Source: a virus
Strand: one strand, 5' to 3'
Virus record (IMG/VR): IMGVR_UViG_3300037245_000806
Span: 79,034-143,033 of that record
DNA: 64,000 nt
Shown: positions 1 through 64,000 of the stretch, piece by piece
Position numbering within the stretch: the stretch's first letter is position 1
How the letters are laid out: each line of letters begins with the position of its first letter
Translations under genes and position numbers: made by a program
Notes under the pieces: generated by a model
What the model was told of the DNA's origin: nothing
Seen by the model: only the letters and a program-made list of their open reading frames with translations
Databases searched by the model: none

Positions 1-414
1 TTCGGCGAGGTCATCAAGAGTCTTACAGATACGCTCGTCTGTATCCTTGAATGATGTGTGTTCCGCGCGCATGTCGCGGAGTATAAGGCTCGTATCACGC
101 GCGTCCTTCTCGCGTTGCTTGGCACCATCTTGGAGGGTCTGCTGAATGGTACTTACATGCTCTAGGCGCTTGGCAGTTTCCAGATTCATCGTAGTTTGCA
201 CGCCCCGGTCTGCATGGATGGCGTCGAACTTCTTGTCTGATTCCTCGACGTGCTTCTGGACAATGGTGAGGGTCTTCTCGATCTGCGTGCTCTGCTTTCC
301 GATCACGCGATACTGGACTATCTCGGCCACGAAATAGGTGGTTACGAGAAACGCGACGAAAGCCAACGCCCTGAGCACATTCGTGACCGTCAGGAACTTG
401 CCTTCTTTAGGCAT
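1..414 (-). CDS. Membrane-anchored coiled-coil protein (3' end outside window)
   Basis: This ORF starts at ATG 414 and runs off the left edge, so only about 138 N-terminal residues are visible. Residues about 12-34 form one hydrophobic segment (ALAFVAFLVTTYFVAEIV). A long charged, heptad-like region follows, rich in Lys, Glu and Gln, that looks like a coiled coil. One membrane helix plus a coiled coil next to two other small membrane proteins, downstream of the tail genes, fits a spanin- or holin-accessory-type role. That is inference from position and topology only. The start overlaps the stop of the gene before it. Confidence 0.7.
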   Translation of the reverse strand, partial: MPKEGKFLTVTNVLRALAFVAFLVTTYFVAEIVQYRVIGKQSTQIEKTLTIVQKHVEESDKKFDAIHADRGVQTTMNLETAKRLEHVSTIQQTLQDGAKQREKDARDTSLILRDMRAEHTSFKDTDERICKTLDDLAE

Positions 415-577
415 CGTTTTTGCGTCCTTCCATTCGAGGTCCAGCGTAGTTACCCAACGGCCAGTACCACGGTGCCCCACTCGGCTTGAAACAGGACGCG
501 CACGCTATTATCCCGGCACAATACGCTCCGGGTGTTGCAACAAGCATTCCTATCACCAATCCGAGGAGCCACCACAT
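407..577 (-). CDS. Small membrane or exported protein, 56 aa
   Basis: A 56-residue ORF begins MWWLLGLVIGMLVATPGAY, a single hydrophobic N-terminal segment that could be a membrane anchor or a signal peptide. A short Pro/Trp-rich hydrophilic part with cysteines (CAGIIACASC) follows. The start is supported by AAGGGGG about 4 bases upstream of ATG. The stop TAA overlaps the start region of the next gene. It sits between two other membrane genes in what resembles a lysis cassette. I do not recognise a family. Confidence 0.65.
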   Translation of the reverse strand: MWWLLGLVIGMLVATPGAYCAGIIACASCFKPSGAPWYWPLGNYAGPRMEGRKNDA

Positions 578-586
578 TTCGCCCCC

Positions 587-991
587 TTACGAACCGACTT
601 CATCTCGATATTGAGGCCACATGAAGTGACCCACAGGGAACCCGAGCGCGAACACGACATGCGGATGATTGCACAAGTAGTCGATTGGCGCAAGTGAAGG
701 ACACGTCAATGCGAGACCGGTGAGGAGAATGCCGAGGAGAGCGACGACGATCAACCGTTGCTTCAATGTGGAGTTGTCGCGGGGTCCATCCTTGTGCCAG
801 AAGATGTGCCCGGCGAGGACGCCGAACACATACGGGAAGCCCAACAGGCGAGACGTGATCCGCAGGACTGCGCTGATCGTAGTGTCCTCCAACCCATCGT
901 GTAATAGTACCACATCCCACACGATCAAGCCAGCAGCGAGCGCTAGAATTCCGTACAGCGTCTTTCGCCCGTCAGATGTCAGCAGACCCAT
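587..991 (-). CDS. Multi-spanning membrane protein, holin candidate
   Basis: A 134-residue protein with about four hydrophobic stretches: residues 10-30, 45-63, 78-97 and 105-125. Loops are short and contain charged residues. Size, multiple membrane segments and location after the tail-fibre genes, next to two single-pass membrane proteins, suggest a holin. No diagnostic motif is visible and no endolysin lies in the window, so the function is inferred. The start ATG follows the stop of the DUF4376-like gene by 5 bases, with GGTAGG as a weak ribosome site. Confidence 0.7.
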   Translation of the reverse strand: MGLLTSDGRKTLYGILALAAGLIVWDVVLLHDGLEDTTISAVLRITSRLLGFPYVFGVLAGHIFWHKDGPRDNSTLKQRLIVVALLGILLTGLALTCPSLAPIDYLCNHPHVVFALGFPVGHFMWPQYRDEVGS

Positions 992-996
992 GTTAC

Positions 997-1593
997 CTAC
1001 CGCTCATCTTCGACGGCGACGACCTCTGCGACTGTCTCGCAGGCAGCCACCAGCATCTTGAGCGCGCGTCCGCTGTCGGTGTGCGTCTTGACCGTGCCGA
1101 GCGCGGTCAGATAGAACGTGTTGTACGCGGCTTCGTCCGCAAGCGCATGCTCAATGTCAGCGTCACTCGTGGATACCTTGTGCGGGAACGTGATCTGACC
1201 CATGTCGATGGCAGCCTTCACCCCGACGATGTTCATCTGCGCTTGGTCAGACAAGCTGAACTGATGCCCGTCATAGGTGAAGCCCTCGCCGATCTTCACA
1301 CGCGTAGTCACGTCGATCTCCGCACCCTTGGCGACCTTGACAACATCCAGCGGGCGCTCGTCGAGCGTCTTGGGGCGCACCGCCGTCTTGGCGTCGAGGT
1401 CGTAGGTCCAGTCATTCAACCGGACGGTGTGCGTGAGCGGGTTGAGTGCTGGCGTCGAGACAGTCGTCTCCGCGAGGAACACGATGTTCTCCGCGAGTCC
1501 CGGTATCTCCCCGGTGCCCTCTTCCGTCGTGGGCCACGGCCTGCCATGCGCGACGGCCTCGCCCGCGTCGGTGTCATAGATCGTATACAGCAT
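997..1593 (-). CDS. Tail-fibre-associated protein, DUF4376-like
   Basis: 198 residues. The C-terminal half has the look of DUF4376 proteins: a segment around residues 105-130 with YDGHQF followed by a Gln/Asn-rich stretch, then an Asp-containing turn (TSDADIEHA) and a helical end. DUF4376 domains usually occur in phage tail-fibre assembly or tail-tip accessory proteins. This gene directly follows a large tail gene, which fits. The start has a strong AGGAGG site 6 bases upstream of ATG. The family assignment is by eye and moderate. Confidence 0.7.
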   Translation of the reverse strand: MLYTIYDTDAGEAVAHGRPWPTTEEGTGEIPGLAENIVFLAETTVSTPALNPLTHTVRLNDWTYDLDAKTAVRPKTLDERPLDVVKVAKGAEIDVTTRVKIGEGFTYDGHQFSLSDQAQMNIVGVKAAIDMGQITFPHKVSTSDADIEHALADEAAYNTFYLTALGTVKTHTDSGRALKMLVAACETVAEVVAVEDER

Positions 1594-1602
1594 ATCGTCC
1601 TC

Positions 1603-3702
1603 CTAGATCGTTGGTGCTGCATCCTTGTACGGATGTCCACCGGGGAGCTTGCTTTCCTGCCCCCACTTCCAAGCGAAGTAGCCTTCCATCCGCTGCCGAT
1701 CAGCTTCGGTGAGTTCACCATCGACAATGACGATCTCACCGATCATACCATCCGCCGCGTGCGCGTACTGGTTGTCCGCGATGGCATTCATACCGAGCGT
1801 CCTCGGATAGCGGTATAGTCCCGCGTTGTCGGTCAGTACACCATCGACACTGAACTGCTTCTGCGACGTGCGGATGTGCGAGAGGAAGCCGAGGATGTAG
1901 TCGGTGGCGATGACCGCAGTCTGAGCCGCCTTCGTGTCGGTCGGACTCCACGGCGAGGCGCTTCCCCAGTTCCGAATCAAGCCGGTCGTGAGGACCGTGT
2001 TCTGCGTGTTGCTGCCTCCGATGCAGGTGAAGTCAGCGACCAGCGCGTCGATGTTGATGACGCACCACATCTCCTTGCCGATCATGTCGATGGCTGAACC
2101 GAAGTCGAGGTGCTGACTCGACGCGCCCACGTAGTCGAAGACGTTCTCGCCGCCGATGGTGCGCGTCCCGGTCGTCGGCCTGTTCCCGCCCGACTGCGTG
2201 GCGTCGTTTTCCCTGCCGCTCTTGTCGTCAATCTGATCGACCGCGCCAGCCGTGTCGGAGATCGTCGCGGAGTCGGCGGTATCCCACCACGCTTCGAGGG
2301 GTTCCCCGGCGTCCTTCGGCGTCCACGCCCGCGTCGCACGAGTCGGAGCGTGGCCCTTGTACGGGTGCCCGATGGGGAGTAGTGCTTGGATGCCCCACTT
2401 CCACGCGAGGTATCCCTCGATCTTCTGAATGTTGGCAAGCGTCAGGTCCGTGATGACAATGAACTCAGCCATCGCGCCGTCAGGAATAGCCGTGCCCGCG
2501 CGGTCAGCGAACATCCTGAGAGTCTGCGAGGCCGAGAGCTTGGTCGAGTACGTCTGCGGCGTCCCGTTCACTTCCCCATCGACCCGCGCACTGATCTCTG
2601 TGTCGCCGGTGAAATCGAAGATGGACGCGAACATGTGCGCGCCCGTGTAAGGGCCACCCGTTAGCGCGACGTTGGTGCCTCCCGTGGCGTCAATCTCACC
2701 GTCGAACTGACTCGCGTTCGCAGCGTCTAGCTGGTAGTCCTCCGCAGCGTCCGCGCTCCACAGTGAATCGTTCGCGTCGTCCACCGAGTCGATCAACACG
2801 ACGCCGATGACCGCGTGGTCTCCCGAGGCGTCGATGGGGAAGGCGGTCTTCGCCATGAAGTCGCCGCCGTCGCAGTCGAGGACGTTCAAACCGTTCTGTG
2901 TGCGTGCGCCCGAGGTCGGCTGCGCTGCCACAGTCGCTTGAACCAGATCGCGCTGCTGGTTCGCCTTGTCCTGCCACAAGCTCACGTCTGCGGCTTCAAC
3001 CGTCAGGAGTGGCGATATTCCGTAGATCGGAAGATCGTAGGTGTCAGTATTGACGCCACGATCAATCCAGAACTGTTGCTCGGCCCGTGCAAGACCCAAG
3101 TTGGTGTTGCCACCGTTGCCAAGAGGATTTTCGGCAGTGCCGTCCCAACGAGTACCCGTCCAGACAGCACACCACGATGTCCAAATAGGAGTGTCATTCG
3201 GACGCAGGTTTCCGTCTTCGTCCAAGTCTATATTGACTCTGGCCCAACTACTGCTAGGCCACATATCTGAGAGCTTGAGGAAAGCCACCTGTGCGCCGTC
3301 CATCAGGATAACCGCACTGTCCGTGTCGGAGCCGGGATCGGTGTTAGTATTATCTTTCGCGTCTACAGTGGCCGTGGACACAACAGCCGTCCATCCCGTA
3401 CCGAGTCCAGCCGCAGTCGCTAGGTTCTGAATGAACGTGTTGTAGTCCGCTATCGTTGCAGACGACCCATCCCGCACGCCACTCGACACGAACATCAGTC
3501 GGTACTTGTCCCCGACCTGCCACGGCTTCCCTGTGTTGGGATTGATCGGGAGCGCGTCAACGTCGAGGACGCCAAGCTCGCCAGCCGCACCGAGGATCGT
3601 CGCCTCGTCGGCGGCGTCATACCACGCGTCGAGGTCGATCTCAGACGGGAGCCACGGCGTAGACGGGATACCAAATGTCCTGAATGGGTTGATGATCTCC
3701 AT
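1603..3702 (-). CDS. Large tail protein with two LamG-like (concanavalin-fold) units
   Basis: 699 residues. Two long repeats each end in a nearly identical signature: EGYLAWKWG...LPIGHPYK near residue 445 and EGYFAWKWG...LPGGHPYK near residue 690. Each repeat begins with a WYDAADEATI or WWDTADSATI-type segment. This signature marks LamG/concanavalin-like carbohydrate-binding domains in phage and bacterial surface proteins. An inserted region around residues 50-250 (FVSSGVRDGSSATIADYNTF) looks like a separate domain. A role in receptor recognition at the tail tip is inferred. The ATG overlaps the stop of the upstream gene. Confidence 0.85.
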   Translation of the reverse strand: MEIINPFRTFGIPSTPWLPSEIDLDAWYDAADEATILGAAGELGVLDVDALPINPNTGKPWQVGDKYRLMFVSSGVRDGSSATIADYNTFIQNLATAAGLGTGWTAVVSTATVDAKDNTNTDPGSDTDSAVILMDGAQVAFLKLSDMWPSSSWARVNIDLDEDGNLRPNDTPIWTSWCAVWTGTRWDGTAENPLGNGGNTNLGLARAEQQFWIDRGVNTDTYDLPIYGISPLLTVEAADVSLWQDKANQQRDLVQATVAAQPTSGARTQNGLNVLDCDGGDFMAKTAFPIDASGDHAVIGVVLIDSVDDANDSLWSADAAEDYQLDAANASQFDGEIDATGGTNVALTGGPYTGAHMFASIFDFTGDTEISARVDGEVNGTPQTYSTKLSASQTLRMFADRAGTAIPDGAMAEFIVITDLTLANIQKIEGYLAWKWGIQALLPIGHPYKGHAPTRATRAWTPKDAGEPLEAWWDTADSATISDTAGAVDQIDDKSGRENDATQSGGNRPTTGTRTIGGENVFDYVGASSQHLDFGSAIDMIGKEMWCVINIDALVADFTCIGGSNTQNTVLTTGLIRNWGSASPWSPTDTKAAQTAVIATDYILGFLSHIRTSQKQFSVDGVLTDNAGLYRYPRTLGMNAIADNQYAHAADGMIGEIVIVDGELTEADRQRMEGYFAWKWGQESKLPGGHPYKDAAPTI

Positions 3703-4502
3703 TATGGCTGCGCTCCGATCAGCGCAATCTTCAATCCCAAGCCCGCGACGGAGGCACCTACGGCGTCGATGTCCACTGTGATCTCCACGTCGCCCCCGAG
3801 ATTCGGGTCGTCGATGACAGGAGGCGTCACTGCGGTCACGGAGGTCTTCTCCCCGGCGTCAATCGTGATCTCCGTAGTGAGAATGGAGACGCCACCCACA
3901 TTGATGTCCACCGTGATAGCAGAGCCGGTGGGCGCGGTCTTCACGTTCGCACGCACCCCCGAGAGTACGAACGCGTAAGGCATTCGGAACGTGAGCTTGT
4001 CCGTTCCCGTAGTCAGCGGAGTAAACTCGTTGCTCACCGCAGCGACGATGGCCTCGACGGGGTTGCCAGCGTGACCAATCAACTCGATCTTCAAGCCCGC
4101 CCCGGCGATGGTCGAGCCTATAGCGTCGATGTCCACGGTGATCTCTGCATCGTCCACGAGGTTCACGTCGTCGAGCACAGGAGGATTCACTGAGTCGAGC
4201 GAGGTCTTGGTCCCCGCGTCAATGCTGATCTTCGTCGAGAGGATGCTTACGGGACCGCCGCCTGTGTCCTGATTGATGTCCACCACGAGGGCCGACCCCG
4301 TGGGAGCCGTCTTCGAGTTCGCGCGGACGCCGGTCAGTGTGAATCCATAGGGGACGCGGAACGTGAGCTTGGCGCTCCCTGTAGTCAGGATCGAATCTTC
4401 GTCGCCCACCGCAGCCATGATCGACTGCCTGACGTTGCCGCCGGGCACACCGGGATCGCCCTTCGGCCCTTGGAGTAGCTCAATCGCTGATTCATCAGCC
4501 AT
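3702..4502 (-). CDS. Tail protein with two tandem beta-rich repeats and a collagen-like linker
   Basis: 266 residues. After a short N-terminus comes a collagen-like GPKGDPGVPGG segment (about residues 12-22). Two homologous units of about 120 residues follow (about 25-140 and 145-262). Each contains KLTFR(V/M)PY, SGVRAN-like and TAPTGSA motifs, an ILxTxIxIDAGxKTS stretch and a GLKI-LIG end. The repeats are clearly a duplication. The composition is beta-rich, as in phage fibre head or receptor-binding domains. It lies between the LamG-like protein and a tail fibre, so it is probably part of the same adhesin complex. Confidence 0.8.
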   Translation of the reverse strand: MADESAIELLQGPKGDPGVPGGNVRQSIMAAVGDEDSILTTGSAKLTFRVPYGFTLTGVRANSKTAPTGSALVVDINQDTGGGPVSILSTKISIDAGTKTSLDSVNPPVLDDVNLVDDAEITVDIDAIGSTIAGAGLKIELIGHAGNPVEAIVAAVSNEFTPLTTGTDKLTFRMPYAFVLSGVRANVKTAPTGSAITVDINVGGVSILTTEITIDAGEKTSVTAVTPPVIDDPNLGGDVEITVDIDAVGASVAGLGLKIALIGAQP

Positions 4503-4510
4503 GACTCACC

Positions 4511-4771
4511 CTATCCTGCTTGCGCCAGCTTCGCCTTTATGCCAAGGCACTTGATGCTGCCTTCTTTGAACTTGCGACACGTCGCCGGACGATCTTCGTA
4601 GATGGTACATAACATTGTGTCAAGGTCCAGCGCCACGCACGTCTCGTCAGCCCGCTGTTGCATGTACCTTACGCCGCCAAGGGTGAACGTCATCTCCTCG
4701 GGGACGTTGTTGAAGCGACCCACATCCGTGAGCATCTTGTGACAACACGCCCCGCAGCCCATGCAGCCCAT
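4511..4771 (-). CDS. YkgJ-family (UPF0153) cysteine-cluster protein
   Basis: 86 residues. The N-terminal MGCMGCGACC and the downstream CVALDLDTMLCTIYEDRP..C motif match the YkgJ/UPF0153 family, described as zinc- or iron-chelating with up to eight Cys residues. Its biochemical role is not established. It sits between two tail genes, an odd place for such a protein. A longer paralogue lies at 58842-59369. The start has AGGTGA just upstream of ATG. Confidence 0.85.
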   Translation of the reverse strand: MGCMGCGACCHKMLTDVGRFNNVPEEMTFTLGGVRYMQQRADETCVALDLDTMLCTIYEDRPATCRKFKEGSIKCLGIKAKLAQAG

Positions 4772-4778
4772 GATTCAC

Positions 4779-7700
4779 CTACTCATTGAGAGTACCCACC
4801 TGCCACTCCCGAATACCATAGAAGAAGTTCTCCAACACGACGTCGGCTACAAGATCGTCACTCCCATGATTGGCGGGGCGCTGTAGTCTACACCAGATGA
4901 TATCGCCCGTCTTCCGGTCAGAGATGTCTATTCGCTTAGCGAGTACGTATCGTTGCGACCTGCCCGCAGGCCAAAGGTTAGTGAACGTGATGAGATTCAC
5001 CTGCGTGGGCTCCTCAAGCGCAGAGCCATTGAACGTCGCACCCGGACCTGTCTTCGCTGCGTAGAGGTTCATCACAGCGACCTTGTCGCCCCCGGCAATT
5101 GGAGCATCAGCGGACAACTCGAAGACCACCTGTATACCGGACGACGTGTCCATGTCTGCCGTGATGAGAATGCGGAAGTACATGTCATCGTCTTTTGTGT
5201 CCTCGAACTTGTTCTCCTTGAGCCCGAACGCAGGGATGTTGGCCGATATGTCAATGGACTGATCGCCAGCGCCACCCTTGAACACACCCGACTCGGAAAG
5301 CTGAGGGCGGGCCGTGCGCGCGTCACCATGATGTGAGACCGTCCCGTTGGGGCGTATCTCGAAGTAACTTCCCTTCATGCGGGGCGACCTGAGTATCGGC
5401 GACGTAGTGATCGCAGTCACGATGCGACAGCGCATCCAGTAACCGGTGTCGCCATCCACAGCAACCGTCGCCCAACCCGCCGCACTCGGGCTGGCCTCAG
5501 TGACCCCATCGTGGATGCGCTGGTCCCAACGGATCGTATAGCCCTTGTCGCTCGCGCCGCCGAAGCTCACGTCGGCAGTCGAGTTGGAGAAGCCCGACCG
5601 CGTGTTCAGTGAATTGATCGCCAGCCAACTCGCCGAACCGCCGTCGTAGTATTCCCACACGATAGAGCCCGCCCCGAGATTGATCGGGGTGATGCCCATG
5701 ATGTACCCAATGGCGTGAAAGATGAATGGGCTCAGGTCACCGAAATAGATCGCCGCGTCGGCGTTCACATTCGGGAAGCTGATATCATTACCATCGGCCA
5801 CGTCGGCATAGGTGGCGCTGCCATCGAACGTCTTGACCTTCGTCCCGAAGAAGTACGGGCCACCCTGCCCTGCGCGGAGGAAGTTGCCACCCGTTTGTCC
5901 GTGAGAGCCGACCGCCATGTCTTCGAGGAAGCGGTACACGTTCACATCGGTATCGAATCCACCAATGTTGACCGTAGCACCCGCAGCGATGCTCACACGG
6001 TCCCGCGAGAAGGAGACGGTCTGCGCCTCGATGACACCCGACGCCGTCTCGACAAGTATGTCAAAGATGGTTGACTCGATCTGAATACCCTGCGCGGAAA
6101 TCTGACCTCCGCTGCCGCCTGTACGGAAACCGTAGTCCCCTCCGCTTAGTCGTCCACCGATTACAGCGATAACACCGCTGTCGGCGTATGCGCTATTGAT
6201 GACCTGATTGCTTGTTGACGCGAAGCCGACTGCCGCCACCACAGCACCCGGCGCAGAGGCATGAAGGACTGTATCAACAGGCGCATTCCTGATAATCATC
6301 GACGTGTACGACAAGACCGTTCCGCCAGCAACCGACGACCTGAAGTACGTCCCAAGCGATGTTATCGGCGCAGCCGCGCAGTCATAGCAGAGGACGAGAG
6401 CGCCTGCTGCGGCACACTCGATGCCGACCAGCCCATCCTCAACACGAATGTCGCGGAGAACCCATGTACCATTACTGACGGACATCTTGGCGAGCGCAGC
6501 AGTCGTAGTGCCCCTCAGCGTGAAGCCCTCAAGCTCGCTGTTGTCTGCGCCAGCGAACAGGTCGGAACTCGACGTGTCAGCCTCGATGACTGTACTCGAC
6601 GCGCCATTGCATGACACAATGTCAACATACGGGATGTTCACGAGCGGGTTGTCTTCAATGAAGACGCCGGGGCCGACCTTGATGATGTATCGGTTGGTCA
6701 CGTCTGCATCCGTGATCGTGGACAACGCGTGCTTGAGCGTCAGGAACGGGGAGGTCATGTGCCCCAACCCGGTGAGGTCACTCCCGTTCTTCGCAACCCA
6801 CAAGAGATTCTTGATTACGGTCTGAGGCTGCGCGGAGAGCTTGAGACCGATCAGGTCGAGTATCTCGCCCTTGTCTGTTGTCGAGGTGCGGAGGACGGGG
6901 AGGACGATCTGACCCACCGTTGTCGGCTTGGTCGTAGTGGGGACACCTGCCGACGTCGGGCTGAGGAAGTATGTCGTGTTGACAGTCAGCGCGCCACCAT
7001 TCTGCCACCCCGTGATAACCACGTCACCGATCTTCTGCACGGTGAAGTTGTCCACGCCAGCAACAGCGATAACGACCCAACACGCCTCCGCGTTAAGCGA
7101 CGAGTCAGCCTTCGCGCGGACCCAACCTGCGTTGGTCGGGCGAACCACGGTGACTGCCGTAGTCGGTGCAGTGAAACCATGCGCCACCTGATTGACGCTC
7201 AACGAACCGCCACCGAGGTCGAGGTCGTCAATCGTGTCAAGCGCCTTCTGCACATCGGTATCTGAGGCGGACAGGTTCTTGGTGAAGGCAGCCACGACTG
7301 TGGAGATAGCGCTCGCCGGGTGCGAGTCGGGTGCGGAGCGACCCGTCGTGCCAGCGTGTACTATCGAGCCCGCATCGACAGCCGGGCCAGTGCTGACGTT
7401 ACGGTAGTCTACCGCTGAGATGAAGTCAGGCGTCCCGCCCACGTTCCGATACGTGACGCGGTACAGCAACTTCCACTCGGCCACGCCCATCAAGATAGCC
7501 GGGAAGCTCTCATTCTCTGCCCCGGACACAGTGGTGTATTGCGCCTGCCCGACGAGCGTCTGAATCGGTGAGCCCAAGACGCCTGCGCCATAGATGTAGT
7601 AGTTGATGTACCGATTGTTCGCCGCAGCGGTCAGCGTTCCCGCATCGTCAAACATGAGCGTGTCATCGACGCCCGCGTTGACAACACGATACGGTGTGGC

Positions 7701-8276
7701 GACGGCGTTCTCTACGCGCATCGACGTGAGGCCAGCATTCCGATACCAGATGTTACCGCTCGCCTGCGCGATGATGTTGTGCAGCAACTCCTCGTCGAAG
7801 ACCACGCCCTGTTCGATGCTGAATGCCGCATCGAGGAACGCGCCCGCGAGGCCAGAGCCATAGCGCGTCCCGATAGAGAAATGGTCCAAGCGGTGCTGCA
7901 CCCGGTTGCTGCTGTAGTCATGGCGCTCTTCGGTGATCTTGTAAATCGCGCCGTCTCGGAACACCGTCGCCACAGGCACAGTGGAGGCGAGCAAGTCCCA
8001 CGGAGTCGTACTCTGCTGAAGCACGCCTGCGGGATCGAAATACACGAAGGTCAGGTCTTGGTCAGCCGCGATGGTGACGATATCCGTAGTCGTCTTTATT
8101 ACGAGCACTCCCTCGACCCAATAAGTATAGGACGCCGCCGAAGGCGCAATCTCGAAGTCCCCACCGTTCATCACCATGGTGGAGTCGGTGAGGTTCGGGA
8201 AGCCATGGAAAATCTTCTTGCCAGCGAGCGCGGGCAGAAGACCGGCAACCTGTTTCTGTTCAACCGGACTTGACAT
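4779..8276 (-). CDS. Tail fibre / adhesin with pectin-lyase-like beta-helix
   Basis: 1165 residues, the longest tail gene in the window. The N-terminal third (1-350) is a typical fibre attachment region. Residues about 500-800 are rich in short beta strands with repeating Gly, Asn and Asp turns (YIIKVGPGVFIEDN, SELEGFTLRGTT, IQIESTIFDILVETASG), the pattern of a right-handed beta-helix. The C-terminal part resembles a jelly-roll binding domain (YYDGGSASWLAIN). It probably forms a trimeric host-recognition fibre, perhaps with polysaccharide-binding or lyase activity. No catalytic residues can be assigned by eye. AGGGGG precedes the ATG. Confidence 0.85.
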   Translation of the reverse strand: MSSPVEQKQVAGLLPALAGKKIFHGFPNLTDSTMVMNGGDFEIAPSAASYTYWVEGVLVIKTTTDIVTIAADQDLTFVYFDPAGVLQQSTTPWDLLASTVPVATVFRDGAIYKITEERHDYSSNRVQHRLDHFSIGTRYGSGLAGAFLDAAFSIEQGVVFDEELLHNIIAQASGNIWYRNAGLTSMRVENAVATPYRVVNAGVDDTLMFDDAGTLTAAANNRYINYYIYGAGVLGSPIQTLVGQAQYTTVSGAENESFPAILMGVAEWKLLYRVTYRNVGGTPDFISAVDYRNVSTGPAVDAGSIVHAGTTGRSAPDSHPASAISTVVAAFTKNLSASDTDVQKALDTIDDLDLGGGSLSVNQVAHGFTAPTTAVTVVRPTNAGWVRAKADSSLNAEACWVVIAVAGVDNFTVQKIGDVVITGWQNGGALTVNTTYFLSPTSAGVPTTTKPTTVGQIVLPVLRTSTTDKGEILDLIGLKLSAQPQTVIKNLLWVAKNGSDLTGLGHMTSPFLTLKHALSTITDADVTNRYIIKVGPGVFIEDNPLVNIPYVDIVSCNGASSTVIEADTSSSDLFAGADNSELEGFTLRGTTTAALAKMSVSNGTWVLRDIRVEDGLVGIECAAAGALVLCYDCAAAPITSLGTYFRSSVAGGTVLSYTSMIIRNAPVDTVLHASAPGAVVAAVGFASTSNQVINSAYADSGVIAVIGGRLSGGDYGFRTGGSGGQISAQGIQIESTIFDILVETASGVIEAQTVSFSRDRVSIAAGATVNIGGFDTDVNVYRFLEDMAVGSHGQTGGNFLRAGQGGPYFFGTKVKTFDGSATYADVADGNDISFPNVNADAAIYFGDLSPFIFHAIGYIMGITPINLGAGSIVWEYYDGGSASWLAINSLNTRSGFSNSTADVSFGGASDKGYTIRWDQRIHDGVTEASPSAAGWATVAVDGDTGYWMRCRIVTAITTSPILRSPRMKGSYFEIRPNGTVSHHGDARTARPQLSESGVFKGGAGDQSIDISANIPAFGLKENKFEDTKDDDMYFRILITADMDTSSGIQVVFELSADAPIAGGDKVAVMNLYAAKTGPGATFNGSALEEPTQVNLITFTNLWPAGRSQRYVLAKRIDISDRKTGDIIWCRLQRPANHGSDDLVADVVLENFFYGIREWQVGTLNE

Positions 8277-8288
8277 CAGCGCCCCCTA

Positions 8289-9650
8289 CTAGGCAGCGGT
8301 ATCGTAGACAAGCGCAATCGAGTCAGTCGCGGCATCAAGCTGATAGCCCGCACTTGAACCGCGCCAGTGCAGCGTGTCGGCAGCGTCGATGGCGCTCAGG
8401 GCACGGGCTGTTATCCCGGCGTCATCTGAGAAGAAACAGTCCTTCGTCTTGTCGCCGCCAAGCTCCACGCGAACGCCGTTGACATACACGTTGACCGCTC
8501 TGTCCCCGGCGGGCCTCTTCGTGATGGCAACGCCGGTCGCGTCATCGTCAGTCGTCGTAGTGCTCACCGGAAGGTCTTTGTCAGCGGCGGTCGGGGTCGC
8601 GGCCTTGAGTTGACTGCCGCTCTCCTTCACGGTGTCATCGTCAATCTTGACCGCGACACCGTTCACGTTCACGTCGATAACCTTGGCGAGGTTCGCACCG
8701 CCCGTAGCGTCAGGAACCACTGCGAGAGGTGTACCGCCACCGCCCGAGATGCCGTTGCCCGCGACCGAAGTGTTCAGATGCGACTCGGTGATACCGGCTG
8801 CCTTGACCCGCACTTCACCGACTTGCCCTGCCACGTCCGAAACCTCAATGGTAGCGTTGTCAGGGTTGACAGCGATGTCGTCGGCGTTGGCAAGGATGCC
8901 GCCGCCTTCATTGCCGCCACCGTCACCGAGCTTCTCACCGACGCTAATCGTGTTGCCACTCTTGGTGAGGCCTGCGCCCGCGTCGATCTGTCCAGCGCCG
9001 GAGGTCTGCGTGAACGTGAGCGCGGTCGTGTCAACGGTGATTGTGTCTGGTGTGATGAGCGTCCACTGCGAGTCCTGATTCACCGTTCCCGCAGCAACCC
9101 ACGCGTAGTCGCCGTGCTCGACTTCACCTGTGGGTGAACCGTCGAAGTCCTCGGCACGTGTGAATTCCGCCTGCACGCCGGTCGCGCCTTCGGTCGTACA
9201 CTTGTAAATACCGTGATCGACGTGCGCGCCTTCTGCCCCCTGCGCACCATTCTCGTTCTTCACGATCAAGCGGTCATCGAGGAGCACCTTCACGCTATCC
9301 ACGAAGAAGTCGCCGGTCGCGTCAATGGTGAGCGTGCGGCCCACGCCAGCCGGGCCACCCATCGTGTACGCGGGTAGTGCAGCAGCGGTCGCAAGGTTAC
9401 AGGTCTGCTTGGGGTGAAGCCCATTGGCAATATCGTCAACGTACTTCTTGTTGACCGCAGACGAGTCACCCGCTGGGGTGTCGGCTACTTGGATGTCACC
9501 TCCCGAGAAGTCGTAGGTCTGCGTCTTATCGACCTTCGAGGGGATCACTGCATTGTTGGCGAGTTGTGTGGTATCGACCGCGCCGTCTTCGAGCTTCCCG
9601 CCGGGGATGCTCTGGTCCTGCATCTGCTTTCCGTGAATCGGCTTACTCAT
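8289..9650 (-). CDS. Tail fibre protein
   Basis: 453 residues. The N-terminal segment (HGKQMQDQSIPGGKL, LANNAVIPSKV, NKKYVDD) is typical of phage tail-fibre shafts built of short DGAVD/QLANN-like repeats. The C-terminal about 75 residues (VNVYVNGVRVEL, CFFSDDAG, LHWRGSSAGYQLD, DSIALVYD) are homologous to the end of the next fibre upstream, which ends in VNGVEYK, CFFSDDGG, LYWGGGAAGFQLD and DLIYEV. This shared C-terminal unit probably serves trimerisation or receptor binding. AGGGGGTGTTCG precedes the ATG. Confidence 0.85.
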   Translation of the reverse strand: MSKPIHGKQMQDQSIPGGKLEDGAVDTTQLANNAVIPSKVDKTQTYDFSGGDIQVADTPAGDSSAVNKKYVDDIANGLHPKQTCNLATAAALPAYTMGGPAGVGRTLTIDATGDFFVDSVKVLLDDRLIVKNENGAQGAEGAHVDHGIYKCTTEGATGVQAEFTRAEDFDGSPTGEVEHGDYAWVAAGTVNQDSQWTLITPDTITVDTTALTFTQTSGAGQIDAGAGLTKSGNTISVGEKLGDGGGNEGGGILANADDIAVNPDNATIEVSDVAGQVGEVRVKAAGITESHLNTSVAGNGISGGGGTPLAVVPDATGGANLAKVIDVNVNGVAVKIDDDTVKESGSQLKAATPTAADKDLPVSTTTTDDDATGVAITKRPAGDRAVNVYVNGVRVELGGDKTKDCFFSDDAGITARALSAIDAADTLHWRGSSAGYQLDAATDSIALVYDTAA

Positions 9651-9660
9651 CGAACACCCC

Positions 9661-11232
9661 CTAGACCTCGTAAATAAGGTCGATCACATCCGTGGGATCA
9701 AGCTGGAAGCCCGCCGCCCCGCCGCCCCAATAGAGCTTACTGGCACCACCCGCGATGGAACCTATTGTAGTCACCGTGCCGCCGCCGTCATCTGAAAAAA
9801 AGCAGAATGATGTGAGTTTCTCAGCAGTGTCTCGTGCGGGCTTGTACTCCACCCCGTTCACACGCACGATCACGTCATGCTCGGGCGTCCGCGTGATGGC
9901 TGCTGTTGCAGCAAGCTGGTACACACCCGTCGTCGTGAGCGCAGGGATGTCGTAGTCACCGTTGAGCGCGGGGGCCGGTACCGAGTTCCACCGCTGTCCG
10001 TCATGGCGGCGTATGTCACCAACATTGGCAGTCGGTGCCTCCTTGAAGGTCACCGCATTCGTTCCGGCAATGACAAGCTCGACAGGGACAGGGCCGGGAT
10101 AGATCGCTGAGTAGCAGTCCTTCCAGAAAGAGAAGGAACTCAGCGTACCGTCCACGATGATGTCCGCTGTTCCCCTGCGCCAGAATCCCACGCCACTCAA
10201 TACCAGCAGGTTGTTCACAGTTCCGACGAGCACTTCGATCTCGCCGTTTATCACGCCCTTCCCAAGCCCCGGCGTACCCCTGCCTGCGTACATGAAGAAT
10301 GCATTGCCAGACAAGCGGAACACTGTCCCTTGGAACGAACCTGCATACGCCGTGCAGTCGATGCCTGCGAAGCGGCCACCCGTAGTAATGTCCATCACAA
10401 TGTAACCGACCTCGCTGGTGAGCGTACATCTCTCAGGTGCTATCGTGACACCACCCGAAGCCAGCGGTGCATATGTGATCGTGTCCGAGTCCGGCGAGCC
10501 CTTCACGTTGCAATCGAAGAGATAGATGCGCTTGCTGTAGTCGCCCCCTGCAACGTGGATCGCTGGACCCGTTGTTGGCAGAACAGCAATCCCGCGCAGC
10601 GTGATGTCGTTGGCTATCCCCGACAGGTTGACCGTATACGTCAGCGTTCCGAGGATGCTAACTCGCTGCCCGGTCGGGTAAACATCCACCACGCCCGTGA
10701 ACACGTCCACAGCTTCGAGGTTGATCCACGGGCTCGGAATCGAAACGCTCTCAGCGTAATCCCCGTTCAGGATGCCGACGCGCGCTTGGATGTCCCTTGT
10801 CCAGCCCGCATCCGTGGCGGCTTGATCCACGGCGGATTGAATCGTCTGGAAGGGTGCCTTACCTACCGGCCCCACGAGGTAGTCGTAATCGAATAGCGGC
10901 GTGCGGTTGCGCCACACCGCTGCGCCGATTGAGTTGTCGAGGCACTGGAACACATTCTCAGTGGTAGTGTTCAGCCAGCCACCGCCCGCATTGAAGCCCG
11001 CGTTGGCATCATCGTTGACAGTCGGGTCGATGGCAGACACGTACACACCCGCGCCGCCTGACTCGGTCCATACTGCCGCGCCAATCGCAGCGTTCGTACA
11101 CATGAAGGCTTCGTCAGTTGCCGTGTTGATCCAGAACGTGAAATACCCGAAGCCCAAGCTGCTGTCATCCGTGGGCAGCGGGTCGCGGGTATCAGTCCAC
11201 AGCTTGATGCGTTGAACCGGACGCTCGATCAT
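9661..11232 (-). CDS. Tail fibre with beta-helix domain
   Basis: 523 residues. The N-terminus has two copies of a short unit (FTFWINTATDEAFMC..AAVW and GGWLNTTTENVFQC..AAVW). Residues about 125-390 show repeated short strands with SIPSPWINLEAV, GNDYS- and GGRFAGIDC-type turns, as in pectin-lyase-fold fibres. The C-terminal unit is shared with the neighbouring fibre at 8289-9650. Copy 11254-11266 of the 13-bp repeat lies 22 bases ahead of the ATG, so translation or transcription of the tail-fibre group may be controlled there. Confidence 0.85.
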   Translation of the reverse strand: MIERPVQRIKLWTDTRDPLPTDDSSLGFGYFTFWINTATDEAFMCTNAAIGAAVWTESGGAGVYVSAIDPTVNDDANAGFNAGGGWLNTTTENVFQCLDNSIGAAVWRNRTPLFDYDYLVGPVGKAPFQTIQSAVDQAATDAGWTRDIQARVGILNGDYAESVSIPSPWINLEAVDVFTGVVDVYPTGQRVSILGTLTYTVNLSGIANDITLRGIAVLPTTGPAIHVAGGDYSKRIYLFDCNVKGSPDSDTITYAPLASGGVTIAPERCTLTSEVGYIVMDITTGGRFAGIDCTAYAGSFQGTVFRLSGNAFFMYAGRGTPGLGKGVINGEIEVLVGTVNNLLVLSGVGFWRRGTADIIVDGTLSSFSFWKDCYSAIYPGPVPVELVIAGTNAVTFKEAPTANVGDIRRHDGQRWNSVPAPALNGDYDIPALTTTGVYQLAATAAITRTPEHDVIVRVNGVEYKPARDTAEKLTSFCFFSDDGGGTVTTIGSIAGGASKLYWGGGAAGFQLDPTDVIDLIYEV

Positions 11233-11253
11233 AGGTCAGTCCCCACGTAGTCG

Positions 11254-11266
11254 TGACACAGTGTTA
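11254..11266. promoter_or_regulatory. 13-bp palindromic repeat, copy 1 (TGACACAGTGTTA)
   Basis: Near-perfect palindrome on a central A. On the coding strand its first three bases are the TAA stop of the 976-aa ORF, and the tail-fibre ATG follows after 21 bases. No promoter boxes are visible here, so this is a junction-type site. Together with the following 8 bases it is identical over 21 bp to copy 2 inside the 2081-aa ORF. Confidence 0.75.
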
Positions 11267-14194
11267 CGCTCTGGCCGGTCCGATCTTCGACATGCCATCG
11301 TACCAGATGAGTCCCTTCTTGCCGAGCGCTTTTGCGGCACTCATGAGTTTCTTGAAGTGAATACCGGTGAACTCAGGGCGCTTGGCGATTGCGGATAGCT
11401 TGTAGTCGCCCCCCTCGGCAGTCTTCTCCATGAACGCGAGCAACGCCGCCTGCGCCTTGCCCTTCGCGGCTGCCTCCTGAATGCCCTCCGCGACCTTCTC
11501 GGCACTCACAGAGTCCGTGCCATACATGGAGTCGTCAGCGGGCGTGAGGTACCGCTGAACCTGTCGCTTCGTGAAGCGGTCCGTGTTGCCGGTCAGCGTG
11601 GTGAGCGCCACGATGTCTGGCAGGATGTACTGGACGAACACGCGGCCTGCACCGATCCGCACGCCAGTGCCGCCCTTCATCTCCTTGTTCAGGATCGCAT
11701 TGCCCTTGTAGTTGTCGTTGTCATCGATCACGAGCCCGAGCTTCGTGACAAGCTTGTCATTGGACCCGGCGACACCCTCGGCAATGCCCTTCTTCCAGAG
11801 GTCGCAGATATCATCCTGCTCGATCTTCCCGCGCACCAGCTGGCAGGCATCGGGGAGGACCACAGACGAGCAAGTTCCGCAGCGCTTGTCGCCGTCCTTG
11901 TCAGTCTGCGAATGGCGGTAGTTCACTTCCTCCTTGGGCTTCCGGTCCACCGCTTTGTTGCGGGTGGGGGCGGCTGCCTCATCGACGGGCTCCAAGACTT
12001 TCTCACCCACGTCCTTCGAGGTCATTGAAACGCGCCAACCCTTGCCATTCTTCTTTCGCCACTTACGCATCAACCTCGCAGAGCCGCGCTTGACCACAAT
12101 ACCCGCAGGGTCCACAAGCACATAGCCCACCATGGCTTCCTGTAGTTTGATGATATTGGCAATGCCTTTCCCCGCCGGAAGCGAGCGCTGTGACGCCGGG
12201 GTGACACCAAGCTCCTTCTTCAGCGCAGCCCGGAACGATGGACTCTTCATGGCGTCAGCAAAGGACACGCTGGCGAAGCCACCACTGAGCCTGACCTTCC
12301 CGCCGTACTTCTTGGCGAGCGCGCGAAGTGACTTCGTGAACGCACTGTCGGTCGCCTCATCGAGCTTGACGCGTGTGGTATTGAAGCCCGCGCCCTTGAC
12401 TGCTCGAATGATGCGACTCACTGAGGCCACTGCTTCTGCTGCCGTCGCAGGCTTACGCCGTAGTGTTGCCATGAGTTTCTTCGCCCCCGTACCAATTGCC
12501 TTGAGCACCTTCACGAGCGTTGCGTCCGGTCGCTTGTCATCCACCGCGCGAATCGCATACGCCTTGATCTTATGCTTCCCCTTCGGACCGAAGTCAACAA
12601 GATACTCAGGATCAACGGTAGTGTCCTTCGCGACCAGTGACACAATGTTGCCCCGGAGGCTCGCAACCTTGACCTTCTGGCCGGGCTTGAAGAAGCTCTC
12701 CTCGTCGATGGATTCGCGCAGTGCTCTATGGGGCTCATCCGCGAGGCGATACTTCTGACCCTTGAGCGTGAACCAATGCTTCTTGCCGTGCGACACCATC
12801 ACGCCCTTGAGTTGCTCATCCGACACAGCTTCAGCAACCCCCAGCTGAACGTAAACGCGGTAGACGTGCGAGCGGAAGCTGCTGTCCTCCTCGATGTCGT
12901 CCAACGCGAGGTAAATGCGCTTGGCTGCCTGCGTGTTCAGGGCGATACGGTAGTTGGCTCCCGCCTTCTTCGCCTCGCCTATCGCTTTGACGCCAGCCCG
13001 ATCCAAGGCATCCTGCGGGTCGTCCACTTCGACGATCTTGTAACGCAACTCCTCGAACAGCTTCTTCGATACGACAATGTGCCGGGGCAGCTTGTACACT
13101 TCATCGATGGACTCGCGCGCGGACTTGAGTTCCTTGTACTCACTCCACCAACCGTCCAACGTCATGGCGTCCACTTGCGAGGTCATGACGCTCGCCGTGT
13201 ACCATCCCGACGCACCCCCGCCAATGAAGTAGTAGTAACCCTTACCCTTTACCAGCTTCTCCTTGACGCCCTTCGCCTTGAGCATCTTGTTGACCGTGCC
13301 GAGGGTCACCTTGCCCTCATCGATGGATTCATTCTTCCTCTTGAGCCGCACCTCGTCAGCCTTCACGGTGATCTCATTCGGGGTCTGCGTCTTCGTGCCG
13401 GGTGCGACACGTGCGTAGTCCTTTGGATCGATCAGGACCACGAGTGTCGCTGGACCCTTCGGATAGAAGACATTGACATCGCGCTTGATGATCTTGCCGG
13501 GGACCGGAGGCTTGACTGCGATGGGCTTGTACCCGCGCTTCCATCCGAACCTGCGGACGACCACGATCTCATCGCCCACCTTGTACGTTGGGCCTTTGTA
13601 AATGCTCGGTATGAAGATGCGCTTCTCATCGATGGCAGCCGCCTCGAACACTTTCTTCGGACCGCAGTAGTCACATACACCACATTGCGCGGTGCCACGC
13701 CACTGAGTATCCGGGTCGTCCTTGGGGCCGAACCTGATGTGCTCCGTCGAACCGCACTCGGGGCAGAGCACCTCACTGATATCTTCAGTGGCAAGCAAGG
13801 TACCGCTAAGCGGAACCGTGAAGAATCCCTGCTTGCCAGAGCCGCTCGTCCCCGAAGGCCCGTGGCCGCTGTAGTGCATATGCACCTGAGCACCAGAGCG
13901 AGCGTACTTCGGGAAATACTTGGCGATGATCTTCTGCGTCTTCTCAGGGCTGTGATACAGGCGCGCGACCGTGAAGTCCTTCGCGTCCTGTGACTTCCCC
14001 TTGGTGGCGTCATCGAACTTCAGGTACCGGGCCTTCATGAACGTGTCGGAGTATGCGATGCGCCGTAGTTTGCTGGCCATCTCAGTGGTGACGAGCACCT
14101 CGTACACGCGCAGCTGCTTGCCGACCACCTCGATGGCAAGGTCGCCCCGATAGACTTGGCCCGCACGCTTCTCAGCTTCTAGGATGGCTGGCAT
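11264..14194 (-). CDS. Head polyprotein candidate B: string of small domains with (I/L/V)xE-A linkers
   Basis: 976 residues from ATG 14194, chosen because AAGGGG lies 6 bases upstream. The protein is very basic and splits into units separated by motifs such as AIDEKR, ESIDEGK, ESIDEVY, ESIDEES, KLDEAT, KLQEAM, EPVDEAA and IQEAAA. These fit the T4 prohead protease rule (I or L, any residue, Glu, then cleavage). It contains zinc-ribbon-like clusters (CPECGS..CGVCDYC near residue 185; RCGTCSS..C near 845). One module (GYVLVDPAGIVVKRG..) resembles a module of the larger ORF upstream (YVLVDSQNNPVRKTG). I infer a processed internal-head or ejected protein set. No enzyme motif is recognisable. Confidence 0.8.
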   Translation of the reverse strand: MPAILEAEKRAGQVYRGDLAIEVVGKQLRVYEVLVTTEMASKLRRIAYSDTFMKARYLKFDDATKGKSQDAKDFTVARLYHSPEKTQKIIAKYFPKYARSGAQVHMHYSGHGPSGTSGSGKQGFFTVPLSGTLLATEDISEVLCPECGSTEHIRFGPKDDPDTQWRGTAQCGVCDYCGPKKVFEAAAIDEKRIFIPSIYKGPTYKVGDEIVVVRRFGWKRGYKPIAVKPPVPGKIIKRDVNVFYPKGPATLVVLIDPKDYARVAPGTKTQTPNEITVKADEVRLKRKNESIDEGKVTLGTVNKMLKAKGVKEKLVKGKGYYYFIGGGASGWYTASVMTSQVDAMTLDGWWSEYKELKSARESIDEVYKLPRHIVVSKKLFEELRYKIVEVDDPQDALDRAGVKAIGEAKKAGANYRIALNTQAAKRIYLALDDIEEDSSFRSHVYRVYVQLGVAEAVSDEQLKGVMVSHGKKHWFTLKGQKYRLADEPHRALRESIDEESFFKPGQKVKVASLRGNIVSLVAKDTTVDPEYLVDFGPKGKHKIKAYAIRAVDDKRPDATLVKVLKAIGTGAKKLMATLRRKPATAAEAVASVSRIIRAVKGAGFNTTRVKLDEATDSAFTKSLRALAKKYGGKVRLSGGFASVSFADAMKSPSFRAALKKELGVTPASQRSLPAGKGIANIIKLQEAMVGYVLVDPAGIVVKRGSARLMRKWRKKNGKGWRVSMTSKDVGEKVLEPVDEAAAPTRNKAVDRKPKEEVNYRHSQTDKDGDKRCGTCSSVVLPDACQLVRGKIEQDDICDLWKKGIAEGVAGSNDKLVTKLGLVIDDNDNYKGNAILNKEMKGGTGVRIGAGRVFVQYILPDIVALTTLTGNTDRFTKRQVQRYLTPADDSMYGTDSVSAEKVAEGIQEAAAKGKAQAALLAFMEKTAEGGDYKLSAIAKRPEFTGIHFKKLMSAAKALGKKGLIWYDGMSKIGPARA

Positions 14195-14204
14195 GACTGC
14201 CCCT

Positions 14205-14345
14205 TCAGATGAGGTCTTCGATGGAATCGAGCACGCGCTCTGTATCCGGCGACAGCATGATCTCCATGACGACCAATGGTAGTGCAATGACGAGCACAAC
14301 GAAAGCGCGAAGACTGAAGTTCAGCCGTGGCAGATCAGGATACAT
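14205..14345 (-). CDS. Small single-pass membrane protein, 46 aa
   Basis: A short ORF beginning MYPDLPRLNFSLRAFVVLV. One hydrophobic helix (about residues 13-31) is followed by an acidic tail ending in VLDSIEDLI. Its ATG overlaps the TAA stop of the upstream gene by one base, a translational-coupling arrangement common in this genome. Its stop lies 10 bases before the ATG of the 976-aa ORF. No homologue is recognised; function unknown. Confidence 0.6.
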   Translation of the reverse strand: MYPDLPRLNFSLRAFVVLVIALPLVVMEIMLSPDTERVLDSIEDLI

Positions 14346-14653
14346 TAGAGCGCCCCCTTTGGCGTCGGTCCACACCACTTGATCTCACCCTTGGTCAGGA
14401 AGAAATGGCTCTTGCATTCGCAGGTTCGCTGTAGTGATGGTGTCAATGTCACGCGCTTGTCCTCGGCGACGGTCAAGTCCCAGCGTGGACCCTTGCCGGG
14501 CAGCACTGGAATGTTCACAGCGCGCCCGCACCCGCAGGGGCACACAAACGCAACACACCAAATGCAATCGTCCTCGCCACAGACATAGACGACGCCCGGC
14601 TTCATGTCTTGGAGATCAGGCCGATAGTGTGTACGCTCAGCGAGCCAGATCAT
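14345..14653 (-). CDS. DUF6527-like zinc-binding protein
   Basis: 102 residues. The segment CVAFVCPCGCGRAVNIPVL, a later PSLQRTCECKSHFFL and the terminal IKWCG resemble DUF6527 proteins: a Cys-rich CPCGCG knuckle and a conserved KSHFF...G.I.W ending. The family is found in phages and mobile elements and has no known activity. Clustered cysteines suggest metal binding. The start ATG overlaps the stop of the next gene upstream by 4 bases (ATGA). Confidence 0.8.
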   Translation of the reverse strand: MIWLAERTHYRPDLQDMKPGVVYVCGEDDCIWCVAFVCPCGCGRAVNIPVLPGKGPRWDLTVAEDKRVTLTPSLQRTCECKSHFFLTKGEIKWCGPTPKGAL

Positions 14654-14952
14654 GCGCCCTCCCGTGGAAGCTCACCGTGCTGGACCTTCTTCTCGAACAG
14701 CGCCGGGTTGCGGAAGAAGAGGCGCTTGGCCTCCTCGATCTTGTTGGGGTCCGTAGTGTTCCAGAGGAGGTGGGCCTTCGCTTGGTACACCTCGACCTCG
14801 ACGTGTCGCCGACCCTTACCATCTTCGTCGGCGTCCCACTCGGTGATGTACAGGAAGTAATGGCCATCCTGCCACTCCTGCACACTGCCCTTGCGCCTCG
14901 GGGTGAACGGCATGGACTCGGGGATCGTAGTCTCCACGTTGGCCTCCTGCAT
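14650..14952 (-). CDS. Conserved-looking hypothetical protein, 100 aa
   Basis: A soluble 100-residue acidic protein: MQEANVETTIPESMPF at the start, then HYFLYITEWDAD, VEVYQAKAHLLW and KIEEAKRLFFRNP. No family is recognised. It overlaps the DUF6527-like gene by 4 bases and is probably co-translated with it. The ATG at 14952 lacks a clear ribosome site in the preceding 12 bases, so the true start is less certain than elsewhere. About 100 bases of noncoding sequence separate it from the gene upstream. Confidence 0.7.
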   Translation of the reverse strand: MQEANVETTIPESMPFTPRRKGSVQEWQDGHYFLYITEWDADEDGKGRRHVEVEVYQAKAHLLWNTTDPNKIEEAKRLFFRNPALFEKKVQHGELPREGA

Positions 14953-15051
14953 GCAGCGGCTTCAGGCACCCCCTATGGTCCCAGCGTACCGCGATTCTGA
15001 AGGCGCAGAAGCCGGGGAGGGAAGGAGGTGCCGGGAGCGGCTGAAAGCTCC

Positions 15052-15522
15052 CTAACCCACTCGGGCAGCAGGGGTCACCCTTCGTGCTCTCGCGGCCATG
15101 GTATTATCGTTGTCGTCGCTGCGGGCTCCGTATCTAGAGCGCGTCAGGACAAGGCCCGTGTCCACAGGAAGGTCGCCGATGATCGTGCTCTCCGCTTGGT
15201 AGTCTTTAGGCGGATGTTTCAGCACTGTCCGTGACTCGTTGTCAGCATGGATGTCGGTGCCGTGTTGAGACTCACTGTTGGGCTCGGCATCTGGCGCACT
15301 GACCTGCGGAAGTTTCAGCGAGTAAACCCCGGTCGCTTGGACCTCGGCGTCGTAGTGCGCGGGTACCATGTTGTCCGTCACGTCCATCGTGCAGCCCGCG
15401 TGGAACGGGGCGTCGGCAAGAAGCACCGTGCCCTGCTCAACCACAGGAGCTGTGTTCGACGTGCCCGCAACGAACAGTGCGAGCATTACTGCGATGAGAA
15501 TCCCTGCCATGCACATGCGCAT
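15052..15522 (-). CDS. Exported or membrane-tethered hypothetical protein
   Basis: 156 residues. MRMCMAGILIAVMLALFVAG is a clear N-terminal hydrophobic segment, either a signal peptide (possible cleavage after AGTS or NTAPVV) or a membrane anchor. The remaining about 135 residues are polar, with no family recognised. AAAGGAGG lies 6 bases before ATG 15522. It follows the 2081-aa ORF. Possible roles, such as virion component or lysis accessory, are speculative. Confidence 0.7.
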   Translation of the reverse strand: MRMCMAGILIAVMLALFVAGTSNTAPVVEQGTVLLADAPFHAGCTMDVTDNMVPAHYDAEVQATGVYSLKLPQVSAPDAEPNSESQHGTDIHADNESRTVLKHPPKDYQAESTIIGDLPVDTGLVLTRSRYGARSDDNDNTMAARARRVTPAARVG

Positions 15523-15551
15523 TCGACTCCTCCTTTCAAGAGGTAAACCAC

Positions 15552-18500
15552 TTACTCGTCAAGTGCCGGGTCGGCTGCCTCGATCTCCTCTTCCGTCGCA
15601 GGTCTGACCTCTCCCGTTGGTGACACAACGTCACTGCCGCACTCGACGCACTTCGCGACGGTAGTCAGATTGAGGAATGCAATCGATGCACTTGAGCAAT
15701 GCTCGCACCGAACCTCAGCCATGATGGGGCCGACGTCCGCGCACTCCTCTTTGCCTAGCCCGAGCATGTTCTTGAACACTGCGGTGACAAGCTTGTAGTA
15801 ACGCGAGCCATCACCACCCTCATCCTTGGACTTCTTGATATCCGGGTACTGCTTGTTGACCGCAGCCTGCGCCTTGCCCCACAGCTTGATCGCTTCATTC
15901 GCTGTCTTGCCCGCCTTGCGTGCGAGCGCCTTCATGTGCGTGGGCTCTTTCACCTTGCCCGCGCCGGGATAGGTCGTGGAAAGCTGGGCTTCGGTCACGC
16001 CCTCGACGGCTTCACCCAACGCCTTGAGCACCTTCGTGAGATGCCACAGGCCGATCTTGATATTGGACGCGGAGACGAACGTGTCACGTAGTGTTTTCCC
16101 GTCACCCTTGGCCGCAGCATCGAACTTATTCACGAGCGCGACAGGGAGCGACCTCGTGAACGTGAACACGAGACGACCCTTACTGTCCACGACCCACTTG
16201 TCCCACGCGACGTTGTTCTTCTTGAGCCACCCGATCATCTTGTTGATGACCTTCTTGGCAGCCGGGTGCTTGTCCAAGTCGTCCTGCGTGTAGCCCTTGT
16301 CAGCTTCGTCCACATCTTCCTTGACCGTGAAGCCCTTGCCCTTCTTGAGGCCGTGCTTGGCGAGCGCTGGCAGCAGGTACTTCATGTGCTTCTGCTGGAC
16401 GATCACGTAGTGGGTTCCGTCCGTGTCCTTCCGCATCCCGCTCGCTGTCTGCGAACTGATGACCGCAGCGATGTCGTCGGCCTTCTGCTTCGAGAGCTTG
16501 CCGAACTCCAAGGTCACCGCAGCCTCATCGAGGTCTTCCGTCTTGATATCCTTCGCACGATCCGCCAGCCCCTTGGCACCCTTGAGCGTAGGGTGAGAGC
16601 CGATGTCCTTGATGACCTTCTTGCCCTTCAGGATGACAACCCCGAACTGGTCCTGATGCGGCACCGGCTTGGGGTATCGCAGGAACACAACGCCGCCGCC
16701 TGTCTTCGCCCGGTACACGATCTTCTTGCCGGGGGCGTAGTCCTCTTCGAGGTCTTCGGACTCGGCAACCTTCTTGATCACCGTGGCAGCCTTACGTGCG
16801 TTGTCGAACTTCTGGCCCTTCGCTTCGAGTTCGCCCTGCTTGCCACCCACCCACGCCTTGCCCGTCCACACCTCGCGCGGATTGGCAATCGACCCCGACT
16901 TCCGGCGCACGAGAATAACTTCAGCGTACCCGGTCGCGGAAAGCTTGAGCGTCATGTACTCGTAGTCGCCCTTGGTGAACGAGACTTCGTCGAGGCCCGC
17001 CGCCTCAAGCTCGTCGCCCCCATCGAAGTCCTCGTCGGTCTTCTTCTTGCTGATCTTATCAATGGTGACGATCTTGCCGCCGGGGAACTCAGTGAGCATT
17101 ATCCGCGCGAGCTTCATGCTCTTCATGTAGAGGGGTTTGCCCGAACCCTTTTGAACGACGGCGTGCGTGTACCCGCGTGCCTGCAAGATGGCGGCGAGGC
17201 GCTTCTCTTGCACGTCCACAACTTCGTCGAGGTCCACGTCTTCCTTGACCACCTTGACGTCTGCCTTCAGGAACTTGCGCCCGTCTGCCACGACGACAAT
17301 GTACTTGCCCTCGTCACGTAGTTTCGTCGGGTCCGCAACGCCCTCGCCCTTCTTCCAGACGCCGCCCTTCGATCCGTCCTTGTTGACCGGGACGGTGCCC
17401 CTCGGGTTAGAGATCGAGAAGGTGCCCTTGAAGGTCTTCGCCTCATCGAGGTCTTCCTTGAGCGCCGGGTCATTCAGGTTCACGACAATCGTGTTGCCAC
17501 GGAACTGAATCGACTTCTTGTTGGTCTCCGGGTACTCGATGCTGAACGTGCGCATGAAACTGTCCCGGCGGTCCTCGCTTGGTAGTGTGATGACTGCGGT
17601 CTTACCGGAGACCTTCAGCTTGCCCTTGTCGTCCTTCGCCATGATCTTCAGGGAGGCGAGCGCAGCCTCATCGACAGACTCGTGGGCTTTCTTCTTGCGC
17701 CACTTCCAGCCCTTGTTCGCCACCTCGTTGGACTTGTTGAGCTTGGCAGCCTCCTTGGGAGTCATGGACTTGAAGACCTTCTTGACGCCGGTCTTCCTGA
17801 CCGGGTTGTTCTGCGAGTCAACGAGTACGTAGTCTGCTTCGTCGATGCCTTCCCTCGGACCCGTCTTCTTGGCCTTCGCAATCGGGACAAGGACTTCCTC
17901 GTCGCCCTTCTTGGGGCGGGGGTTCGTCACCCTGACCTTGAGCGTGTTGTTGACATCGCTTATCACCGCACCCTGCATCAGCTTTCCATTGGGCGCAGTC
18001 CACGTGATGCGCTGGCCCTTCTTGAACACCTCGTCAAGGCCCTCGGTGGGATTCTTGTTGTAGTCGGCCCCGAAGACATACCCGTACTTCTTGAGCGCCT
18101 TGAGCATCTCCTTGTCCTTGAGGGCTTTCTTGTCACCGCGTCCAGCGGGCGTCATGGACAATACCGACAGGCCCATCAACCGCGCGGTCACGACGGCAAC
18201 CTGCTCGTCGCCCTTAAACACGGGGCGCACGATCACCGAAAACCGATTCGGATACTTCCCTGCCTTATCCGTGTGGAAGCCGCCGAGCCCGTAGACGTCC
18301 CCGAGCGTCATCACGATGTGTCGGCCAACCTTGCGCGTAAGCTTCCCGTCACTGCCGGGGGTTGGCCCCTTCTCATCGAGGTCGTCATCGGACTCGTTCT
18401 TCTTCTTGTCGGCCACCCCGCGAGCGTAGCCTTTCTTGTATGCCTTGATCCGGGCGCGTGACCAATTCTTCTTGTCGAACTCCTTCTTCTCCTGCTCGCC

Positions 18501-21500
18501 CTTCGTCGCCGCGATGTGCCCGTGCATGAATGAAGCATGAGCCGCATCACCACGGGTGCCACTGCGACCGTACTCCTCGATGGCCGCTGCTTCCGCGAGG
18601 TCTTCGTAGTCATCCCCATCAATGGACTCTGCAACATAGGTCGCATTGAGGGCCTGAGCCACAACGTCTTTACCGGACCCCTTCTTGGTGAGCTTCACGT
18701 GACGATACATCTGAAGGAGCAGTAGTCCCGCTGAGACCTCAGGCTCCGAGAGCCCCGTGGCCTTCACGATGGCCTTGCCAGTGATAGGCTTCTTCGCCTT
18801 CTTCACCGCAGCGAGCATCGCCTTCTCACGCTTGTCCAGCGGCGCGCGCTCATCGAGGTCGTCCTCGGAGACAGTCTTCTTCTTGCACTTCACGCAGTAC
18901 CCTGTCGCGGCGAGCACCTTGCTGCCGCAGCCCGGACACTTGACGGTCCCCGTAGTGGCCTTCTCATCGAGCATGGCTTCGGAGTGCAGGAGCAAGTCCT
19001 CCGCATCCTCATCCGCGATGTGCCCCATGTCCTCGCCGTCAATCACGAGCGAGTAGGTATCGTCGTCCTCCGTAACGATCTCGATCTCGCACTCCTTGAC
19101 CTTGCGGTCAAGCTGGATCATGTGACCAAGCTTGGCCTCGTCATCGCGGAGCGGCCTGACCCACGTGCCCTTGCCCTTCACCTTCCACCCGGCGGCGGTC
19201 ATACCGAGCGCGCGTGAAACAGCGCGGAGAATCGTCTTGATCTGGTTGTCGCCCTCAGCTGCCGGGGCACCCAACGTGACCTGCGCAGTCTTGCCAACAA
19301 CCTTGCGCGTTGCGATGGGGTTGTCGGCACCGCGACGAACTGCAACAAGGGCGTCACCCTTGATGCCGATGGTCCTCGTAGTACGCCCCTTGCCATCGCC
19401 GCCGCGCACGAAGTCCGAGATAACTATCTTGGCCTTCATCGGGATGCTATAGCCCTTCACCTCATCGACTGACTCGATGATCGAGAGCCCCTCTGCCTTG
19501 GCTGCCTTGCGGATTGCGTTGACCCATGTCTGACTCACGTTGCCCTGCGGATCACCGAGCACAATCCGGTTGCCCTTGCGCGTAGCGAGCGGGTCTTTGC
19601 GACCGCGCGAAGGTCCGGTGAGGATGTCGCCCTCGATGTCAAGGTTCTTCGCCTTGACGCCCGAGCCATCCTTGCCCTGCACGAAGGCCTTGATCATCTT
19701 GCGGTCGCCCGCCTTCAGCTTGTAGCCCATGGACTCCCGTAGTCGTGACACAGTGTTATCATCTTCGCCGAGGGCGAGGAGACGCATGCGACAGGCGCTT
19801 TCGACCGCTACGTCCCGAGTCGCTATAAACTCGTGGCTTCTCCCACTTTTGATGCCTTCAAACAGGCTCGTAACACAACGTTCGCCCTCCACAACAGTAC
19901 CATGCTCCTCAACGTACTCCTGAAAGAAGGCTTCAACCATGACGTCAAACTCGTTGGGAAGGTCCGCATAGAATTCAACCATCTTCTCAAGAAGGCTATG
20001 GACTTCCTGTAGTGTGATCGGAACCCTGTACGCCTGACCGCCAACCTGTACCAACGTCTTCCCATCATCCGTACCATCCCTGCGTGCGGTCCATGAAAGG
20101 AACTTGGACTGAAAGCCCTCCTCCCCCTCCATGTACAGCGGGCCTTGCTGTAGTTCAGGCTCGAAGCCCACGCACAGTACCTCACCGGGGTGGATCATCT
20201 TGTTCTCGCCTGAGCCCACCACGGGAGCGCCTATAAGATTGTGCGAACCCTCGGGGTCATCCTTACCCTTGTCTGACTCACTGACATCCTTGCTGAGGCT
20301 CTTGAGCATACGCAGGTCTGTTGCCACCGAAGCGTTCTTCTTCTTCTTGCCTGACTTGATATCCTTCCGCAGCTGCCTGAGGGCTTTCTTCATCCCGTCC
20401 GCTGTGGCCCGCACTCCATAGCCCTTGGCGTACTGCTTCAGTTCCCTGCTGTGACCGTAGGCTTCGTCGATACCTTCGTTGGGGGCCTTCGCGCTGAACT
20501 TCTTGACTTCCTTCTTGAGCACGTGTGTCTGGACTCCCGGTTCGAGTTCCACCTTGTACCCGGTCGCGGTCTTCTTGATAACCGTGACGGTCTTGCCCTT
20601 GGCGTACTTCTTGCCCTTGAGCTTCAGGTCCGTAGTGAGCATGTACGCCTCGTCGATAGACTCGAAGGGCTTCGTGAGTTTCGTCATGCGCGCATACGGG
20701 AGCTTGTCCCAATGCGCGTGGGCAGCCTTGACCACTTCAGCCTTCTCCTTCGGATCGCCGTAGTCACCGAAGGACATCGCAGCTTTCTTCCACCCTCTCG
20801 GGCTCAGCTTCTTCAGGCGCTTCTGAATCTTCTTGACCGTCTTCACCTCGTTGTCGGCGAAGCTCAGGATCATGAAGGCGACAAGGTCTTTGATGGTACC
20901 CTTGTCTGCTTCGTCGAGGTCTTCCACTTTGGGGAACCACAGCCCGCCGTTGCCATACCACCGCACGCCATTGGCATCCTCAACACAGAGGATACTGTTC
21001 TCGGCATCCTCATTGAGCGTGGAGTCGTGCAGGTCGGGGTACAGGAACTGGAACGCATTGTCAGTGACCCCACCCTCTTCGCAGATGGCTACGTAGTCTG
21101 CCTTGGTCTCGGGGCGCAGGCCCTCGGTCTTCATCGCGGGGTCTTCCTCTTTGGACTTCGCGGTTGCCTTGGCGAAGCCCGCACGCTTCGGGAAGCATTC
21201 GATGATCGTGAAGTCGCTGACCTGACCGGACTCGAAGTCGGTATCGCCAGCGGTGACGAGAGTGTCCAGCTTGCAGAAACCCCTCACACCTTCGTTGAGC
21301 TTCTGAAGAGGCTCGGCAGCAATCTTGCCTTGGAAGATCGCGAGGAACGTAGTGTCCGTTCCTTCGAGTTGTGTCTCAAGGAACTGCGTGATGAGGTCGC
21401 CGCACTTCTCCATGAGGTACGCCTCGAAGAGGATCGCGGCCATGCCCGTGTCGGTGTTGCTGAAGGCCGGGCTCTTGTCGGTGAAGTTCTTGGCGAACTC

Positions 21501-21797
21501 GCGGGCGCTCTGCTTCTCGTCCTGAAACCCGGAGGCGACTTCGAGGATGAGGTCAATGTACTCGTCGCGGTGTGAGATGCTGCCGGTGATGGTAGCGGGG
21601 AGGTCGAGGCTCGACCGGAGCTTGGCAACCTTCTTATAGAATCCGCTGGCCTTCTTCTGGCGAACCGATGCCTTCTGCTTGGCACTCAGGCGCTTGGGCT
21701 TCCTGAACTTCATGAGCCTGCGGCGCTTCTTGGCCTTGATGCCCTGTAGTCTGCGCTGGGAGGAAGACTGCCGACGAACGGTTGCCTCAAATACCAT
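15552..21797 (-). CDS. Giant head polyprotein candidate A (2081 aa) with about 18 (I/L/V)DE-type linkers
   Basis: The ORF starts at ATG 21797, behind a promoter with a 13-bp operator. Residues 1-60 are Arg/Lys-rich; 70-290 form one larger domain. Small, mostly basic units of 45-130 residues follow, separated by motifs such as DLDEAD (294), SIDEAY (381), GIDEAY (443), SVDEVK (777) and later GLDEV, GIDEAD, SVDEAA, DLDEAK, DLDEAA and DVDEAD; the protein ends ALDE. These fit the T4 prohead protease site (I/L-x-E). Units 691-776 and 780-870 are homologous to each other. Two zinc ribbons are visible (KCPGCGS..CVKC; RCEHCSS..CVECG). I infer many internal-head or ejected proteins made as one chain. 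Other options are a tape-measure-like or scaffold protein. Confidence 0.85.
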   Translation of the reverse strand: MVFEATVRRQSSSQRRLQGIKAKKRRRLMKFRKPKRLSAKQKASVRQKKASGFYKKVAKLRSSLDLPATITGSISHRDEYIDLILEVASGFQDEKQSAREFAKNFTDKSPAFSNTDTGMAAILFEAYLMEKCGDLITQFLETQLEGTDTTFLAIFQGKIAAEPLQKLNEGVRGFCKLDTLVTAGDTDFESGQVSDFTIIECFPKRAGFAKATAKSKEEDPAMKTEGLRPETKADYVAICEEGGVTDNAFQFLYPDLHDSTLNEDAENSILCVEDANGVRWYGNGGLWFPKVEDLDEADKGTIKDLVAFMILSFADNEVKTVKKIQKRLKKLSPRGWKKAAMSFGDYGDPKEKAEVVKAAHAHWDKLPYARMTKLTKPFESIDEAYMLTTDLKLKGKKYAKGKTVTVIKKTATGYKVELEPGVQTHVLKKEVKKFSAKAPNEGIDEAYGHSRELKQYAKGYGVRATADGMKKALRQLRKDIKSGKKKKNASVATDLRMLKSLSKDVSESDKGKDDPEGSHNLIGAPVVGSGENKMIHPGEVLCVGFEPELQQGPLYMEGEEGFQSKFLSWTARRDGTDDGKTLVQVGGQAYRVPITLQEVHSLLEKMVEFYADLPNEFDVMVEAFFQEYVEEHGTVVEGERCVTSLFEGIKSGRSHEFIATRDVAVESACRMRLLALGEDDNTVSRLRESMGYKLKAGDRKMIKAFVQGKDGSGVKAKNLDIEGDILTGPSRGRKDPLATRKGNRIVLGDPQGNVSQTWVNAIRKAAKAEGLSIIESVDEVKGYSIPMKAKIVISDFVRGGDGKGRTTRTIGIKGDALVAVRRGADNPIATRKVVGKTAQVTLGAPAAEGDNQIKTILRAVSRALGMTAAGWKVKGKGTWVRPLRDDEAKLGHMIQLDRKVKECEIEIVTEDDDTYSLVIDGEDMGHIADEDAEDLLLHSEAMLDEKATTGTVKCPGCGSKVLAATGYCVKCKKKTVSEDDLDERAPLDKREKAMLAAVKKAKKPITGKAIVKATGLSEPEVSAGLLLLQMYRHVKLTKKGSGKDVVAQALNATYVAESIDGDDYEDLAEAAAIEEYGRSGTRGDAAHASFMHGHIAATKGEQEKKEFDKKNWSRARIKAYKKGYARGVADKKKNESDDDLDEKGPTPGSDGKLTRKVGRHIVMTLGDVYGLGGFHTDKAGKYPNRFSVIVRPVFKGDEQVAVVTARLMGLSVLSMTPAGRGDKKALKDKEMLKALKKYGYVFGADYNKNPTEGLDEVFKKGQRITWTAPNGKLMQGAVISDVNNTLKVRVTNPRPKKGDEEVLVPIAKAKKTGPREGIDEADYVLVDSQNNPVRKTGVKKVFKSMTPKEAAKLNKSNEVANKGWKWRKKKAHESVDEAALASLKIMAKDDKGKLKVSGKTAVITLPSEDRRDSFMRTFSIEYPETNKKSIQFRGNTIVVNLNDPALKEDLDEAKTFKGTFSISNPRGTVPVNKDGSKGGVWKKGEGVADPTKLRDEGKYIVVVADGRKFLKADVKVVKEDVDLDEVVDVQEKRLAAILQARGYTHAVVQKGSGKPLYMKSMKLARIMLTEFPGGKIVTIDKISKKKTDEDFDGGDELEAAGLDEVSFTKGDYEYMTLKLSATGYAEVILVRRKSGSIANPREVWTGKAWVGGKQGELEAKGQKFDNARKAATVIKKVAESEDLEEDYAPGKKIVYRAKTGGGVVFLRYPKPVPHQDQFGVVILKGKKVIKDIGSHPTLKGAKGLADRAKDIKTEDLDEAAVTLEFGKLSKQKADDIAAVISSQTASGMRKDTDGTHYVIVQQKHMKYLLPALAKHGLKKGKGFTVKEDVDEADKGYTQDDLDKHPAAKKVINKMIGWLKKNNVAWDKWVVDSKGRLVFTFTRSLPVALVNKFDAAAKGDGKTLRDTFVSASNIKIGLWHLTKVLKALGEAVEGVTEAQLSTTYPGAGKVKEPTHMKALARKAGKTANEAIKLWGKAQAAVNKQYPDIKKSKDEGGDGSRYYKLVTAVFKNMLGLGKEECADVGPIMAEVRCEHCSSASIAFLNLTTVAKCVECGSDVVSPTGEVRPATEEEIEAADPALDE
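19746..19758. promoter_or_regulatory. 13-bp palindromic repeat, copy 2, inside the 2081-aa ORF
   Basis: Sequence TGACACAGTGTTA, the same orientation as copy 1 and identical to it over 21 bp. It encodes D-N-T-V-S-R at about residues 680-685 of the giant ORF. The GTG within the site is in frame, as at copies 5, 7 and 9 where a gene may start. An internal start, or a former gene junction absorbed into the ORF, is possible. Confidence 0.6.
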
Positions 21798-21840
21798 CGT
21801 TTACCCCTCTCGAAGCCTGTAGTGTCTTCACGAGGGATCA

Positions 21841-21869
21841 AGGATAGGTGAGCCTTAACACAGTGTCAA
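21841..21869 (-). promoter_or_regulatory. Promoter P8 for the 2081-aa ORF, overlapped by the operator
   Basis: Coding-strand TTGACA (21864-21869), a 17-bp spacer, then TATCCT (21841-21846). The gene ATG is 43 bases downstream. The -35 box lies inside the 13-bp palindrome, so a bound protein would block RNA polymerase. The A-tract seen upstream of other promoters in this window is weak here. Confidence 0.7.
21856..21868. promoter_or_regulatory. 13-bp palindromic repeat, copy 3, over the P8 -35 box
   Basis: TAACACAGTGTCA on the plus strand, so the coding strand reads TGACACTGTGTTA with TTGACA embedded. It also overlaps the stop codon of the HNH gene that ends at 21866. Orientation relative to transcription is opposite to the junction copies. 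Confidence 0.75.
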
Positions 21870-22378
21870 GCGACATGTTGCCACGATTTGCGCGTGACAA
21901 CGGCACTGATTGCACCGAGACTTACAAGGTATTCCGCAGCAAGATCAGCGTATGTTACGCCACCAACGGCATAGAGCGCCCTGATTTCTTTGACGTCACA
22001 CGCGGTCAACTTGGAGCCATAATTCTTTTCACCCACGTTGTTTTGCAAGACAATGGCGCTATGCCTTTGGTTGTCTTCGGGTGTCGCGTACTCAAGGTTC
22101 ACCAAGCGACAGTCAGCCTTAATGCCGTTTATGTGGTTCACGTGGTAGCCCCAAGGGCATGGGCCGATGAACGCGGCGGCTACCTGTTGATGCACCTGAA
22201 CTGTTTCAGCCATCCCGTCCACACTGAAGTCCAGATGCAAATAACCAGTGCTCAGATTAACATGCGTCTTTAGAATACCGCCGTTGGTCCTCTTGCGCGC
22301 GATACTGAAAATCCGACCTAAATCTGAAATACGGTAGTAGCCCACGTACCCTACAACGTCCTCCCAGAGTTCGACCAA
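21866..22378 (-). CDS. NUMOD4/HNH homing endonuclease
   Basis: 170 residues starting at TTG 22378, supported by GGGAGG 6 bases upstream. The N-terminal ELWEDVVGYVGYYRISDLG is a NUMOD4 domain. HVNHINGIKADCRLVNLEY followed by EDNQRH is the HNH core. The C-terminal about 50 residues look like a NUMOD helix-turn-helix for DNA recognition (LTACDVKEIRALYAVGG..YADLA). Such genes are free-standing mobile elements in phages. Base composition looks less GC-rich than its neighbours. It sits between the 141-aa gene and the giant ORF, ending within promoter P8. Confidence 0.92.
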   Translation of the reverse strand: MVELWEDVVGYVGYYRISDLGRIFSIARKRTNGGILKTHVNLSTGYLHLDFSVDGMAETVQVHQQVAAAFIGPCPWGYHVNHINGIKADCRLVNLEYATPEDNQRHSAIVLQNNVGEKNYGSKLTACDVKEIRALYAVGGVTYADLAAEYLVSLGAISAVVTRKSWQHVA

Positions 22379-22396
22379 GTGACGCCTCCCTTGTTG

Positions 22397-22822
22397 CTAT
22401 CCCCGAGCTTGAACGATGCCGCCCGGTCCACCCCGCAGCTTACCACCCTCGCCGAGCATGCTGCCGGGGGCGGTCTGAATCTTGTCCTCCCTCAGCTGGT
22501 CCACCACGGCCTGCTTCAAGCCGTCACGGAGTTCCTTGGATGCCTTGGCCATCGCGGCGTCGTACTCCTTCTCGATCTCCGCGTAAGCTTCCTCCACGGT
22601 AGTGGCGGTCGGCAACGGTATGTCGAACTTCTTCGTCGCCTTGCCGCCCTCGAACTCGGCCTTGACCATCGCGCGGACGCTGAAGCGCACCCAACCCTCA
22701 GGAGCCTTACCGGAGATGATGATGCTCTCGTCGAGGACGCGCTTGTTGTTGTCGCGGTACGACACCTTGCGCTCGATGAACGTGACATCCTTGTGCTCGT
22801 ACTTCGGTGCTTTCGCAGACAT
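22397..22822 (-). CDS. Hypothetical soluble protein, 141 aa
   Basis: 141 residues, mixed alpha and beta, charged, no recognised family. The N-terminus MSAKAPKYEHKDVTFIERK and a Gly-rich end (GGKLRGGPGGI) are the main visible features; a central helix-rich region contains EAYAEIEKEYDAAMAKASKE. AAGGAAG lies 4-5 bases before the ATG. It is the first gene after promoter candidate P10 and immediately precedes the homing endonuclease gene. Function unknown. Confidence 0.75.
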   Translation of the reverse strand: MSAKAPKYEHKDVTFIERKVSYRDNNKRVLDESIIISGKAPEGWVRFSVRAMVKAEFEGGKATKKFDIPLPTATTVEEAYAEIEKEYDAAMAKASKELRDGLKQAVVDQLREDKIQTAPGSMLGEGGKLRGGPGGIVQARG

Positions 22823-22858
22823 GGTACTTCCTTTCAGTAGGTGGGTGGGGGGCTGTCG

Positions 22859-22887
22859 CTATTGGCCAGCCCATGCTTGGTCGTCAG
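22859..22887 (-). promoter_or_regulatory. Promoter candidate P10 upstream of the 141-aa gene
   Basis: Coding strand: an AAAACAACT tract, then CTGACG (22882-22887), 17 bp, CAATAG (22859-22864). The boxes are weak, but the T-run, CG, A-tract layout upstream matches the strong promoters in this window. The next ATG is at 22822. Confidence 0.45.
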
Positions 22888-22907
22888 AGTTGTTTTGCTT
22901 CGCCCGT

Positions 22908-22933
22908 AAAAACCCTGAAGCAGCTTTCGCCGC
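22908..22933 (-). terminator. Possible terminator after the 261-aa gene
   Basis: The coding strand can form GCGGC-GAAA-GCTGC (22920-22933), a stem with a GNRA tetraloop, and TTTTT follows after about 7 bases. The gap before the T-run is longer than usual, so termination is uncertain. Confidence 0.4.
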
Positions 22934-22971
22934 ACCGCCACGCGACCCAGCACCCAAAACGGCCCACCCGC

Positions 22972-23757
22972 TCATTTCCTCTTTCGTAGTGTCCCAGACT
23001 TCCCGCGCTTCGACAAGGGGGCTTTACGCCGCTGCTCCTTCGACCCCAACAGCTTCTTCGATACCGCTGGCACATGCACCGGCTTGGCCTCGACAGGTAC
23101 CGGGTCACACACCATAGGGCCACATACCGGCGCGAGAAGCTCAGGCGTTATCAGCGACGTGAGGCTCGCCAGATTCTTGTCAATGTTCTCGGGGCTCAGG
23201 AACTCCTGCATGCGCCCACGTAGTTGACCGAGCCTCCGCGCGAACTCCTCAAGGCATTCCGTGTTGGCATCCGATGCGAGTACGAGCGCCCGCGTCGTAC
23301 CCCGCGCACCCATCTCTTTCAGGTTGGGCCAGCCCTTGCGAATGTCTTGGCCCCGCCCACGGCTAGACTCCATGCGGTGTACAGTCTCACCCTCTGGCGT
23401 CTCCCCGACCTGAATGTAAGTCCAATCCAACTCGACGCCAGCACTGTTGCCCTTCCACGTCCTGAAGCTCTCCTCCACCTCGACGATCCAATACTCTTCC
23501 CACTTGATCGCGTAGTGGTCTGCCAGCGCATCCATGACTGCCCCGCGCAGCGCCTCGATATCCGTGGACCACAGATTGATCTTCAACTCGGGGATGTCAA
23601 CGCCGAAGGTCGCGCTGAGGGTCTGCTGCGGTCCAGCATATCGCTTCGACTCGCGACCGGCAGGAGGCTCTGCCGTCTTGTGCAAGCGCACTGGCACCTT
23701 GAACGTTTCACCGTGGCGCTTGAACGTGAACGCGTCAACGATCTTACCTACTGGCAT
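22972..23757 (-). CDS. Hypothetical protein with basic C-terminal tail
   Basis: 261 residues from ATG 23757 (MPVGKIVDAFTFKRHG). The first about 145 residues are a mixed alpha/beta domain with several Trp residues (WKGNSAGVELDWTYIQVGE). The last about 35 residues form a Lys/Arg-rich tail (KKLLGSKEQRRKAPLSKRGK) like those on the DNA-metabolism proteins of this phage, suggesting nucleic-acid contact. No family is recognised. It overlaps the 77-aa gene upstream by about 14 bases. Confidence 0.8.
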   Translation of the reverse strand: MPVGKIVDAFTFKRHGETFKVPVRLHKTAEPPAGRESKRYAGPQQTLSATFGVDIPELKINLWSTDIEALRGAVMDALADHYAIKWEEYWIVEVEESFRTWKGNSAGVELDWTYIQVGETPEGETVHRMESSRGRGQDIRKGWPNLKEMGARGTTRALVLASDANTECLEEFARRLGQLRGRMQEFLSPENIDKNLASLTSLITPELLAPVCGPMVCDPVPVEAKPVHVPAVSKKLLGSKEQRRKAPLSKRGKSGTLRKRK

Positions 23758-23977
23758 TCGGGTTCTCCATGACGTGTGCAACAGCGGCCTGCACTGAAGC
23801 AAATGTTCTAGGGCTGTAGTCGCCCATGCGGGCGATGACCCGAACGCGTTGCCCGGCCTGCTGAACCTGCCCGAGCAACTGCCTACCCTTGAACACCATG
23901 CGCAGTGTTGACGGTGGCGAAGGGTCGTGAAGCTCGATACCCTCAGGCACTTCGTAGTCGTCGAACAACGTCATCAT
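23744..23977 (-). CDS. Small hypothetical protein, 77 aa
   Basis: A 77-residue ORF: MMTLFDDYEVPEGIEL, then MVFKGRQLLGQVQQAG, then VRVIARMGDYSPRTFAS. The second half has the look of a small beta-barrel or winged fold, but no family is recognised. Start and stop overlap the neighbouring genes (ATGATGA at the start), indicating co-translation. Function unknown. Confidence 0.65.
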   Translation of the reverse strand: MMTLFDDYEVPEGIELHDPSPPSTLRMVFKGRQLLGQVQQAGQRVRVIARMGDYSPRTFASVQAAVAHVMENPNASR

Positions 23978-24459
23978 GCGTGCATCCTACTTCGCAGGCT
24001 GCTGCTGCTGCGAGTCTTGCCGTTGGCGGGCTTCTTGTCCGGTGCCGGGGCATCGTGCATCAGCGCTGCAATGCTCGTGCGTACCGGGGCGTCCTCCTCG
24101 TGGAGCAACTCATCGATCTCCACGCTGGCATGCACGAGCGCCTCAGGCATGCACTCGTCCACCTGCACAGAAGGCTCAGCCGCCTTCGCCTCATTGGCCT
24201 CCTTGATCGCTGCCATCACGGCCTCCCGCTGCTCGTCGGCGTCAGCAACGTCTTCGTCGGTCGGCATGAATAGCTGCCCGTCAATCCACACGCACCCCTC
24301 GGGGCTTTCCTCCCACAGGTCGAGGAGCCATCGCGTGGCGTACCAGCGATTCTTCGTCTCGCCCATGCTGAGGGTACCATGCTCTATGGCGTCCTCAGGT
24401 TTACCGGTGCGCGAGAAGCTCAGGCGCGGCTGATTGTCGAAGTCGTGTTCGTAGTACAA
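23974..24459 (-). CDS. Hypothetical acidic protein, 161 aa
   Basis: 161 residues from a TTG start at 24459, supported by AGGGG about 9 bases upstream and by its position 3 bases after the stop of the thymidylate kinase gene. It is acidic in the middle (TDEDVADADEQREAV, VEIDELLHEEDA) with a short basic end. It begins YYEHDFDNQPRLSFSRTG. No family is recognised. It is part of the kinase operon. Confidence 0.7.
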   Translation of the reverse strand: MYYEHDFDNQPRLSFSRTGKPEDAIEHGTLSMGETKNRWYATRWLLDLWEESPEGCVWIDGQLFMPTDEDVADADEQREAVMAAIKEANEAKAAEPSVQVDECMPEALVHASVEIDELLHEEDAPVRTSIAALMHDAPAPDKKPANGKTRSSSSLRSRMHA

Positions 24460-24461
24460 TG

Positions 24462-25091
24462 CTAGATTCCCCTCGCTATCCGTGCATCGACCGCTGCGAC
24501 TATGTGCTCTGCAAGCGTCTCGGCACAGAAAACTTCAGCGTCCAACGCGGTGAGGTACGTGGGCACGAGTTCCGTGTACGCTTCGCGGAGCTTCTGCTGG
24601 AAGGGCAGACCCTGCATCTCGAAACGATCCTTGAACCCCTCCCCGGACATGTTTGCCGAGCGGCGCATCGCCACCTTGGGTGACACGTCGAGGAGGAAGC
24701 TGAGTTCCTTCTCGGTACGAAAATCAGACACGCGCGCGTTCGTCGTGACAATGAGGTCGGAGGGCACACCCTCTATGGATTGGTAGGCATAGGTGCTCAT
24801 CCACCAGCGGTCAAGTATCACGATCCTCCCCGCCTTGAGCGAGTCGAGAAGATGCTCATGGATAAGCTGGACCCGAGCGGCGGTGAACATAAGCATCTGC
24901 GTCATGGGGCAGAGGTGTACCTCGGGGCGCTTGAGCATGCTCCGTAGTTCCTCCCCGATGGCCGTCGAACCGGGGTCGCGGTATGCGTCAACCGCATAGC
25001 CCTTGTCAGCGAGCATCTCGGTCAGGAGCACCATCACTGACGACTTGCCCGAACCGTTGAGACCCTCAAGCACAATCACTGGCATCGACAT
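24462..25091 (-). CDS. tmk: Thymidylate kinase (dTMP kinase)
   Basis: 209 residues from ATG 25091, supported by GGAAG upstream. The P-loop is VLEGLNGSGKSS (residues 6-17), and the DRWWMSTYAYQ motif near residue 95 matches the dTMP kinase DR(Y/F)xxSxxAYQ signature. The usual RxPGG motif appears as YRDPGST. The enzyme phosphorylates dTMP to dTDP and fits with the nearby ThyX gene as a dTTP supply route. The gene overlaps the end of the membrane-protein gene upstream by 26 bases. Confidence 0.92.
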   Translation of the reverse strand: MSMPVIVLEGLNGSGKSSVMVLLTEMLADKGYAVDAYRDPGSTAIGEELRSMLKRPEVHLCPMTQMLMFTAARVQLIHEHLLDSLKAGRIVILDRWWMSTYAYQSIEGVPSDLIVTTNARVSDFRTEKELSFLLDVSPKVAMRRSANMSGEGFKDRFEMQGLPFQQKLREAYTELVPTYLTALDAEVFCAETLAEHIVAAVDARIARGI

Positions 25092-25803
25092 CACAACTTC
25101 CTTCCGGTGGTAGTTCAGGCATGCTCTTCCACATGCGGCGACGGTCAACAATCGCAATAGCCATCGTAACGAGCCCGGTCAGCAAACCTAGCCCCGCGAC
25201 CACAACCACTGAACACGCCAAGAGCCGCGTGCTTAGGAAGCGTGGTATCTGCAAGGCAAGGCCACTGGCTATGATGAGTGCGAGGGGGCGGTTGGTCCTG
25301 CTGCGTATCGCTTCAAGGAGTTCCATGCGCTTGTGGCAAATCGCGATTACATCCTCGTGCGCCGAGTCCTGCTTCTTTCGTAACACAGTGTCAACCTCCC
25401 GCCGATGATTACGGCGTGCCCGATGCACAGCAAGGCGACCGCGTAGTGCCTTCAACTCCTTCTCATGTGCCTCGGGAGACTTGGCCCGGCGAGCATCGTC
25501 AGCTGCGTCCAACTCACCCGACACAAAAGATATGTGGCAACTCAGACCGAAGTAATGCTCACGCTCAACAAGAGACGCCGGGATAGCGCCAGCAAACAAC
25601 GCGTCCTCAACACCGTCAGCGTCAAGCAGCATGTACCGTGCGCGACCATTTACGGTCATGGTTGTCGGGTCAAAGTCCATGATACGCGCGATACGCTTCA
25701 TGTACTCCGCGTCACCAAACAGGAAGTTATTGTGTAAGTACGGGCCATCAGACCGCCCCAGATACTTCCGTTGCTTGGCCACCGTAGTCACCCTCTCAGC
25801 CAA
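25066..25803 (-). CDS. Membrane protein with cytoplasmic domain, unknown
   Basis: 245 residues. An N-terminal soluble domain (KYLGRSDGPYLHNNFLFGD, DFDPTTMTVNGRARYML) is followed by a charged helical stretch (EKELKALRGRLAVHRARRNH). Two hydrophobic segments lie near residues 175-190 and 195-220 (LLACSVVVVAGLGLLTGLV). Copy 4 of the 13-bp repeat (25381-25393) lies inside this gene and encodes V-D-T-V-L-R. It is the first gene after the noncoding tRNA-like region. Function unknown. Confidence 0.8.
   Translation of the reverse strand: MAERVTTVAKQRKYLGRSDGPYLHNNFLFGDAEYMKRIARIMDFDPTTMTVNGRARYMLLDADGVEDALFAGAIPASLVEREHYFGLSCHISFVSGELDAADDARRAKSPEAHEKELKALRGRLAVHRARRNHRREVDTVLRKKQDSAHEDVIAICHKRMELLEAIRSRTNRPLALIIASGLALQIPRFLSTRLLACSVVVVAGLGLLTGLVTMAIAIVDRRRMWKSMPELPPEGSCDVDASDCA
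25381..25393. promoter_or_regulatory. 13-bp palindromic repeat, copy 4, inside a coding gene
   Basis: TAACACAGTGTCA, in the same orientation as the promoter copies; the coding strand therefore has TTGACA here too. The position 17 bp downstream reads CAGGAC, so no -10 box is evident. A roadblock or looping site is more likely than a promoter. Confidence 0.65.
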
Positions 25804-25815
25804 CCCGAATGAAGA

Positions 25816-25936
25816 TGCCGGGCAGAGGGATTGAACCCCCCACGTACCGCCTTAGCTTTGCTCAACAATACGCCCTGCCCTTAAAGCCCTTGAGCTTCTT
25901 GCGCGCCGTCCACTGTCGGGCTCCGACAAACCCGGC
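25816..25936 (-). ncRNA. tRNA-like structured RNA candidate in a noncoding gap
   Basis: The 282-base gap 25804-26085 has no convincing gene. On the minus strand GCCGGGT (25936-25930) can pair with GCCCGGC (25823-25817). Just before the latter is a T-arm-like hairpin with the loop TTCAATC, and A is the discriminator base. A 6-bp hairpin TGTCGG-AGC-CCGACA follows the 5' strand. The span of about 121 bases is too long for a normal tRNA and I cannot place a canonical D-arm or anticodon arm. It may be a degenerate tRNA, another structured RNA, or an attP core that mimics a tRNA 3' end. The rest of the gap (25937-26085) shows only short hairpins. Confidence 0.35.
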
Positions 25937-26085
25937 CCCACTTACAGCTGGTACAACAAACGGAATAGGGTGAGAGCGACGGTGCTCCACAGGAGGGCTA
26001 GTCGATGCAAGCGTCACTCTCGACTCCCATTCGTGGGCCGCGATGTCCCACGGACTACGCCCCCACCCCTGCCGTGAGTCCCGAC

Positions 26086-26970
26086 CTAGCAGCGGAAGTC
26101 CGACCGCACGAGTTGCTCCTGCCTCGCCTCGCGCTTCAACGCGTAGGCACCTTCAGACTTCTGCACCTTGGCGTTGCACTCGTCGATCTTCTCGGCGAGG
26201 TCACTGAAGACTGAAGGCCACCGCTCAGCGAAGACGCGGAGCACGTTCTGCGCGATGCCCCTGATCTCCCACTGCGCGCGCGGGTTCAGGCCCCGGTGCT
26301 CGAAGATGTGCCGCCACGTGTGGAAATTGAAGGTAGCGGCGACCTCTGTCTTCGTCTCGTTGGGGAGCTTGAAGCGGGCGTCCTCTGCCTTGAAGCCCGC
26401 CTTGTCGCGCCACCACAGGTACTTCAGGTACGCATCGCGACAGTCGGAGAGCCACTGGAACTTGAGAAGCTCCTGCGTGGGTGTGGTGTTGAGCGCGTAT
26501 ATCGACTCACCACTCTCATGGGACCACCTCGGTGAGCCCTCACAAGCGCCGTGCTCGATGGCACCGAACTCCCACCGTCCGGTCGCGAGCGGCATCGGCT
26601 GCGCGGGCACCACGGCAAAGCCCTTCTTGCCGTAGTCACAGTACCTCTGGGACTCCTGCGAGTACGCAGCAATCCGGTGCCTGACGAGTTGATGCGACAT
26701 CGCACGCGAACCCGTCCAGACGACCGACGCCGTGGCATGCTCGATCATGGAGGTATGCCCCATGTCACGGCAGAAGCGCGCGACGAAGTCGGGTGCCGAG
26801 CCGGGTGCAATCTTGTGCTCCGACTTATAGCAGCGCCGCCCGGCGTTCTCGATAAGCTCGACCAGCCCGCTCGTCCAGCCATCCGGCGTGAGCACCTCAA
26901 ACGTCGGCGCGTGTACCGTCAGCACATCACCCTTCTTGGGCTCCATCACTGCGTCTTGTTTCTCGTCCAC
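26086..26970 (-). CDS. thyX: Flavin-dependent thymidylate synthase ThyX
   Basis: 294 residues from GTG 26970, with GGGAGGAG upstream. The signature RHRIAAYSQESQRY near residue 97 matches the ThyX motif RHRxxxxSxxSxRY. GHTSMIEHA and the C-terminal NPRAQWEIRG helix are also family features. ThyX makes dTMP from dUMP using methylene-tetrahydrofolate, FAD and NADPH. The C-terminus is somewhat longer than usual. Together with thymidylate kinase it supports phage dTTP synthesis. Confidence 0.95.
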   Translation of the reverse strand: MDEKQDAVMEPKKGDVLTVHAPTFEVLTPDGWTSGLVELIENAGRRCYKSEHKIAPGSAPDFVARFCRDMGHTSMIEHATASVVWTGSRAMSHQLVRHRIAAYSQESQRYCDYGKKGFAVVPAQPMPLATGRWEFGAIEHGACEGSPRWSHESGESIYALNTTPTQELLKFQWLSDCRDAYLKYLWWRDKAGFKAEDARFKLPNETKTEVAATFNFHTWRHIFEHRGLNPRAQWEIRGIAQNVLRVFAERWPSVFSDLAEKIDECNAKVQKSEGAYALKREARQEQLVRSDFRC

Positions 26971-26992
26971 GGCTATCTCCTCCCGTGTAGTC

Positions 26993-27190
26993 CTATGACC
27001 TCTTTAGGTCGATACCCACTGCGCCATCCAGCACGTCACTTACGTCACCACCCTCCGCACCAACGGAAAGCTTCCCATCCTTTATCGCGGCGGCGAGCAC
27101 GACAGAGCCCTTGGGGTGGCACGCAAACACGGTGTGTATACCCTCGAAGATCAGCTTCTTGCCGTTCTCGTCGATCACTGTTACGACCAT
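26993..27190 (-). CDS. Small hypothetical protein, 65 aa
   Basis: 65 residues from ATG 27190 (MVVTVIDENGKKLIFEGIHTVFACHPKG). The pattern is beta-rich with a compact, soluble composition and a GGDVSDVLDG turn. No family is recognised. It lies between the glutaredoxin-like gene and thyX in the same transcription direction with short spacers. The upstream in-frame extension is rejected because it would overlap the end of the preceding gene. Confidence 0.7.
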   Translation of the reverse strand: MVVTVIDENGKKLIFEGIHTVFACHPKGSVVLAAAIKDGKLSVGAEGGDVSDVLDGAVGIDLKRS

Positions 27191-27209
27191 CACGGCCTCC
27201 CCCGTAGTC

Positions 27210-27824
27210 TTATATCGCCCCCGTCTTTCGCTCGACCTTGATGCGCGACTCAGCATCCGCGAGCAACTCCTTGAAGTCAGCCCCATGCACCTGAAAATTC
27301 ACATGCTTCATGGGCTTCTGGTATGGATCACGGATGCTGAACGAGGCGCTGATAGGCCCCGTGACCTCAAGGCTCCACATATCCGCGCGCTTGCCGTCGT
27401 AGATACGTTTGGCCTGTGACGTGATGTGAAGGTTCTCAACGTGGTGCTCACCGAGCACGTACAACTGCCCGACGAACGTTGCCTCAGACATCACACCAAA
27501 CACCGTGCGCATGTCCTTGCCATCGCCGGGTGCCCGCGCGGGGAGGAACGCCAACTCCCCCTGAGCAAGCCGACGCGTAATAACAGCGAGTGCCTTGCCG
27601 TAGTTGTATGGCTTCTTGTCAATGAGGATGAGCGGCACGTTGTCATCTATCATGGTGTGCGCAGCCATGACATCAACGGTACCGTCCTCACGCCATGTCT
27701 CGCACTGCGTGAGCGCCTGCTGAAGATCGCGGTTAAGGTACGGAACCTTGAGGAAGACGGCGAGCTTGGTCTTGAAGCCCTCGCACAGTTTGCAGCCCAG
27801 CTTGGAATACACGATGATCTCCAC
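27210..27824 (-). CDS. Glutaredoxin-like N-terminal domain fused to an unknown domain
   Basis: 204 residues. Residues 1-85 have the thioredoxin-fold glutaredoxin pattern: IIVYSKLGCKLCEGFKTKL (CxxC at about 11-14), VPYLNRDL, VPLILIDKK with the cis-Pro position, and YGKALAVI. The C-terminal about 110 residues are unrelated (FGVMSEATFVGQLYVLG, HVNFQVHGADFKEL). A redox partner role, for example for a ribonucleotide reductase outside the window, is plausible but not shown. Confidence 0.8.
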   Translation of the reverse strand: MEIIVYSKLGCKLCEGFKTKLAVFLKVPYLNRDLQQALTQCETWREDGTVDVMAAHTMIDDNVPLILIDKKPYNYGKALAVITRRLAQGELAFLPARAPGDGKDMRTVFGVMSEATFVGQLYVLGEHHVENLHITSQAKRIYDGKRADMWSLEVTGPISASFSIRDPYQKPMKHVNFQVHGADFKELLADAESRIKVERKTGAI

Positions 27825-27825
27825 G

Positions 27826-28146
27826 TCACTCGCCTTTCAGTTCTTCCGCAGTGCCCTCAGTAGTGTGCTTACATTTGGCCTCACTGACCGCTTCCTCAGC
27901 CGACTTCACCGCCGACGTGGGGTCGAACACGGCGACCAGCCGCCGGTAAGGGTTGTGCTTGTGGAAGAAGATACGCAGGAACCAGCACACAGGATTGAGC
28001 CAGCACTTCCAGAAGAGCCAGCATAGAATCTGCCCGCGCAACGGATACGTCCACGGCGCGAGCGCCATGTCTGGCACGCCCTTATGTGGATCAGCCGGAT
28101 CGTTCCGGTAAGCCCACACACCCTTTGACTCGTTCTGCTCAGGCAT
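27826..28146 (-). CDS. Hypothetical membrane-associated protein, 106 aa
   Basis: 106 residues. A Trp/Cys-rich hydrophobic central segment (LCWLFWKCWLNPVCWFLRIFF, about residues 41-61) is followed by HKHNPYRRL and a polar, Lys/Glu-rich tail. It is probably membrane-inserted or amphipathic. Its ATG overlaps the stop of the zinc-ribbon gene upstream. No family is recognised. Confidence 0.7.
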   Translation of the reverse strand: MPEQNESKGVWAYRNDPADPHKGVPDMALAPWTYPLRGQILCWLFWKCWLNPVCWFLRIFFHKHNPYRRLVAVFDPTSAVKSAEEAVSEAKCKHTTEGTAEELKGE

Positions 28147-28444
28147 CAGGGTCTCTCACGCTTTCAATGTCATCGCCGTAGAGGTACACCTTCGCGCGCT
28201 CCAAGAGATCGCGGAAGTCGTTAATCCAGTCATTGCCGCACTGCTGGCAGAAGACGCTCGTAGTCGCGTGACGTCCCGCCCCTTTGGTAACTCGGAGGCG
28301 TTTACCGGTGGGGCGCTCCCCACACATCTCGCACAACTTCTTGTGCGCGGAGCGCACGTCCTGAATGTCAGCACGCATGGTGCCGAACCAAAGGCCCTTG
28401 TTCTGAATGCGCCGCTTCTTCTTGGGCTCTTCTTCTCGTGACAC
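28139..28444 (-). CDS. Zinc-ribbon protein starting within 13-bp repeat copy 5
   Basis: 101 residues if it starts at GTG 28444, which lies inside the repeat; the protein begins VSREEEPKKKRR. Two CxxC knuckles (KLCEMCGERP and FCQQCGND) form a likely zinc ribbon, with the basic stretch KRLRVTKGAGRH between them. This is compatible with DNA or RNA binding. An internal start (MRADIQDV, 28379) is possible. GAGAGG lies 11 bases before the GTG, a rather long spacing. Function unknown. Confidence 0.7.
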   Translation of the reverse strand: MSREEEPKKKRRIQNKGLWFGTMRADIQDVRSAHKKLCEMCGERPTGKRLRVTKGAGRHATTSVFCQQCGNDWINDFRDLLERAKVYLYGDDIESVRDPDA

Positions 28445-28451
28445 AGTGTTA
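28439..28451. promoter_or_regulatory. 13-bp palindromic repeat, copy 5
   Basis: TGACACAGTGTTA at the gene junction 28444/28526, between two hairpins and the possible GTG start of the zinc-ribbon gene. No promoter boxes are visible. Orientation is as for copies 1, 2, 6 and 9. Confidence 0.75.
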
Positions 28452-28478
28452 CGAACCTCTCGTCTAGGCACACTGGCA

Positions 28479-28527
28479 GGGGACCGGCTTTTAGACCGGC
28501 CCCCCAACCTAAGCGCCCCCCAGCGCT
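28479..28527 (-). terminator. Two adjacent GC-rich hairpins at a gene junction
   Basis: The coding strand can form AGCGC-(6)-GCGCT (28527-28512) and GGGG-CCGG-(8)-CCGG-CCCC with one bulged base (28503-28479). No T-run follows, so a Rho-independent terminator is doubtful. They may be processing or attenuation structures just upstream of repeat copy 5. Confidence 0.35.
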
Positions 28528-29074
28528 AGAATCCAGCGTGTCTGTAACTCTTCTGAAGGAAACGGCGCATCGCGAAGCGGTACGCTTTCTTGCGCTGCGC
28601 GAAGTCCGGGTTGTCGATCTTGTCATCGCCGGTACCGTACTTGCGCTCGCGGTACGTCGCGTAAGCCTCCGGGTCAAGCACGCGGAGGAAGGTCACGGCG
28701 CGCTGTCGCCACATTTCGCCAGCAACCTGAAGCTTCGTCGGTGACTCGGGCGTGGTCGCGGTGTAGCTGAGGTCGAGGAACCGCGTGACGGCGTACAGGT
28801 ACGCCAGCTTCCTCTGCTTGAGGTCAGGCTTCTCGACCGCGTCGTCGCCTTCACCGTACTTGCGCCTGCGGTACTCGGCGTAGCCTTCTTCGTCCTCTTC
28901 CTTGAGCACGGTCACCGCGAACTGACGCCAGTGCGTTGACTCCAAGTCAAGCTGCGTGATCGATGTCGGAACACCGTCCACGTCGATCTTCTTGATCTCT
29001 TTGGTCAACGCTGCCTTCATCATCTCGAACTTCTCCGAATTGTCCTGCGGCTGCCCTTGTTTGCCGTCACTCAT
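28526..29074 (-). CDS. Hypothetical protein with an internal tandem duplication
   Basis: 182 residues from ATG 29074 with AAAGGAGG 6 bases upstream. Two homologous units of about 60 residues are obvious: HWRQFAVTVLKEEDEEGYAE followed by RKYGEGDDAVEKPDLKQRKLAY, and MWRQRAVTFLRVLDPEAYAT followed by RKYGTGDDKIDNPDFAQRKKAY. Each unit ends in an R-F-L hydrophobic helix and S-Y. The fold is helical. No family is recognised. It overlaps the 62-aa zinc-protein gene by 8 bases. Confidence 0.8.
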   Translation of the reverse strand: MSDGKQGQPQDNSEKFEMMKAALTKEIKKIDVDGVPTSITQLDLESTHWRQFAVTVLKEEDEEGYAEYRRRKYGEGDDAVEKPDLKQRKLAYLYAVTRFLDLSYTATTPESPTKLQVAGEMWRQRAVTFLRVLDPEAYATYRERKYGTGDDKIDNPDFAQRKKAYRFAMRRFLQKSYRHAGF

Positions 29075-29255
29075 TTGCGGCCTCCTTTTCTGCGCGCTTT
29101 TGCGCGCTCTTACGACCACACTCTATGAGGTGCCCGAGCATACACCCCGGACGGGGGTGCAGGCACTCGGGGCCATCGCCAAGGTCTGCAACACCATACA
29201 CGTTGCCACAACGCCTGCACTTTCTGCGCTTGGCCGGATCGATCAAAGTCCCCAT
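29067..29255 (-). CDS. Small zinc-finger protein, 62 aa
   Basis: 62 residues from ATG 29255 with GGGAG upstream. KCRRCGNVYGV...ECLHPRPGCMLGHLIECG provides at least four spaced cysteines plus histidines, a likely single zinc site. The end is basic and charged (KSAQKRAEKEAANE). It is the first gene after promoter P3, whose leader (about 68 bases) contains the hairpin GAGCGC-AACA-GCGCTC. A regulatory role is conceivable but unproven. Confidence 0.7.
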   Translation of the reverse strand: MGTLIDPAKRRKCRRCGNVYGVADLGDGPECLHPRPGCMLGHLIECGRKSAQKRAEKEAANE

Positions 29256-29329
29256 TGCCGATCTCCCTTTTCTGAGCGCTGTTGCGCTCCGGGTCCGACA
29301 GGCGGAATCCCCGCCCTTCACTGCAAAGA

Positions 29330-29358
29330 AGATTAGCGCATAGCACGGAAGATGTCAA
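29330..29358 (-). promoter_or_regulatory. Promoter P3
   Basis: Coding strand TTGACA (29353-29358), 17-bp spacer, TAATCT (29330-29335), with GGAAAAACTC just upstream. It drives the 62-aa zinc gene and probably the genes down to thyX. It is embedded in a long inverted repeat. Confidence 0.8.
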
Positions 29359-29379
29359 GAGTTTTTCCGTGCTATACGC
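29336..29379. repeat. 15-bp inverted repeat around the P3 -35 box
   Basis: The arms GCGCATAGCACGGAA (29336-29350) and TTCCGTGCTATACGC (29365-29379) match with one mismatch across a 14-base centre that holds the -35 box. No T-run follows on either strand, so an operator for a dimeric regulator is more likely than a terminator. Confidence 0.7.
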
Positions 29380-29388
29380 AAAAATTCC

Positions 29389-29688
29389 TCACTTATTTTC
29401 CTGCGGGTCTGTGGCCTCTGTGAGCGCATCCGCGCCGCCCTCAGGTGTCTTGGCCCGAATGACCGGGGCACCCGTAGTCTTGTCAATGCCCCCCACTGTC
29501 TGTGTGTCCTCCACAATCGGAGCCTTCACAGGATTCGGCTTCAACGGTTCGTCGCCATCTGCCACGATGATCTCCTTCCATGCGTCCATGAGCGGAGTGA
29601 AGCACTCGCTGCACTCCGCGTACCCACCAGCACGAAACCGACCTTCACCGACACCAATGTCACGACCACACTTCTCGCACGTGTCCAC
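29389..29688 (-). CDS. Zinc-ribbon protein, 99 aa
   Basis: 99 residues from GTG 29688, one base after the stop of the 230-aa gene. It begins VDTCEKCGRDIGVGEGRFRAGG and continues AECSECFTPL: a CxxC...CxxC zinc ribbon in the first 40 residues. The rest is an acidic, Pro-rich tail (EPLKPNPVKAPIVEDT) that appears unstructured. It is the last gene before promoter P3. Function unknown. Confidence 0.75.
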   Translation of the reverse strand: MDTCEKCGRDIGVGEGRFRAGGYAECSECFTPLMDAWKEIIVADGDEPLKPNPVKAPIVEDTQTVGGIDKTTGAPVIRAKTPEGGADALTEATDPQENK

Positions 29689-29689
29689 G

Positions 29690-30382
29690 TTACCCGTCCA
29701 TTGCCTCCTGTGCGTCGAATATCGGCGCACCACTGATCTTGGCTTCGGACCACGGCATATGCCGGAACTCCGGGTGCGCCACAACATCGCAGACCTCTGC
29801 CGCAATGGCGTCCGCGTAGGCACGTTCCGGCTCCGCATAACAACTAGGCGACCATACGACAACGACCTCATTGCCGTTGTCCTGATCGAGGACAACGAGC
29901 ACGTCTGCACTTGGCCCCGGCTCCTCTCTAAGCGGCGGGCTCTCCGACGTGTCCTCAGGCACCTCAGCGGTTGAACTCGTTGAGTATATACCGGGGCCGT
30001 ACTTGTCGCCTTGGAATCCATACGCAGCGCTCCACACCTTCATGAGAAGATCATGATAGCGGCGCTGCTCCGGGGTGGTCGTCCCCCACGCGCTGTCAAC
30101 CGCGCCCTTGAAGTTGTCGTAATCCTGCTCTTCTATAAGGGCGGTCATCACCTCTTGCCACACGGCCTTGGGCGCGATGATACGGAACCTGTAGTCGTTC
30201 CGCGTGCTCTCCTTGATGTCGTACTCCTTGAGCGCCGGGAAGCGGGCTTGAAGCTGCTCGATGTGCTCCAAGTCGCGCGCACGAATCATCATCGTACTCG
30301 GGTCAGGGGGATTGGCATGGCTGCCGTCGCCCTTGCGCGCACATACGACGCTGTAAAAACCATAGACAGTGAATACCCACAT
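29690..30382 (-). CDS. Hypothetical protein, 230 aa
   Basis: A soluble 230-residue protein starting at ATG 30382 behind a perfect AAGGAGGTGG site, about 20 bases downstream of the P1 start point. The first half has an RxNDYRFRIIAPKAVWQEVMTALIEEQDY segment of ferredoxin-like alpha/beta appearance. The second half has DVLVVLDQDNGNEVVVVWSP followed by a helical EPERAYADAIAAEV. No family is recognised. It is the first gene of a short unit with the zinc-ribbon gene. Confidence 0.8.
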   Translation of the reverse strand: MWVFTVYGFYSVVCARKGDGSHANPPDPSTMMIRARDLEHIEQLQARFPALKEYDIKESTRNDYRFRIIAPKAVWQEVMTALIEEQDYDNFKGAVDSAWGTTTPEQRRYHDLLMKVWSAAYGFQGDKYGPGIYSTSSTAEVPEDTSESPPLREEPGPSADVLVVLDQDNGNEVVVVWSPSCYAEPERAYADAIAAEVCDVVAHPEFRHMPWSEAKISGAPIFDAQEAMDG

Positions 30383-30408
30383 TTCGCCACCTCCTTCTAT
30401 GCCGGGGC

Positions 30409-30437
30409 ATATTAAGGGGGAAGCACGTGAATGTCAA
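30409..30437 (-). promoter_or_regulatory. Promoter P1, strongest-looking in the window
   Basis: Coding strand TTGACA (30432-30437), 17-bp spacer, TAATAT (30409-30414), with GCGAAAAAACAAC upstream as an UP-element-like A-tract. The next gene ATG is 27 bases past the -10 box with an ideal ribosome site. Confidence 0.85.
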
Positions 30438-30466
30438 GTTGTTTTTTCGCATGGCGCGAGAAATAT

Positions 30467-31333
30467 CTAGGCGTGACCTTGCTTCTTGATCGTGCGAAGT
30501 TTGCGCACGTAATGTTGACGTTGTGTCAAGGCCCCGAACGACATTGACTCCGCTTGCTCAGGGGACACGCGCCGGATGAACAAATGGTCCCGGCAGTTGG
30601 TCAGGCAGATTGTCGCACCGCTCCGTGGCGTAGTAGGCAAGGTCAACTTGGTGTATGGGCTGTGCTCGAACATGTACCGACACGATGGACAGGTCACCTT
30701 GTCGTCTGGACCCTTCCACCATATGGCGACGTTAGCCGGAAGGGCAATCACGCGCGCGCTCTCGTAGAAACTATTCAGCGCACTGAGGTACATACCGACG
30801 CGGCGATTGAGAGGCATGACATACGTCTCGTTGACAACAGCGTTGATGAACCCATTGAGGAAACGCATCTCATGCTGCACGGCACTCTTCAGCCACTTGT
30901 CGTCCCCGACGTCGAGCTTCACCATCACCTTGTTCTTGCCCGAGCCCTCACCCTTCGCACCACCCGCGCGAAGGCCTGCGAGGAAGACGTCCCGCCACGC
31001 CATACGCATGGTCTTCGTAACGTCTTTCCTGAACTCTTTCTCGTCAAGCTCACTTTTCTGGTATTTGCCAATAGCACGTTGTAGTGCAGCGCGTGTTCGC
31101 TTCGTGGCGACCTTGAACTTCCGAGCCCCGACTGTCTGCCCCTTCTTGCGCTCGTTGGCAAACGCCTTGGGGTCGGCGTCCTGCATACCCAATTGGTCAC
31201 GCTTGAGGGCGAGGTCGGCGAGGGCTGCGGTACCTATGGCCTTGCCCTCGAAGACAAGACCCTGCTCTTCCATCTGTTCAGCTATGAGGAAGCTGGGCTC
31301 GTAGACGAAGAGGTCGTCGAACTCGGGCTTCAT
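30467..31333 (-). CDS. Mu gpF-like minor head (head morphogenesis) protein
   Basis: 288 residues. The C-terminal segment CPSCRYMFEHSPYTKL...RSGATICLTNCRDHL (about residues 215-255) has the CxxC, Pro-rich and CxxH pattern of Mu gpF / SPP1 gp7-type proteins, which sit near the portal and aid head assembly or DNA ejection. Position right after the portal and an HU-like gene supports this. The N-terminal about 130 residues are helical and charged. ATGA overlap with the upstream gene. Confidence 0.75.
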   Translation of the reverse strand: MKPEFDDLFVYEPSFLIAEQMEEQGLVFEGKAIGTAALADLALKRDQLGMQDADPKAFANERKKGQTVGARKFKVATKRTRAALQRAIGKYQKSELDEKEFRKDVTKTMRMAWRDVFLAGLRAGGAKGEGSGKNKVMVKLDVGDDKWLKSAVQHEMRFLNGFINAVVNETYVMPLNRRVGMYLSALNSFYESARVIALPANVAIWWKGPDDKVTCPSCRYMFEHSPYTKLTLPTTPRSGATICLTNCRDHLFIRRVSPEQAESMSFGALTQRQHYVRKLRTIKKQGHA

Positions 31334-31806
31334 GCTGACAGTATCCCCGTGGGTCGAGACTTAATGCCGAACTTCCGCGCCTGCGCGTCAATGTGCTGCC
31401 GGAATGAGTGCATCGCACTCGACGTCCGACTCGTATGGCTCTTGGCCTTGGAGCTACCATGGTTGGTGCGCCGGTACGTGTCGATCTCTTTATTGCGGTG
31501 CCTGCGATAAGGGCACGCGGCCCTGAGTTGATTCCTGAACGCGCGCGACCCGTTGAAGGACGGAAGGCAGTGCTTCTCCAAGCCCTTCTTACGTGGCGTG
31601 TAGCCATACGGGGCGAAGATTCCGAAGCCGGGGATGCGCACGATCTCGCCCCGCGTAACCTCGTCGGCGGTGTATTCGAGGAAATAGGCGACAAGGTTCG
31701 CAGCGAAATGGTCGCTCACGCCCATCTTCTGCGCACACTTCGTGATGGTGCGCTGTAGTGGCTCGCCCTGCTTCGTCGTCGGCATGAACGGTATGCGTAC
31801 AATCAC
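31330..31806 (-). CDS. HU/IHF-like protein
   Basis: 158 residues from GTG 31806, overlapping the portal stop. Residues about 27-75 fit the HU/IHF fold: a helical start (TITKCAQKMGVSDHFAANLV), VTRGEIVRIPGFGIFAPYG as the GxVxIxGFGxF beta segment, and an Arg/Lys-rich arm. A basic C-terminal extension (about 80 residues, many Arg and His) has no match. Such proteins bend or coat DNA. Its place between portal and gpF-like genes suggests a packaged DNA-binding protein. A second HU-like gene is at 36628. Confidence 0.75.
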   Translation of the reverse strand: MIVRIPFMPTTKQGEPLQRTITKCAQKMGVSDHFAANLVAYFLEYTADEVTRGEIVRIPGFGIFAPYGYTPRKKGLEKHCLPSFNGSRAFRNQLRAACPYRRHRNKEIDTYRRTNHGSSKAKSHTSRTSSAMHSFRQHIDAQARKFGIKSRPTGILSA

Positions 31807-33752
31807 TTGGCTTCGTCCTTCCCCGTGTCTTCGTCCTTCTCAGCGTCTTCGTCCTCGTTGATCGGAGGCGCAACCTTGAGCGCCGCCATGTCCTCCTTGA
31901 GCAACTTCGCTTCCTTGTCGTCCTCGTAATCGTCTTCCAACAACTTCCCGGCGACAACAGGAGGCAGAATGCTCGGGTCGGTCTGCTGGAACGCACGACG
32001 CACCAACATGCTAACCTGCGCGTCCTTAGCGTCTGCCTCGTCAGCTGCCTCGTTGACTTCGTCTTCGTAGTAGTACGCTAGGTCGCCAACAACCTTCCGA
32101 AGCTCAGGGCTGCGGTGCATCATCTTGGCGATCTCAAGCTGCTCATTCGGGCTGACCGAAGTGAACCCGGTTGGCGTCATGTCCTCCATGATTGCGTTAC
32201 GCGCGTCTGGGTTCATGGCCAACAGCGTACCCCTGACGCGGGGTGACAGGTTCTCCATACCTCCGAAGCCTTCACCACCACCACCAGCAGCAGCAGCGGC
32301 AGGCTCGACCGGCGTCTTGGAAATAAGCTTCAGCACAAGGTCTTCAGGAAGCTTCGCGTAGTTCAGGAGAATGTAAATCGCCCACACCTTCGGGTCCAAC
32401 TGCATGTCGGCGGCGAGTCTGCTCATCGACTCCACGATCTGGTACCGCAGCTGGACGAGTTCAAGCCGCTCCCACTCGTCCAAGTACGATATCGGCGACA
32501 TCTGTACAAGGAATTCCTTGTCAGGCTGATGGAAGTCATAGGTGTCATCGTTGGGCTCAGTCGGGAGCAACGTGTAGTGTATTTCTAGCGTCTGCCTGAT
32601 CCCATATATCGTTGACCGCTGAAGACGCTTCGCACTGCGCGCGAACCGCACGTCCTGCTGGACAAGCGTTGCCTTCGCGTTGATCTCGCCCTCGAAGCCG
32701 AAGTACGCCTTGGGCACCTTGGCGGTACCGAAGAACTTGTCGCGGAAGTGTTCGAGGTCGTACAACTCGCCCATATTACCCGCGCCGGAAAGCGTCTCGA
32801 TACGCGTGTTGTTATTCGGGCGCATCGCCACGAAGACATCTTCCAGCGGCGTCAGAGGATTATACTGCTTCTTGTAGTTGGGGCTCGACGGATCAATGAA
32901 CTCAAGCTTCCTGAACCGCTTCCGCCAACTGTTGAGGTACGAAACAGCGTCGTGCTCCTCCATATTCCCGACGTCAACCATCACAAGATTGCGGTCCGGT
33001 GCGCGCCGCATCCGGTACATGAGCACACTGTCCTCGGCGAGGGTGAGTTGCCGCCACGGTCGGAATAGAGCGTCCAGTATCGCGGTGCCGTATCCGGCCT
33101 CCTCGTACTTGCCTAGCAACCGGAAGTGTACGTAGTCCCACGGCCACGAAACCTTCCGCTTCTTCTGCCGATACTTCTGGCCGTCTTCCCTGAAGCCGAT
33201 CAAGCGGCCATACTTATCTTCAAGTCGATGCACCTTGCTAGACGATGCCACCTTCCAGCCGAGCACACCCTTGCCTGTCTGATAGATCAACCGCTGGAAT
33301 GCGTCACCGAGCTTGCCTGTCCGACGCGTTATGAACTGGACCCGGTCTTCCATCTGCGTGTTACGCAGGCACTCGTTACCGGCAGTGATCATGGCCTTCG
33401 ACTTGGATTCGATCCACACGGAAACACCACGGTCGTAATCACGCTGGGTGGCTTCTTCCGCGTACACGTCGAGGATAGCTGAGACGAGACCGAACGTATC
33501 CATCTCTGAAAAGATGCGATACCGCTCCTTGCGATCACGCGCGATGCTGAGGTAGTTGGTATACCATTCCTGCGACTGCTCCGCGAGGGCGGCAGCTTCG
33601 TCACCATCGCCGGTAACAGTCACCGGGTGCGAGTGGCGTCCAAACAATCCAGTGAGTCGCCAAAACCACCCAACTTGGTGGGGGTCGGCCAAGCGCTGCT
33701 CACCGGAGTAACTCGGCACAGGCTTCTTTACTTGATCCTGAAGACCGGGCAC
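31803..33752 (-). CDS. Portal protein (T4 gp20-like)
   Basis: 649 residues, directly downstream of the large terminase. Typical portal features are the DxFGLVSAILDVYAEEATQRD start, the WDYVHFR segment, SVLMYRMRRAPDRNLVMVDVG and the FRDKFFGTAKVPKAYFGFE segment that matches the conserved core of T4-type portals. The C-terminal about 100 residues are acidic with a Gly/Ala-rich linker (PAAAAAGGGGEGFGG). The dodecameric portal is the DNA gate and the nucleation point of the head. Confidence 0.88.
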   Translation of the reverse strand: MPGLQDQVKKPVPSYSGEQRLADPHQVGWFWRLTGLFGRHSHPVTVTGDGDEAAALAEQSQEWYTNYLSIARDRKERYRIFSEMDTFGLVSAILDVYAEEATQRDYDRGVSVWIESKSKAMITAGNECLRNTQMEDRVQFITRRTGKLGDAFQRLIYQTGKGVLGWKVASSSKVHRLEDKYGRLIGFREDGQKYRQKKRKVSWPWDYVHFRLLGKYEEAGYGTAILDALFRPWRQLTLAEDSVLMYRMRRAPDRNLVMVDVGNMEEHDAVSYLNSWRKRFRKLEFIDPSSPNYKKQYNPLTPLEDVFVAMRPNNNTRIETLSGAGNMGELYDLEHFRDKFFGTAKVPKAYFGFEGEINAKATLVQQDVRFARSAKRLQRSTIYGIRQTLEIHYTLLPTEPNDDTYDFHQPDKEFLVQMSPISYLDEWERLELVQLRYQIVESMSRLAADMQLDPKVWAIYILLNYAKLPEDLVLKLISKTPVEPAAAAAGGGGEGFGGMENLSPRVRGTLLAMNPDARNAIMEDMTPTGFTSVSPNEQLEIAKMMHRSPELRKVVGDLAYYYEDEVNEAADEADAKDAQVSMLVRRAFQQTDPSILPPVVAGKLLEDDYEDDKEAKLLKEDMAALKVAPPINEDEDAEKDEDTGKDEAK

Positions 33753-33785
33753 TGGCTTGTCCTTCCTCGTAGTTCACAATCGCGG

Positions 33786-33814
33786 AGTATAAGGCACGAC
33801 ATGAACTCAGTCCA
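33786..33814 (-). promoter_or_regulatory. Promoter P9 for the portal gene
   Basis: Coding strand TGGACT (33809-33814), 17-bp spacer, TATACT (33786-33791); the ATG is at 33752. The -10 box is good and the -35 box weak. It lies in the 69-base spacer after the terminase gene. It lacks the conserved A-tract. Confidence 0.5.
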
Positions 33815-33821
33815 GCAAAAT

Positions 33822-35909
33822 TCAGTCGTCCATGGTCAAATTCGCCACGTCAACTCTAACGCCGCCGATCTCCCGCACAGCACGCTTGGCCTGCGCATGC
33901 AAGTCAACGCCGCTGTCCGGGTCAACGATCTGCCGTATGATCTTGTCGTCAATGTCCTCAATGTCCACCAGCGTGGCCCCGGCGATAGCGCGGTCGTCGG
34001 TCATGCACGCGTACACAACGCCAGCCACAGCATCACTGACATCCTTGGTACCTTTGCCACCATGCGTTGCTCGCGTCGGGTGATCGACCTTCTGCTTCTT
34101 GGCGTTCCGCTCTAGGTCAAGCAACTCACGGATATAGGGCTCGTAGCTGTACATGGCAATACGACGATCAAAGTGTGCGGCGCGAAGACTGAGGTACGGT
34201 TCGTCTGACTTGTCAACAGACTGAAGCTTCGCGTCGTAACCAGCCTTCCGCAGAAGCTGCTTGCAGTCGGCACTCTGAAAACCGTCGAAGGTTATCATGG
34301 TCAGCGGGTACAGTTTGGCGATGTAGTACACAAACGACCTGATCTTCTCCAAGTCGATTTCGGAGCCGGGTGGAGGATTGATCCTGAGCATGAAGTCGAT
34401 GATGATAAACGGGTATTCGGATACAGACCGCGTACCGTCAGGCTTCATCTTCTCCTTGCGAATGAGCCCACTCACGTGCCCCATCGCAATACCGGCGCAG
34501 TCGCCTGAGAGCGAGAGGTCAATGTGCATGAACCTCGCGGCCATGGGGTTCAAGCGCGGGGTCCAATTTGACTCGCTGATACGACACGCGATGTTCACGA
34601 CGAAAAACTCGTCAAGCATGATATCGTCTTGGTAGTCGATCATGGCCTCATGCTTGGTGAACGGATGTATGAGCGAATCGCGAACAGCATCGAATATAGA
34701 CTGCCTGTCGCGCACCAGCGGCGAGATGTTGAACGTTGCCACACCGGCTATGTCCCGCAGGTTCTGGTCAACGTCTTCGTCAAACACGGAACGGAAGTCA
34801 CCGGGGATGCCGCCAATTATCTTCGCGCCAGCCCGTGGCTCCTCGTCGTCATCAAGAATACGACTCTGAGAAACACGGTCCCCAACCTGAACACGGAAAG
34901 GCGGAAGCTTGAACTTCGACTTCGCCTTGACCTCCCACAGAGCGTAGTCTGATACAAACGTATGCGGCGAGTCCTGCACCTTCTTGAGCCGCGTCTCAAG
35001 GAAACTCGTCTGCGCGTTCCTCGACGACATCAACAGCATGATGCCGGGTATAGCCCCGCCGGGACGCAGGAAGCGTGACGTGATTCTTGAGTGTGTCGCG
35101 TTGTACAGTTCGTATGCCTGCCCGGCGATGATACCACGCTCGTTATCGCGCTTCTCACGCATGAAGTTGACTTCGTCCATGCTGAACGCGAACAGGTCAA
35201 GGCCAAGCGCGTGGAGTTCCTGCGACCCCGGTATGACTTGGAGATTCTGCCCGCCGGGCTTGAAGTCGATCTTGGAATCAATCTTCATGGAACGGGGGAA
35301 CTCTTTGCGAAAGTACGGACTCGTGTCGATCCAGCCGCGCAGCTTGAAGTACCCCGTGTCCGCGACCTGTCGCTTCGTGATTGAGTAGATACCGAAGATC
35401 AGAAGCGAGCCGGGCAAGAGCCCGTAGTAGCGCGCTGGGTCGCGAAGACAAGACATACGCTGAAGCAGGTACCCCAGCGCGGTCATGGCGAGCGTGGTTT
35501 TCCCAATCCCGATAGCCCCGGTGATTATCCACTCAAATATCTTGCTGCCGGGCTTGAACACCTCGTTCAGGTCTTCAACCCACCTCGGGTGCAAGTCCTT
35601 GCATATGAGCCCGAAGTAATGGTCGTCATTGATGAACGTATGGATATCCACGGGCTTCCTGCGGTAGTCAACCTCCCACAGAGTATCGTGTACGATGTTA
35701 TTGCTCTTGTCCTCGATGATAGCTTCGGAGAGCCACGCCAAGACGATCTTACGCTCATGCGTGCTCAAGCCGTCGAAGGTTTCGCGGTCGGTGTGAATAG
35801 CCTCTTCGGCTATACGTGTGAAGAGCCGCTCGGACTCGTCACCTAGACACGACTTGGGGAGCTTGAGTAGTGTCCCCGGCTTGCGTGCTTTAGGTCGCTT
35901 CTTCGCCAT
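33822..35909 (-). CDS. terL: Terminase large subunit
   Basis: 695 residues. The ATPase domain has Walker A GAIGIGKTT (residues 131-139) and Walker B LFAFSMDE (239-246). The nuclease domain starts at MHIDLSLSGDCAGIAMG (about 461-477), continues with MITFDGFQSADC and ends near GTKDVSDAVAG, the usual three acidic positions of the RNase H-like terminase nuclease. It cuts and translocates genomic DNA into the prohead with the portal. It is longer than average and has a short basic N-terminus (MAKKRPKARKPG). Confidence 0.95.
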   Translation of the reverse strand: MAKKRPKARKPGTLLKLPKSCLGDESERLFTRIAEEAIHTDRETFDGLSTHERKIVLAWLSEAIIEDKSNNIVHDTLWEVDYRRKPVDIHTFINDDHYFGLICKDLHPRWVEDLNEVFKPGSKIFEWIITGAIGIGKTTLAMTALGYLLQRMSCLRDPARYYGLLPGSLLIFGIYSITKRQVADTGYFKLRGWIDTSPYFRKEFPRSMKIDSKIDFKPGGQNLQVIPGSQELHALGLDLFAFSMDEVNFMREKRDNERGIIAGQAYELYNATHSRITSRFLRPGGAIPGIMLLMSSRNAQTSFLETRLKKVQDSPHTFVSDYALWEVKAKSKFKLPPFRVQVGDRVSQSRILDDDEEPRAGAKIIGGIPGDFRSVFDEDVDQNLRDIAGVATFNISPLVRDRQSIFDAVRDSLIHPFTKHEAMIDYQDDIMLDEFFVVNIACRISESNWTPRLNPMAARFMHIDLSLSGDCAGIAMGHVSGLIRKEKMKPDGTRSVSEYPFIIIDFMLRINPPPGSEIDLEKIRSFVYYIAKLYPLTMITFDGFQSADCKQLLRKAGYDAKLQSVDKSDEPYLSLRAAHFDRRIAMYSYEPYIRELLDLERNAKKQKVDHPTRATHGGKGTKDVSDAVAGVVYACMTDDRAIAGATLVDIEDIDDKIIRQIVDPDSGVDLHAQAKRAVREIGGVRVDVANLTMDD

Positions 35910-35910
35910 A

Positions 35911-36606
35911 TCACGTTGCCGCCTTGGCCTTCTTCTTCACGCGCTTCTTCTTCTTCACGTGCGTCTTCTTCTTCTTCTTCTTCTTCGCACCGGACGGGAG
36001 GGCCTTGGCTGCCCGCTCCTTCATTGCCGGGAGCTTCTTCGACAGGATATCAATGGCGGTTCGACACCGCTCGCGCGACAGAGCCTTCTCCTCTTCAGTC
36101 TCGTGCGTGGGGTCATCTTCAATCTGAATCTTGACCTCCTCGGCTGAAGCGAAGGTCAAGTTCACGTTGACAGCCGCGCGATCTGAAATCTGAACCCCGC
36201 CCTTGCCCTCGGCAGTCACGCCTATGCGATCCAGTATTTCCTTCGCGGCAGATACCTGTGTCGTAGTAGGGCCGGTCTCCATGAGAACCGGCTTCCCAGA
36301 AACATCGTTGAGGATATGGCCATTCTTGTCGCGGGCATAGATAGGACCGGCCAACGCAGCTGCCAAGACAGACGTAGCGCCGGTACCGAAGCGACCGAGC
36401 TGGCGCTTCAGCCCGTACTTCATGCGGGCGGCTAGACCTTCAGCATCCCTGAACGACTTGACAAGCTCTTCTGCTTCAAGCTTCACATCCGGGCGAGCAA
36501 AGAACTTCTCAATCTGGTCGCCATTCCAACCCTCCTCGAAAAGCGCAGAAGGGCCACGCATGAACGCCGTCTCGATAGATGTACGCTCAGTGGCATTCAA
36601 AGGCAC
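35911..36606 (-). CDS. Probable terminase small subunit with Lys-rich tail
   Basis: 231 residues from GTG 36606 with AAGGGG upstream. It sits one base before terL. A helical N-terminus with EEGWNGDQIEKFFARPDV (HTH-like), the QVSAAKEILDRIGV motif near residue 120 and a coiled C-terminal part resemble small terminase subunits, which recognise the pac or cos site. The last about 30 residues are almost pure Lys/Arg (KKKKKKKTHVKKKKRVKKK). The assignment rests mainly on position and these features. Confidence 0.7.
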   Translation of the reverse strand: MPLNATERTSIETAFMRGPSALFEEGWNGDQIEKFFARPDVKLEAEELVKSFRDAEGLAARMKYGLKRQLGRFGTGATSVLAAALAGPIYARDKNGHILNDVSGKPVLMETGPTTTQVSAAKEILDRIGVTAEGKGGVQISDRAAVNVNLTFASAEEVKIQIEDDPTHETEEEKALSRERCRTAIDILSKKLPAMKERAAKALPSGAKKKKKKKTHVKKKKRVKKKAKAAT

Positions 36607-36617
36607 GGGCTACCCCT

Positions 36618-36630
36618 TGACACAGTGTTA
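36618..36630. promoter_or_regulatory. 13-bp palindromic repeat, copy 6
   Basis: TGACACAGTGTTA in the 21-base junction between the HU-like gene and the small terminase gene. On the coding strand its TAA is the stop of the HU-like ORF, and the GTG start of the terminase gene follows 11 bases later. It could gate the packaging operon. Confidence 0.75.
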
Positions 36631-37050
36631 CGCGCTCTTACTGCGAAGGGCGCTCTTGAGGCTGGGGGAAAGCACGAACCGCACGTGCTTCCGCCGTGGT
36701 GTATCCTGCATCTCGCCGGTCTCCGGGTGACGGTACCGCGTTGGCTTCTTCATGAACGGCTCCAACGTTCCGATATTCGTCAGCGCAACCGGCTTGCCCT
36801 TACGTAGTGTGCCCCGTATCTTGTCCAGAATCAAGGCCCACAAAGACTGCGCCTCGTCACCGTCGAGCTTGAGCTTCTTGCTGAGGTATATCTCCATCCC
36901 GCGCCGGGTCAGCTTACCGCGTTTACTAAAGCCCTCACCCTTCGCTTTGGCACTGCCAGCAGATTTTCCACCGCGCTTACCACCACGCGCTCCCCGCTTG
37001 GTCGCTCCACTCGCAACAGCGGTCCGTGTTCTGGTTTTAGTGTCAGACAT
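36628..37050 (-). CDS. HU/IHF-like DNA-binding protein with basic N-terminal tail
   Basis: 140 residues from ATG 37050 (AAGGAG 8 bases upstream). Residues 47-137 fit HU/IHF: LTRRGMEIYLSKKLKLDGDE, RGTLRKGKPVALTNIGTLEPF and RYRHPETGEMQDTPRRKHVR, the last being the DNA-clasping arm with the usual RNPxTG position as RHPETG. Residues 1-46 are a Lys/Arg/Gly-rich tail (KRGARGGKRGGKSAG). The tail region overlaps the 3' end of the nuclease gene in another frame over about 140 bases. The protein probably bends or compacts phage DNA. Confidence 0.85.
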   Translation of the reverse strand: MSDTKTRTRTAVASGATKRGARGGKRGGKSAGSAKAKGEGFSKRGKLTRRGMEIYLSKKLKLDGDEAQSLWALILDKIRGTLRKGKPVALTNIGTLEPFMKKPTRYRHPETGEMQDTPRRKHVRFVLSPSLKSALRSKSA

Positions 37051-37454
37051 TGTGCGGTCTCCTTATCCACGACCACGTAGACCCGGCGGTGCGGTCTCGT
37101 GAAAAACATCAGCGGCGTGGCGGCCACTTTTGCAGCTTGCTTCTTGCACTGGTCCCACCAGCCCCACGGGGGCCACTTCGGGTTCATCAGGATGCCATCG
37201 AGTTCCCAACCCTTTTGACTCTTACACTCGACACAGAAGGGACAGACAATCCCCATCGCAGCCGTGTGTAGTATATCACCCTGCCCGTTCCAGTGACCCA
37301 CCAGAGGCATGCGGTCAGTCGAAGCCCGCCGGAACGGCAAGTCAAACACCGTGAACTGCTTCGTGTCAACGTACTCGTCAGACACGAGCCACACCGACAA
37401 GAGTCGGCAGACCTTGTTCTCGAAGAGGTTACCCTTTATTCGACCGTCTACCAT
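36909..37454 (-). CDS. PDDEXK-type nuclease candidate (resolvase-like)
   Basis: 181 residues from ATG 37454 with AAGGA upstream, downstream of promoter P7. The pattern KGNLFENKVCRLLSVW, then GQGDILH...VECKSQKGWELDGI and WDQCKKQA..P.MFFTRPHRR fits a PD-(D/E)XK fold: Glu in helix 1, the D of GDI and the E-x-K of VECKSQ. Small phage nucleases of this kind resolve branched DNA. C-terminal overlap with the HU-like gene is unusually long, about 140 bases. Confidence 0.7.
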   Translation of the reverse strand: MVDGRIKGNLFENKVCRLLSVWLVSDEYVDTKQFTVFDLPFRRASTDRMPLVGHWNGQGDILHTAAMGIVCPFCVECKSQKGWELDGILMNPKWPPWGWWDQCKKQAAKVAATPLMFFTRPHRRVYVVVDKETAQCLTLKPEHGPLLRVERPSGERVVVSAVENLLAVPKRRVRALVNAVS

Positions 37455-37472
37455 GTGTAGTTCCTTACACAC

Positions 37473-37502
37473 ACCATACCGCACCCTGTGGTGGTCCGTC
37501 AA
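37473..37502 (-). promoter_or_regulatory. Promoter P7
   Basis: Coding strand TTGACG (37497-37502), 18-bp spacer, TATGGT (37473-37478), preceded by CAACAAAAAATCAC. The next gene starts at 37454. It follows a hairpin after the SbcC-like gene. Confidence 0.75.
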
Positions 37503-37524
37503 GTGATTTTTTGTTGTATGACGC

Positions 37525-37544
37525 GGAAAATTAGGGGGGCTAAT
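37525..37544 (-). terminator. Possible weak terminator after the SbcC-like gene
   Basis: Coding strand ATTAG-CCCCC-CTAAT followed by TTTCC. The stem is only 5 bp and AT-rich, but it lies between the end of the SbcC-like gene (37555) and promoter P7. Confidence 0.4.
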
Positions 37545-37554
37545 CTGTGTAGGA

Positions 37555-39564
37555 TCAGCGTTTAGAGGCCTTCTGCGGCTTCTTCTTTCTCTTCACCTTC
37601 TTGGTCACCTTCTTGACCACCTTCTTCTTCGCCTTCTTCGTCACGCCTTTGCGCTTCACGCCAAGATTCTTCGTGACGCCCTTCGCCGCACCCTCAATAA
37701 TGGCACGACCCTCCTTGTGGCACACGAGCACAACCCGGTCAGCTACGGGCTTAATCCTTTTGTCGTGCGTAATGAGCGACACGGGACATACGGCGGCGAT
37801 ACCCTGCAAAAGCTCGCAGATGGTATCGGCCCCCGCCGGGTCAAGGCCGTCAAATATCTCGTCCATGAACAACTGCGAGAAGGCGCGCACTTGTCGTGTA
37901 GACACAAGCTCCCTGAAAGCAAGGAGGAGCGACAGGTCCATGCGCTTCTTCTGACCACGTGAAGCACCGGCATAGCTCTCGGTACACTGCGGGATGGAAC
38001 CCTCGACGGTGAGATTCTCCCGCACCACGTCCTTCGTCTTGAGCGCCTTCGTGGCATTCAGCTTAACGACCGCCCCGATCCCAAGAAGCTCCTGCGCATA
38101 CGTAGTCGCCAGCCTGTTGATCTCCGGTATCTCTGCCTCGATCAAGAACGACTTGAGCCCTCGATTGCCAAAACCCTCAACCCAGAACTCTAGATCGTCT
38201 GAACGCTTCTTGACCTCTGCGTACTCTTCGTCAACCGCCTGCAAGGACTCCTCTGCCGACTCCACCGCAGTCGTTAGCTCGGTCACCTGCGTATCGACCC
38301 GCTGCTGTGCCTCCTCCATCTCAGACGCGCGAGCCTCCGCGACCTTCGCGTCATTGTTGGCAGCGTTAAGCTCCTCCTTCACGCCCTCAATCTTAGCGTA
38401 AAGCTCAGCGATTTCCGGGGGCTTCTCGGGGGCCTCGGGCTCGACGAGCTTGCCCTCTTCCTTGTCTATGCCTGCGAGCTTGGTCACACAACACTTAACT
38501 GACTTCTCTGCGACCTCGATCTCCTCGACGTAGCGCTTGCCGCATTCGTCCGCGCGCTTCTTCGCCAGCTTCTGCTCACACTCCGGGCAATTCTTCCCGG
38601 CGAGCTTGTCAAACTTCGCCTTCTTCTTGAGCGCAGCAGACTGCTTGGTCTTCAGCCCCGCGCGCTCCTGCTTGACGCGCATGCGCTTCTGCGACAACGC
38701 CAGCAACGCATCGTCGTACTCCTCGTGCGCTTCGTCGTACTGTACGACTGCCTCGTCATGTGCGGCCACGTTCAGGTCGTGGACATCCGTCAACGTGTCC
38801 CTTTGCTTGACGTGCTTCGTCGCCGTCTTCCGAAGACGCTTCGCCTCCAACCTGAGTCGCTTTGCCTTGAACTCAACATCGTCTTCCTTCTCAGCGGTGA
38901 GGAAGGAGTTCAAAAGCTGTCGCCGCTCCCCGATGGTGCCCTGAAGCCTTGTACGTTGTAGTGTCAAGCGCTCAACATCTTCGGACACTTCAGTCAGCAT
39001 CTTCCGGGCAAGCTTCTCTGCGCTCGAATACAGTTCCAGCCCGAGGATGCGCTCAAGCACCTTCTTCCGGTCGCTGTCGGTTGCTGCGAAGAAGCTCTTG
39101 ATATCCTCGTGAACGCCGAAAGCCACTGAGTTGCAGAAGGACGTGAAGTCCATCCCGACGAGCTTCGCTATCGCCAGCGTCGTGGCACCGTTCGTGCCCC
39201 GCGTCTTGTTCTTGCCGTTGACGTAGAGGAGTACCTTGTCACCGTTCATGGGGTGCTTCCGGTACCTGACGATCTTGATAGCCGCTGGGCCACCGACAAG
39301 GTTGACTTCGACCGAGCAACCGGCCTTCGACGCGAGGTGTATCACCTCGTTACCCTTGTACTTCTCGCGTATACACCGACCGAAGAGCGCCCATGCAGGG
39401 CCGTCGAACAGGAAGGACTTGCCCGCGCCATTCGAGTTGCAACCACGCTTGCCTTCGATGGAGCCCTCAATGACAGTGAGGCCCGGCGTATCGAAGTCAT
39501 GCGTCACATTCTCGAAGGGGCCAAAGTTCTTGTAGTTGACAACGCCTATACGGTATCCGGTCAT
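37555..39564 (-). CDS. SbcC/Rad50-like recombination ATPase (T4 gp46-like)
   Basis: 669 residues. Walker A is SNGAGKS (about 44-50). Two long coiled-coil arms flank a zinc hook NCPECEQ. The ABC signature region is ASRGQKKRMDLS, and Walker B is LFMDEIFDGLD followed by the LITHDKR His loop. This is the SMC-like subunit that, with an Mre11/SbcD nuclease, processes DNA ends for recombination. The C-terminal about 45 residues are Lys/Arg-rich (KKAKKKVVKKVTKKVKRKKK). Its partner is encoded upstream at 41710. Confidence 0.93.
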   Translation of the reverse strand: MTGYRIGVVNYKNFGPFENVTHDFDTPGLTVIEGSIEGKRGCNSNGAGKSFLFDGPAWALFGRCIREKYKGNEVIHLASKAGCSVEVNLVGGPAAIKIVRYRKHPMNGDKVLLYVNGKNKTRGTNGATTLAIAKLVGMDFTSFCNSVAFGVHEDIKSFFAATDSDRKKVLERILGLELYSSAEKLARKMLTEVSEDVERLTLQRTRLQGTIGERRQLLNSFLTAEKEDDVEFKAKRLRLEAKRLRKTATKHVKQRDTLTDVHDLNVAAHDEAVVQYDEAHEEYDDALLALSQKRMRVKQERAGLKTKQSAALKKKAKFDKLAGKNCPECEQKLAKKRADECGKRYVEEIEVAEKSVKCCVTKLAGIDKEEGKLVEPEAPEKPPEIAELYAKIEGVKEELNAANNDAKVAEARASEMEEAQQRVDTQVTELTTAVESAEESLQAVDEEYAEVKKRSDDLEFWVEGFGNRGLKSFLIEAEIPEINRLATTYAQELLGIGAVVKLNATKALKTKDVVRENLTVEGSIPQCTESYAGASRGQKKRMDLSLLLAFRELVSTRQVRAFSQLFMDEIFDGLDPAGADTICELLQGIAAVCPVSLITHDKRIKPVADRVVLVCHKEGRAIIEGAAKGVTKNLGVKRKGVTKKAKKKVVKKVTKKVKRKKKPQKASKR

Positions 39565-39701
39565 CGCTTACTCCCAAAGTTGATCCTGAGCCCAAGCCAA
39601 AAGAACGGTTGCAGGTACAGGTGCTTGTGCCGCCGGTCGTAGTAATACCCGAACCAGCCATCGTACCACGCCACGTACAGCTTGAAGCGCCAGAGCTTCA
39701 T
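39561..39701 (-). CDS. Small aromatic-rich protein, 46 aa
   Basis: An ORF of 46 residues: MKLWRFKLYVAWYDGWFGYY, then DRRHKHLYLQPFFWLGL. It is unusually rich in Trp, Tyr and Phe. Its ATG overlaps the TGA of the NUDIX gene and its TGA overlaps the ATG of the SbcC-like gene, so it lies neatly in a translationally coupled row. Similar tiny aromatic proteins occur in phages, but I cannot name a family. Confidence 0.65.
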   Translation of the reverse strand: MKLWRFKLYVAWYDGWFGYYYDRRHKHLYLQPFFWLGLRINFGSKR

Positions 39702-40303
39702 CGTTCACTCCGAAGCTTCTTGAAGAAGCCCACCAGCGTGGTGAACATCTCCTGCTCTGGCGGGAGCCTGTTGGGTGCATACCACCCCCACCCGTCGCAC
39801 AGGTCGGGCTCCTCATTCACCGGATTCTGATGCGCCGTGCAGCCCATGAAAATCACCGGCTGGCAGATACCAGCATCCGGGCGAACATCATCCTGCACGT
39901 CAATCACGTGAAGATTGTACAGACGATAAATGCCCGTCTCTTCCCTCACCTCGCGGCGCGCGCATACCCCGATGGACTCACCACGTCGCATGTGCCCGCC
40001 GGGTAGTCCGAAGAGCCCTGACCCTTCAGCATCCTTGCCACGTCGCCCAAGGAGCACCTTGCCCGTGGCCTTGTACTGAATCGCCACAGCCACAATGACA
40101 TCCGGGCGCTCGACTGCGTTGTCGCGCTCGACAAGCGCACGGTCCACCATACGAGTCAGCGCGCCAACAGCGTCCTGCTCCTCCGGGTGACGCTCCAAGA
40201 AGCCCTCAGTCAAGTCGAGTAGTAGCTTGGCCTCCTCGTACTCAGGAGTACCTTCAAGCCGTTCGACTTCTCCCTTGAACCACTCGGACATCTTGCGTTC
40301 CAT
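39698..40303 (-). CDS. NUDIX hydrolase (soluble)
   Basis: 201 residues from ATG 40303 (GGGGG upstream). The NUDIX box starts at GGHMRRGES near residue 120 and ends REVREETGI, matching Gx5Ex7REUxEExGU. An N-terminal helical extension of about 85 residues precedes the domain. It hydrolyses nucleoside diphosphates linked to another moiety; the substrate cannot be predicted. It may clean damaged nucleotides or remove RNA 5' caps. A second, membrane-linked NUDIX protein is encoded at 42702. Confidence 0.9.
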   Translation of the reverse strand: MERKMSEWFKGEVERLEGTPEYEEAKLLLDLTEGFLERHPEEQDAVGALTRMVDRALVERDNAVERPDVIVAVAIQYKATGKVLLGRRGKDAEGSGLFGLPGGHMRRGESIGVCARREVREETGIYRLYNLHVIDVQDDVRPDAGICQPVIFMGCTAHQNPVNEEPDLCDGWGWYAPNRLPPEQEMFTTLVGFFKKLRSER

Positions 40304-40311
40304 CGCGCCCC

Positions 40312-40842
40312 CTAGAAGATATTCGATATGAACCAATCGCGGTCCGCACGCCGCCCAAGGCAGGCCACGGCATTCTGCGCCGTCATCCGTGCCATCTTCT
40401 CGACGAAGGGGCGGTACTGCATACGACCACAGGTGAGCGTGACACTGACCTTGGCAATCCTGCCGTTGGGGTCATCGTGGATGAGGCGCTCCAAGGCGTA
40501 CTCGCGCGCTTGCAGCTTGTCGTACATCTCGTCACGCGAACATATCGAGGCAGCGAACGTGTACACGCCGTCCACCTCACGCATGACAACGCAGACGCCC
40601 CCGTGGCCGTCACGCATCGGGTTGTATATCGACCTGTAGTGGAAGTACCTGACACCCTCGACCGAGTTGACGCTGGCCTTCTTCTTGTCGCGCTCAGCCT
40701 TCCTGCGTGCGTGCTTCGCGTTGAGCACCTTGCGCTTCTCGGCGGTGCGCGCCAGACTTGCGCCCTTCTCAGCAAGCCACTGCGAAAGGGCCACCTCAGC
40801 CGACAGACTGCGCCAAGCCTTACTCTGGTCTTCGGACGTCAT
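40312..40842 (-). CDS. Hypothetical basic protein, 176 aa
   Basis: 176 residues. Residues 1-60 are helical and charged, ending in a Lys/Arg-rich run (NAKHARRKAERDKKKA). Residues 65-176 form a compact alpha/beta domain (VRYFHYRSIYNPMRDG, VCVVMREVDGVYTFAAS, KVSVTLTCGRMQYRPFV). No family is recognised. It overlaps the upstream gene by 4 bases (ATGA) in the SbcD operon. Confidence 0.75.
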   Translation of the reverse strand: MTSEDQSKAWRSLSAEVALSQWLAEKGASLARTAEKRKVLNAKHARRKAERDKKKASVNSVEGVRYFHYRSIYNPMRDGHGGVCVVMREVDGVYTFAASICSRDEMYDKLQAREYALERLIHDDPNGRIAKVSVTLTCGRMQYRPFVEKMARMTAQNAVACLGRRADRDWFISNIF

Positions 40843-41324
40843 GCCTTTTTCCCTTCTGCTTTGTCACTCAGCCATCGAGCGATAGCCTCGGTCTGTGTCA
40901 TCACTATCTCCCCGGCAACATAGCCCCATATGGGAAGCTCCCCACCGGAGACCATCGAAGGCCACCAGTTGTCCATCCAATCTTCGAGGAGCTTCCGGTG
41001 ACACACCCCGTAGTGCTGCGCGACCGGGCGCAGCAGAAACGCAATCCACTTCTGCCACGTGTCCAGCTGATACCGGTGAATCATCCCGGCAGGCGGCATG
41101 TGCATGAGCATCTCTTCGAGCCCGACGAGCGCGAAGAGTTCGTTATCCTCCTTGTCAAGAGGATCGTCACCCGGATTCGGGGGCTTCAGCGGAAAGAGGC
41201 AGTTGTCAATCAGCAGCCCCTCGTGCTCCGCGCCCTCGGTGATCCCCTTGACCACGCGGAATTCCTTGTGCGTGTCGAGACCTGCTTTCATGATCTCGTG
41301 GGCGATCTTCTCTGGACCCGTCAT
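40839..41324 (-). CDS. Hypothetical protein, 161 aa
   Basis: A soluble 161-residue acidic protein with no recognised family. It begins MTGPEKIAHEIMKAGLDTHK. The central part has ELFALVGLEEMLMHMPP and a Trp-rich helical region (WQKWIAFLLRPVAQHYG, LLEDWMDNWWPS). It overlaps both neighbours by ATGA and so belongs to the SbcD/SbcC operon. A role in recombination is inferred only from that. Confidence 0.75.
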   Translation of the reverse strand: MTGPEKIAHEIMKAGLDTHKEFRVVKGITEGAEHEGLLIDNCLFPLKPPNPGDDPLDKEDNELFALVGLEEMLMHMPPAGMIHRYQLDTWQKWIAFLLRPVAQHYGVCHRKLLEDWMDNWWPSMVSGGELPIWGYVAGEIVMTQTEAIARWLSDKAEGKKA

Positions 41325-41713
41325 CCTTGGGCCTCATCCTTCACCTTGAGGAAGTAGCGCCGCTTGAACTCCTCCACGGTGAAATGGAAGACGTCCGAAC
41401 GCTTCTTGCCGGGCCACTGGCAGAGCACCTGCGTCTGGGGCTCGTACTGCGATGCCAGCCTCTCTGCACTCCTCTCCGTGGTGACGAGCCCTGCGGGCGT
41501 TATCACAATGAACGCATTGTGTAGCCGCTTTTCGCACGTCAGGGTATCGGTCAGCCTGAAGAAGTCTTCCAAGTCATGCCGAACGCCCGAGAATATCAGC
41601 GTCGTGGACGAGAGAGGCACAGGCGTAACCGGCTTGGCCTTCTTCGGCGCAACCTTCTTCTTCTTGGCAACCTTCTTCTTCGGCCCCTTGGCCTTCTTCT
41701 TCTTCGCACTCAT
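41321..41713 (-). CDS. Hypothetical protein with histone-H1-like N-terminal tail
   Basis: 130 residues. Residues 1-30 are almost entirely Lys, Ala and Pro (KKKKAKGPKKKVAKKKKVAP), like eukaryotic H1 or mycobacterial HupB tails. The remaining about 95 residues form a small alpha/beta domain (TLIFSGVRHDLEDFFRLTD, FIVITPAGLVTTERSAE). It lies directly after the SbcD-like gene with an ATGA overlap. DNA binding is likely from composition. Confidence 0.75.
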   Translation of the reverse strand: MSAKKKKAKGPKKKVAKKKKVAPKKAKPVTPVPLSSTTLIFSGVRHDLEDFFRLTDTLTCEKRLHNAFIVITPAGLVTTERSAERLASQYEPQTQVLCQWPGKKRSDVFHFTVEEFKRRYFLKVKDEAQG

Positions 41714-42705
41714 CCCTTTGCCCCTTTCAAGATTTCGAGCCCCAATTCAAGAAGCTCAGCCTCGTCACGTCCCTGAAACTCCATGTAGCGTCCAAGGACT
41801 TCCTCGTTCGTGTCCTTCGTGTGAACTGCAATCCGTGGTGCCTGCTCGTCGGTCTCGACGAGCGTGCCCTCGACCCAGCCGGTCTTACCCTGTGCGGCCT
41901 CAATAGCTGCAAGAGCGGCCTTGGGGTCAGAGGTCTTAACCCGCACGAAGTCACGCTTCCCCACCTGCGACACGTCGTCGTCAACCAAGATATGAAACTC
42001 GGGACTCACGTTGTTGTAATGGCACTTCCACTTGCCCGTCTTCGAGTCCACCACATAGAAGCCGCGCTTCTGCCCGGCGTCCCTGAAGTCGATCTGAAGC
42101 GGCGAGCCCACGTAGCGTACATTCGGAGTAATCACCTTGGGCTCGTGGACGTCACCAAGGAAGACGTGCCTGAACCGCTTCGGGCACAGGTACGAGAGCG
42201 GCACACCCTTGCCTTTGTAGCCTGCCTCCTCAAGGAGCACGTGGCTCAGGAGGTATTCGGACCCGTGCTTCTTTGACATTGTGTCAACGGCCTTGCGGTA
42301 CGCGTCGATGTCCTCAGTCCATGGGACCAGCAGGAACTCATCGAAGGTATCCGGCGTCTCGATCACGTGCGTATAGCCCCGGAAGACCTGAAGGCTATTT
42401 CGTTCCGGTGACCGCAGCAGCGCGTCGTGGTTCCCAACGAGCACCACGACATTCTCCAACACCGTCGCGGCCTCATAGAACTCCCGGCATACAATGTCGA
42501 GCACGCCGAGCGGAATCTCCGTGCGCGAGTTGAATATGTCGCCTATGACGAATATACCTTCGCAGCCTTCCGCAACGCTCGTCTTGACGATCCAGCGCCA
42601 GCACTCAATAAGGTCGATCAGGCGCGTAGTCAGCCCGCTGGGGTGCAACGTCGAGAGGCGTGAGTATTCATCAAATTGCAGGTCTGCCGTGATAGCCCAC
42701 TTCAT
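41710..42705 (-). CDS. SbcD/Mre11-like nuclease (T4 gp47-like)
   Basis: 331 residues. Calcineurin-like phosphoesterase motifs run in order: TADLQFD (motif I, with Gln where DxH is usual), FVIGDIFNSR, VLVGNHDALL, LLSHVLLEEAG and VFLGDVHEPK (usual form GHxH). The GNHD motif is intact. The first His and the GHxH His differ from classical SbcD, so metal chemistry may differ or activity may be reduced. With the SbcC-like ATPase it forms the DNA-end processing complex. Confidence 0.88.
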   Translation of the reverse strand: MKWAITADLQFDEYSRLSTLHPSGLTTRLIDLIECWRWIVKTSVAEGCEGIFVIGDIFNSRTEIPLGVLDIVCREFYEAATVLENVVVLVGNHDALLRSPERNSLQVFRGYTHVIETPDTFDEFLLVPWTEDIDAYRKAVDTMSKKHGSEYLLSHVLLEEAGYKGKGVPLSYLCPKRFRHVFLGDVHEPKVITPNVRYVGSPLQIDFRDAGQKRGFYVVDSKTGKWKCHYNNVSPEFHILVDDDVSQVGKRDFVRVKTSDPKAALAAIEAAQGKTGWVEGTLVETDEQAPRIAVHTKDTNEEVLGRYMEFQGRDEAELLELGLEILKGAKG

Positions 42706-43370
42706 GCCAACATCCCTTCAATGCGCGGGAGGAACGCAGCCACTGTCGGAATCAGCTGCTTCAAGTCACGCAGCGCCTTCGCGTCAAACCAGTACCATTC
42801 ATCCGTCTTGTCCTTCTCCTTCGAGAAAGGCACCACACCGTCAGGCACGTAACAGCGGACCAGCGCGGCAATGTAGTGATGGTCTTCACCATCGACCACG
42901 TGCTCATTCCAGCCGATCAACTCCGTGCCCGTCGCGACCAGACCGGTCTCCTCCTCAAGCTCCCGGCACGCGGTCTTCTCAGCGCTCTCACGCCACTCCA
43001 CGTGCCCGCCCGGAGGAGCCCACCAGCCTTTCAAGCCACCGGCCAGCCGCTTCCCCAACAGGATACGCCCGCCCGAGATCACCAAGCAACCAGCGCCCAC
43101 CTTCGGCTGTTTCAGACCATCGCGGTCGTCGCCGCGCCAGTGGTTGCGAAGCCCGTTGATACACGCGCCTGTATGCCACGCGCACAGAAGCATGATCCCC
43201 CACTGCTTGTTCAAGTAGGTAGTGATCCACCAGAAAGGTTGGTTCAACAGACTCGCCAAGAAACCCCACCGCTTCACCTTCCGGCGCTTCATACTGACCA
43301 AGAGTGCGCCAGTAGTGCCAAGGATCACGATGCCAATCTGGCATATGAGTTCAAGCGTCTTCACAGTCAC
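42702..43370 (-). CDS. Membrane domain fused to NUDIX hydrolase
   Basis: 222 residues from GTG 43370, which overlaps the helicase stop. Residues 1-75 contain two hydrophobic segments: ICQIGIVILGTTGALLV, and LNQPFWWITTYLNKQWGIML followed by a second helical part. They resemble small phage membrane proteins of the QPFW..QWG type. Residues 80-222 hold a NUDIX domain; its box starts GGHVEWRES and ends RELEEETGL and is complete. The fusion would place nucleotide hydrolysis at the inner membrane. Substrate unknown. Confidence 0.85.
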   Translation of the reverse strand: MTVKTLELICQIGIVILGTTGALLVSMKRRKVKRWGFLASLLNQPFWWITTYLNKQWGIMLLCAWHTGACINGLRNHWRGDDRDGLKQPKVGAGCLVISGGRILLGKRLAGGLKGWWAPPGGHVEWRESAEKTACRELEEETGLVATGTELIGWNEHVVDGEDHHYIAALVRCYVPDGVVPFSKEKDKTDEWYWFDAKALRDLKQLIPTVAAFLPRIEGMLA

Positions 43371-43371
43371 A

Positions 43372-44640
43372 TCAAACCTCCACGCTCTTGCAATACGCCA
43401 CGATGGCTGGGTCAACACTGACGTGCCGCGCCTGCATGGGCTCTGTGAGTCTGAGCCCTGCGAGCGAACGCACACGCGAAAGCGCCACGTATGCCTGCCC
43501 CGGCGCGAAGCACTCGGACACGTCGCATTCGAGTAGATCGAGCGTCATGCCCTGAGACTTGTGAATCGTCAGAGCCCACGCGAGCTTGACGGGGAATTGC
43601 TTGAGACTGGCCAGCTGCTTATCGTTGGCGTCCTTCAAATCCCACGTCATTGGAACAACCCCGACGACATTTCCATCAGGCTTCCGCACCCATATCGTGT
43701 CGTCGTCCATCCGTTCTACGACGCCACGCTCCCCGTTCACAAATTCACGCTCGTAGTCATTCCACAGGAAGATCACCGGGGCACCGACCTTCAATTCGAG
43801 GAACGTCTCGGCGAGGCAGTCACGCACCAAACGCTCCGCGTACTGGTCCTCACCCCAAAGCTCAGCCTCATACTCCTTGGCCTCACCCTCGAACGCCTTG
43901 AGGTGCTGATAATTCACCATGGACGCGGCGTCATTGCGTGCGTATAAGCACGTAGGCTCATCACCATCACCCAACTCGGCACCAACACGGGAATTGAAAT
44001 ACGCTAGGACTGAGGCGTCAGTGTTGCCATACCGAACACGACTAAGCGCGGCGACAAACTCAGCGTCGTCCTGTCGGAAGACTTTGGACAGCACGTGGAC
44101 TTCAGGCTCGACCAACAGCCATGAGGATGCCTGAAACGCATACGGGTACTCGACCTCGTCGGCACGCTTGGAGACCGGAGGGAGTTGCAAGAAGTCACCC
44201 GTGAAGATTACCTGAATCCCCCCAAAAGGCTTCTTGGAGACCCGTATTCGCTTGAGCCAGAAGTTTATCATGTCGATGTAGTCACCAGAAAGCATGGAGA
44301 CCTCGTCGATGATGAGCACCTGACAGGCCTTCACGCGCTCACACATCTCGCCGAAGTTCTTCACCCGGCGGCTGTTCAGGAGCACACTAGCTTCCGCCTT
44401 GTTCTTCTTGATCTGTGTCCCGAGCCACGAGTGAATCGTGCAGCCACTCACGCGGATAGCTGCAATGCCCGTGGACGCGGTGACGGCAACCCGCTTGGTC
44501 CCGCCAAGCTGCTCGATGATCTCCTCGACCAGCACTGACTTCCCCGTCCCGCCGGGTCCAGTGATGAAGATATTCCTACCCGCAAGCGCTGCGGCGAGCG
44601 CGGCCTCTTGGCCGTCGCTGAGTACAATTTTAGACCCCAT
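43372..44640 (-). CDS. Dda/Pif1-like SF1B helicase
   Basis: 422 residues from ATG 44640 (GGAGGAG upstream). Motif I is ITGPGGTGKS, Ia VTASTGIAA, II LIIDEVSMLS, III VIFTGDFLQLPPV, and the C-terminal ALTIHKSQGMTLD and YVALSRVR motifs mark SF1B helicases of the RecD/Pif1/Dda group. T4 Dda acts at origins and in recombination with 5'-3' polarity. Size matches Dda (439 aa). It overlaps the Cys-rich gene upstream by 11 bases. Confidence 0.93.
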   Translation of the reverse strand: MGSKIVLSDGQEAALAAALAGRNIFITGPGGTGKSVLVEEIIEQLGGTKRVAVTASTGIAAIRVSGCTIHSWLGTQIKKNKAEASVLLNSRRVKNFGEMCERVKACQVLIIDEVSMLSGDYIDMINFWLKRIRVSKKPFGGIQVIFTGDFLQLPPVSKRADEVEYPYAFQASSWLLVEPEVHVLSKVFRQDDAEFVAALSRVRYGNTDASVLAYFNSRVGAELGDGDEPTCLYARNDAASMVNYQHLKAFEGEAKEYEAELWGEDQYAERLVRDCLAETFLELKVGAPVIFLWNDYEREFVNGERGVVERMDDDTIWVRKPDGNVVGVVPMTWDLKDANDKQLASLKQFPVKLAWALTIHKSQGMTLDLLECDVSECFAPGQAYVALSRVRSLAGLRLTEPMQARHVSVDPAIVAYCKSVEV

Positions 44641-45025
44641 CTGGTAACTCCTCCACAACGTGTACAGGGATATTAAGCGGTCCAGTGAACTGCGGCGCTT
44701 TCAGGTACGCATGCCCGGTCTCGTAGTTATAGTGGAAGCCGCCGCCAAGCTGACGCACTGTCGCGCCAAACACTTGCAGCAAATCCCATACGTCCAAAGT
44801 GCTGAGTTCGCCCTCCTTCGGGAGTCGCGTCGATGCGCCCCGAAGCGCTTTCTCCGCGAAGGCGCTCGCCCAACACGCCCGGCAGCAATCACCAGACTCG
44901 ACGTCCTCAGGCTTGCACGGGCCTCTTGGTGCGAGGAGATTACTGCACTCCCACTTCACCATCTCCGTGAGGTCTGCGCGCCTGACGGCGAGGAGCCTAC
45001 GTGGGTTCTTTTGTTCGTTCTTCAT
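44630..45025 (-). CDS. Cys-rich protein, paralogue 1
   Basis: 131 residues (ATG 45025; a TTG at 45037 is an alternative). Residues about 17-55, with RADLTEMVKWECSN, GPCKPEDVESGDCCRACW and ASAFAEKAL, are homologous to the product of the gene immediately upstream. Four cysteines spaced C..C..CC..C may bind a metal. The C-terminal half (FHYNYETGHAYLKAPQFTG) is not shared. Function unknown. It sits before the Dda-like helicase gene. Confidence 0.75.
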   Translation of the reverse strand: MKNEQKNPRRLLAVRRADLTEMVKWECSNLLAPRGPCKPEDVESGDCCRACWASAFAEKALRGASTRLPKEGELSTLDVWDLLQVFGATVRQLGGGFHYNYETGHAYLKAPQFTGPLNIPVHVVEELPDGV

Positions 45026-45365
45026 ATACCAATCCAATGGGCATCACCACGTAGCGCCGCATCGCACCTATCCCGGCCTTCTCGACCGCATCATCTTCCG
45101 CCTGTGTCCGTGTCGAATGTACGCCTTTGAATTCGAGCGAATTCGCAACAAGCTCGAAAACAGCATGCCTCCGCAACACGAGCACGTGGGGAGGCCTGTC
45201 AGCTTCTAGCAGCATCCGCTCTGCGAACGCACGCCCCTTGCACGCACAGCAGCAATCGCCAGCGCTTACAGCGTCCGGGGTACACGGCCCCTGCTTCGCA
45301 GGATGCTCGCACTTCCACCGCGACATCCGCACGAGGTCGTCACGCTCGATCTCAACCTTGGGCAT
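44997..45365 (-). CDS. Cys-rich protein, paralogue 2
   Basis: 122 residues from ATG 45365 with AAGGAGG upstream. RDDLVRMSRWKCEH, GPCTPDAVSAGDCCCACK and RAFAERMLLE match the neighbouring downstream gene product, so the two are tandem duplicates. The second half differs (PPHVLVLRRHAVFELVANS) and looks like a small beta-rich domain. Possible zinc or iron binding. The start overlaps the end of the small membrane gene in another frame. Confidence 0.75.
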   Translation of the reverse strand: MPKVEIERDDLVRMSRWKCEHPAKQGPCTPDAVSAGDCCCACKGRAFAERMLLEADRPPHVLVLRRHAVFELVANSLEFKGVHSTRTQAEDDAVEKAGIGAMRRYVVMPIGLVYEERTKEPT

Positions 45366-45528
45366 TCTTCTCCTCCTTGAGTATAGACCCGAGCGTCGGG
45401 AGCGAGAGCGCAATAGGCCACGTCGCCCACCACGGGTGGTCGCACAGTATGAGGGCCAGAGCGGTTGCAGAAAGACCGAGGAGGCAGATGGTCAGTGCCG
45501 CGTAGCGTGCGCCGAGTCGTCGTAACAC
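45352..45528 (-). CDS. Small two-segment membrane protein starting inside repeat copy 7
   Basis: 58 residues if GTG 45528 is the start: VLRRLGARYAALTICLLGLS, then hydrophobic residues to about 29, and a second hydrophobic stretch WWATWPIALSLPTLGSIL. It ends KEEKNAQG. The start lies within the 13-bp palindrome and overlaps the stop of the 312-aa gene. No strong ribosome site is visible, so translation would rely on coupling. Function unknown. Confidence 0.55.
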   Translation of the reverse strand: MLRRLGARYAALTICLLGLSATALALILCDHPWWATWPIALSLPTLGSILKEEKNAQG

Positions 45529-45535
45529 AGTGTTA
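45523..45535. promoter_or_regulatory. 13-bp palindromic repeat, copy 7 (perfect palindrome)
   Basis: TAACACAGTGTTA, a perfect palindrome around a central A. Its coding-strand TAA is the stop of the 312-aa gene. No promoter boxes are visible. Confidence 0.8.
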
Positions 45536-46471
45536 CCGATCTAGGAGAATCCTGTACCTGTGATTGCCAATGACCGCTTCGCTGTCACCGACCCACGTGG
45601 CCGGAATCATGACAGTCTTGCCCTTCATCGCCTTGTACCGCCCGTCGCGATATGTTCGAGAATGCCGCCTGCGTTCGTGCGGGCGCTTGGGGCCATGAGC
45701 TTCGAGCGGCGGTAGGTTCAACCGCTTCCTGATCTCACTCGGCCTGAGGAGTGTATACGTCGGGCGGTCATGCCGCCTGCGGATACGCTCCTTGTGCTTC
45801 CCCTTGCGCGCCTGTCGCTTCCTGTGCCGTTCCGCTGCCTTGAGCGGACTGTCCTCGACAATGAAACGATTCGGGGAGTTGAAGTAGAAGACCTCCTGAA
45901 GCCCCACGTTCACGTTCCGCAGGATGGGGGGCGTCATCAGCTTGAGGCTCTCTTGATCCTTAGGGCGGCTTGCTATGTCAACGCCAATGATGCCGTCTGC
46001 CTTTGTGGCCAACGCTGACCACAACACCATGCCCATGAAGTCAATCGGGCCTTCAGGATTCAGCTTCACCGGGCCGAAGCGACCTTCGCTGATAAGCACG
46101 GAACCCTCGGGGTAGCCTTCGATCACTTTCTTGATCGCGGCTGCCTCCTCCGGGTCGTCACCTTCCACAAAGGCGTCCACATGCCACGCGTCTATGGGTT
46201 CAATCTCAAGGAACCCGCGCTCGCCGCTGAGCCCCTCTTGATCCTTCTCGGTATCCCACAGGACAGTACACGTCGCCTTGTCCTCGACGGCCATGGTCGG
46301 AAAGGGCAGGAAGAAATGCTCGTGGAGCATGGCAACAGTCTCCACGTCGCTATGCTTCGGTAGCACGTCCTGCGCCCTCGCGTCGAACAGGAAGACGCGC
46401 GCTTGCTCCATGCGCTTAATGACCGCCGGTATGTGTCGTTCAATGATGCCCGCAGCTTGATCAAAGATCAT
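45533..46471 (-). CDS. Conserved hypothetical phage protein, 312 aa
   Basis: 312 residues, first gene after promoter P2. An N-terminal alpha/beta domain (about 1-190) contains AIIERHIPAVIKRMEQ and an acidic centre. After a Lys/Arg-rich bridge (HRKRQARKGKHKERIRRR) comes a C-terminal unit: TLLRPSEIRKRL, GPKRPHERRRHSRTYRDGRY and TVMIPATWVGDSE. I have seen similar endings in hypothetical proteins of tailed phages but know no function. Nucleic-acid contact is suggested by charge. Confidence 0.8.
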   Translation of the reverse strand: MIFDQAAGIIERHIPAVIKRMEQARVFLFDARAQDVLPKHSDVETVAMLHEHFFLPFPTMAVEDKATCTVLWDTEKDQEGLSGERGFLEIEPIDAWHVDAFVEGDDPEEAAAIKKVIEGYPEGSVLISEGRFGPVKLNPEGPIDFMGMVLWSALATKADGIIGVDIASRPKDQESLKLMTPPILRNVNVGLQEVFYFNSPNRFIVEDSPLKAAERHRKRQARKGKHKERIRRRHDRPTYTLLRPSEIRKRLNLPPLEAHGPKRPHERRRHSRTYRDGRYKAMKGKTVMIPATWVGDSEAVIGNHRYRILLDR

Positions 46472-46493
46472 TTTTTACCGCCTCACACGATAG

Positions 46494-46522
46494 AATGTAC
46501 AGGGACACACGCGCCACGTCAA
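46494..46522 (-). promoter_or_regulatory. Promoter P2
   Basis: Coding strand TTGACG (46517-46522), 17-bp spacer, TACATT (46494-46499), preceded by GCGAAAAACATC. The ATG is at 46471. The -35 box overlaps the last codons of the 5'-nuclease gene. Confidence 0.75.
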
Positions 46523-47511
46523 GATGTTTTTCGCGTCACGCTAAACTTTTTTGCTGACCGCCGGAACGGTTGGTCGTACCGGTCGGGCGCACCGATGATC
46601 GATTGAAGGTCCAGCTTCTTACACAGACGTAGGAAGCCGAGCTTCTGCACATCCGGCACCCAATTGACCAGTTGCTTCGTCAGGCCCTCCGTGCCACCGA
46701 ACGACCGGCGCAAGTCGATTGCCTTCACGACACGCTTGAGGTAATCGATATTCTCGTACAGTGACTTCTCGAATTTCCTCGGCTTCGGTCGCTGTGCTGC
46801 GCGATTGCGAAGCACGCAGAGTTGGGCCGTAGTTGACATCCGCTCGAAGCCCTTGACATGCTCCGTGGCCTCTAGGATGAGTTCCTTAGCGCGCTTGTCG
46901 CCACACCCGGAGCAACCAGCAATTGAGTCTGACGGGTCACCCACGAGAGTCTTGTACAGCAGATAGGTCGAAGACTCGACACCGGTAATCTCGGCGAAAT
47001 TGTCCGCGTCGATCCATCGCTTCTTGTTGAGGTCATAGACGCGAGCACCCCACTCCACCATCTGCCAGAGGTCTTTGTCCCCGGACATCACAACCGGCGT
47101 GCCGAAATGCTTCAGGCATATCGACGCCACCGCGCCGACAACATCATCGGCTTCCCGCTCTGTGTAACTGATGCAGAGCACCCCGAGCTTCTCCATCATT
47201 TTGCGCGCCAACCCAATCTGAGTGAACGCGCTTGCCTTCTCCTCCTCAGTCAGGAGCTTCTTTCGCTCCTCACGCTTGCACTTGTAGTCGGGCAGAAGCT
47301 CTAGCCGACGCTTGGGGATACCCGCGTCGAAGCACGCGACAATGGGGCCTGAGTACCTCCCCTCCGGTGACTCCAAGAAAGCGCGAAGCGTGTTGAGCGC
47401 ACCGTAGACGCCCCCGGTGAATTGCCCGCCCGCCTTGAGGTCGTCCAGAGCGGTCGCCATTATGCAGCGCTTAATCAGGCTGTTCGCGTCGATCACCAGA
47501 GGCATGGGCAT
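46519..47511 (-). CDS. 5'-3' exonuclease / flap endonuclease
   Basis: 330 residues from ATG 47511 with AGGAG upstream. MPLVIDANSLIKR, ACFDAGIPKRRLELLPDYKC, the READDVVG acidic cluster, VVMSGDKDLWQ and VGDPSDSIAGCSGCG are the ordered active-site and H3TH motifs of the FEN/PolA 5'-nuclease family. It would remove RNA primers and flaps, complementing the phage PolA, which lacks such a domain. The H3TH reads GCSGCGDKRAKEL. Confidence 0.93.
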   Translation of the reverse strand: MPMPLVIDANSLIKRCIMATALDDLKAGGQFTGGVYGALNTLRAFLESPEGRYSGPIVACFDAGIPKRRLELLPDYKCKREERKKLLTEEEKASAFTQIGLARKMMEKLGVLCISYTEREADDVVGAVASICLKHFGTPVVMSGDKDLWQMVEWGARVYDLNKKRWIDADNFAEITGVESSTYLLYKTLVGDPSDSIAGCSGCGDKRAKELILEATEHVKGFERMSTTAQLCVLRNRAAQRPKPRKFEKSLYENIDYLKRVVKAIDLRRSFGGTEGLTKQLVNWVPDVQKLGFLRLCKKLDLQSIIGAPDRYDQPFRRSAKKFSVTRKTS

Positions 47512-47542
47512 TGGGATGCTCCTATACAGCGGGGCAGACAGT

Positions 47543-47573
47543 AAGAAGGGGGGCAACCTCTCGGCTGCCCCCC
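47543..47573 (-). terminator. Rho-independent terminator after the ParB-like gene
   Basis: Coding strand GGGGGGCA-(10)-TGCCCCCC, an 8-bp GC-rich stem, followed by TTCTTAC. It lies in the 86-base gap between the ParB-like gene and the 5'-nuclease gene, making the ParB-like gene a monocistronic unit with promoter P4. Confidence 0.75.
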
Positions 47574-47597
47574 TCCGTGATACCGCAGAAGGCGAGC

Positions 47598-48740
47598 CTA
47601 CTCCTCAGTCTCGTCCTCGGTCTCAGGCTTGTGCTTGCTGGCGGCATCGGCGACGTGCTCTTTGAACGCCTTGAGCGCGGCCTTGCCAGCCTTGGTCTTG
47701 TCGTCCAACTCGGGCGGGAACGGCGAGTCAATTGCGCCCCGATCCCACAGGAGGGTCGCCGCGACGGCACAACTCACGTGATACTCGGTCGTGCCGATCT
47801 CGTCGCCCTTCGCCTTGTGTACGATATCGCTGACCAGCCGTAGCATCGTCTCCTTCTCACGGCTGCCCTTCCGCACCTTGAGGGCGGCATCGCGAGCCGC
47901 ACCCTTGAGGTGCTGCGCGGACTTGCCCGGCGTGGGGGCGTTGTCCGCTTTCGCGGTCTTCTTGGCGAGCTTCTTGATGGCTGCCGCAGACATGCCGGGC
48001 TCAAGCGCGTCCTTGAACTCCTGCTTGCCACGCGTCTTGCCGTCAACCTTCGTCAGTTCGAGACCGGCGATGAGCGACATCGCGCCCGACTCGACGTGCT
48101 CCTGCACATCCTTCGGTGCGCCCATCAGCGTCATACACCTGCGAATCTTGCTGACGTGTAGCCCCGTCTCCTGCGCGATGCGGGGGAAGCCCCACTCGTG
48201 CTTCGTGGCGAGTTCGTTGACGACGCGCCCGATTTCTATCGGGTTCAGGTTCGTCCTGCCCTCTTCCGAGTTCTCAGCGACAGCAACCGCGCGGGCGCTC
48301 GCATCTTCGGATTCGAGGTCCATACGTATCGTGACCGCAAGCTCAGTCAGGCCGAGCAGGTCACTGGCGCGCAGACGACGCTCACCGGCGACGAGCAGGA
48401 AGGAGCCGGGCTTGTCGAGCGCGGGCCGCACGACGAGAGGGCTGAGCAGGCCGTTCTTCTTGATGGACTTGGCGAGCGGTTCGAGGTCGGTGACCACGGT
48501 GCGGGGGTTGAACCCCTGCACGATCTTGATGACCTTGCGGGGCAACATCGTGACGATGGACCCCTTGCCCTTCAAGGCCTTCTTCACGTCGCCAACGGAC
48601 AGCGTCACGCCGTGTAGCTCGACCGGTACAACCGGCGCGGACTTCCCCGTCTTCGCAGCGTTACTCGGCTTGGCGACCGTCTTCTTCGCCACCTTCTTCT
48701 TCGCCACCTTCTTCTTCCCCGTCTTCTTCTCCACAGCCAT
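47598..48740 (-). CDS. ParB/KorB-like DNA-binding protein
   Basis: 380 residues. Residues 1-35 are a Lys/Ala-rich tail (KKTGKKKVAKKKVAKKTVAK). The ParB nucleotide-binding domain has NPRT (78-81), PLVVRP and the GERRLRAS box (119-126; canonical GERRxRA), plus AENSEEGRTNLNPIE (155-169; canonical ENxQRxDLNPIE). An HTH lies at 186-206 (FPRIAQETGLHVSKIRRCMT). No ParA gene is in the window. ParB proteins are CTP-dependent clamps that load at palindromic sites; KorB is a repressor version. Its own promoter carries the 13-bp palindrome and it ends in a terminator. Confidence 0.9.
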   Translation of the reverse strand: MAVEKKTGKKKVAKKKVAKKTVAKPSNAAKTGKSAPVVPVELHGVTLSVGDVKKALKGKGSIVTMLPRKVIKIVQGFNPRTVVTDLEPLAKSIKKNGLLSPLVVRPALDKPGSFLLVAGERRLRASDLLGLTELAVTIRMDLESEDASARAVAVAENSEEGRTNLNPIEIGRVVNELATKHEWGFPRIAQETGLHVSKIRRCMTLMGAPKDVQEHVESGAMSLIAGLELTKVDGKTRGKQEFKDALEPGMSAAAIKKLAKKTAKADNAPTPGKSAQHLKGAARDAALKVRKGSREKETMLRLVSDIVHKAKGDEIGTTEYHVSCAVAATLLWDRGAIDSPFPPELDDKTKAGKAALKAFKEHVADAASKHKPETEDETEE

Positions 48741-48803
48741 TTTGCGTCCTCCCTTTCAGCGGTCTGAGGGCGACCCCTGTCACCCCCTGTTCTTCATTGC
48801 GGA

Positions 48804-48832
48804 AGTATGCCATAATCTTAACACAGTGTCAA
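48804..48832 (-). promoter_or_regulatory. Promoter P4 of the ParB-like gene
   Basis: Coding strand TTGACA (48827-48832), 17-bp spacer, CATACT (48804-48809), with GGCAAAAGTTTC upstream. The -35 box is inside repeat copy 8. The leader of about 57 bases contains a tiny ORF (MKNRG) before GGGAGG and the ATG. Confidence 0.85.
48819..48831. promoter_or_regulatory. 13-bp palindromic repeat, copy 8, over the P4 -35 box
   Basis: TAACACAGTGTCA on the plus strand. The placement over the ParB-like gene's own -35 box suggests autorepression, as for copy 3 at P8. Confidence 0.8.
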
Positions 48833-48894
48833 GAAACTTTTGCCGTATCAGACGAAAAAGTTTATGGCGCTATACAGCCCCTGCGGGCTTATAC

Positions 48895-50160
48895 TCATTC
48901 GTCTTCGTCTTCGTCCTCGTCGTCGTCGTCACTAAATTTCATATGCTCTTTCTGAATCGCCGCAGTGAACGCAGCCTTCGCGCCCTTGCGAAACTCCCGG
49001 TCCTTGAGCGCTTCGAGGAAACCATCGCGCTTCTTGAACGTAGTGTCTGACCACTTCCCCTTATACCCGCTCTTCCCAGCCGACCTGATCTGCGGAGGCT
49101 TGCAGTCTTTAAGGAAGTGGTACATCGTCAAGTCGGGACTCGGACCGTATTCAAAGTCGAGCACCCAACTTGTCTTCCTGTGCGGCGGGAAGAGGCGATT
49201 CTTCACCGTCGTCACGAAGACCTGATACCCTGACACAAGGTCACCCATCTTGATATTCTTGGTGTACTTGATGCCCACCCGAATCGAGGACGCGTACTTC
49301 ACAGCCTTGCCACCCGGCGTCGTGGTCTGCGGTCCAAGCCCGAACTTGCCAATCTGGTCACGTAGCTGATTAACAAACATCATGCAGGCGCGAACCTTGG
49401 CGGATGCTTTGTACATCCGGCGACAGCCCTTCGACATGGCGCGTGCGATGAGCGCAACGTGGGCCTTGTCGAAGGACTTCTCCTCAAGCTCGGCCTTCGG
49501 CACGCTGCCCGCAACGGAGTCCCACACAATCAGGAACGGTGCCACCGGGGGATTCGCTTCAAGCTCCTCCATCATTTCCCACACCAACTCCCACGCCTGC
49601 TCGATATGATCGGGCTGATAGTAGATGAGGCGCTTCGGGTCAATCTTGTATCCGACCATCTTGTCAAGGTCCAACGCGCCCTCGAAGTCCAGCAGCATAG
49701 CCGTGCCGCCTATGGCCTGTACGTTCTTGATTGCCATGTGCGTCAGGGCGCTCTTCCCCTTGCCTTCGGGGCCGAAGACTTCGACAGCACGCCGCACCGG
49801 CCAACCGCCGCCAAGGATGAAGTCGAGGTTCTCAAAGCCCGTGGGGATATACTCCGTGACCTCAGCGAGCACCACGCCGTCGTCGCCGAGAAGGCCAAGC
49901 TCCTTCGGATTTCCCTTGGTCTTCTTGACGCGCTTACGTAGTTGCTTCACCATCGCAGCCGCGAACTCCCGACTAGCCTCGACGGTCGTCTTCTTCGTGA
50001 CCCCGACGTTCTTACCCTTGAGGGGTTTTTTTATGGACCCCGCCTTTGGGCTTGGACTTTTTGCTGATTCCACCTTTGCTACCTTTGCTGCCTTTGCCAT
50101 CCTTGCCTTTAGCGAGCCCTTGCCCGCCGCTGACTTGGAAACTGCTTTGGGCGGTGACAT
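48895..50160 (-). CDS. RecA-like recombinase
   Basis: 421 residues from ATG 50160 with a full AAGGAGG 6 bases upstream. Residues 1-60 are a Lys/Ala/Ser-rich tail. The core has Walker A GPEGKGKSA (130-138), FLIVWDSVAGSVPKAE (Walker B and following helix), MMFVNQLRDQIG and TTTPGGKAVKYASSIRV, the L2-like RecA segment. The C-terminus is very acidic (DDDDEDEDEDE). It drives strand exchange in phage recombination and possibly recombination-primed replication. The N-terminal tail overlaps the end of the upstream gene in another frame. Confidence 0.93.
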   Translation of the reverse strand: MSPPKAVSKSAAGKGSLKARMAKAAKVAKVESAKSPSPKAGSIKKPLKGKNVGVTKKTTVEASREFAAAMVKQLRKRVKKTKGNPKELGLLGDDGVVLAEVTEYIPTGFENLDFILGGGWPVRRAVEVFGPEGKGKSALTHMAIKNVQAIGGTAMLLDFEGALDLDKMVGYKIDPKRLIYYQPDHIEQAWELVWEMMEELEANPPVAPFLIVWDSVAGSVPKAELEEKSFDKAHVALIARAMSKGCRRMYKASAKVRACMMFVNQLRDQIGKFGLGPQTTTPGGKAVKYASSIRVGIKYTKNIKMGDLVSGYQVFVTTVKNRLFPPHRKTSWVLDFEYGPSPDLTMYHFLKDCKPPQIRSAGKSGYKGKWSDTTFKKRDGFLEALKDREFRKGAKAAFTAAIQKEHMKFSDDDDEDEDEDE

Positions 50161-50479
50161 CACCGGCCTCCTTCTCACACAAAGCCACCAACGCCTCTAG
50201 ATCGTCACTGTCCCCAAGGGCGTTGTACACGCTGTTGACACTCTCAATCTCAACGCGAAGCGATGCAAAGAGGCGCTTACGTAGCTCCTCATTGATCTCC
50301 TTCAGATCACCCGTAACATCGTCGGTGAGCTTCCGGCTAACGCTCGCGTGGGGCTTGAAGAAAATGAAGCTCTCACCCACCTTGATGGTTGGGGAGCAAC
50401 CGACTGTGACCGTATCGCCTTCCTTGAGCACCGTACACCCCCACGTTGACGGAGGAATGGAGGGAAGACTCCCGGCCAC
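50012..50479 (-). CDS. Hypothetical protein overlapping the recA-like gene
   Basis: 155 residues from GTG 50479 (or 141 from GTG 50431). The core contains GDTVTVGCSPTIKVGESFIFFKP, then LKEINEELRKRLFASLRVEIE, a beta start followed by a helix. This is a layout seen in small recombination-associated phage proteins, though I cannot name one. It ends in a Gly/Lys tail (KGKDGKGSKGSKGGISKKSK). About 150 bases of that tail are shared with the RecA N-terminal tail in a different frame. Confidence 0.65.
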   Translation of the reverse strand: MAGSLPSIPPSTWGCTVLKEGDTVTVGCSPTIKVGESFIFFKPHASVSRKLTDDVTGDLKEINEELRKRLFASLRVEIESVNSVYNALGDSDDLEALVALCEKEAGDVTAQSSFQVSGGQGLAKGKDGKGSKGSKGGISKKSKPKGGVHKKTPQG

Positions 50480-50514
50480 AACGCCTTGGGAGCCCTCCCC
50501 CCGCGTAGTAACGT

Positions 50515-51774
<1,260 letters not shown>

Positions 51775-51825
51775 GATACAGTCCCTTCGTATGCCCTCTG
51801 TGGCCACTGTGTGCTTCTGTGGGCT

Positions 51826-52323
51826 TCAGCCCTTATGCACTTCAGCCATGCGGGCGACCAAACGATCCAACGCGAAACACCGATGATCGAGGGCCTTTCT
51901 CATAACCCTCAGTATTCCATATTGCCTCCTATCCTCGTCTAACTTCGCCCTCGCACTACACACTTCGTTATGCGTATCTTTCACGGCCTTGACTGCTGAC
52001 TCTGTAATGCCGCCCGGAGTTTGCTCGTGAAGCTGGTCGCGCACCGGCTGGTCGTAACCACCCTCAACGAAAGCCAAATGCCTTTCAGACGTGCGAACAC
52101 GCCCAAGCTGCATCTCCTCCTGATACGCCCAAAAGGCATAACGTGCCGAAGCCTTCGCGGCCTCCTGAAGAAGCTTAACCGGATCGTCAGGTATGCGAAG
52201 CTCCCGCGAAGGCTTGAGCGTCACGACCTGCCCGTTCTCCAACTTGATCGAGATGCTCGGAATATCCCTGAGGCACATCTCGCCGGTCAGAATAACCCCG
52301 GTCTTCTTTGTCACACCATCCAT
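51826..52323 (-). CDS. Hypothetical protein, 165 aa
   Basis: 165 residues from ATG 52323 (GGGAG upstream), first gene after promoter P5. It begins MDGVTKKTGVILTGEMCLRD; a beta-rich start (ISIKLENGQVVTLKPSREL) is followed by long helices (KLLQEAAKASARYAFWAYQEE, NEVCSARAKLDEDRRQYG). No family is recognised. It precedes the SSB-like gene, so it may take part in replication. Confidence 0.75.
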   Translation of the reverse strand: MDGVTKKTGVILTGEMCLRDIPSISIKLENGQVVTLKPSRELRIPDDPVKLLQEAAKASARYAFWAYQEEMQLGRVRTSERHLAFVEGGYDQPVRDQLHEQTPGGITESAVKAVKDTHNEVCSARAKLDEDRRQYGILRVMRKALDHRCFALDRLVARMAEVHKG

Positions 52324-52346
52324 CAAAACTCCCGTGCGCGACGTAT

Positions 52347-52375
52347 GTAGTACCGCGAGTGACGCCCACCGTCAA
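52347..52375 (-). promoter_or_regulatory. Promoter P5
   Basis: Coding strand TTGACG (52370-52375), 17-bp spacer, TACTAC (52347-52352), preceded by GGGGAAAAACTAC. The -10 box is imperfect. It lies right at the end of the HNH gene and drives the 165-aa, SSB-like and RecA-like genes. Confidence 0.65.
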
Positions 52376-52854
52376 GTAGTTTTTCCCCGCCACACGATAT
52401 TCTTGCGTATGCCTTTGCGACGTTTGGCCAGCTTCGCGCTCTCGTCTTTGTGACACCAGACGCAGAGAGTCGCATACCCCTCCACGCCGCATGCACCACC
52501 ACCCTCTGACACCGACTTGACATGGTGTGCCTGCCACAGGCTCTTGAGTCCCTCATTGATCGTGAGCCCCAAGCGCCTGATCTCGGCATACAGCGCAGCA
52601 CCTCTAAAGGCACGCAACTCACGCTTGGCCTTGTTCGTGTCCTTGCCGCAGCGCGAGCAAACGCCCTTGTCCCGAAGCCACACAGCCCGGCGCACCCTAT
52701 GCCCACAGCGCACTTCGACCTCGCGTCGGCAGGCCGTCGAGCACCACGAGGTTCGCCTTCCGACGAGAGGCTCCTCGCACCATCGACAAAGCCATTGACC
52801 ATCATCGCTCTTCCTCTTCGGGTAGTCTTTCCACGACGCATACCGACTGGCCAC
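52372..52854 (-). CDS. HNH endonuclease
   Basis: 160 residues from GTG 52854, overlapping the polymerase stop (TAGTG). The N-terminus has two Cys knuckles (LCRWCEEP, WCSTACRRE), then VCSRCGKD. The HNH core is WQAHHVKSVSEGGGACGVEG followed by ATLCVWCHKDES, with the final CxxC and His. It may be a free-standing homing nuclease next to the polymerase gene, a frequent location, or a packaging-associated HNH nuclease. Confidence 0.9.
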   Translation of the reverse strand: MASRYASWKDYPKRKSDDGQWLCRWCEEPLVGRRTSWCSTACRREVEVRCGHRVRRAVWLRDKGVCSRCGKDTNKAKRELRAFRGAALYAEIRRLGLTINEGLKSLWQAHHVKSVSEGGGACGVEGYATLCVWCHKDESAKLAKRRKGIRKNIVWRGKTT

Positions 52855-55800
52855 TAGGCTACCTTCTTAGCCTTGAATTCCATCTGGTCCCACAGTTCGT
52901 CAACGTTCACGGGGTCGCGAGCGATCTCCGTGTTCTTCTTCTTGTACATGGCCTCGTCACTCTTACCGCCAGCCATGACAGCGTCAGGGTCGAACCCAAC
53001 GAGTGAGCCCCACGAGTGACCGACCTCGAAGTCAGCCACGATAGGCACTGTCAGCCATGACCAATCAAGGCCCGGCAGGACTTCCTCAGAAAGCTCAGGC
53101 AGATTCTGCATAACGTCCTTCGCGATCTTCGCAATCTCTAGGACTTCGTCCACGTGGCAGTCGAAGACAATCGAGTCGTGGACGGTAAGCACAATCTTCG
53201 ACTTGAAGCCCTCACTCTGCATAATCCGATGAATGAGCACGAGCGACATCAGCGTCATATCCGAGGCACCGCTTTGAATCGGGAAGTTGATCGACTGACG
53301 TAGCGCCCTCGATGCAAGCTCCTTGTGGCTGCTGAAGACCTCAGGCAACCGGCGCTTGCGCCCCGTGAAGGAAGTCAAGATACCGGTAATCGCGGCTTCT
53401 GCCTGATAGTCCTCGATACCCTGCTTCAAGCCGGGGCGCACACTGAAATAGTTGTCAATGAGTTCAGAGGTCTCATCGACAGTCATATGCACGCCGTCCT
53501 TCTTGAGCGTGCCGACGAGACCCGGAGGGCCAATGCCGTAGATAATGCCGAAGTTGACGCGCTTGGCCTTCGTGCGCATCTCCTTACGCTTCTTCTCAGG
53601 CAACGCCATGAACGCTTCGAGCGTCATGCCTGCAATGTCAGCCGCAGTCTGCGCGTGCAGGTCCACCCCGTTGCGGTACGCCTCAAGCATCTTCGGCGAA
53701 TGGAACCACGAAGCTGCAATACGAAGCTCAATCTGTGAGTAGTCAGCGTTGAGAATCACACCTTCATCACCGAAGCGCGAGACATACACAGGCTTCGCAG
53801 CCCTCGGGATGTTCTGGTTGTTGGGGTCCGCAGACGAGAGCCGCCCCGTCACAGTGCCGTGGGGCAGGAATGAACAATGCACCCGGCCCCACTTGTCCAA
53901 GCGATCCAACAGCGGCTTCACGAAGGTGCCGTAAAGAGTCTCGTACTTGCGGTACTTCAGAATGAGCGGTGAGAGGTTGTTGCCCTGACGCTCGTATTCG
54001 TGAAGCACGTCAGCCTTGGTCGTGAAGTATTCCCACTCCTTCTTCTCCACGGCCTGCTGTACCACCTCAGTAAAGCCAATAGCGGGTTGCTTCTGCCTCT
54101 TGCGTGCGGCATTGAGCTTCGCGTATCTGCTGCCGAGCCGTGAAAGTCCAGAGTCGGTAAGCTCGACCGGCTGAAGCTTGTAGTAGTCAAACAGCACCTT
54201 CCGCAGCTGTGTTGCCGAGCCGGGATTGAACTGGAAGATATCGCCCTTCTTCTTCCCGGTCTTCCCAGCCTTGATCTGACTCGCCACGAAAGCACGCACG
54301 CGCGGAAGCTTGGCTATCTGCTTCTTGTATTTGGCCATCTTGGCGCGGTACTCTGTGTCAAGCTTCTTCACCACGTCGGAGTCAACCTGCACCCCGGTGT
54401 ATTCGAGGTCGGACAGGACAACCGAAAGCTGCGGGAGGAATATCTCAGAAAGCCTCCGCAACGCTGCGTCTTCCTGATACTCGGCCTCGGCAATCAAGCC
54501 GTCATCCACGCGGTACGTCACGTCCGTGTCCATGCCCGCGTATGGGAAGAGGATTTTGCCGGGGATGTTCGCGTAACTGCCACCCTTCTTCGGGTCGCAT
54601 TCCTTGTGTGACTTGATGTACAATTCGAGCGGTCGCTCGTAGCCGCCCATGCCGGTATACAAGAACGCGAGCTTCTTCAAGCCGTGCGTCCCCCGGCGCT
54701 CGTCGAGGACAAGGTGCGTCAACATTGTGTCACGCAGGATGCCCCGTGGCGCTCGGCCAAGATTCTTGCGAATATGCTTCCGGTCGAACTTCTCATTCTG
54801 CGCAACCTTCGGAATGGACTCGTCAACGAAGAAGTCACGCAAGAGCTTCTTGAGCTTGGGGCGTTCACACTCCTTCGGGCCACCCATGCACCACGGGGAG
54901 TCAGCATGGTCGTAGGGAATCGTGTACCCAACGCCCGGCTTATCCGAGAAGCTCAAGCAAAGGAGCTTGGGGAACTCCTCGTCGAATGGTGATAGCGAGC
55001 CGGTCTCAGTGTCGAACGTGACCTTCTCAGCCTTCCTGAATTGTATCAGGAGCTTCCGCACGTCCTCAAGGTCAGTGAGTGTCTTGTAGTTGCCCGACCC
55101 AACGAGAGGCTCATAGCTGCCATTCAAATACGTGTTGAGAAGTACGAAGGTCTCCGCGAACTTCTCGGCGTGGTAATCAAAGCGCATGATGTACGCAGGA
55201 TGGAAGCACGCCAAGACGTCCTTGTTCTTCCACTCCGGGTGCGTTGACTTCATGAAGTGACCGGCGAACATCGTAATCCCGGCCTGTCCGCACAGGAATT
55301 CCATGCTGTAGTTGTCGAGAACAACAATGACCTCTGGTTGCCGTGCTTTGATCTCACGCATGAGTTCATACGAGCAACACTTGACCTCAGTCTTGCGCGG
55401 GTCTCGGTTTCTAGGTGGGCGGCACCTCACTACGTTGGTGTAAGCCACTTCCTCGGGGCTTACGTCGAGCCCCTCCGTTGCGGCCATCCTAATGATGTCA
55501 CCAGATTTCCCGACGAATGGCAGCCCCTTCGTATCCTCCTTGGCTCCGGGGGTCGAGCCGATAAAGAGCACACGCACCTTCTTCCATGGCTTGTCAACTA
55601 TGCCACGGGTCTTGATCGTGTACGGGTCTTTCTCCTTGGTGACGATCTTATCGGCGTCCCGACAATACGCGTCCTTGAAGGTGTCGAAGTCTTTATGAAA
55701 AGGCGCGAGCGGACACCATAGGCATCCGCTCTTGGCCTCTTCAGGGTCGGGTGCAATCAATGGGCGTGCCAACGTAGTATCGACGGTCTTCGCTGCGGCA

Positions 55801-55985
55801 ACACACTTCTTCTTCTTCCTCGCGGCACCAGCTATCTTCGCCCTCTTGGTCTTGCGTACCACGCCGACCGACTTCTTCTTGCGCACAACGCCAGACGACT
55901 TCTTCTTGCGCACAACGCCAGACGACTTCTTCTTGACTTTACCCGCTGACTTACGCAGCGCAGCAACTCTGGCGCTAAGGCTCAT
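52854..55985 (-). CDS. DNA polymerase I (family A) fused to a family-4 uracil-DNA glycosylase-like domain
   Basis: 1043 residues. Residues 1-66 are a Lys-rich tail with three KKKSxGVVR repeats. Residues 85-290 form a UDG domain: C88/C91 and C188/C203 or C204 match the Fe-S ligands of family-4 UDGs, the active-site loop is GSTPGAKEDTKGLPFVG (143-159; family form GEAPG), and FHPAY (261-265) is the HPx motif. An exonuclease domain starts at TFDTETGS (323-330). Polymerase motifs A (DYSQIELRIAA), B (KRVNFGIIYG) and C (VHDSIVFD) are intact. There is no 5'-nuclease domain; that is encoded separately. SPO1-type phages are recalled to have a related fusion. Confidence 0.95.
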   Translation of the reverse strand: MSLSARVAALRKSAGKVKKKSSGVVRKKKSSGVVRKKKSVGVVRKTKRAKIAGAARKKKKCVAAAKTVDTTLARPLIAPDPEEAKSGCLWCPLAPFHKDFDTFKDAYCRDADKIVTKEKDPYTIKTRGIVDKPWKKVRVLFIGSTPGAKEDTKGLPFVGKSGDIIRMAATEGLDVSPEEVAYTNVVRCRPPRNRDPRKTEVKCCSYELMREIKARQPEVIVVLDNYSMEFLCGQAGITMFAGHFMKSTHPEWKNKDVLACFHPAYIMRFDYHAEKFAETFVLLNTYLNGSYEPLVGSGNYKTLTDLEDVRKLLIQFRKAEKVTFDTETGSLSPFDEEFPKLLCLSFSDKPGVGYTIPYDHADSPWCMGGPKECERPKLKKLLRDFFVDESIPKVAQNEKFDRKHIRKNLGRAPRGILRDTMLTHLVLDERRGTHGLKKLAFLYTGMGGYERPLELYIKSHKECDPKKGGSYANIPGKILFPYAGMDTDVTYRVDDGLIAEAEYQEDAALRRLSEIFLPQLSVVLSDLEYTGVQVDSDVVKKLDTEYRAKMAKYKKQIAKLPRVRAFVASQIKAGKTGKKKGDIFQFNPGSATQLRKVLFDYYKLQPVELTDSGLSRLGSRYAKLNAARKRQKQPAIGFTEVVQQAVEKKEWEYFTTKADVLHEYERQGNNLSPLILKYRKYETLYGTFVKPLLDRLDKWGRVHCSFLPHGTVTGRLSSADPNNQNIPRAAKPVYVSRFGDEGVILNADYSQIELRIAASWFHSPKMLEAYRNGVDLHAQTAADIAGMTLEAFMALPEKKRKEMRTKAKRVNFGIIYGIGPPGLVGTLKKDGVHMTVDETSELIDNYFSVRPGLKQGIEDYQAEAAITGILTSFTGRKRRLPEVFSSHKELASRALRQSINFPIQSGASDMTLMSLVLIHRIMQSEGFKSKIVLTVHDSIVFDCHVDEVLEIAKIAKDVMQNLPELSEEVLPGLDWSWLTVPIVADFEVGHSWGSLVGFDPDAVMAGGKSDEAMYKKKNTEIARDPVNVDELWDQMEFKAKKVA

Positions 55986-55990
55986 GAAGC

Positions 55991-56167
55991 CTACCCCTCC
56001 ACAAGGTTGGCGGTGCCTGAAGACTCGCGACGTTCGCTACTACGCGGTACCGGGAGCAAGAAGACCGGGTGTATCGACGCGGCTTCAGCGTGACACTCCA
56101 TGCGATTAGGACATGTAGTACACTTGGCGGCGATCAGCGGCTTCCCGAAACAGGCTCGTCGTGACAC
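55991..56167 (-). CDS. Small Cys-rich (WhiB-like CxxC-x5-C) protein starting inside repeat copy 9
   Basis: 58 residues from GTG 56167, which is part of the palindrome; it starts VSRRACFGKPLIAAKCTTCP. The spacing C-x9-C-x2-C-x5-C (KCTTCPNRMEC) is the C-terminal half of the WhiB iron-sulfur pattern and also resembles Cas4-type Fe-S clusters. The Gly/Trp turn of true WhiB proteins is absent. It ends 5 bases before the polymerase start. A redox-sensing or regulatory role is only a guess. Confidence 0.6.
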   Translation of the reverse strand: MSRRACFGKPLIAAKCTTCPNRMECHAEAASIHPVFLLPVPRSSERRESSGTANLVEG

Positions 56168-56174
56168 AGTGTTA
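56162..56174. promoter_or_regulatory. 13-bp palindromic repeat, copy 9
   Basis: TGACACAGTGTTA. The coding-strand TAA is the stop of the coiled-coil gene, and the GTG is a likely start of the 58-aa gene upstream of the polymerase. A bound protein here could control the polymerase transcript. Confidence 0.8.
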
Positions 56175-56627
56175 CTCGCTTTTCCGTGTGGTCGCTTCTG
56201 CAAGGGCCACCTTGAGCGCACCCTCCGAGACCTCGCACGCTTTGAGCTTACCCTTGAGTTCCGAGACGTCCTTCGTGACGCGTTCGAGTGCCGTCTCGGC
56301 CTCACGCGCACGCTTGACCTGACCGTCAAGCTCGGACTTCCGCGACTCCGCAAGCTTCTTGGCCTCGCGAACCTGACCACGGAGAAGCTCGGCCTGCGAC
56401 TTCATGGCCCGCGTGCGTGTGACCACTTCAGCTTCAACGGCGTCATTGAGCCCACGCGTAAAGCCGTTGAAGAGGCTGGTCAACGCCTTCCCCATACCCG
56501 TGCGCCGCGCGCCATGCTCCACCTGACCGTCTGCGGTCGTAGTCAGCGCAGCGGCCTTCGCCGCACGCTTCTCCTTCTTCCGCTTCGCCTTCGCCTCCTG
56601 TGCTTCATTGCCATGTACGCCGCCCAT
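56172..56627 (-). CDS. Coiled-coil protein with basic N-terminus
   Basis: 151 residues from ATG 56627 with AAGGAGG upstream. Residues 10-30 are Lys/Ala-rich (EAKAKRKKEKRAAKAAAL). Residues about 60-150 are a continuous heptad-like helix (KSQAELLRGQVREAKKLAES, then RAREAETALERVTKDVSEL). It is probably a dimeric or trimeric coiled coil with DNA affinity. No family is recognised. It lies between the DUF932 and polymerase genes. Confidence 0.75.
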   Translation of the reverse strand: MGGVHGNEAQEAKAKRKKEKRAAKAAALTTTADGQVEHGARRTGMGKALTSLFNGFTRGLNDAVEAEVVTRTRAMKSQAELLRGQVREAKKLAESRKSELDGQVKRAREAETALERVTKDVSELKGKLKACEVSEGALKVALAEATTRKSE

Positions 56628-56641
56628 CCCGACCTCCTTAC

Positions 56642-57718
56642 TTAGTTTGTGAGTATTGCCCCGAACTTCACCAACGTCCTATACCCGAGAGCCTCAATGT
56701 CTGTCTGCCGACCGATGGACTTGGCGCTCTTCGCTTGCGCCGTGATACCATTCACGAAGCCCCACAACGTGACCGCTTCAGCGTCCCGGCCCTCATCCTG
56801 AGCCTCATTCATCGCACCCTGCGTGGCCTTGTTGTCGAGCGCGGGACTGCCGCCGACCTTAGGGTTCGTCATCCAATTACGAATTGAGCGTATGCCCTCA
56901 GGACTCAGGAGCTTGCCCGCCGCAGCAGCCATGTAAGGTACAACACTTTCCACGCGCTGCACGGCCTCGACGATTGCCTTCTGCACATTGAACTGTACGT
57001 CCCCGACGTGCCGAATGCGTGTGCTGTGCTTGTTGTCACGGGCGACCATGCCGTTGGAGCATTTGAGCCTAAACACGTAGTCGGCGACTTTCGCGGAGCA
57101 ATCGCCATGGATGGAATTCTCAAGCGTCATACCCATCCTGACGACGTCGCCGGGGAGCGGTTCAGCTTTCCTCTGCTCTGACACGCACGTCACGCGCATC
57201 GTTGGGCCACACAACCAGCCCTCGCTCATCCCGAGATCGTCGGCGGATGAAATGGCCCACCCCAAGACCTCATCATTTGACACAGGCGCATAGCTCTCAG
57301 CGCCCACAATGCCGTCCACACGCTTGGACTCCGCGTCGAGCACGAGTAGCTTTTCAGGGCCTGAGTGAAAGGCCGCGCCAATCATTTCCTTGACCACGTC
57401 CAACGCGAGAACCTCATCGATCCGGGCGAGGCGCTTGAGGAACGAAACAGGCATCTTCGTCCAGTGACAGAGGTCACCGAAGGCCGCTTGCGAGAGCCGC
57501 CAATCAGTACCCAGCACGCGACCGTCGATGTCAAGCTCATCGAGATTGTCACCGGTCATGAGCGCGGTATTCTCAGCTTGATCCACGAGGGCCTTGTGAA
57601 ATGAATCGGGATTCGTGAAGCGAATCATGTTAGGCTTCGGCAGCCTGAAACCCGTTGCGACTGCTGCGACTGACCCGGCACCACGCATAGCTGCAACGGC
57701 ATCTTTCAACGCAACCAT
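56642..57718 (-). CDS. DUF932 protein
   Basis: 358 residues from ATG 57718 (GGAG upstream). The body matches DUF932 (phage/plasmid-like): WRLSQAAFGDLCHWTKMPVSFL, IVGAESYAPVSNDEVL, RVTCVSEQ..., SNGMVARDNKHSTRIRHVG. DUF932 proteins are common in phages and conjugative elements next to replication genes. Their function is unknown, though some links to recombination or anti-restriction have been suggested. It is transcribed from promoter P6, inside the end of the primase gene. Confidence 0.88.
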   Translation of the reverse strand: MVALKDAVAAMRGAGSVAAVATGFRLPKPNMIRFTNPDSFHKALVDQAENTALMTGDNLDELDIDGRVLGTDWRLSQAAFGDLCHWTKMPVSFLKRLARIDEVLALDVVKEMIGAAFHSGPEKLLVLDAESKRVDGIVGAESYAPVSNDEVLGWAISSADDLGMSEGWLCGPTMRVTCVSEQRKAEPLPGDVVRMGMTLENSIHGDCSAKVADYVFRLKCSNGMVARDNKHSTRIRHVGDVQFNVQKAIVEAVQRVESVVPYMAAAAGKLLSPEGIRSIRNWMTNPKVGGSPALDNKATQGAMNEAQDEGRDAEAVTLWGFVNGITAQAKSAKSIGRQTDIEALGYRTLVKFGAILTN

Positions 57719-57748
57719 CACTGTCTCCTTTCGGCGGGGTACGACAGG

Positions 57749-58849
57749 TTAATTCCTGCTTCCCCGTTGATTCCGAGAGCGAGTATGCCGCATTCGGCCC
57801 TTCTTGTCAATGCCTTTTGTACGTCTTTTTTTCGGGTCACGCGACAAACGCATGCACAACCGCGCTTGCATACTCAACTCCGTAGTGCGTTCCGCCATCA
57901 AAGCAGGCAACTCTGCACGCCGGTCATAGGGATCACCGTGGTCCAGCAGGAGCATGGTGACCTTCGGAACTCGGCTTTGAAGGGCGCGGAAAATTCGCTC
58001 TGCCTGACGACCCACGTCAGCATCGAGTGACACAACGAGTTCCTTCGTGCCCTTCTCCACGAGGAGTTCAATCAGCTTGATCTGCTCCTCACTGATCGTC
58101 TTCCCCATGAGCCCCACGGCAGCTTCGTGCGCCATCATGTCAAAGCCGCCTTCGACGAGCGCGACAACCGGAGCCCCGACCGCACTGTCGAAATTCAACA
58201 GGCACGTTTTCTTAGCGTGGTACCCGTCACGATTCTTCGGATTCTTGGATTTGGTCTGAAACTCGCCCACATCCCCGGCGAGGCGCGACGTGAAGTAAAC
58301 TAGCTTACCGCCTTGGTACACAGGAAAGATGATGTACCCAGCGTAGTCACCCGTGGCGCAATACCCTAGCTTGAAAACCTCGATCTGCCTTGCTGAGACC
58401 CCACGGTCATTGAGGTAGTTAATGCCACCCCGCAAATGAATCGGGCGCTCTTCCAAACGCGCTGATAGACCGATACACTCGGCTGGTAATTGCACGGGCA
58501 AAGGTTCTGCCTCTGCATCATCGACAGAGTAGAAAAGTTCGATCAAAGCGGTGAGCACATTCGTCGTGGGGGGCGTTCGCGCGCCTGATACAATCTTGAG
58601 TTCCTCGAAGCGCAGGACACCGCTATTCATCGCCCTGAACATGGTCTCAAGCGACTTGGCCCCGAAGCCACAGCGGTAACAAACCACCTTGCCCTTCACC
58701 TCGTTGACCCACAGCTTCCGCTGATTCGACTCGTCCCCGAGCCGGTCAATGCAGAAGGGGCAGAAGTATTGGTACTCAGGCCCGTCACCGAAGTGAGACC
58801 CGAGCCGCCGGTCGAGGTAGTCGATCAAACCCACGAATGCTTTAGGCAC
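57749..58849 (-). CDS. DNA primase (DnaG-type, zinc and TOPRIM)
   Basis: 366 residues. An N-terminal zinc site YFCPFCIDRL...VVCYRCGFG (residues about 29-62), a catalytic core and a TOPRIM region with VALVEGGFDMMAHEA (metal-binding Glu) and LVVSLDADVGRQAER (DxD) identify a DnaG-type primase. The short basic tail (KKRRTKGIDKKGRMRHTR) is encoded over promoter P6. The DnaB-interacting C-terminal domain of bacterial DnaG is missing. It primes lagging-strand synthesis with the DnaB-like helicase. Confidence 0.93.
   Translation of the reverse strand: MPKAFVGLIDYLDRRLGSHFGDGPEYQYFCPFCIDRLGDESNQRKLWVNEVKGKVVCYRCGFGAKSLETMFRAMNSGVLRFEELKIVSGARTPPTTNVLTALIELFYSVDDAEAEPLPVQLPAECIGLSARLEERPIHLRGGINYLNDRGVSARQIEVFKLGYCATGDYAGYIIFPVYQGGKLVYFTSRLAGDVGEFQTKSKNPKNRDGYHAKKTCLLNFDSAVGAPVVALVEGGFDMMAHEAAVGLMGKTISEEQIKLIELLVEKGTKELVVSLDADVGRQAERIFRALQSRVPKVTMLLLDHGDPYDRRAELPALMAERTTELSMQARLCMRLSRDPKKRRTKGIDKKGRMRHTRSRNQRGSRN
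57782..57810 (-). promoter_or_regulatory. Promoter P6
   Basis: Coding strand TTGACA (57805-57810), 17-bp spacer, CATACT (57782-57787), with CGAAAAAAAGACG further upstream. It is embedded in the 3' end of the primase ORF and drives the DUF932 gene (ATG 57718) and onward. Confidence 0.75.
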
Positions 58850-59369
58850 GCGGCACCTCTATGAACGTCTGGTAAAGTGCGAGGTTCTCCCGAATACGCT
58901 TCAACGCATCGTTCAGCGCCTGCGGGCGAACGTCCAGCCCCATGGTCGAAGGCTGAAGGAAAATCTGAACATCGGTTTCACCGCTTTTGTACTTCGAGTG
59001 TACAGTCGGCGAAAAACCACTCACGAGCGCGAAGTCAACCGCAGCCCTGAGCACTGCTTCAACCTGCTCAGCCGCAGCGCTCATAACGGCCTTCTGCCGC
59101 TTGTACACACTGTCGATACACTTCTGATTATCATCCGGGCCAAACTCGCGACAGGTATTCGGACGATGCGCGTAGACAATGCAGAGCATCGTCTTGCGGT
59201 CGAGGGCCATGCAGGAGCCGCCCTCCCGTTGCTTCATGACCCGCTCGCCTTTGTGATCCTCGACGAGGTGCTCGTAGCTCGTACCTTCGCCCTGCTCCAA
59301 CGTCACCAGAAGCCCGTGACAACAGGCCCCACAACCCTCGCAGCTTTCGGGCGGTCGTACCAACGGCAT
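58842..59369 (-). CDS. YkgJ-family Cys-cluster protein, long form
   Basis: 175 residues from ATG 59369. CEGCGACCHG (about residues 10-19) and CMALDRKTMLCIVYAHRPNTC (about 50-70) are the YkgJ/UPF0153 signature. The C-terminal 80 residues are helical and unrelated (KAVMSAAAEQVEAVLRAAVD). It lies between the DnaB-like helicase and primase genes, overlapping the latter, so a link to replication or metal supply for the phage Fe-S or zinc enzymes is conceivable. A short paralogue is at 4511. Confidence 0.88.
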   Translation of the reverse strand: MPLVRPPESCEGCGACCHGLLVTLEQGEGTSYEHLVEDHKGERVMKQREGGSCMALDRKTMLCIVYAHRPNTCREFGPDDNQKCIDSVYKRQKAVMSAAAEQVEAVLRAAVDFALVSGFSPTVHSKYKSGETDVQIFLQPSTMGLDVRPQALNDALKRIRENLALYQTFIEVPRA

Positions 59370-59370
59370 A

Positions 59371-60900
59371 TCAGCCTCCTCCGAAATTCTTCTTTGGTGT
59401 ATCCTTCTTCTTCTTGACGCCCTTGTTCTTCGCCAGATGTGCGGAGACCTTGCCAGACACACCGTTCTTCGCAGCGTTCTTCTTACCCTTGAAGCTCTCA
59501 ACGGCCTTGTGTAGCGTGACCGTCCGCTTCAGGATTGCTTCTGTGTCCTCCTCGCTGTCGAGCGGTGTGAGCACGGGCATGTGCCCCGAGTCGATCAAAC
59601 CCGTCGTCTTGAGCAAACACTTCTTACGATTGATGTCACAAAGGACCATGCGCCCGTCTTCCGCAGAGCGCAGACCCATGAGCGCCAGCCGACACTTACC
59701 CTCAAGCTTCTCGTCAGCTGTCTGACAGAATGCGATAGCCGCGTCCACGATAGCCGCCTTCTCGAAAGCTTCGGCGAAGTCGCCGAGGTCGAGCACGGGC
59801 TTGTCTAGCGTACCGCGCGGAGCCTGTGACGCAGTCCACACAGCCACGTTGAACTCGCCTGCAATCTGCCGCAGGTCTTCGTATATCCCGGCCTGCTCGT
59901 GACGCATCTCACCGAGGCGACGTTCAGGCTTCATGATGTCAGCGTAGTCCACAATCACGAGGTCGGGAATGAAGCCTTCACTGACGAGGAGATACAGGTG
60001 ATTGCGAATCATGCCCGGCGTGGCAGTACGCGTCGGATACCCCTTGACAAACAAGCCGCCTTTGATGAGGCGACCAATTCGTCGCTGAAGTGTTCCGACG
60101 TACTTCTCAGGGTCGCTCTTCTTGTAACTCACGGCGTCACCGGCCACCCGGTCGTCGTACCTTTTGGACACCTTGTCGTCAACCATCTCGCAGGTGTAAT
60201 GCACCACGTTCAGGCCCATGACCGACGACATACACCCGAAGCCGAGGTTGATGAGCGTCGTGGTCTTTCCACGCTTGGGGGGTGCCAGTACAACAGCAAG
60301 CTCGCCACGGCTGAGCCCACCGTCCATGGAGAAGTCAAGATGCGCAAGACCAGTTGGGATGATAGACGCTTCATACAAACCCTCTGCGGGTGTTATGTAG
60401 CGCCGCGCCCTGTTGGCAAGATCGTCCTTGAAATTCGTACCTAGATTCAGGATGTCTTCGCCGACGAGATTCGCGTCGTGAATGATAGGCATAATTTGCC
60501 TATTGCCTTTGTCGATCTCTTCCCCGGCCTCAAGGACCGCGTTCACCATCGCCTGTTGCTTACCAAACTCCACAGCTTTAGCGACCACGGTATTCGCGTC
60601 AGAAATGTCACGCTTGAACAACTTCTTGAGCAAGCTGCCAATCTGCTCGGATACGTCGTCGTCGGTGAGTTCCTTGCAGAGTTCAAAGAGCGTCACCCGC
60701 GTGGCAAGCGCCTTGAACTCGTCGGAATGACTGAGGACCGCGCCAGCAACGACCTGATGCAAGTTCGAGACAAAGTATGACGAGTCAAGCGCCGTCCGGT
60801 AGCGTAACGCAAAACCGCTGACTCGCGCCATCACGGAAAGAATGTGCTCTTGGAATTCTTCACCGAACTGCTCAGAGTATGTTCCGGGTTCACCCTCCAT
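59371..60900 (-). CDS. Replicative DnaB-like helicase
   Basis: 509 residues from ATG 60900 (GGGGAGG upstream). Residues about 180-470 are a RecA-fold hexameric helicase: MDGGLSRGELAVVLAPPKRGKTT (Walker A APPKRGKTT), VVHYTCEMVDDK (the DnaB Glu motif), LVIVDYADIMKP (Walker B) and VWTASQAPRG (Gln motif). The N-terminal 170 residues are helical. The last 45 residues are Lys-rich (KGVKKKKDTPKKN). It unwinds DNA at the fork and partners the primase encoded two genes on. Confidence 0.92.
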   Translation of the reverse strand: MEGEPGTYSEQFGEEFQEHILSVMARVSGFALRYRTALDSSYFVSNLHQVVAGAVLSHSDEFKALATRVTLFELCKELTDDDVSEQIGSLLKKLFKRDISDANTVVAKAVEFGKQQAMVNAVLEAGEEIDKGNRQIMPIIHDANLVGEDILNLGTNFKDDLANRARRYITPAEGLYEASIIPTGLAHLDFSMDGGLSRGELAVVLAPPKRGKTTTLINLGFGCMSSVMGLNVVHYTCEMVDDKVSKRYDDRVAGDAVSYKKSDPEKYVGTLQRRIGRLIKGGLFVKGYPTRTATPGMIRNHLYLLVSEGFIPDLVIVDYADIMKPERRLGEMRHEQAGIYEDLRQIAGEFNVAVWTASQAPRGTLDKPVLDLGDFAEAFEKAAIVDAAIAFCQTADEKLEGKCRLALMGLRSAEDGRMVLCDINRKKCLLKTTGLIDSGHMPVLTPLDSEEDTEAILKRTVTLHKAVESFKGKKNAAKNGVSGKVSAHLAKNKGVKKKKDTPKKNFGGG

Positions 60901-61882
60901 AGGAGCCTCCCCACAGGTGCCCTGACACCGCCCCAATGTCCTCTGACGGTTTCACGGAAGCTCTAGCCGGTGCGAGTCGCTCAAGCAGCTGCGCAAACGC
61001 TGGCCACGGAAAACGCATGCCGCCAACGTACCCGACGCGGTCAGCCAACCCATGGCGAACGCGTTCAGCGACACTGAAGGCTGCACGCACCTGCACAACT
61101 GCCTTGAGCACCTCAAGCCGTTCTTCGCCGAACGCTGTCCTGAGTACCACGTACCGCTTGAAGATATGCCGCGTCTTCGCTGTTGGTTTGGACTTGACAA
61201 AGAGCGCCAGCCAATTCAAGCCGGGCTCAGCTGCCTCGATTGCCTGAGCTTCAGAAACAGTCTCGCCGACAAGGCGCGAGCTAACGTAGTATTCTCCGAT
61301 CCGCTCTTCACCGCCAGCAATCCCGGCCAGCAGAATACCCTCGTCGGTGCAACCGTCGAAGCTGTCAACTTCGGCACGCTTGAAGTGACCGTGCGCCATG
61401 CGAAGATAAATGTTGTACCGCTTGCGTGCCTTAGGACCGCACAGCATGCTCGGCATGAACCGCAGCTTCTTCGTATTCTGCGTCGGGTCAGCAAGCCATT
61501 TCCGCAGGCCATGCATCTGCGCAGTGATCCACGTGGTCACGTCGATGCCTTCTGCGTTACACAGCTGGCGCGCTATCCCGAAAGACTTGACCCCGCGATC
61601 TGTCTCAACCCCGCGCGGCTTGAACCCGAAGTGCTGCCGGTAGTACCTTCGGTATGTGTCGTCAATATCCTCATCAGCTGGGGGTCGCAAATCATCTTCA
61701 GCCTTGGTGAGCACCTCACTTACTGAACGCCACTTACCTAGTGTACCGGACAAACTAGCGCACTGCGTACTCGGAGCGCTGCACGCGTCACAGTCCCTGC
61801 CCGGCCCACGGAAGTCCATACCAAAACAGTCTGGGCATATGTCTTGCGTTTCGGCCAACACAACCTCCTCGTTAGCTGCCAT
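60890..61882 (-). CDS. Zinc-binding protein, possible helicase loader
   Basis: 330 residues. It starts with a zinc-knuckle region (ICPDCFGMDFRGPGRDCDAC, about residues 15-34). A large helical body includes YRRYYRQHFGFKPRGVETDRG and a central RKRYNIYLRMAHGHFKRAEV segment. No family is recognised. It immediately precedes and overlaps the DnaB-like helicase gene by 11 bases, the usual place of a helicase loader. That role is a positional inference only. Confidence 0.75.
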   Translation of the reverse strand: MAANEEVVLAETQDICPDCFGMDFRGPGRDCDACSAPSTQCASLSGTLGKWRSVSEVLTKAEDDLRPPADEDIDDTYRRYYRQHFGFKPRGVETDRGVKSFGIARQLCNAEGIDVTTWITAQMHGLRKWLADPTQNTKKLRFMPSMLCGPKARKRYNIYLRMAHGHFKRAEVDSFDGCTDEGILLAGIAGGEERIGEYYVSSRLVGETVSEAQAIEAAEPGLNWLALFVKSKPTAKTRHIFKRYVVLRTAFGEERLEVLKAVVQVRAAFSVAERVRHGLADRVGYVGGMRFPWPAFAQLLERLAPARASVKPSEDIGAVSGHLWGGSYGG

Positions 61883-61912
61883 TGGTTATTCATGAGTGCT
61901 GTAGGTTCTATC

Positions 61913-63511
61913 TCAGCCCTCAGGGAGCGTCAAGTCCCAATCCTTAAACGGGAGGAGTTCCCCATCCGCCTCCTCGCCACTCTTTGGCCACTCTTCCAAC
62001 ACGCGCACATCGTAACCTTCAGAAGCATAAGCGCCCGCACGATCCGTGGCGTGATCGACCAACTTGCCATGACACGTCGGAGCGAAGTCAGCGACCCACA
62101 CTTCATTGACGCCCTTCTTCGCACGCATCCCCCGGCCAATCCTCTGAATCGCATTCGTGTGCGCCTTCACACCCTCCGCGAGCACCATGGCGTCTATGCC
62201 GGGCACGTCCTCGCCTTCGTCGAATATCGTCGTAGCGAGGACAACCTTGATCTTGCCCTTGTTCAGCAGCTTCTTCGCACGCTCGCGCTCGTCGGTATCC
62301 GTGTCGCCCCACACGGCTAGGTACTCCACGCCAGCATCGTCCAGCAGCATGTTCAACAGGCCCCAATGCGCCTTACTCCGACACAGCATAAGGGTCCGCT
62401 TCCCATTATCCACGAACCACGCAACGGCACGCATGACAGACTCGTTGTGATACTCGTTCTCGACCACACCGAGTCGGTATGCGTCGGGGTATGCCAGCGG
62501 TCGCTGCACGGCCTGATACCGGCCCTCAATCGTTCGCCACTCAGTCTTCGTCGGAAGCGCCGGGCCAGAGGCATTCTCAGAAGCAATGATGCAAATCTTG
62601 GGTGCAGCCGAAATGCCGAGCGTGATGAGTTTCGTCGGCGCAACGGAATATGCGATGTCACCCGTGGCCCCGATCATCCGAAGGTCCGCAAGCTCCTTGT
62701 GCTGAATCGGTGTTCCCGAAAGACCGTAGCGTCGAAGCGCCCCACTCTGCATCGAGATCGTGTACCACGATTCACTCGACGCGTGGTGGCTCTCGTCGAG
62801 AATGAGCACCTCGTAATCGCGTATCATCTTCCGCAACACCGGGTCAGGCGGAATCATCACTGTGCGCTTCGTCTTCCGACTGCGTCGTTGCGACGGCATG
62901 AACTTGATCAACGTCTGCGCGGTGCCGACCGTAACGGTGCCGACCTCCCGCTTGCCGTCACCGCACTGGCCCACCTCAATATCGCCATCGTACAGACGGT
63001 TGAACCTTTCCACCGTCTGCCGGGCGAGCCCCTTACGTGGGAGCACAATCAGTGTTCGCCAGCCCCGCTCCTCCCACAGGAACCGAGCCATCAGAGCCAT
63101 CAACTCTGTCTTGCCGCTGCCTGTCGGGAGCTTCACGGTACCTCGCGGTAGCGCGAGGAGCGCCAAGGCCGCTTCGACTTGATGGTCCCACAAGTCTTGA
63201 TCCTGATTCGGCCCAACGCCCCCGAGGAACTCAGCGTCAATCCTGCTCAGGTCCAGCGCCTTCGTTTCAGCCATGTCAACAACCGACACGTCAACATCCT
63301 GATCGTTGAGACATTCGACCACACGATCTGTGAGACCCGCCGGGAAGCGTCTGCCGTCATTCAGGCGCACAAGCCCATCCCACCGTTTCTCCTTGAAGGC
63401 CCTACTGAAGAACCGTTTCGGGTCTTCAACTGCGAGCACGGCATCGAGCATGGCCATAGGCACACCCAAGAGTTCCGCCCATGCCTTCTTGATATGAATT
63501 GCCGCTCTCAC
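61913..63511 (-). CDS. UvsW-like SF2 helicase
   Basis: 532 residues. An N-terminal domain of about 110 residues (RFFSRAFKEKRWDGLVRLND) matches the DNA-binding head of T4 UvsW. Motif I is LPTGSGKTE, Ia LIVLPRKGL, II LILDESHHAS, III LSGTP, V TTIFDEGEDVPGID and VI NAIQRIGRGMR. UvsW unwinds stalled forks and R-loops and helps shift from origin to recombination-dependent replication. Length is close to UvsW (503 aa). Confidence 0.93.
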   Translation of the reverse strand: MRAAIHIKKAWAELLGVPMAMLDAVLAVEDPKRFFSRAFKEKRWDGLVRLNDGRRFPAGLTDRVVECLNDQDVDVSVVDMAETKALDLSRIDAEFLGGVGPNQDQDLWDHQVEAALALLALPRGTVKLPTGSGKTELMALMARFLWEERGWRTLIVLPRKGLARQTVERFNRLYDGDIEVGQCGDGKREVGTVTVGTAQTLIKFMPSQRRSRKTKRTVMIPPDPVLRKMIRDYEVLILDESHHASSESWYTISMQSGALRRYGLSGTPIQHKELADLRMIGATGDIAYSVAPTKLITLGISAAPKICIIASENASGPALPTKTEWRTIEGRYQAVQRPLAYPDAYRLGVVENEYHNESVMRAVAWFVDNGKRTLMLCRSKAHWGLLNMLLDDAGVEYLAVWGDTDTDERERAKKLLNKGKIKVVLATTIFDEGEDVPGIDAMVLAEGVKAHTNAIQRIGRGMRAKKGVNEVWVADFAPTCHGKLVDHATDRAGAYASEGYDVRVLEEWPKSGEEADGELLPFKDWDLTLPEG

Positions 63512-63921
63512 ACGCCCCCCAAATCTGAAGCGCCTTTTCCGATGCTGAACTGCCAGCTAAGCGCGCCCGCAGCCGAGCACTCGGTATTGACCCTCCCGTG
63601 GATTCGCCCATCTTTCAACACAAGGCGAATCTCCACATCCTTGCTAAACTCCTCCTTGCGCGCCTCGATCACCTCCGTGAGACCCACGCGAAACTCCTGC
63701 AAGTCCACGTCGGCTAAATGGTCCTTCTTCATCGCACGCTTAGCGTAGTCAACGATCAAATCCCCGATGGGCTGATTGAGCGCGCACGTGGCAGCCGGGA
63801 TGGTCAGACCCATCTTATACCAACCATGCACCGGGTCAGAAATGGCTTTCAACATATCAACCAAAGGGTGCTCGCCCTCCTTCGGTATCTTCCCGAACTT
63901 GGCTTCATCAACGGGATGCAT
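63508..63921 (-). CDS. Hypothetical protein, 137 aa
   Basis: 137 residues from ATG 63921 (GGAGG upstream). A helical N-terminus (HPLVDMLKAISDPVHGWYKM), then KDHLADVDLQEFRVGLTEVI, and a C-terminal Gly-rich beta part (VLKDGRIHGRVNTEC). No family is recognised. It overlaps the UvsW-like gene by 4 bases (ATGA), so the two are co-expressed. Confidence 0.75.
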   Translation of the reverse strand: MHPVDEAKFGKIPKEGEHPLVDMLKAISDPVHGWYKMGLTIPAATCALNQPIGDLIVDYAKRAMKKDHLADVDLQEFRVGLTEVIEARKEEFSKDVEIRLVLKDGRIHGRVNTECSAAGALSWQFSIGKGASDLGGV

Positions 63922-64000
63922 TAACTTCCTCCTGCTCGATAAGAAGTCCTGTGCGTTTCGCGAAGTCCCAGACAATCCCCAGCATGTCAGCCGCGTCCTT
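63908..64000 (-). CDS. C-terminal end of a gene beginning beyond the window
   Basis: An open frame enters from the right edge and reads KDAADMLGIVWDFAKRTGLL and then IEQEEVNASR before TGA 63908. It overlaps the start of the 137-aa gene. Only about 30 residues are visible, so nothing can be said about function. Confidence 0.6.
   Translation of the reverse strand, partial: KDAADMLGIVWDFAKRTGLLIEQEEVNASR

Follow-up and report, generated by a model that had tools for sequence, protein, structure and literature searches.

Introduction

Fusion of a uracil-DNA glycosylase (UDG) to a PolA-type DNA polymerase is already known and common: it occurs in SPO1 gp31 and in many other phages and is represented by PHROG 17. 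Full-length relatives of the protein described here are encoded by SPO1, phi18, LysYB1, and EalM132, and more distant ones by Serratia, Pseudomonas, Brevundimonas, Rhizobium, and Microcystis phages. Predicted viral protein structures add the polymerases of SP-15, EFLK1, Porthos, and others. A structure of the fusion seems to have been solved in the phiLo family-A DNA polymerase (PDB 9QHS, 2026), and some solved UdgX structures are deposited in the PDB as "Phage SPO1 DNA polymerase-related protein." Our literature search, with most subscription papers outside its reach, turned up no work on the function of the fused UDG domain.

UdgX of Mycobacterium smegmatis has the motif GEQPG and a KRRIH loop with a covalent His109 (PMC10359453). 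Its E52, a residue conserved in family 4, forms a dyad with His109 and activates water when His109 is replaced; in an H109S background, the E52N substitution reduces kcat/Km by a factor of about 75 (PMC10359453). In poxviruses, the UDG belongs to the polymerase holoenzyme, in which it is sliding-clamp-like and keeps its glycosylase activity (PMC10115419).

Results

The stretch of DNA analyzed here (the window; 64,000 nucleotides) comprises bases 79034 to 143033 of an IMG/VR virus record with a length of 143,033 bases. A single open reading frame (ORF) on its minus strand (52854..55985; 1043 amino acids; ATG start, with GGAGGGG upstream) places an N-terminal UDG just ahead of a proofreading exonuclease, in one chain with a family-A replicative polymerase. 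The preliminary description had reported such a fusion, and the ORF proved exact at its two ends. From the N terminus, and all on the minus strand, the protein consists of a lysine-rich tail (residues 1 to 70; 55776..55985), a family-4-type UDG domain as modelled (residues 80 to 305; 55071..55748; Pfam UDG at residues 136 to 272, E value of 1.4e-23), a 3'-5' exonuclease domain (residues 300 to 497; 54495..55088; Pfam DNA_pol_A_exo1, 8.2e-17), and a family-A polymerase domain (residues 645 to 993; 53007..54053; Pfam DNA_pol_A, 1.3e-80). The tail contains three near-repeats of KKKSSGVVR and is probably disordered (pLDDT of <50 for residues 1 to 60).

The match to PHROG 17 spans residues 71 to 1008 (E value of 4e-144), relatives are co-linear with the protein, and the full-length AlphaFold2 model (pLDDT, 89.9; pTM, 0.86) has a polymerase part that matches the Klenow fold. 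Asp325, Glu327, and Asp486 of the exonuclease and Asp748 of the polymerase are invariant columns in both of our alignments of relatives, while His936 and Asp937 of the polymerase are invariant in one and conserved at ≥90% in the other. By the order of domains in one chain and the presence of exonuclease and polymerase catalytic residues, the protein is a UDG-PolA fusion. No other UDG match occurs in the whole 143-kb record. A second IMG/VR contig carries an identical gene, with 1 mismatch over ~12.7 kb; its source may be the same sample or a sister one, so that it is weak as independent confirmation. A chance match or an assembly artefact is ruled out by the Pfam E values, the fold model, and this second contig.

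A phmmer search with the UDG domain retrieved the family-4 UDGs of Sulfolobus (4ZBX; 6.5e-25) and Thermus (1UI0; 7e-23). Structure prediction, which the preliminary description had proposed as a check, agreed: an AlphaFold2 model of residues 80 to 305, made with 40 natural sequences, reached a pLDDT of 94.9 and a pTM of 0.91, and its top Foldseek matches were family-4 UDGs (4zbx, 1.3e-13; 1ui1, 1.7e-13). The matches ran from the Sulfolobus, Thermus, and Thermotoga family-4 enzymes to UdgX and then 9QHS. By sequence and model, the domain is a genuine family-4-type (putatively Fe-S) UDG module.

In the alignments, most residues of the family-4 site are kept. The first pair of Fe-S ligand positions, Cys88 and Cys91 (CLWC; 55713..55724, minus strand), is retained in all 22 relatives with sequence there, and the fourth, Cys204 (55374..55376, minus strand), in 23 of 23. 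Asn184, at the uracil-binding Asn position, lies with Cys188 and the motif CRPPRN, which contains Asn193, at 55407..55436 (minus strand), and motif B (HPAYIMR, residues 262 to 268) at 55182..55202 (minus strand). Also kept are Pro146, Gly147, Glu150, Asp151, Phe157 (in PFVG), His262, and Arg268. The claim that the Fe-S cysteines and the HPA motif are intact is thus borne out. Motif A (GSTPGAKED, residues 143 to 151; 55533..55559, minus strand) likewise has the GxxPG..ED loop that had been reported, with the S-T in place of E-A: Ser144 (codon TCG) replaces the Glu, and Thr145 (ACC) the Ala/Gly, of family-4 GE[AG]PGxxED. The domain therefore has the fold, the four cysteine positions (for a putative Fe-S cluster), the motif B pattern HP[AS]xxxR, and the uracil-binding Asn of family 4 and departs from the family in motif A (GSTPG for GE[AG]PG). 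A UdgX-type covalent enzyme is excluded by the absence of the R-loop His; the window has GSTPG rather than GEQPG, and CRPPRNRDP rather than a KRRIH loop with the covalent His.

We surveyed the site in relatives by two scans. The first, of IMG/VR, used polymerase and exonuclease motifs, and hence did not select on the UDG site; 80 loci were kept. It yielded 14 close relatives of the window's protein (44 to 61% identity), 9 of which keep all 17 of the pocket and Fe-S positions that we followed, as far as the contigs reach. The second used UDG-domain patterns, which are biased toward intact sites, and brought the clade to 24 distinct members, including the window; the site is fully intact in 15 of these 24, a count that carries the same bias. 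Within the clade, 14 of the 17 positions are among the top 50 of 201 by conservation (hypergeometric p, 2.8e-7), and this enrichment indicates that the pocket has been under selection in the clade as a whole.

The window is the sole clade member of 24 without Glu or Asp at the acidic position of motif A (Asp replaces Glu in L029, L110, and L124). It also departs at His122 (His in 23/23 relatives) and Gly224 (Gly in 22/23); of the 66 UDG-domain positions with strong conservation, 10 are changed in the window. Its neighbours L027 (motif A, GEAPG) and L026, at roughly 50 to 60% identity, have intact sites; the contig of L027 stops short of the extreme N terminus, and L026 is complete. L035 falls in the same identity range. 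Elsewhere in the clade, the motif-B His is lost in L034 and L035, which nevertheless retain the domain and its four cysteines, and the uracil-binding Asn is lost in L034, L035, L107, and L110.

Erosion of the site recurs across phages, and the losses within the clade are scattered. Among 56 labelled loci of the first scan, 38 looked intact, 6 altered, and 12 lost (labels set by eye), and a tree of 78 sequences calls for 18 or more switches between an intact and a nonintact site, an approximate figure from a quick tree. Motif A is uniformly degenerate in Spounavirinae and in a Pseudomonas/Serratia group. Loss of the catalytic loop in relatives, which the preliminary description had named as evidence against its proposal, is thus seen in SPO1-type and Pseudomonas/Serratia phages and is not what prevails in the close clade. 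A further scan of genome contigs gave 80 loci with open frames of ≤543 amino acids, too short for the fusion; GEAPG was present in 79 of them, but because the search pattern was biased toward G[ES]APG, the set did not serve as a control. The survey of phage PolA fusions that had been suggested earlier also found the fusion to be widespread.

The phage encodes ThyX, as had been noted (26086..26970; E value of 3.9e-40), together with a thymidylate kinase; ThyX is carried by six of the nine clade records tested. The record also has replication genes for a DnaB-type helicase, RecA, a 5'-3' exonuclease, a ParB-like protein, and an HU-like protein. Searches of the 143-kb record, which is possibly incomplete, found no thymidylate-synthase/hydroxymethylase homologue (PF00303), dUTPase (PF00692, PF08761), dCMP deaminase (PF00383), or AP endonuclease of family PF01261. 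Without a PF01261 enzyme, excision products would need host enzymes. A bacterial-type sliding clamp was not found in this possibly incomplete record either, an absence that our preferred reading, given below, also cites.

Recognition of a modified base, which the preliminary description had raised, is unsupported by gene content: none of PF00303, PF00692, PF08761, and PF00383 was found in the possibly incomplete record, and since no thymidylate-synthase/hydroxymethylase homologue was among its matches, nothing points to a modified thymine. A degenerate loop and a hydroxymethylase homologue occur together in nearly all of the Spounavirinae and Pseudomonas/Serratia fusions that were tested, but L056, L057, L063, L069, and ctfzr933 have the homologue and an intact motif A. 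The association was not significant in a tree-aware test, in which there were only four to five independent pairs. With these counter-examples and so few pairs, we make no claim of a correlation.

Discussion

In our alignment, Ser144 of the window occupies the position equivalent to E52 of UdgX. By this comparison, hydrolysis by the window's enzyme should be weakened; its uracil binding need not be, because Asn184, Phe157, and His262 remain. The effect of losing the Glu is transferred here from UdgX, which is a relative but a different enzyme, and the Ser or Thr might hold the water. The earlier suggestion that the domain may be active stands as far as the cysteines and motif B are concerned; it is qualified by the missing Glu, whose loss is not neutral in UdgX (E52) and is unique among the 24 clade members.

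Our preferred reading, with a probability of roughly 0.47, is that the clade carries a polymerase-tethered uracil glycosylase or reader and that the window's copy is weakened, while still gripping DNA and able to bind uracil. The clade's domain would bind DNA near the fork, flip out and hold a uracil (from misincorporated dUMP or deaminated C), and then excise it. The window's copy, having lost the putative water-activating Glu (to Ser144) and with the adjacent Ala/Gly changed to Thr, would keep its Fe-S site along with the Asn that binds uracil and the His of motif B; its main role would be in DNA binding, processivity, or stalling. Because the Glu is lost and its neighbour changed while the binding residues remain, this copy is most likely a weak or impaired glycosylase. 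The fold is intact in the model, and the pocket residues are kept except for two. The domains, the predicted fold, and the residues with their conservation are what the analysis shows; enzymatic activity, uracil binding, position at the fork, and any effect on processivity are what we infer from them. Retention of the domain and its four cysteines in L034 and L035 without the motif-B His suggests, from sequence comparison, a role beyond catalysis, and the poxvirus holoenzyme UDG may serve, by analogy only, as a precedent for noncatalytic use.

The same residues could be read as those of an enzyme that is fully active in the window too, in which Ser144 and Thr145 are tolerated and uracil is excised during copying. 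The remaining pocket residues, motif B, and the cysteines are all kept, the predicted fold has high confidence, and most relatives are intact; such an activity would also be useful to a phage in which ThyX makes dTMP from dUMP and no dUTPase was found. We nevertheless consider it rather unlikely: every one of the 23 other clade members has Glu or Asp at the acidic position, replacement of this residue comes at a high cost in UdgX, the conserved positions His122 and Gly224 are changed as well, and no PF01261 AP endonuclease was found in the record. Those two further changes also enter a reading that we regard as unlikely, namely, that the clade is a large and little-described one with an active onboard glycosylase and that remodelling of the loop in the window, along with His122 and Gly224, has given a noncutting reader of uracil or another template base that controls the polymerase. 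If the domain were instead a decaying remnant, it would be only a structural part of the polymerase, with no uracil binding and no role in replication. Such decay would fit both the repeated erosion across phages (at least 18 state changes in the 78-sequence tree) and the departures of the window at 10 of 66 strongly conserved positions. We still judge it quite improbable: nothing else in the pocket is lost, motif B and all four cysteines remain in place, and in a relic we would expect these to go as well, which in L034 and SPO1 has partly happened.

Retuning of the loop to some base besides uracil, modified or damaged, seems the most doubtful of these possibilities. TDG, MUG, and SMUG1 have Asn in positions 2 to 3 of motif A. 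These positions distinguish UDG families, and UdgX has Gln there (PMC10359453). The phage polymerase 9QHS, whose fold matches, was solved with a modified template, and fused domains with altered loops (xxNP) occur in phages carrying a thymidylate-synthase/hydroxymethylase homologue. That homologue, however, was not found in the window's record. The link between loop and hydroxymethylase comes from some two lineages, intact loops in other carriers of the homologue run counter to it, and on the tree it did not reach significance.

The observation that prompted this analysis is real and was correctly described, and its kind is mostly already known. What is new is the conservation survey, the close clade with a largely intact family-4 site, and the loop of the window as a singular departure from it. 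Fusions have been visible since SPO1; the survey supplies natural sets in which the site is intact (L027 and L026), the Glu is lost (the window), or the His is lost (L035). If it is true that the intact relatives cut uracil during copying, base excision and a replicative polymerase would be coupled in one chain. If even members with a broken site need the domain, it would have a noncatalytic role, as the poxvirus UDG has beside its glycosylase activity.

The SPO1 gp31 type (Spounavirinae, PHROG 17) has the same order of UDG, exonuclease, and PolA as the window, and its best members are 30 to 34% identical to the window's protein over 84% of its length. In this type, motif A is degenerate (QENPF, ADNPT, QDSPL) and the uracil-binding Asn is lost; SPO1 and phi18 have lost the last two cysteines too. 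The window retains all of these features except the Glu and Ala of motif A. With the family-4 UDGs (Thermus 1UI0, Thermotoga 1L9G, and Sulfolobus 4ZBX), it has in common the fold (Foldseek, 1e-13), the four cysteines, PFVG, the Asn, CRPPxN, HPAY, and the Arg, but it is fused to a polymerase, has GSTPG for GE[AG]PG, and has more residues separating motif A from the second Cys. The N-terminal region of the phiLo polymerase 9QHS matches the window's UDG in sequence (1.4e-5) and fold (1.1e-6), although it is distant (24% identity in the aligned domain). UdgX has the superfamily fold of the window's domain and differs in motif A and in the covalent loop. The poxvirus D4/E4 UDG resembles the window's domain in serving a viral replicative polymerase, a functional analogy; it is a separate subunit that A20/A22 bridges to a family-B polymerase, whereas the UDG of the window is fused to a family-A enzyme.

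Variation in the fused polymerases and in ThyX

In the window polymerase, the change in motif A (the UDG catalytic loop) co-occurs with changes of His122 and Gly224. Residue 122 (about 55620-55622, minus strand) is Tyr in the window and His in all 23 relatives (i.e., the other members of its close polymerase clade), while residue 224 (about 55314-55316, minus strand) is Asp in the window and Gly in 22 of the 23. These departures are confined, or nearly so, to the window. In Spounavirinae and Pseudomonas/Serratia phages, the fused UDG domains have x[ED]NP as motif A rather than GEAP. This form (loci L003, L004, L006, L017, L018, L021, and L040) is present in two separate lineages, each in phages with a thymidylate-synthase/hydroxymethylase homolog, an association that is suggestive but not significant.

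ThyX matches in three records carrying polymerase relatives (G001, G003, and G033, the records of L030, L035, and L129) were each split in two within unusually long frames (402 to 520 aa), which suggests an insertion within ThyX.

Other features of the window

Repetitive tails rich in lysine, with units such as KKKSSGVVR and KKKVAKK, are common to several proteins of the window phage, namely, the polymerase (tail at 55776-55985), a ParB-like protein (47598-48740), and one unknown protein (50515-51807), all on the minus strand.

The window encodes a NUMOD4/HNH homing endonuclease (21866-22378, minus strand). Another HNH endonuclease match (52372-52854, minus strand), weak and below the Pfam cut-off, directly abuts the polymerase gene at its 3' end and is perhaps also a homing endonuclease. 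In SPO1, such an endonuclease lies within the intron of the phage's own polymerase gene.
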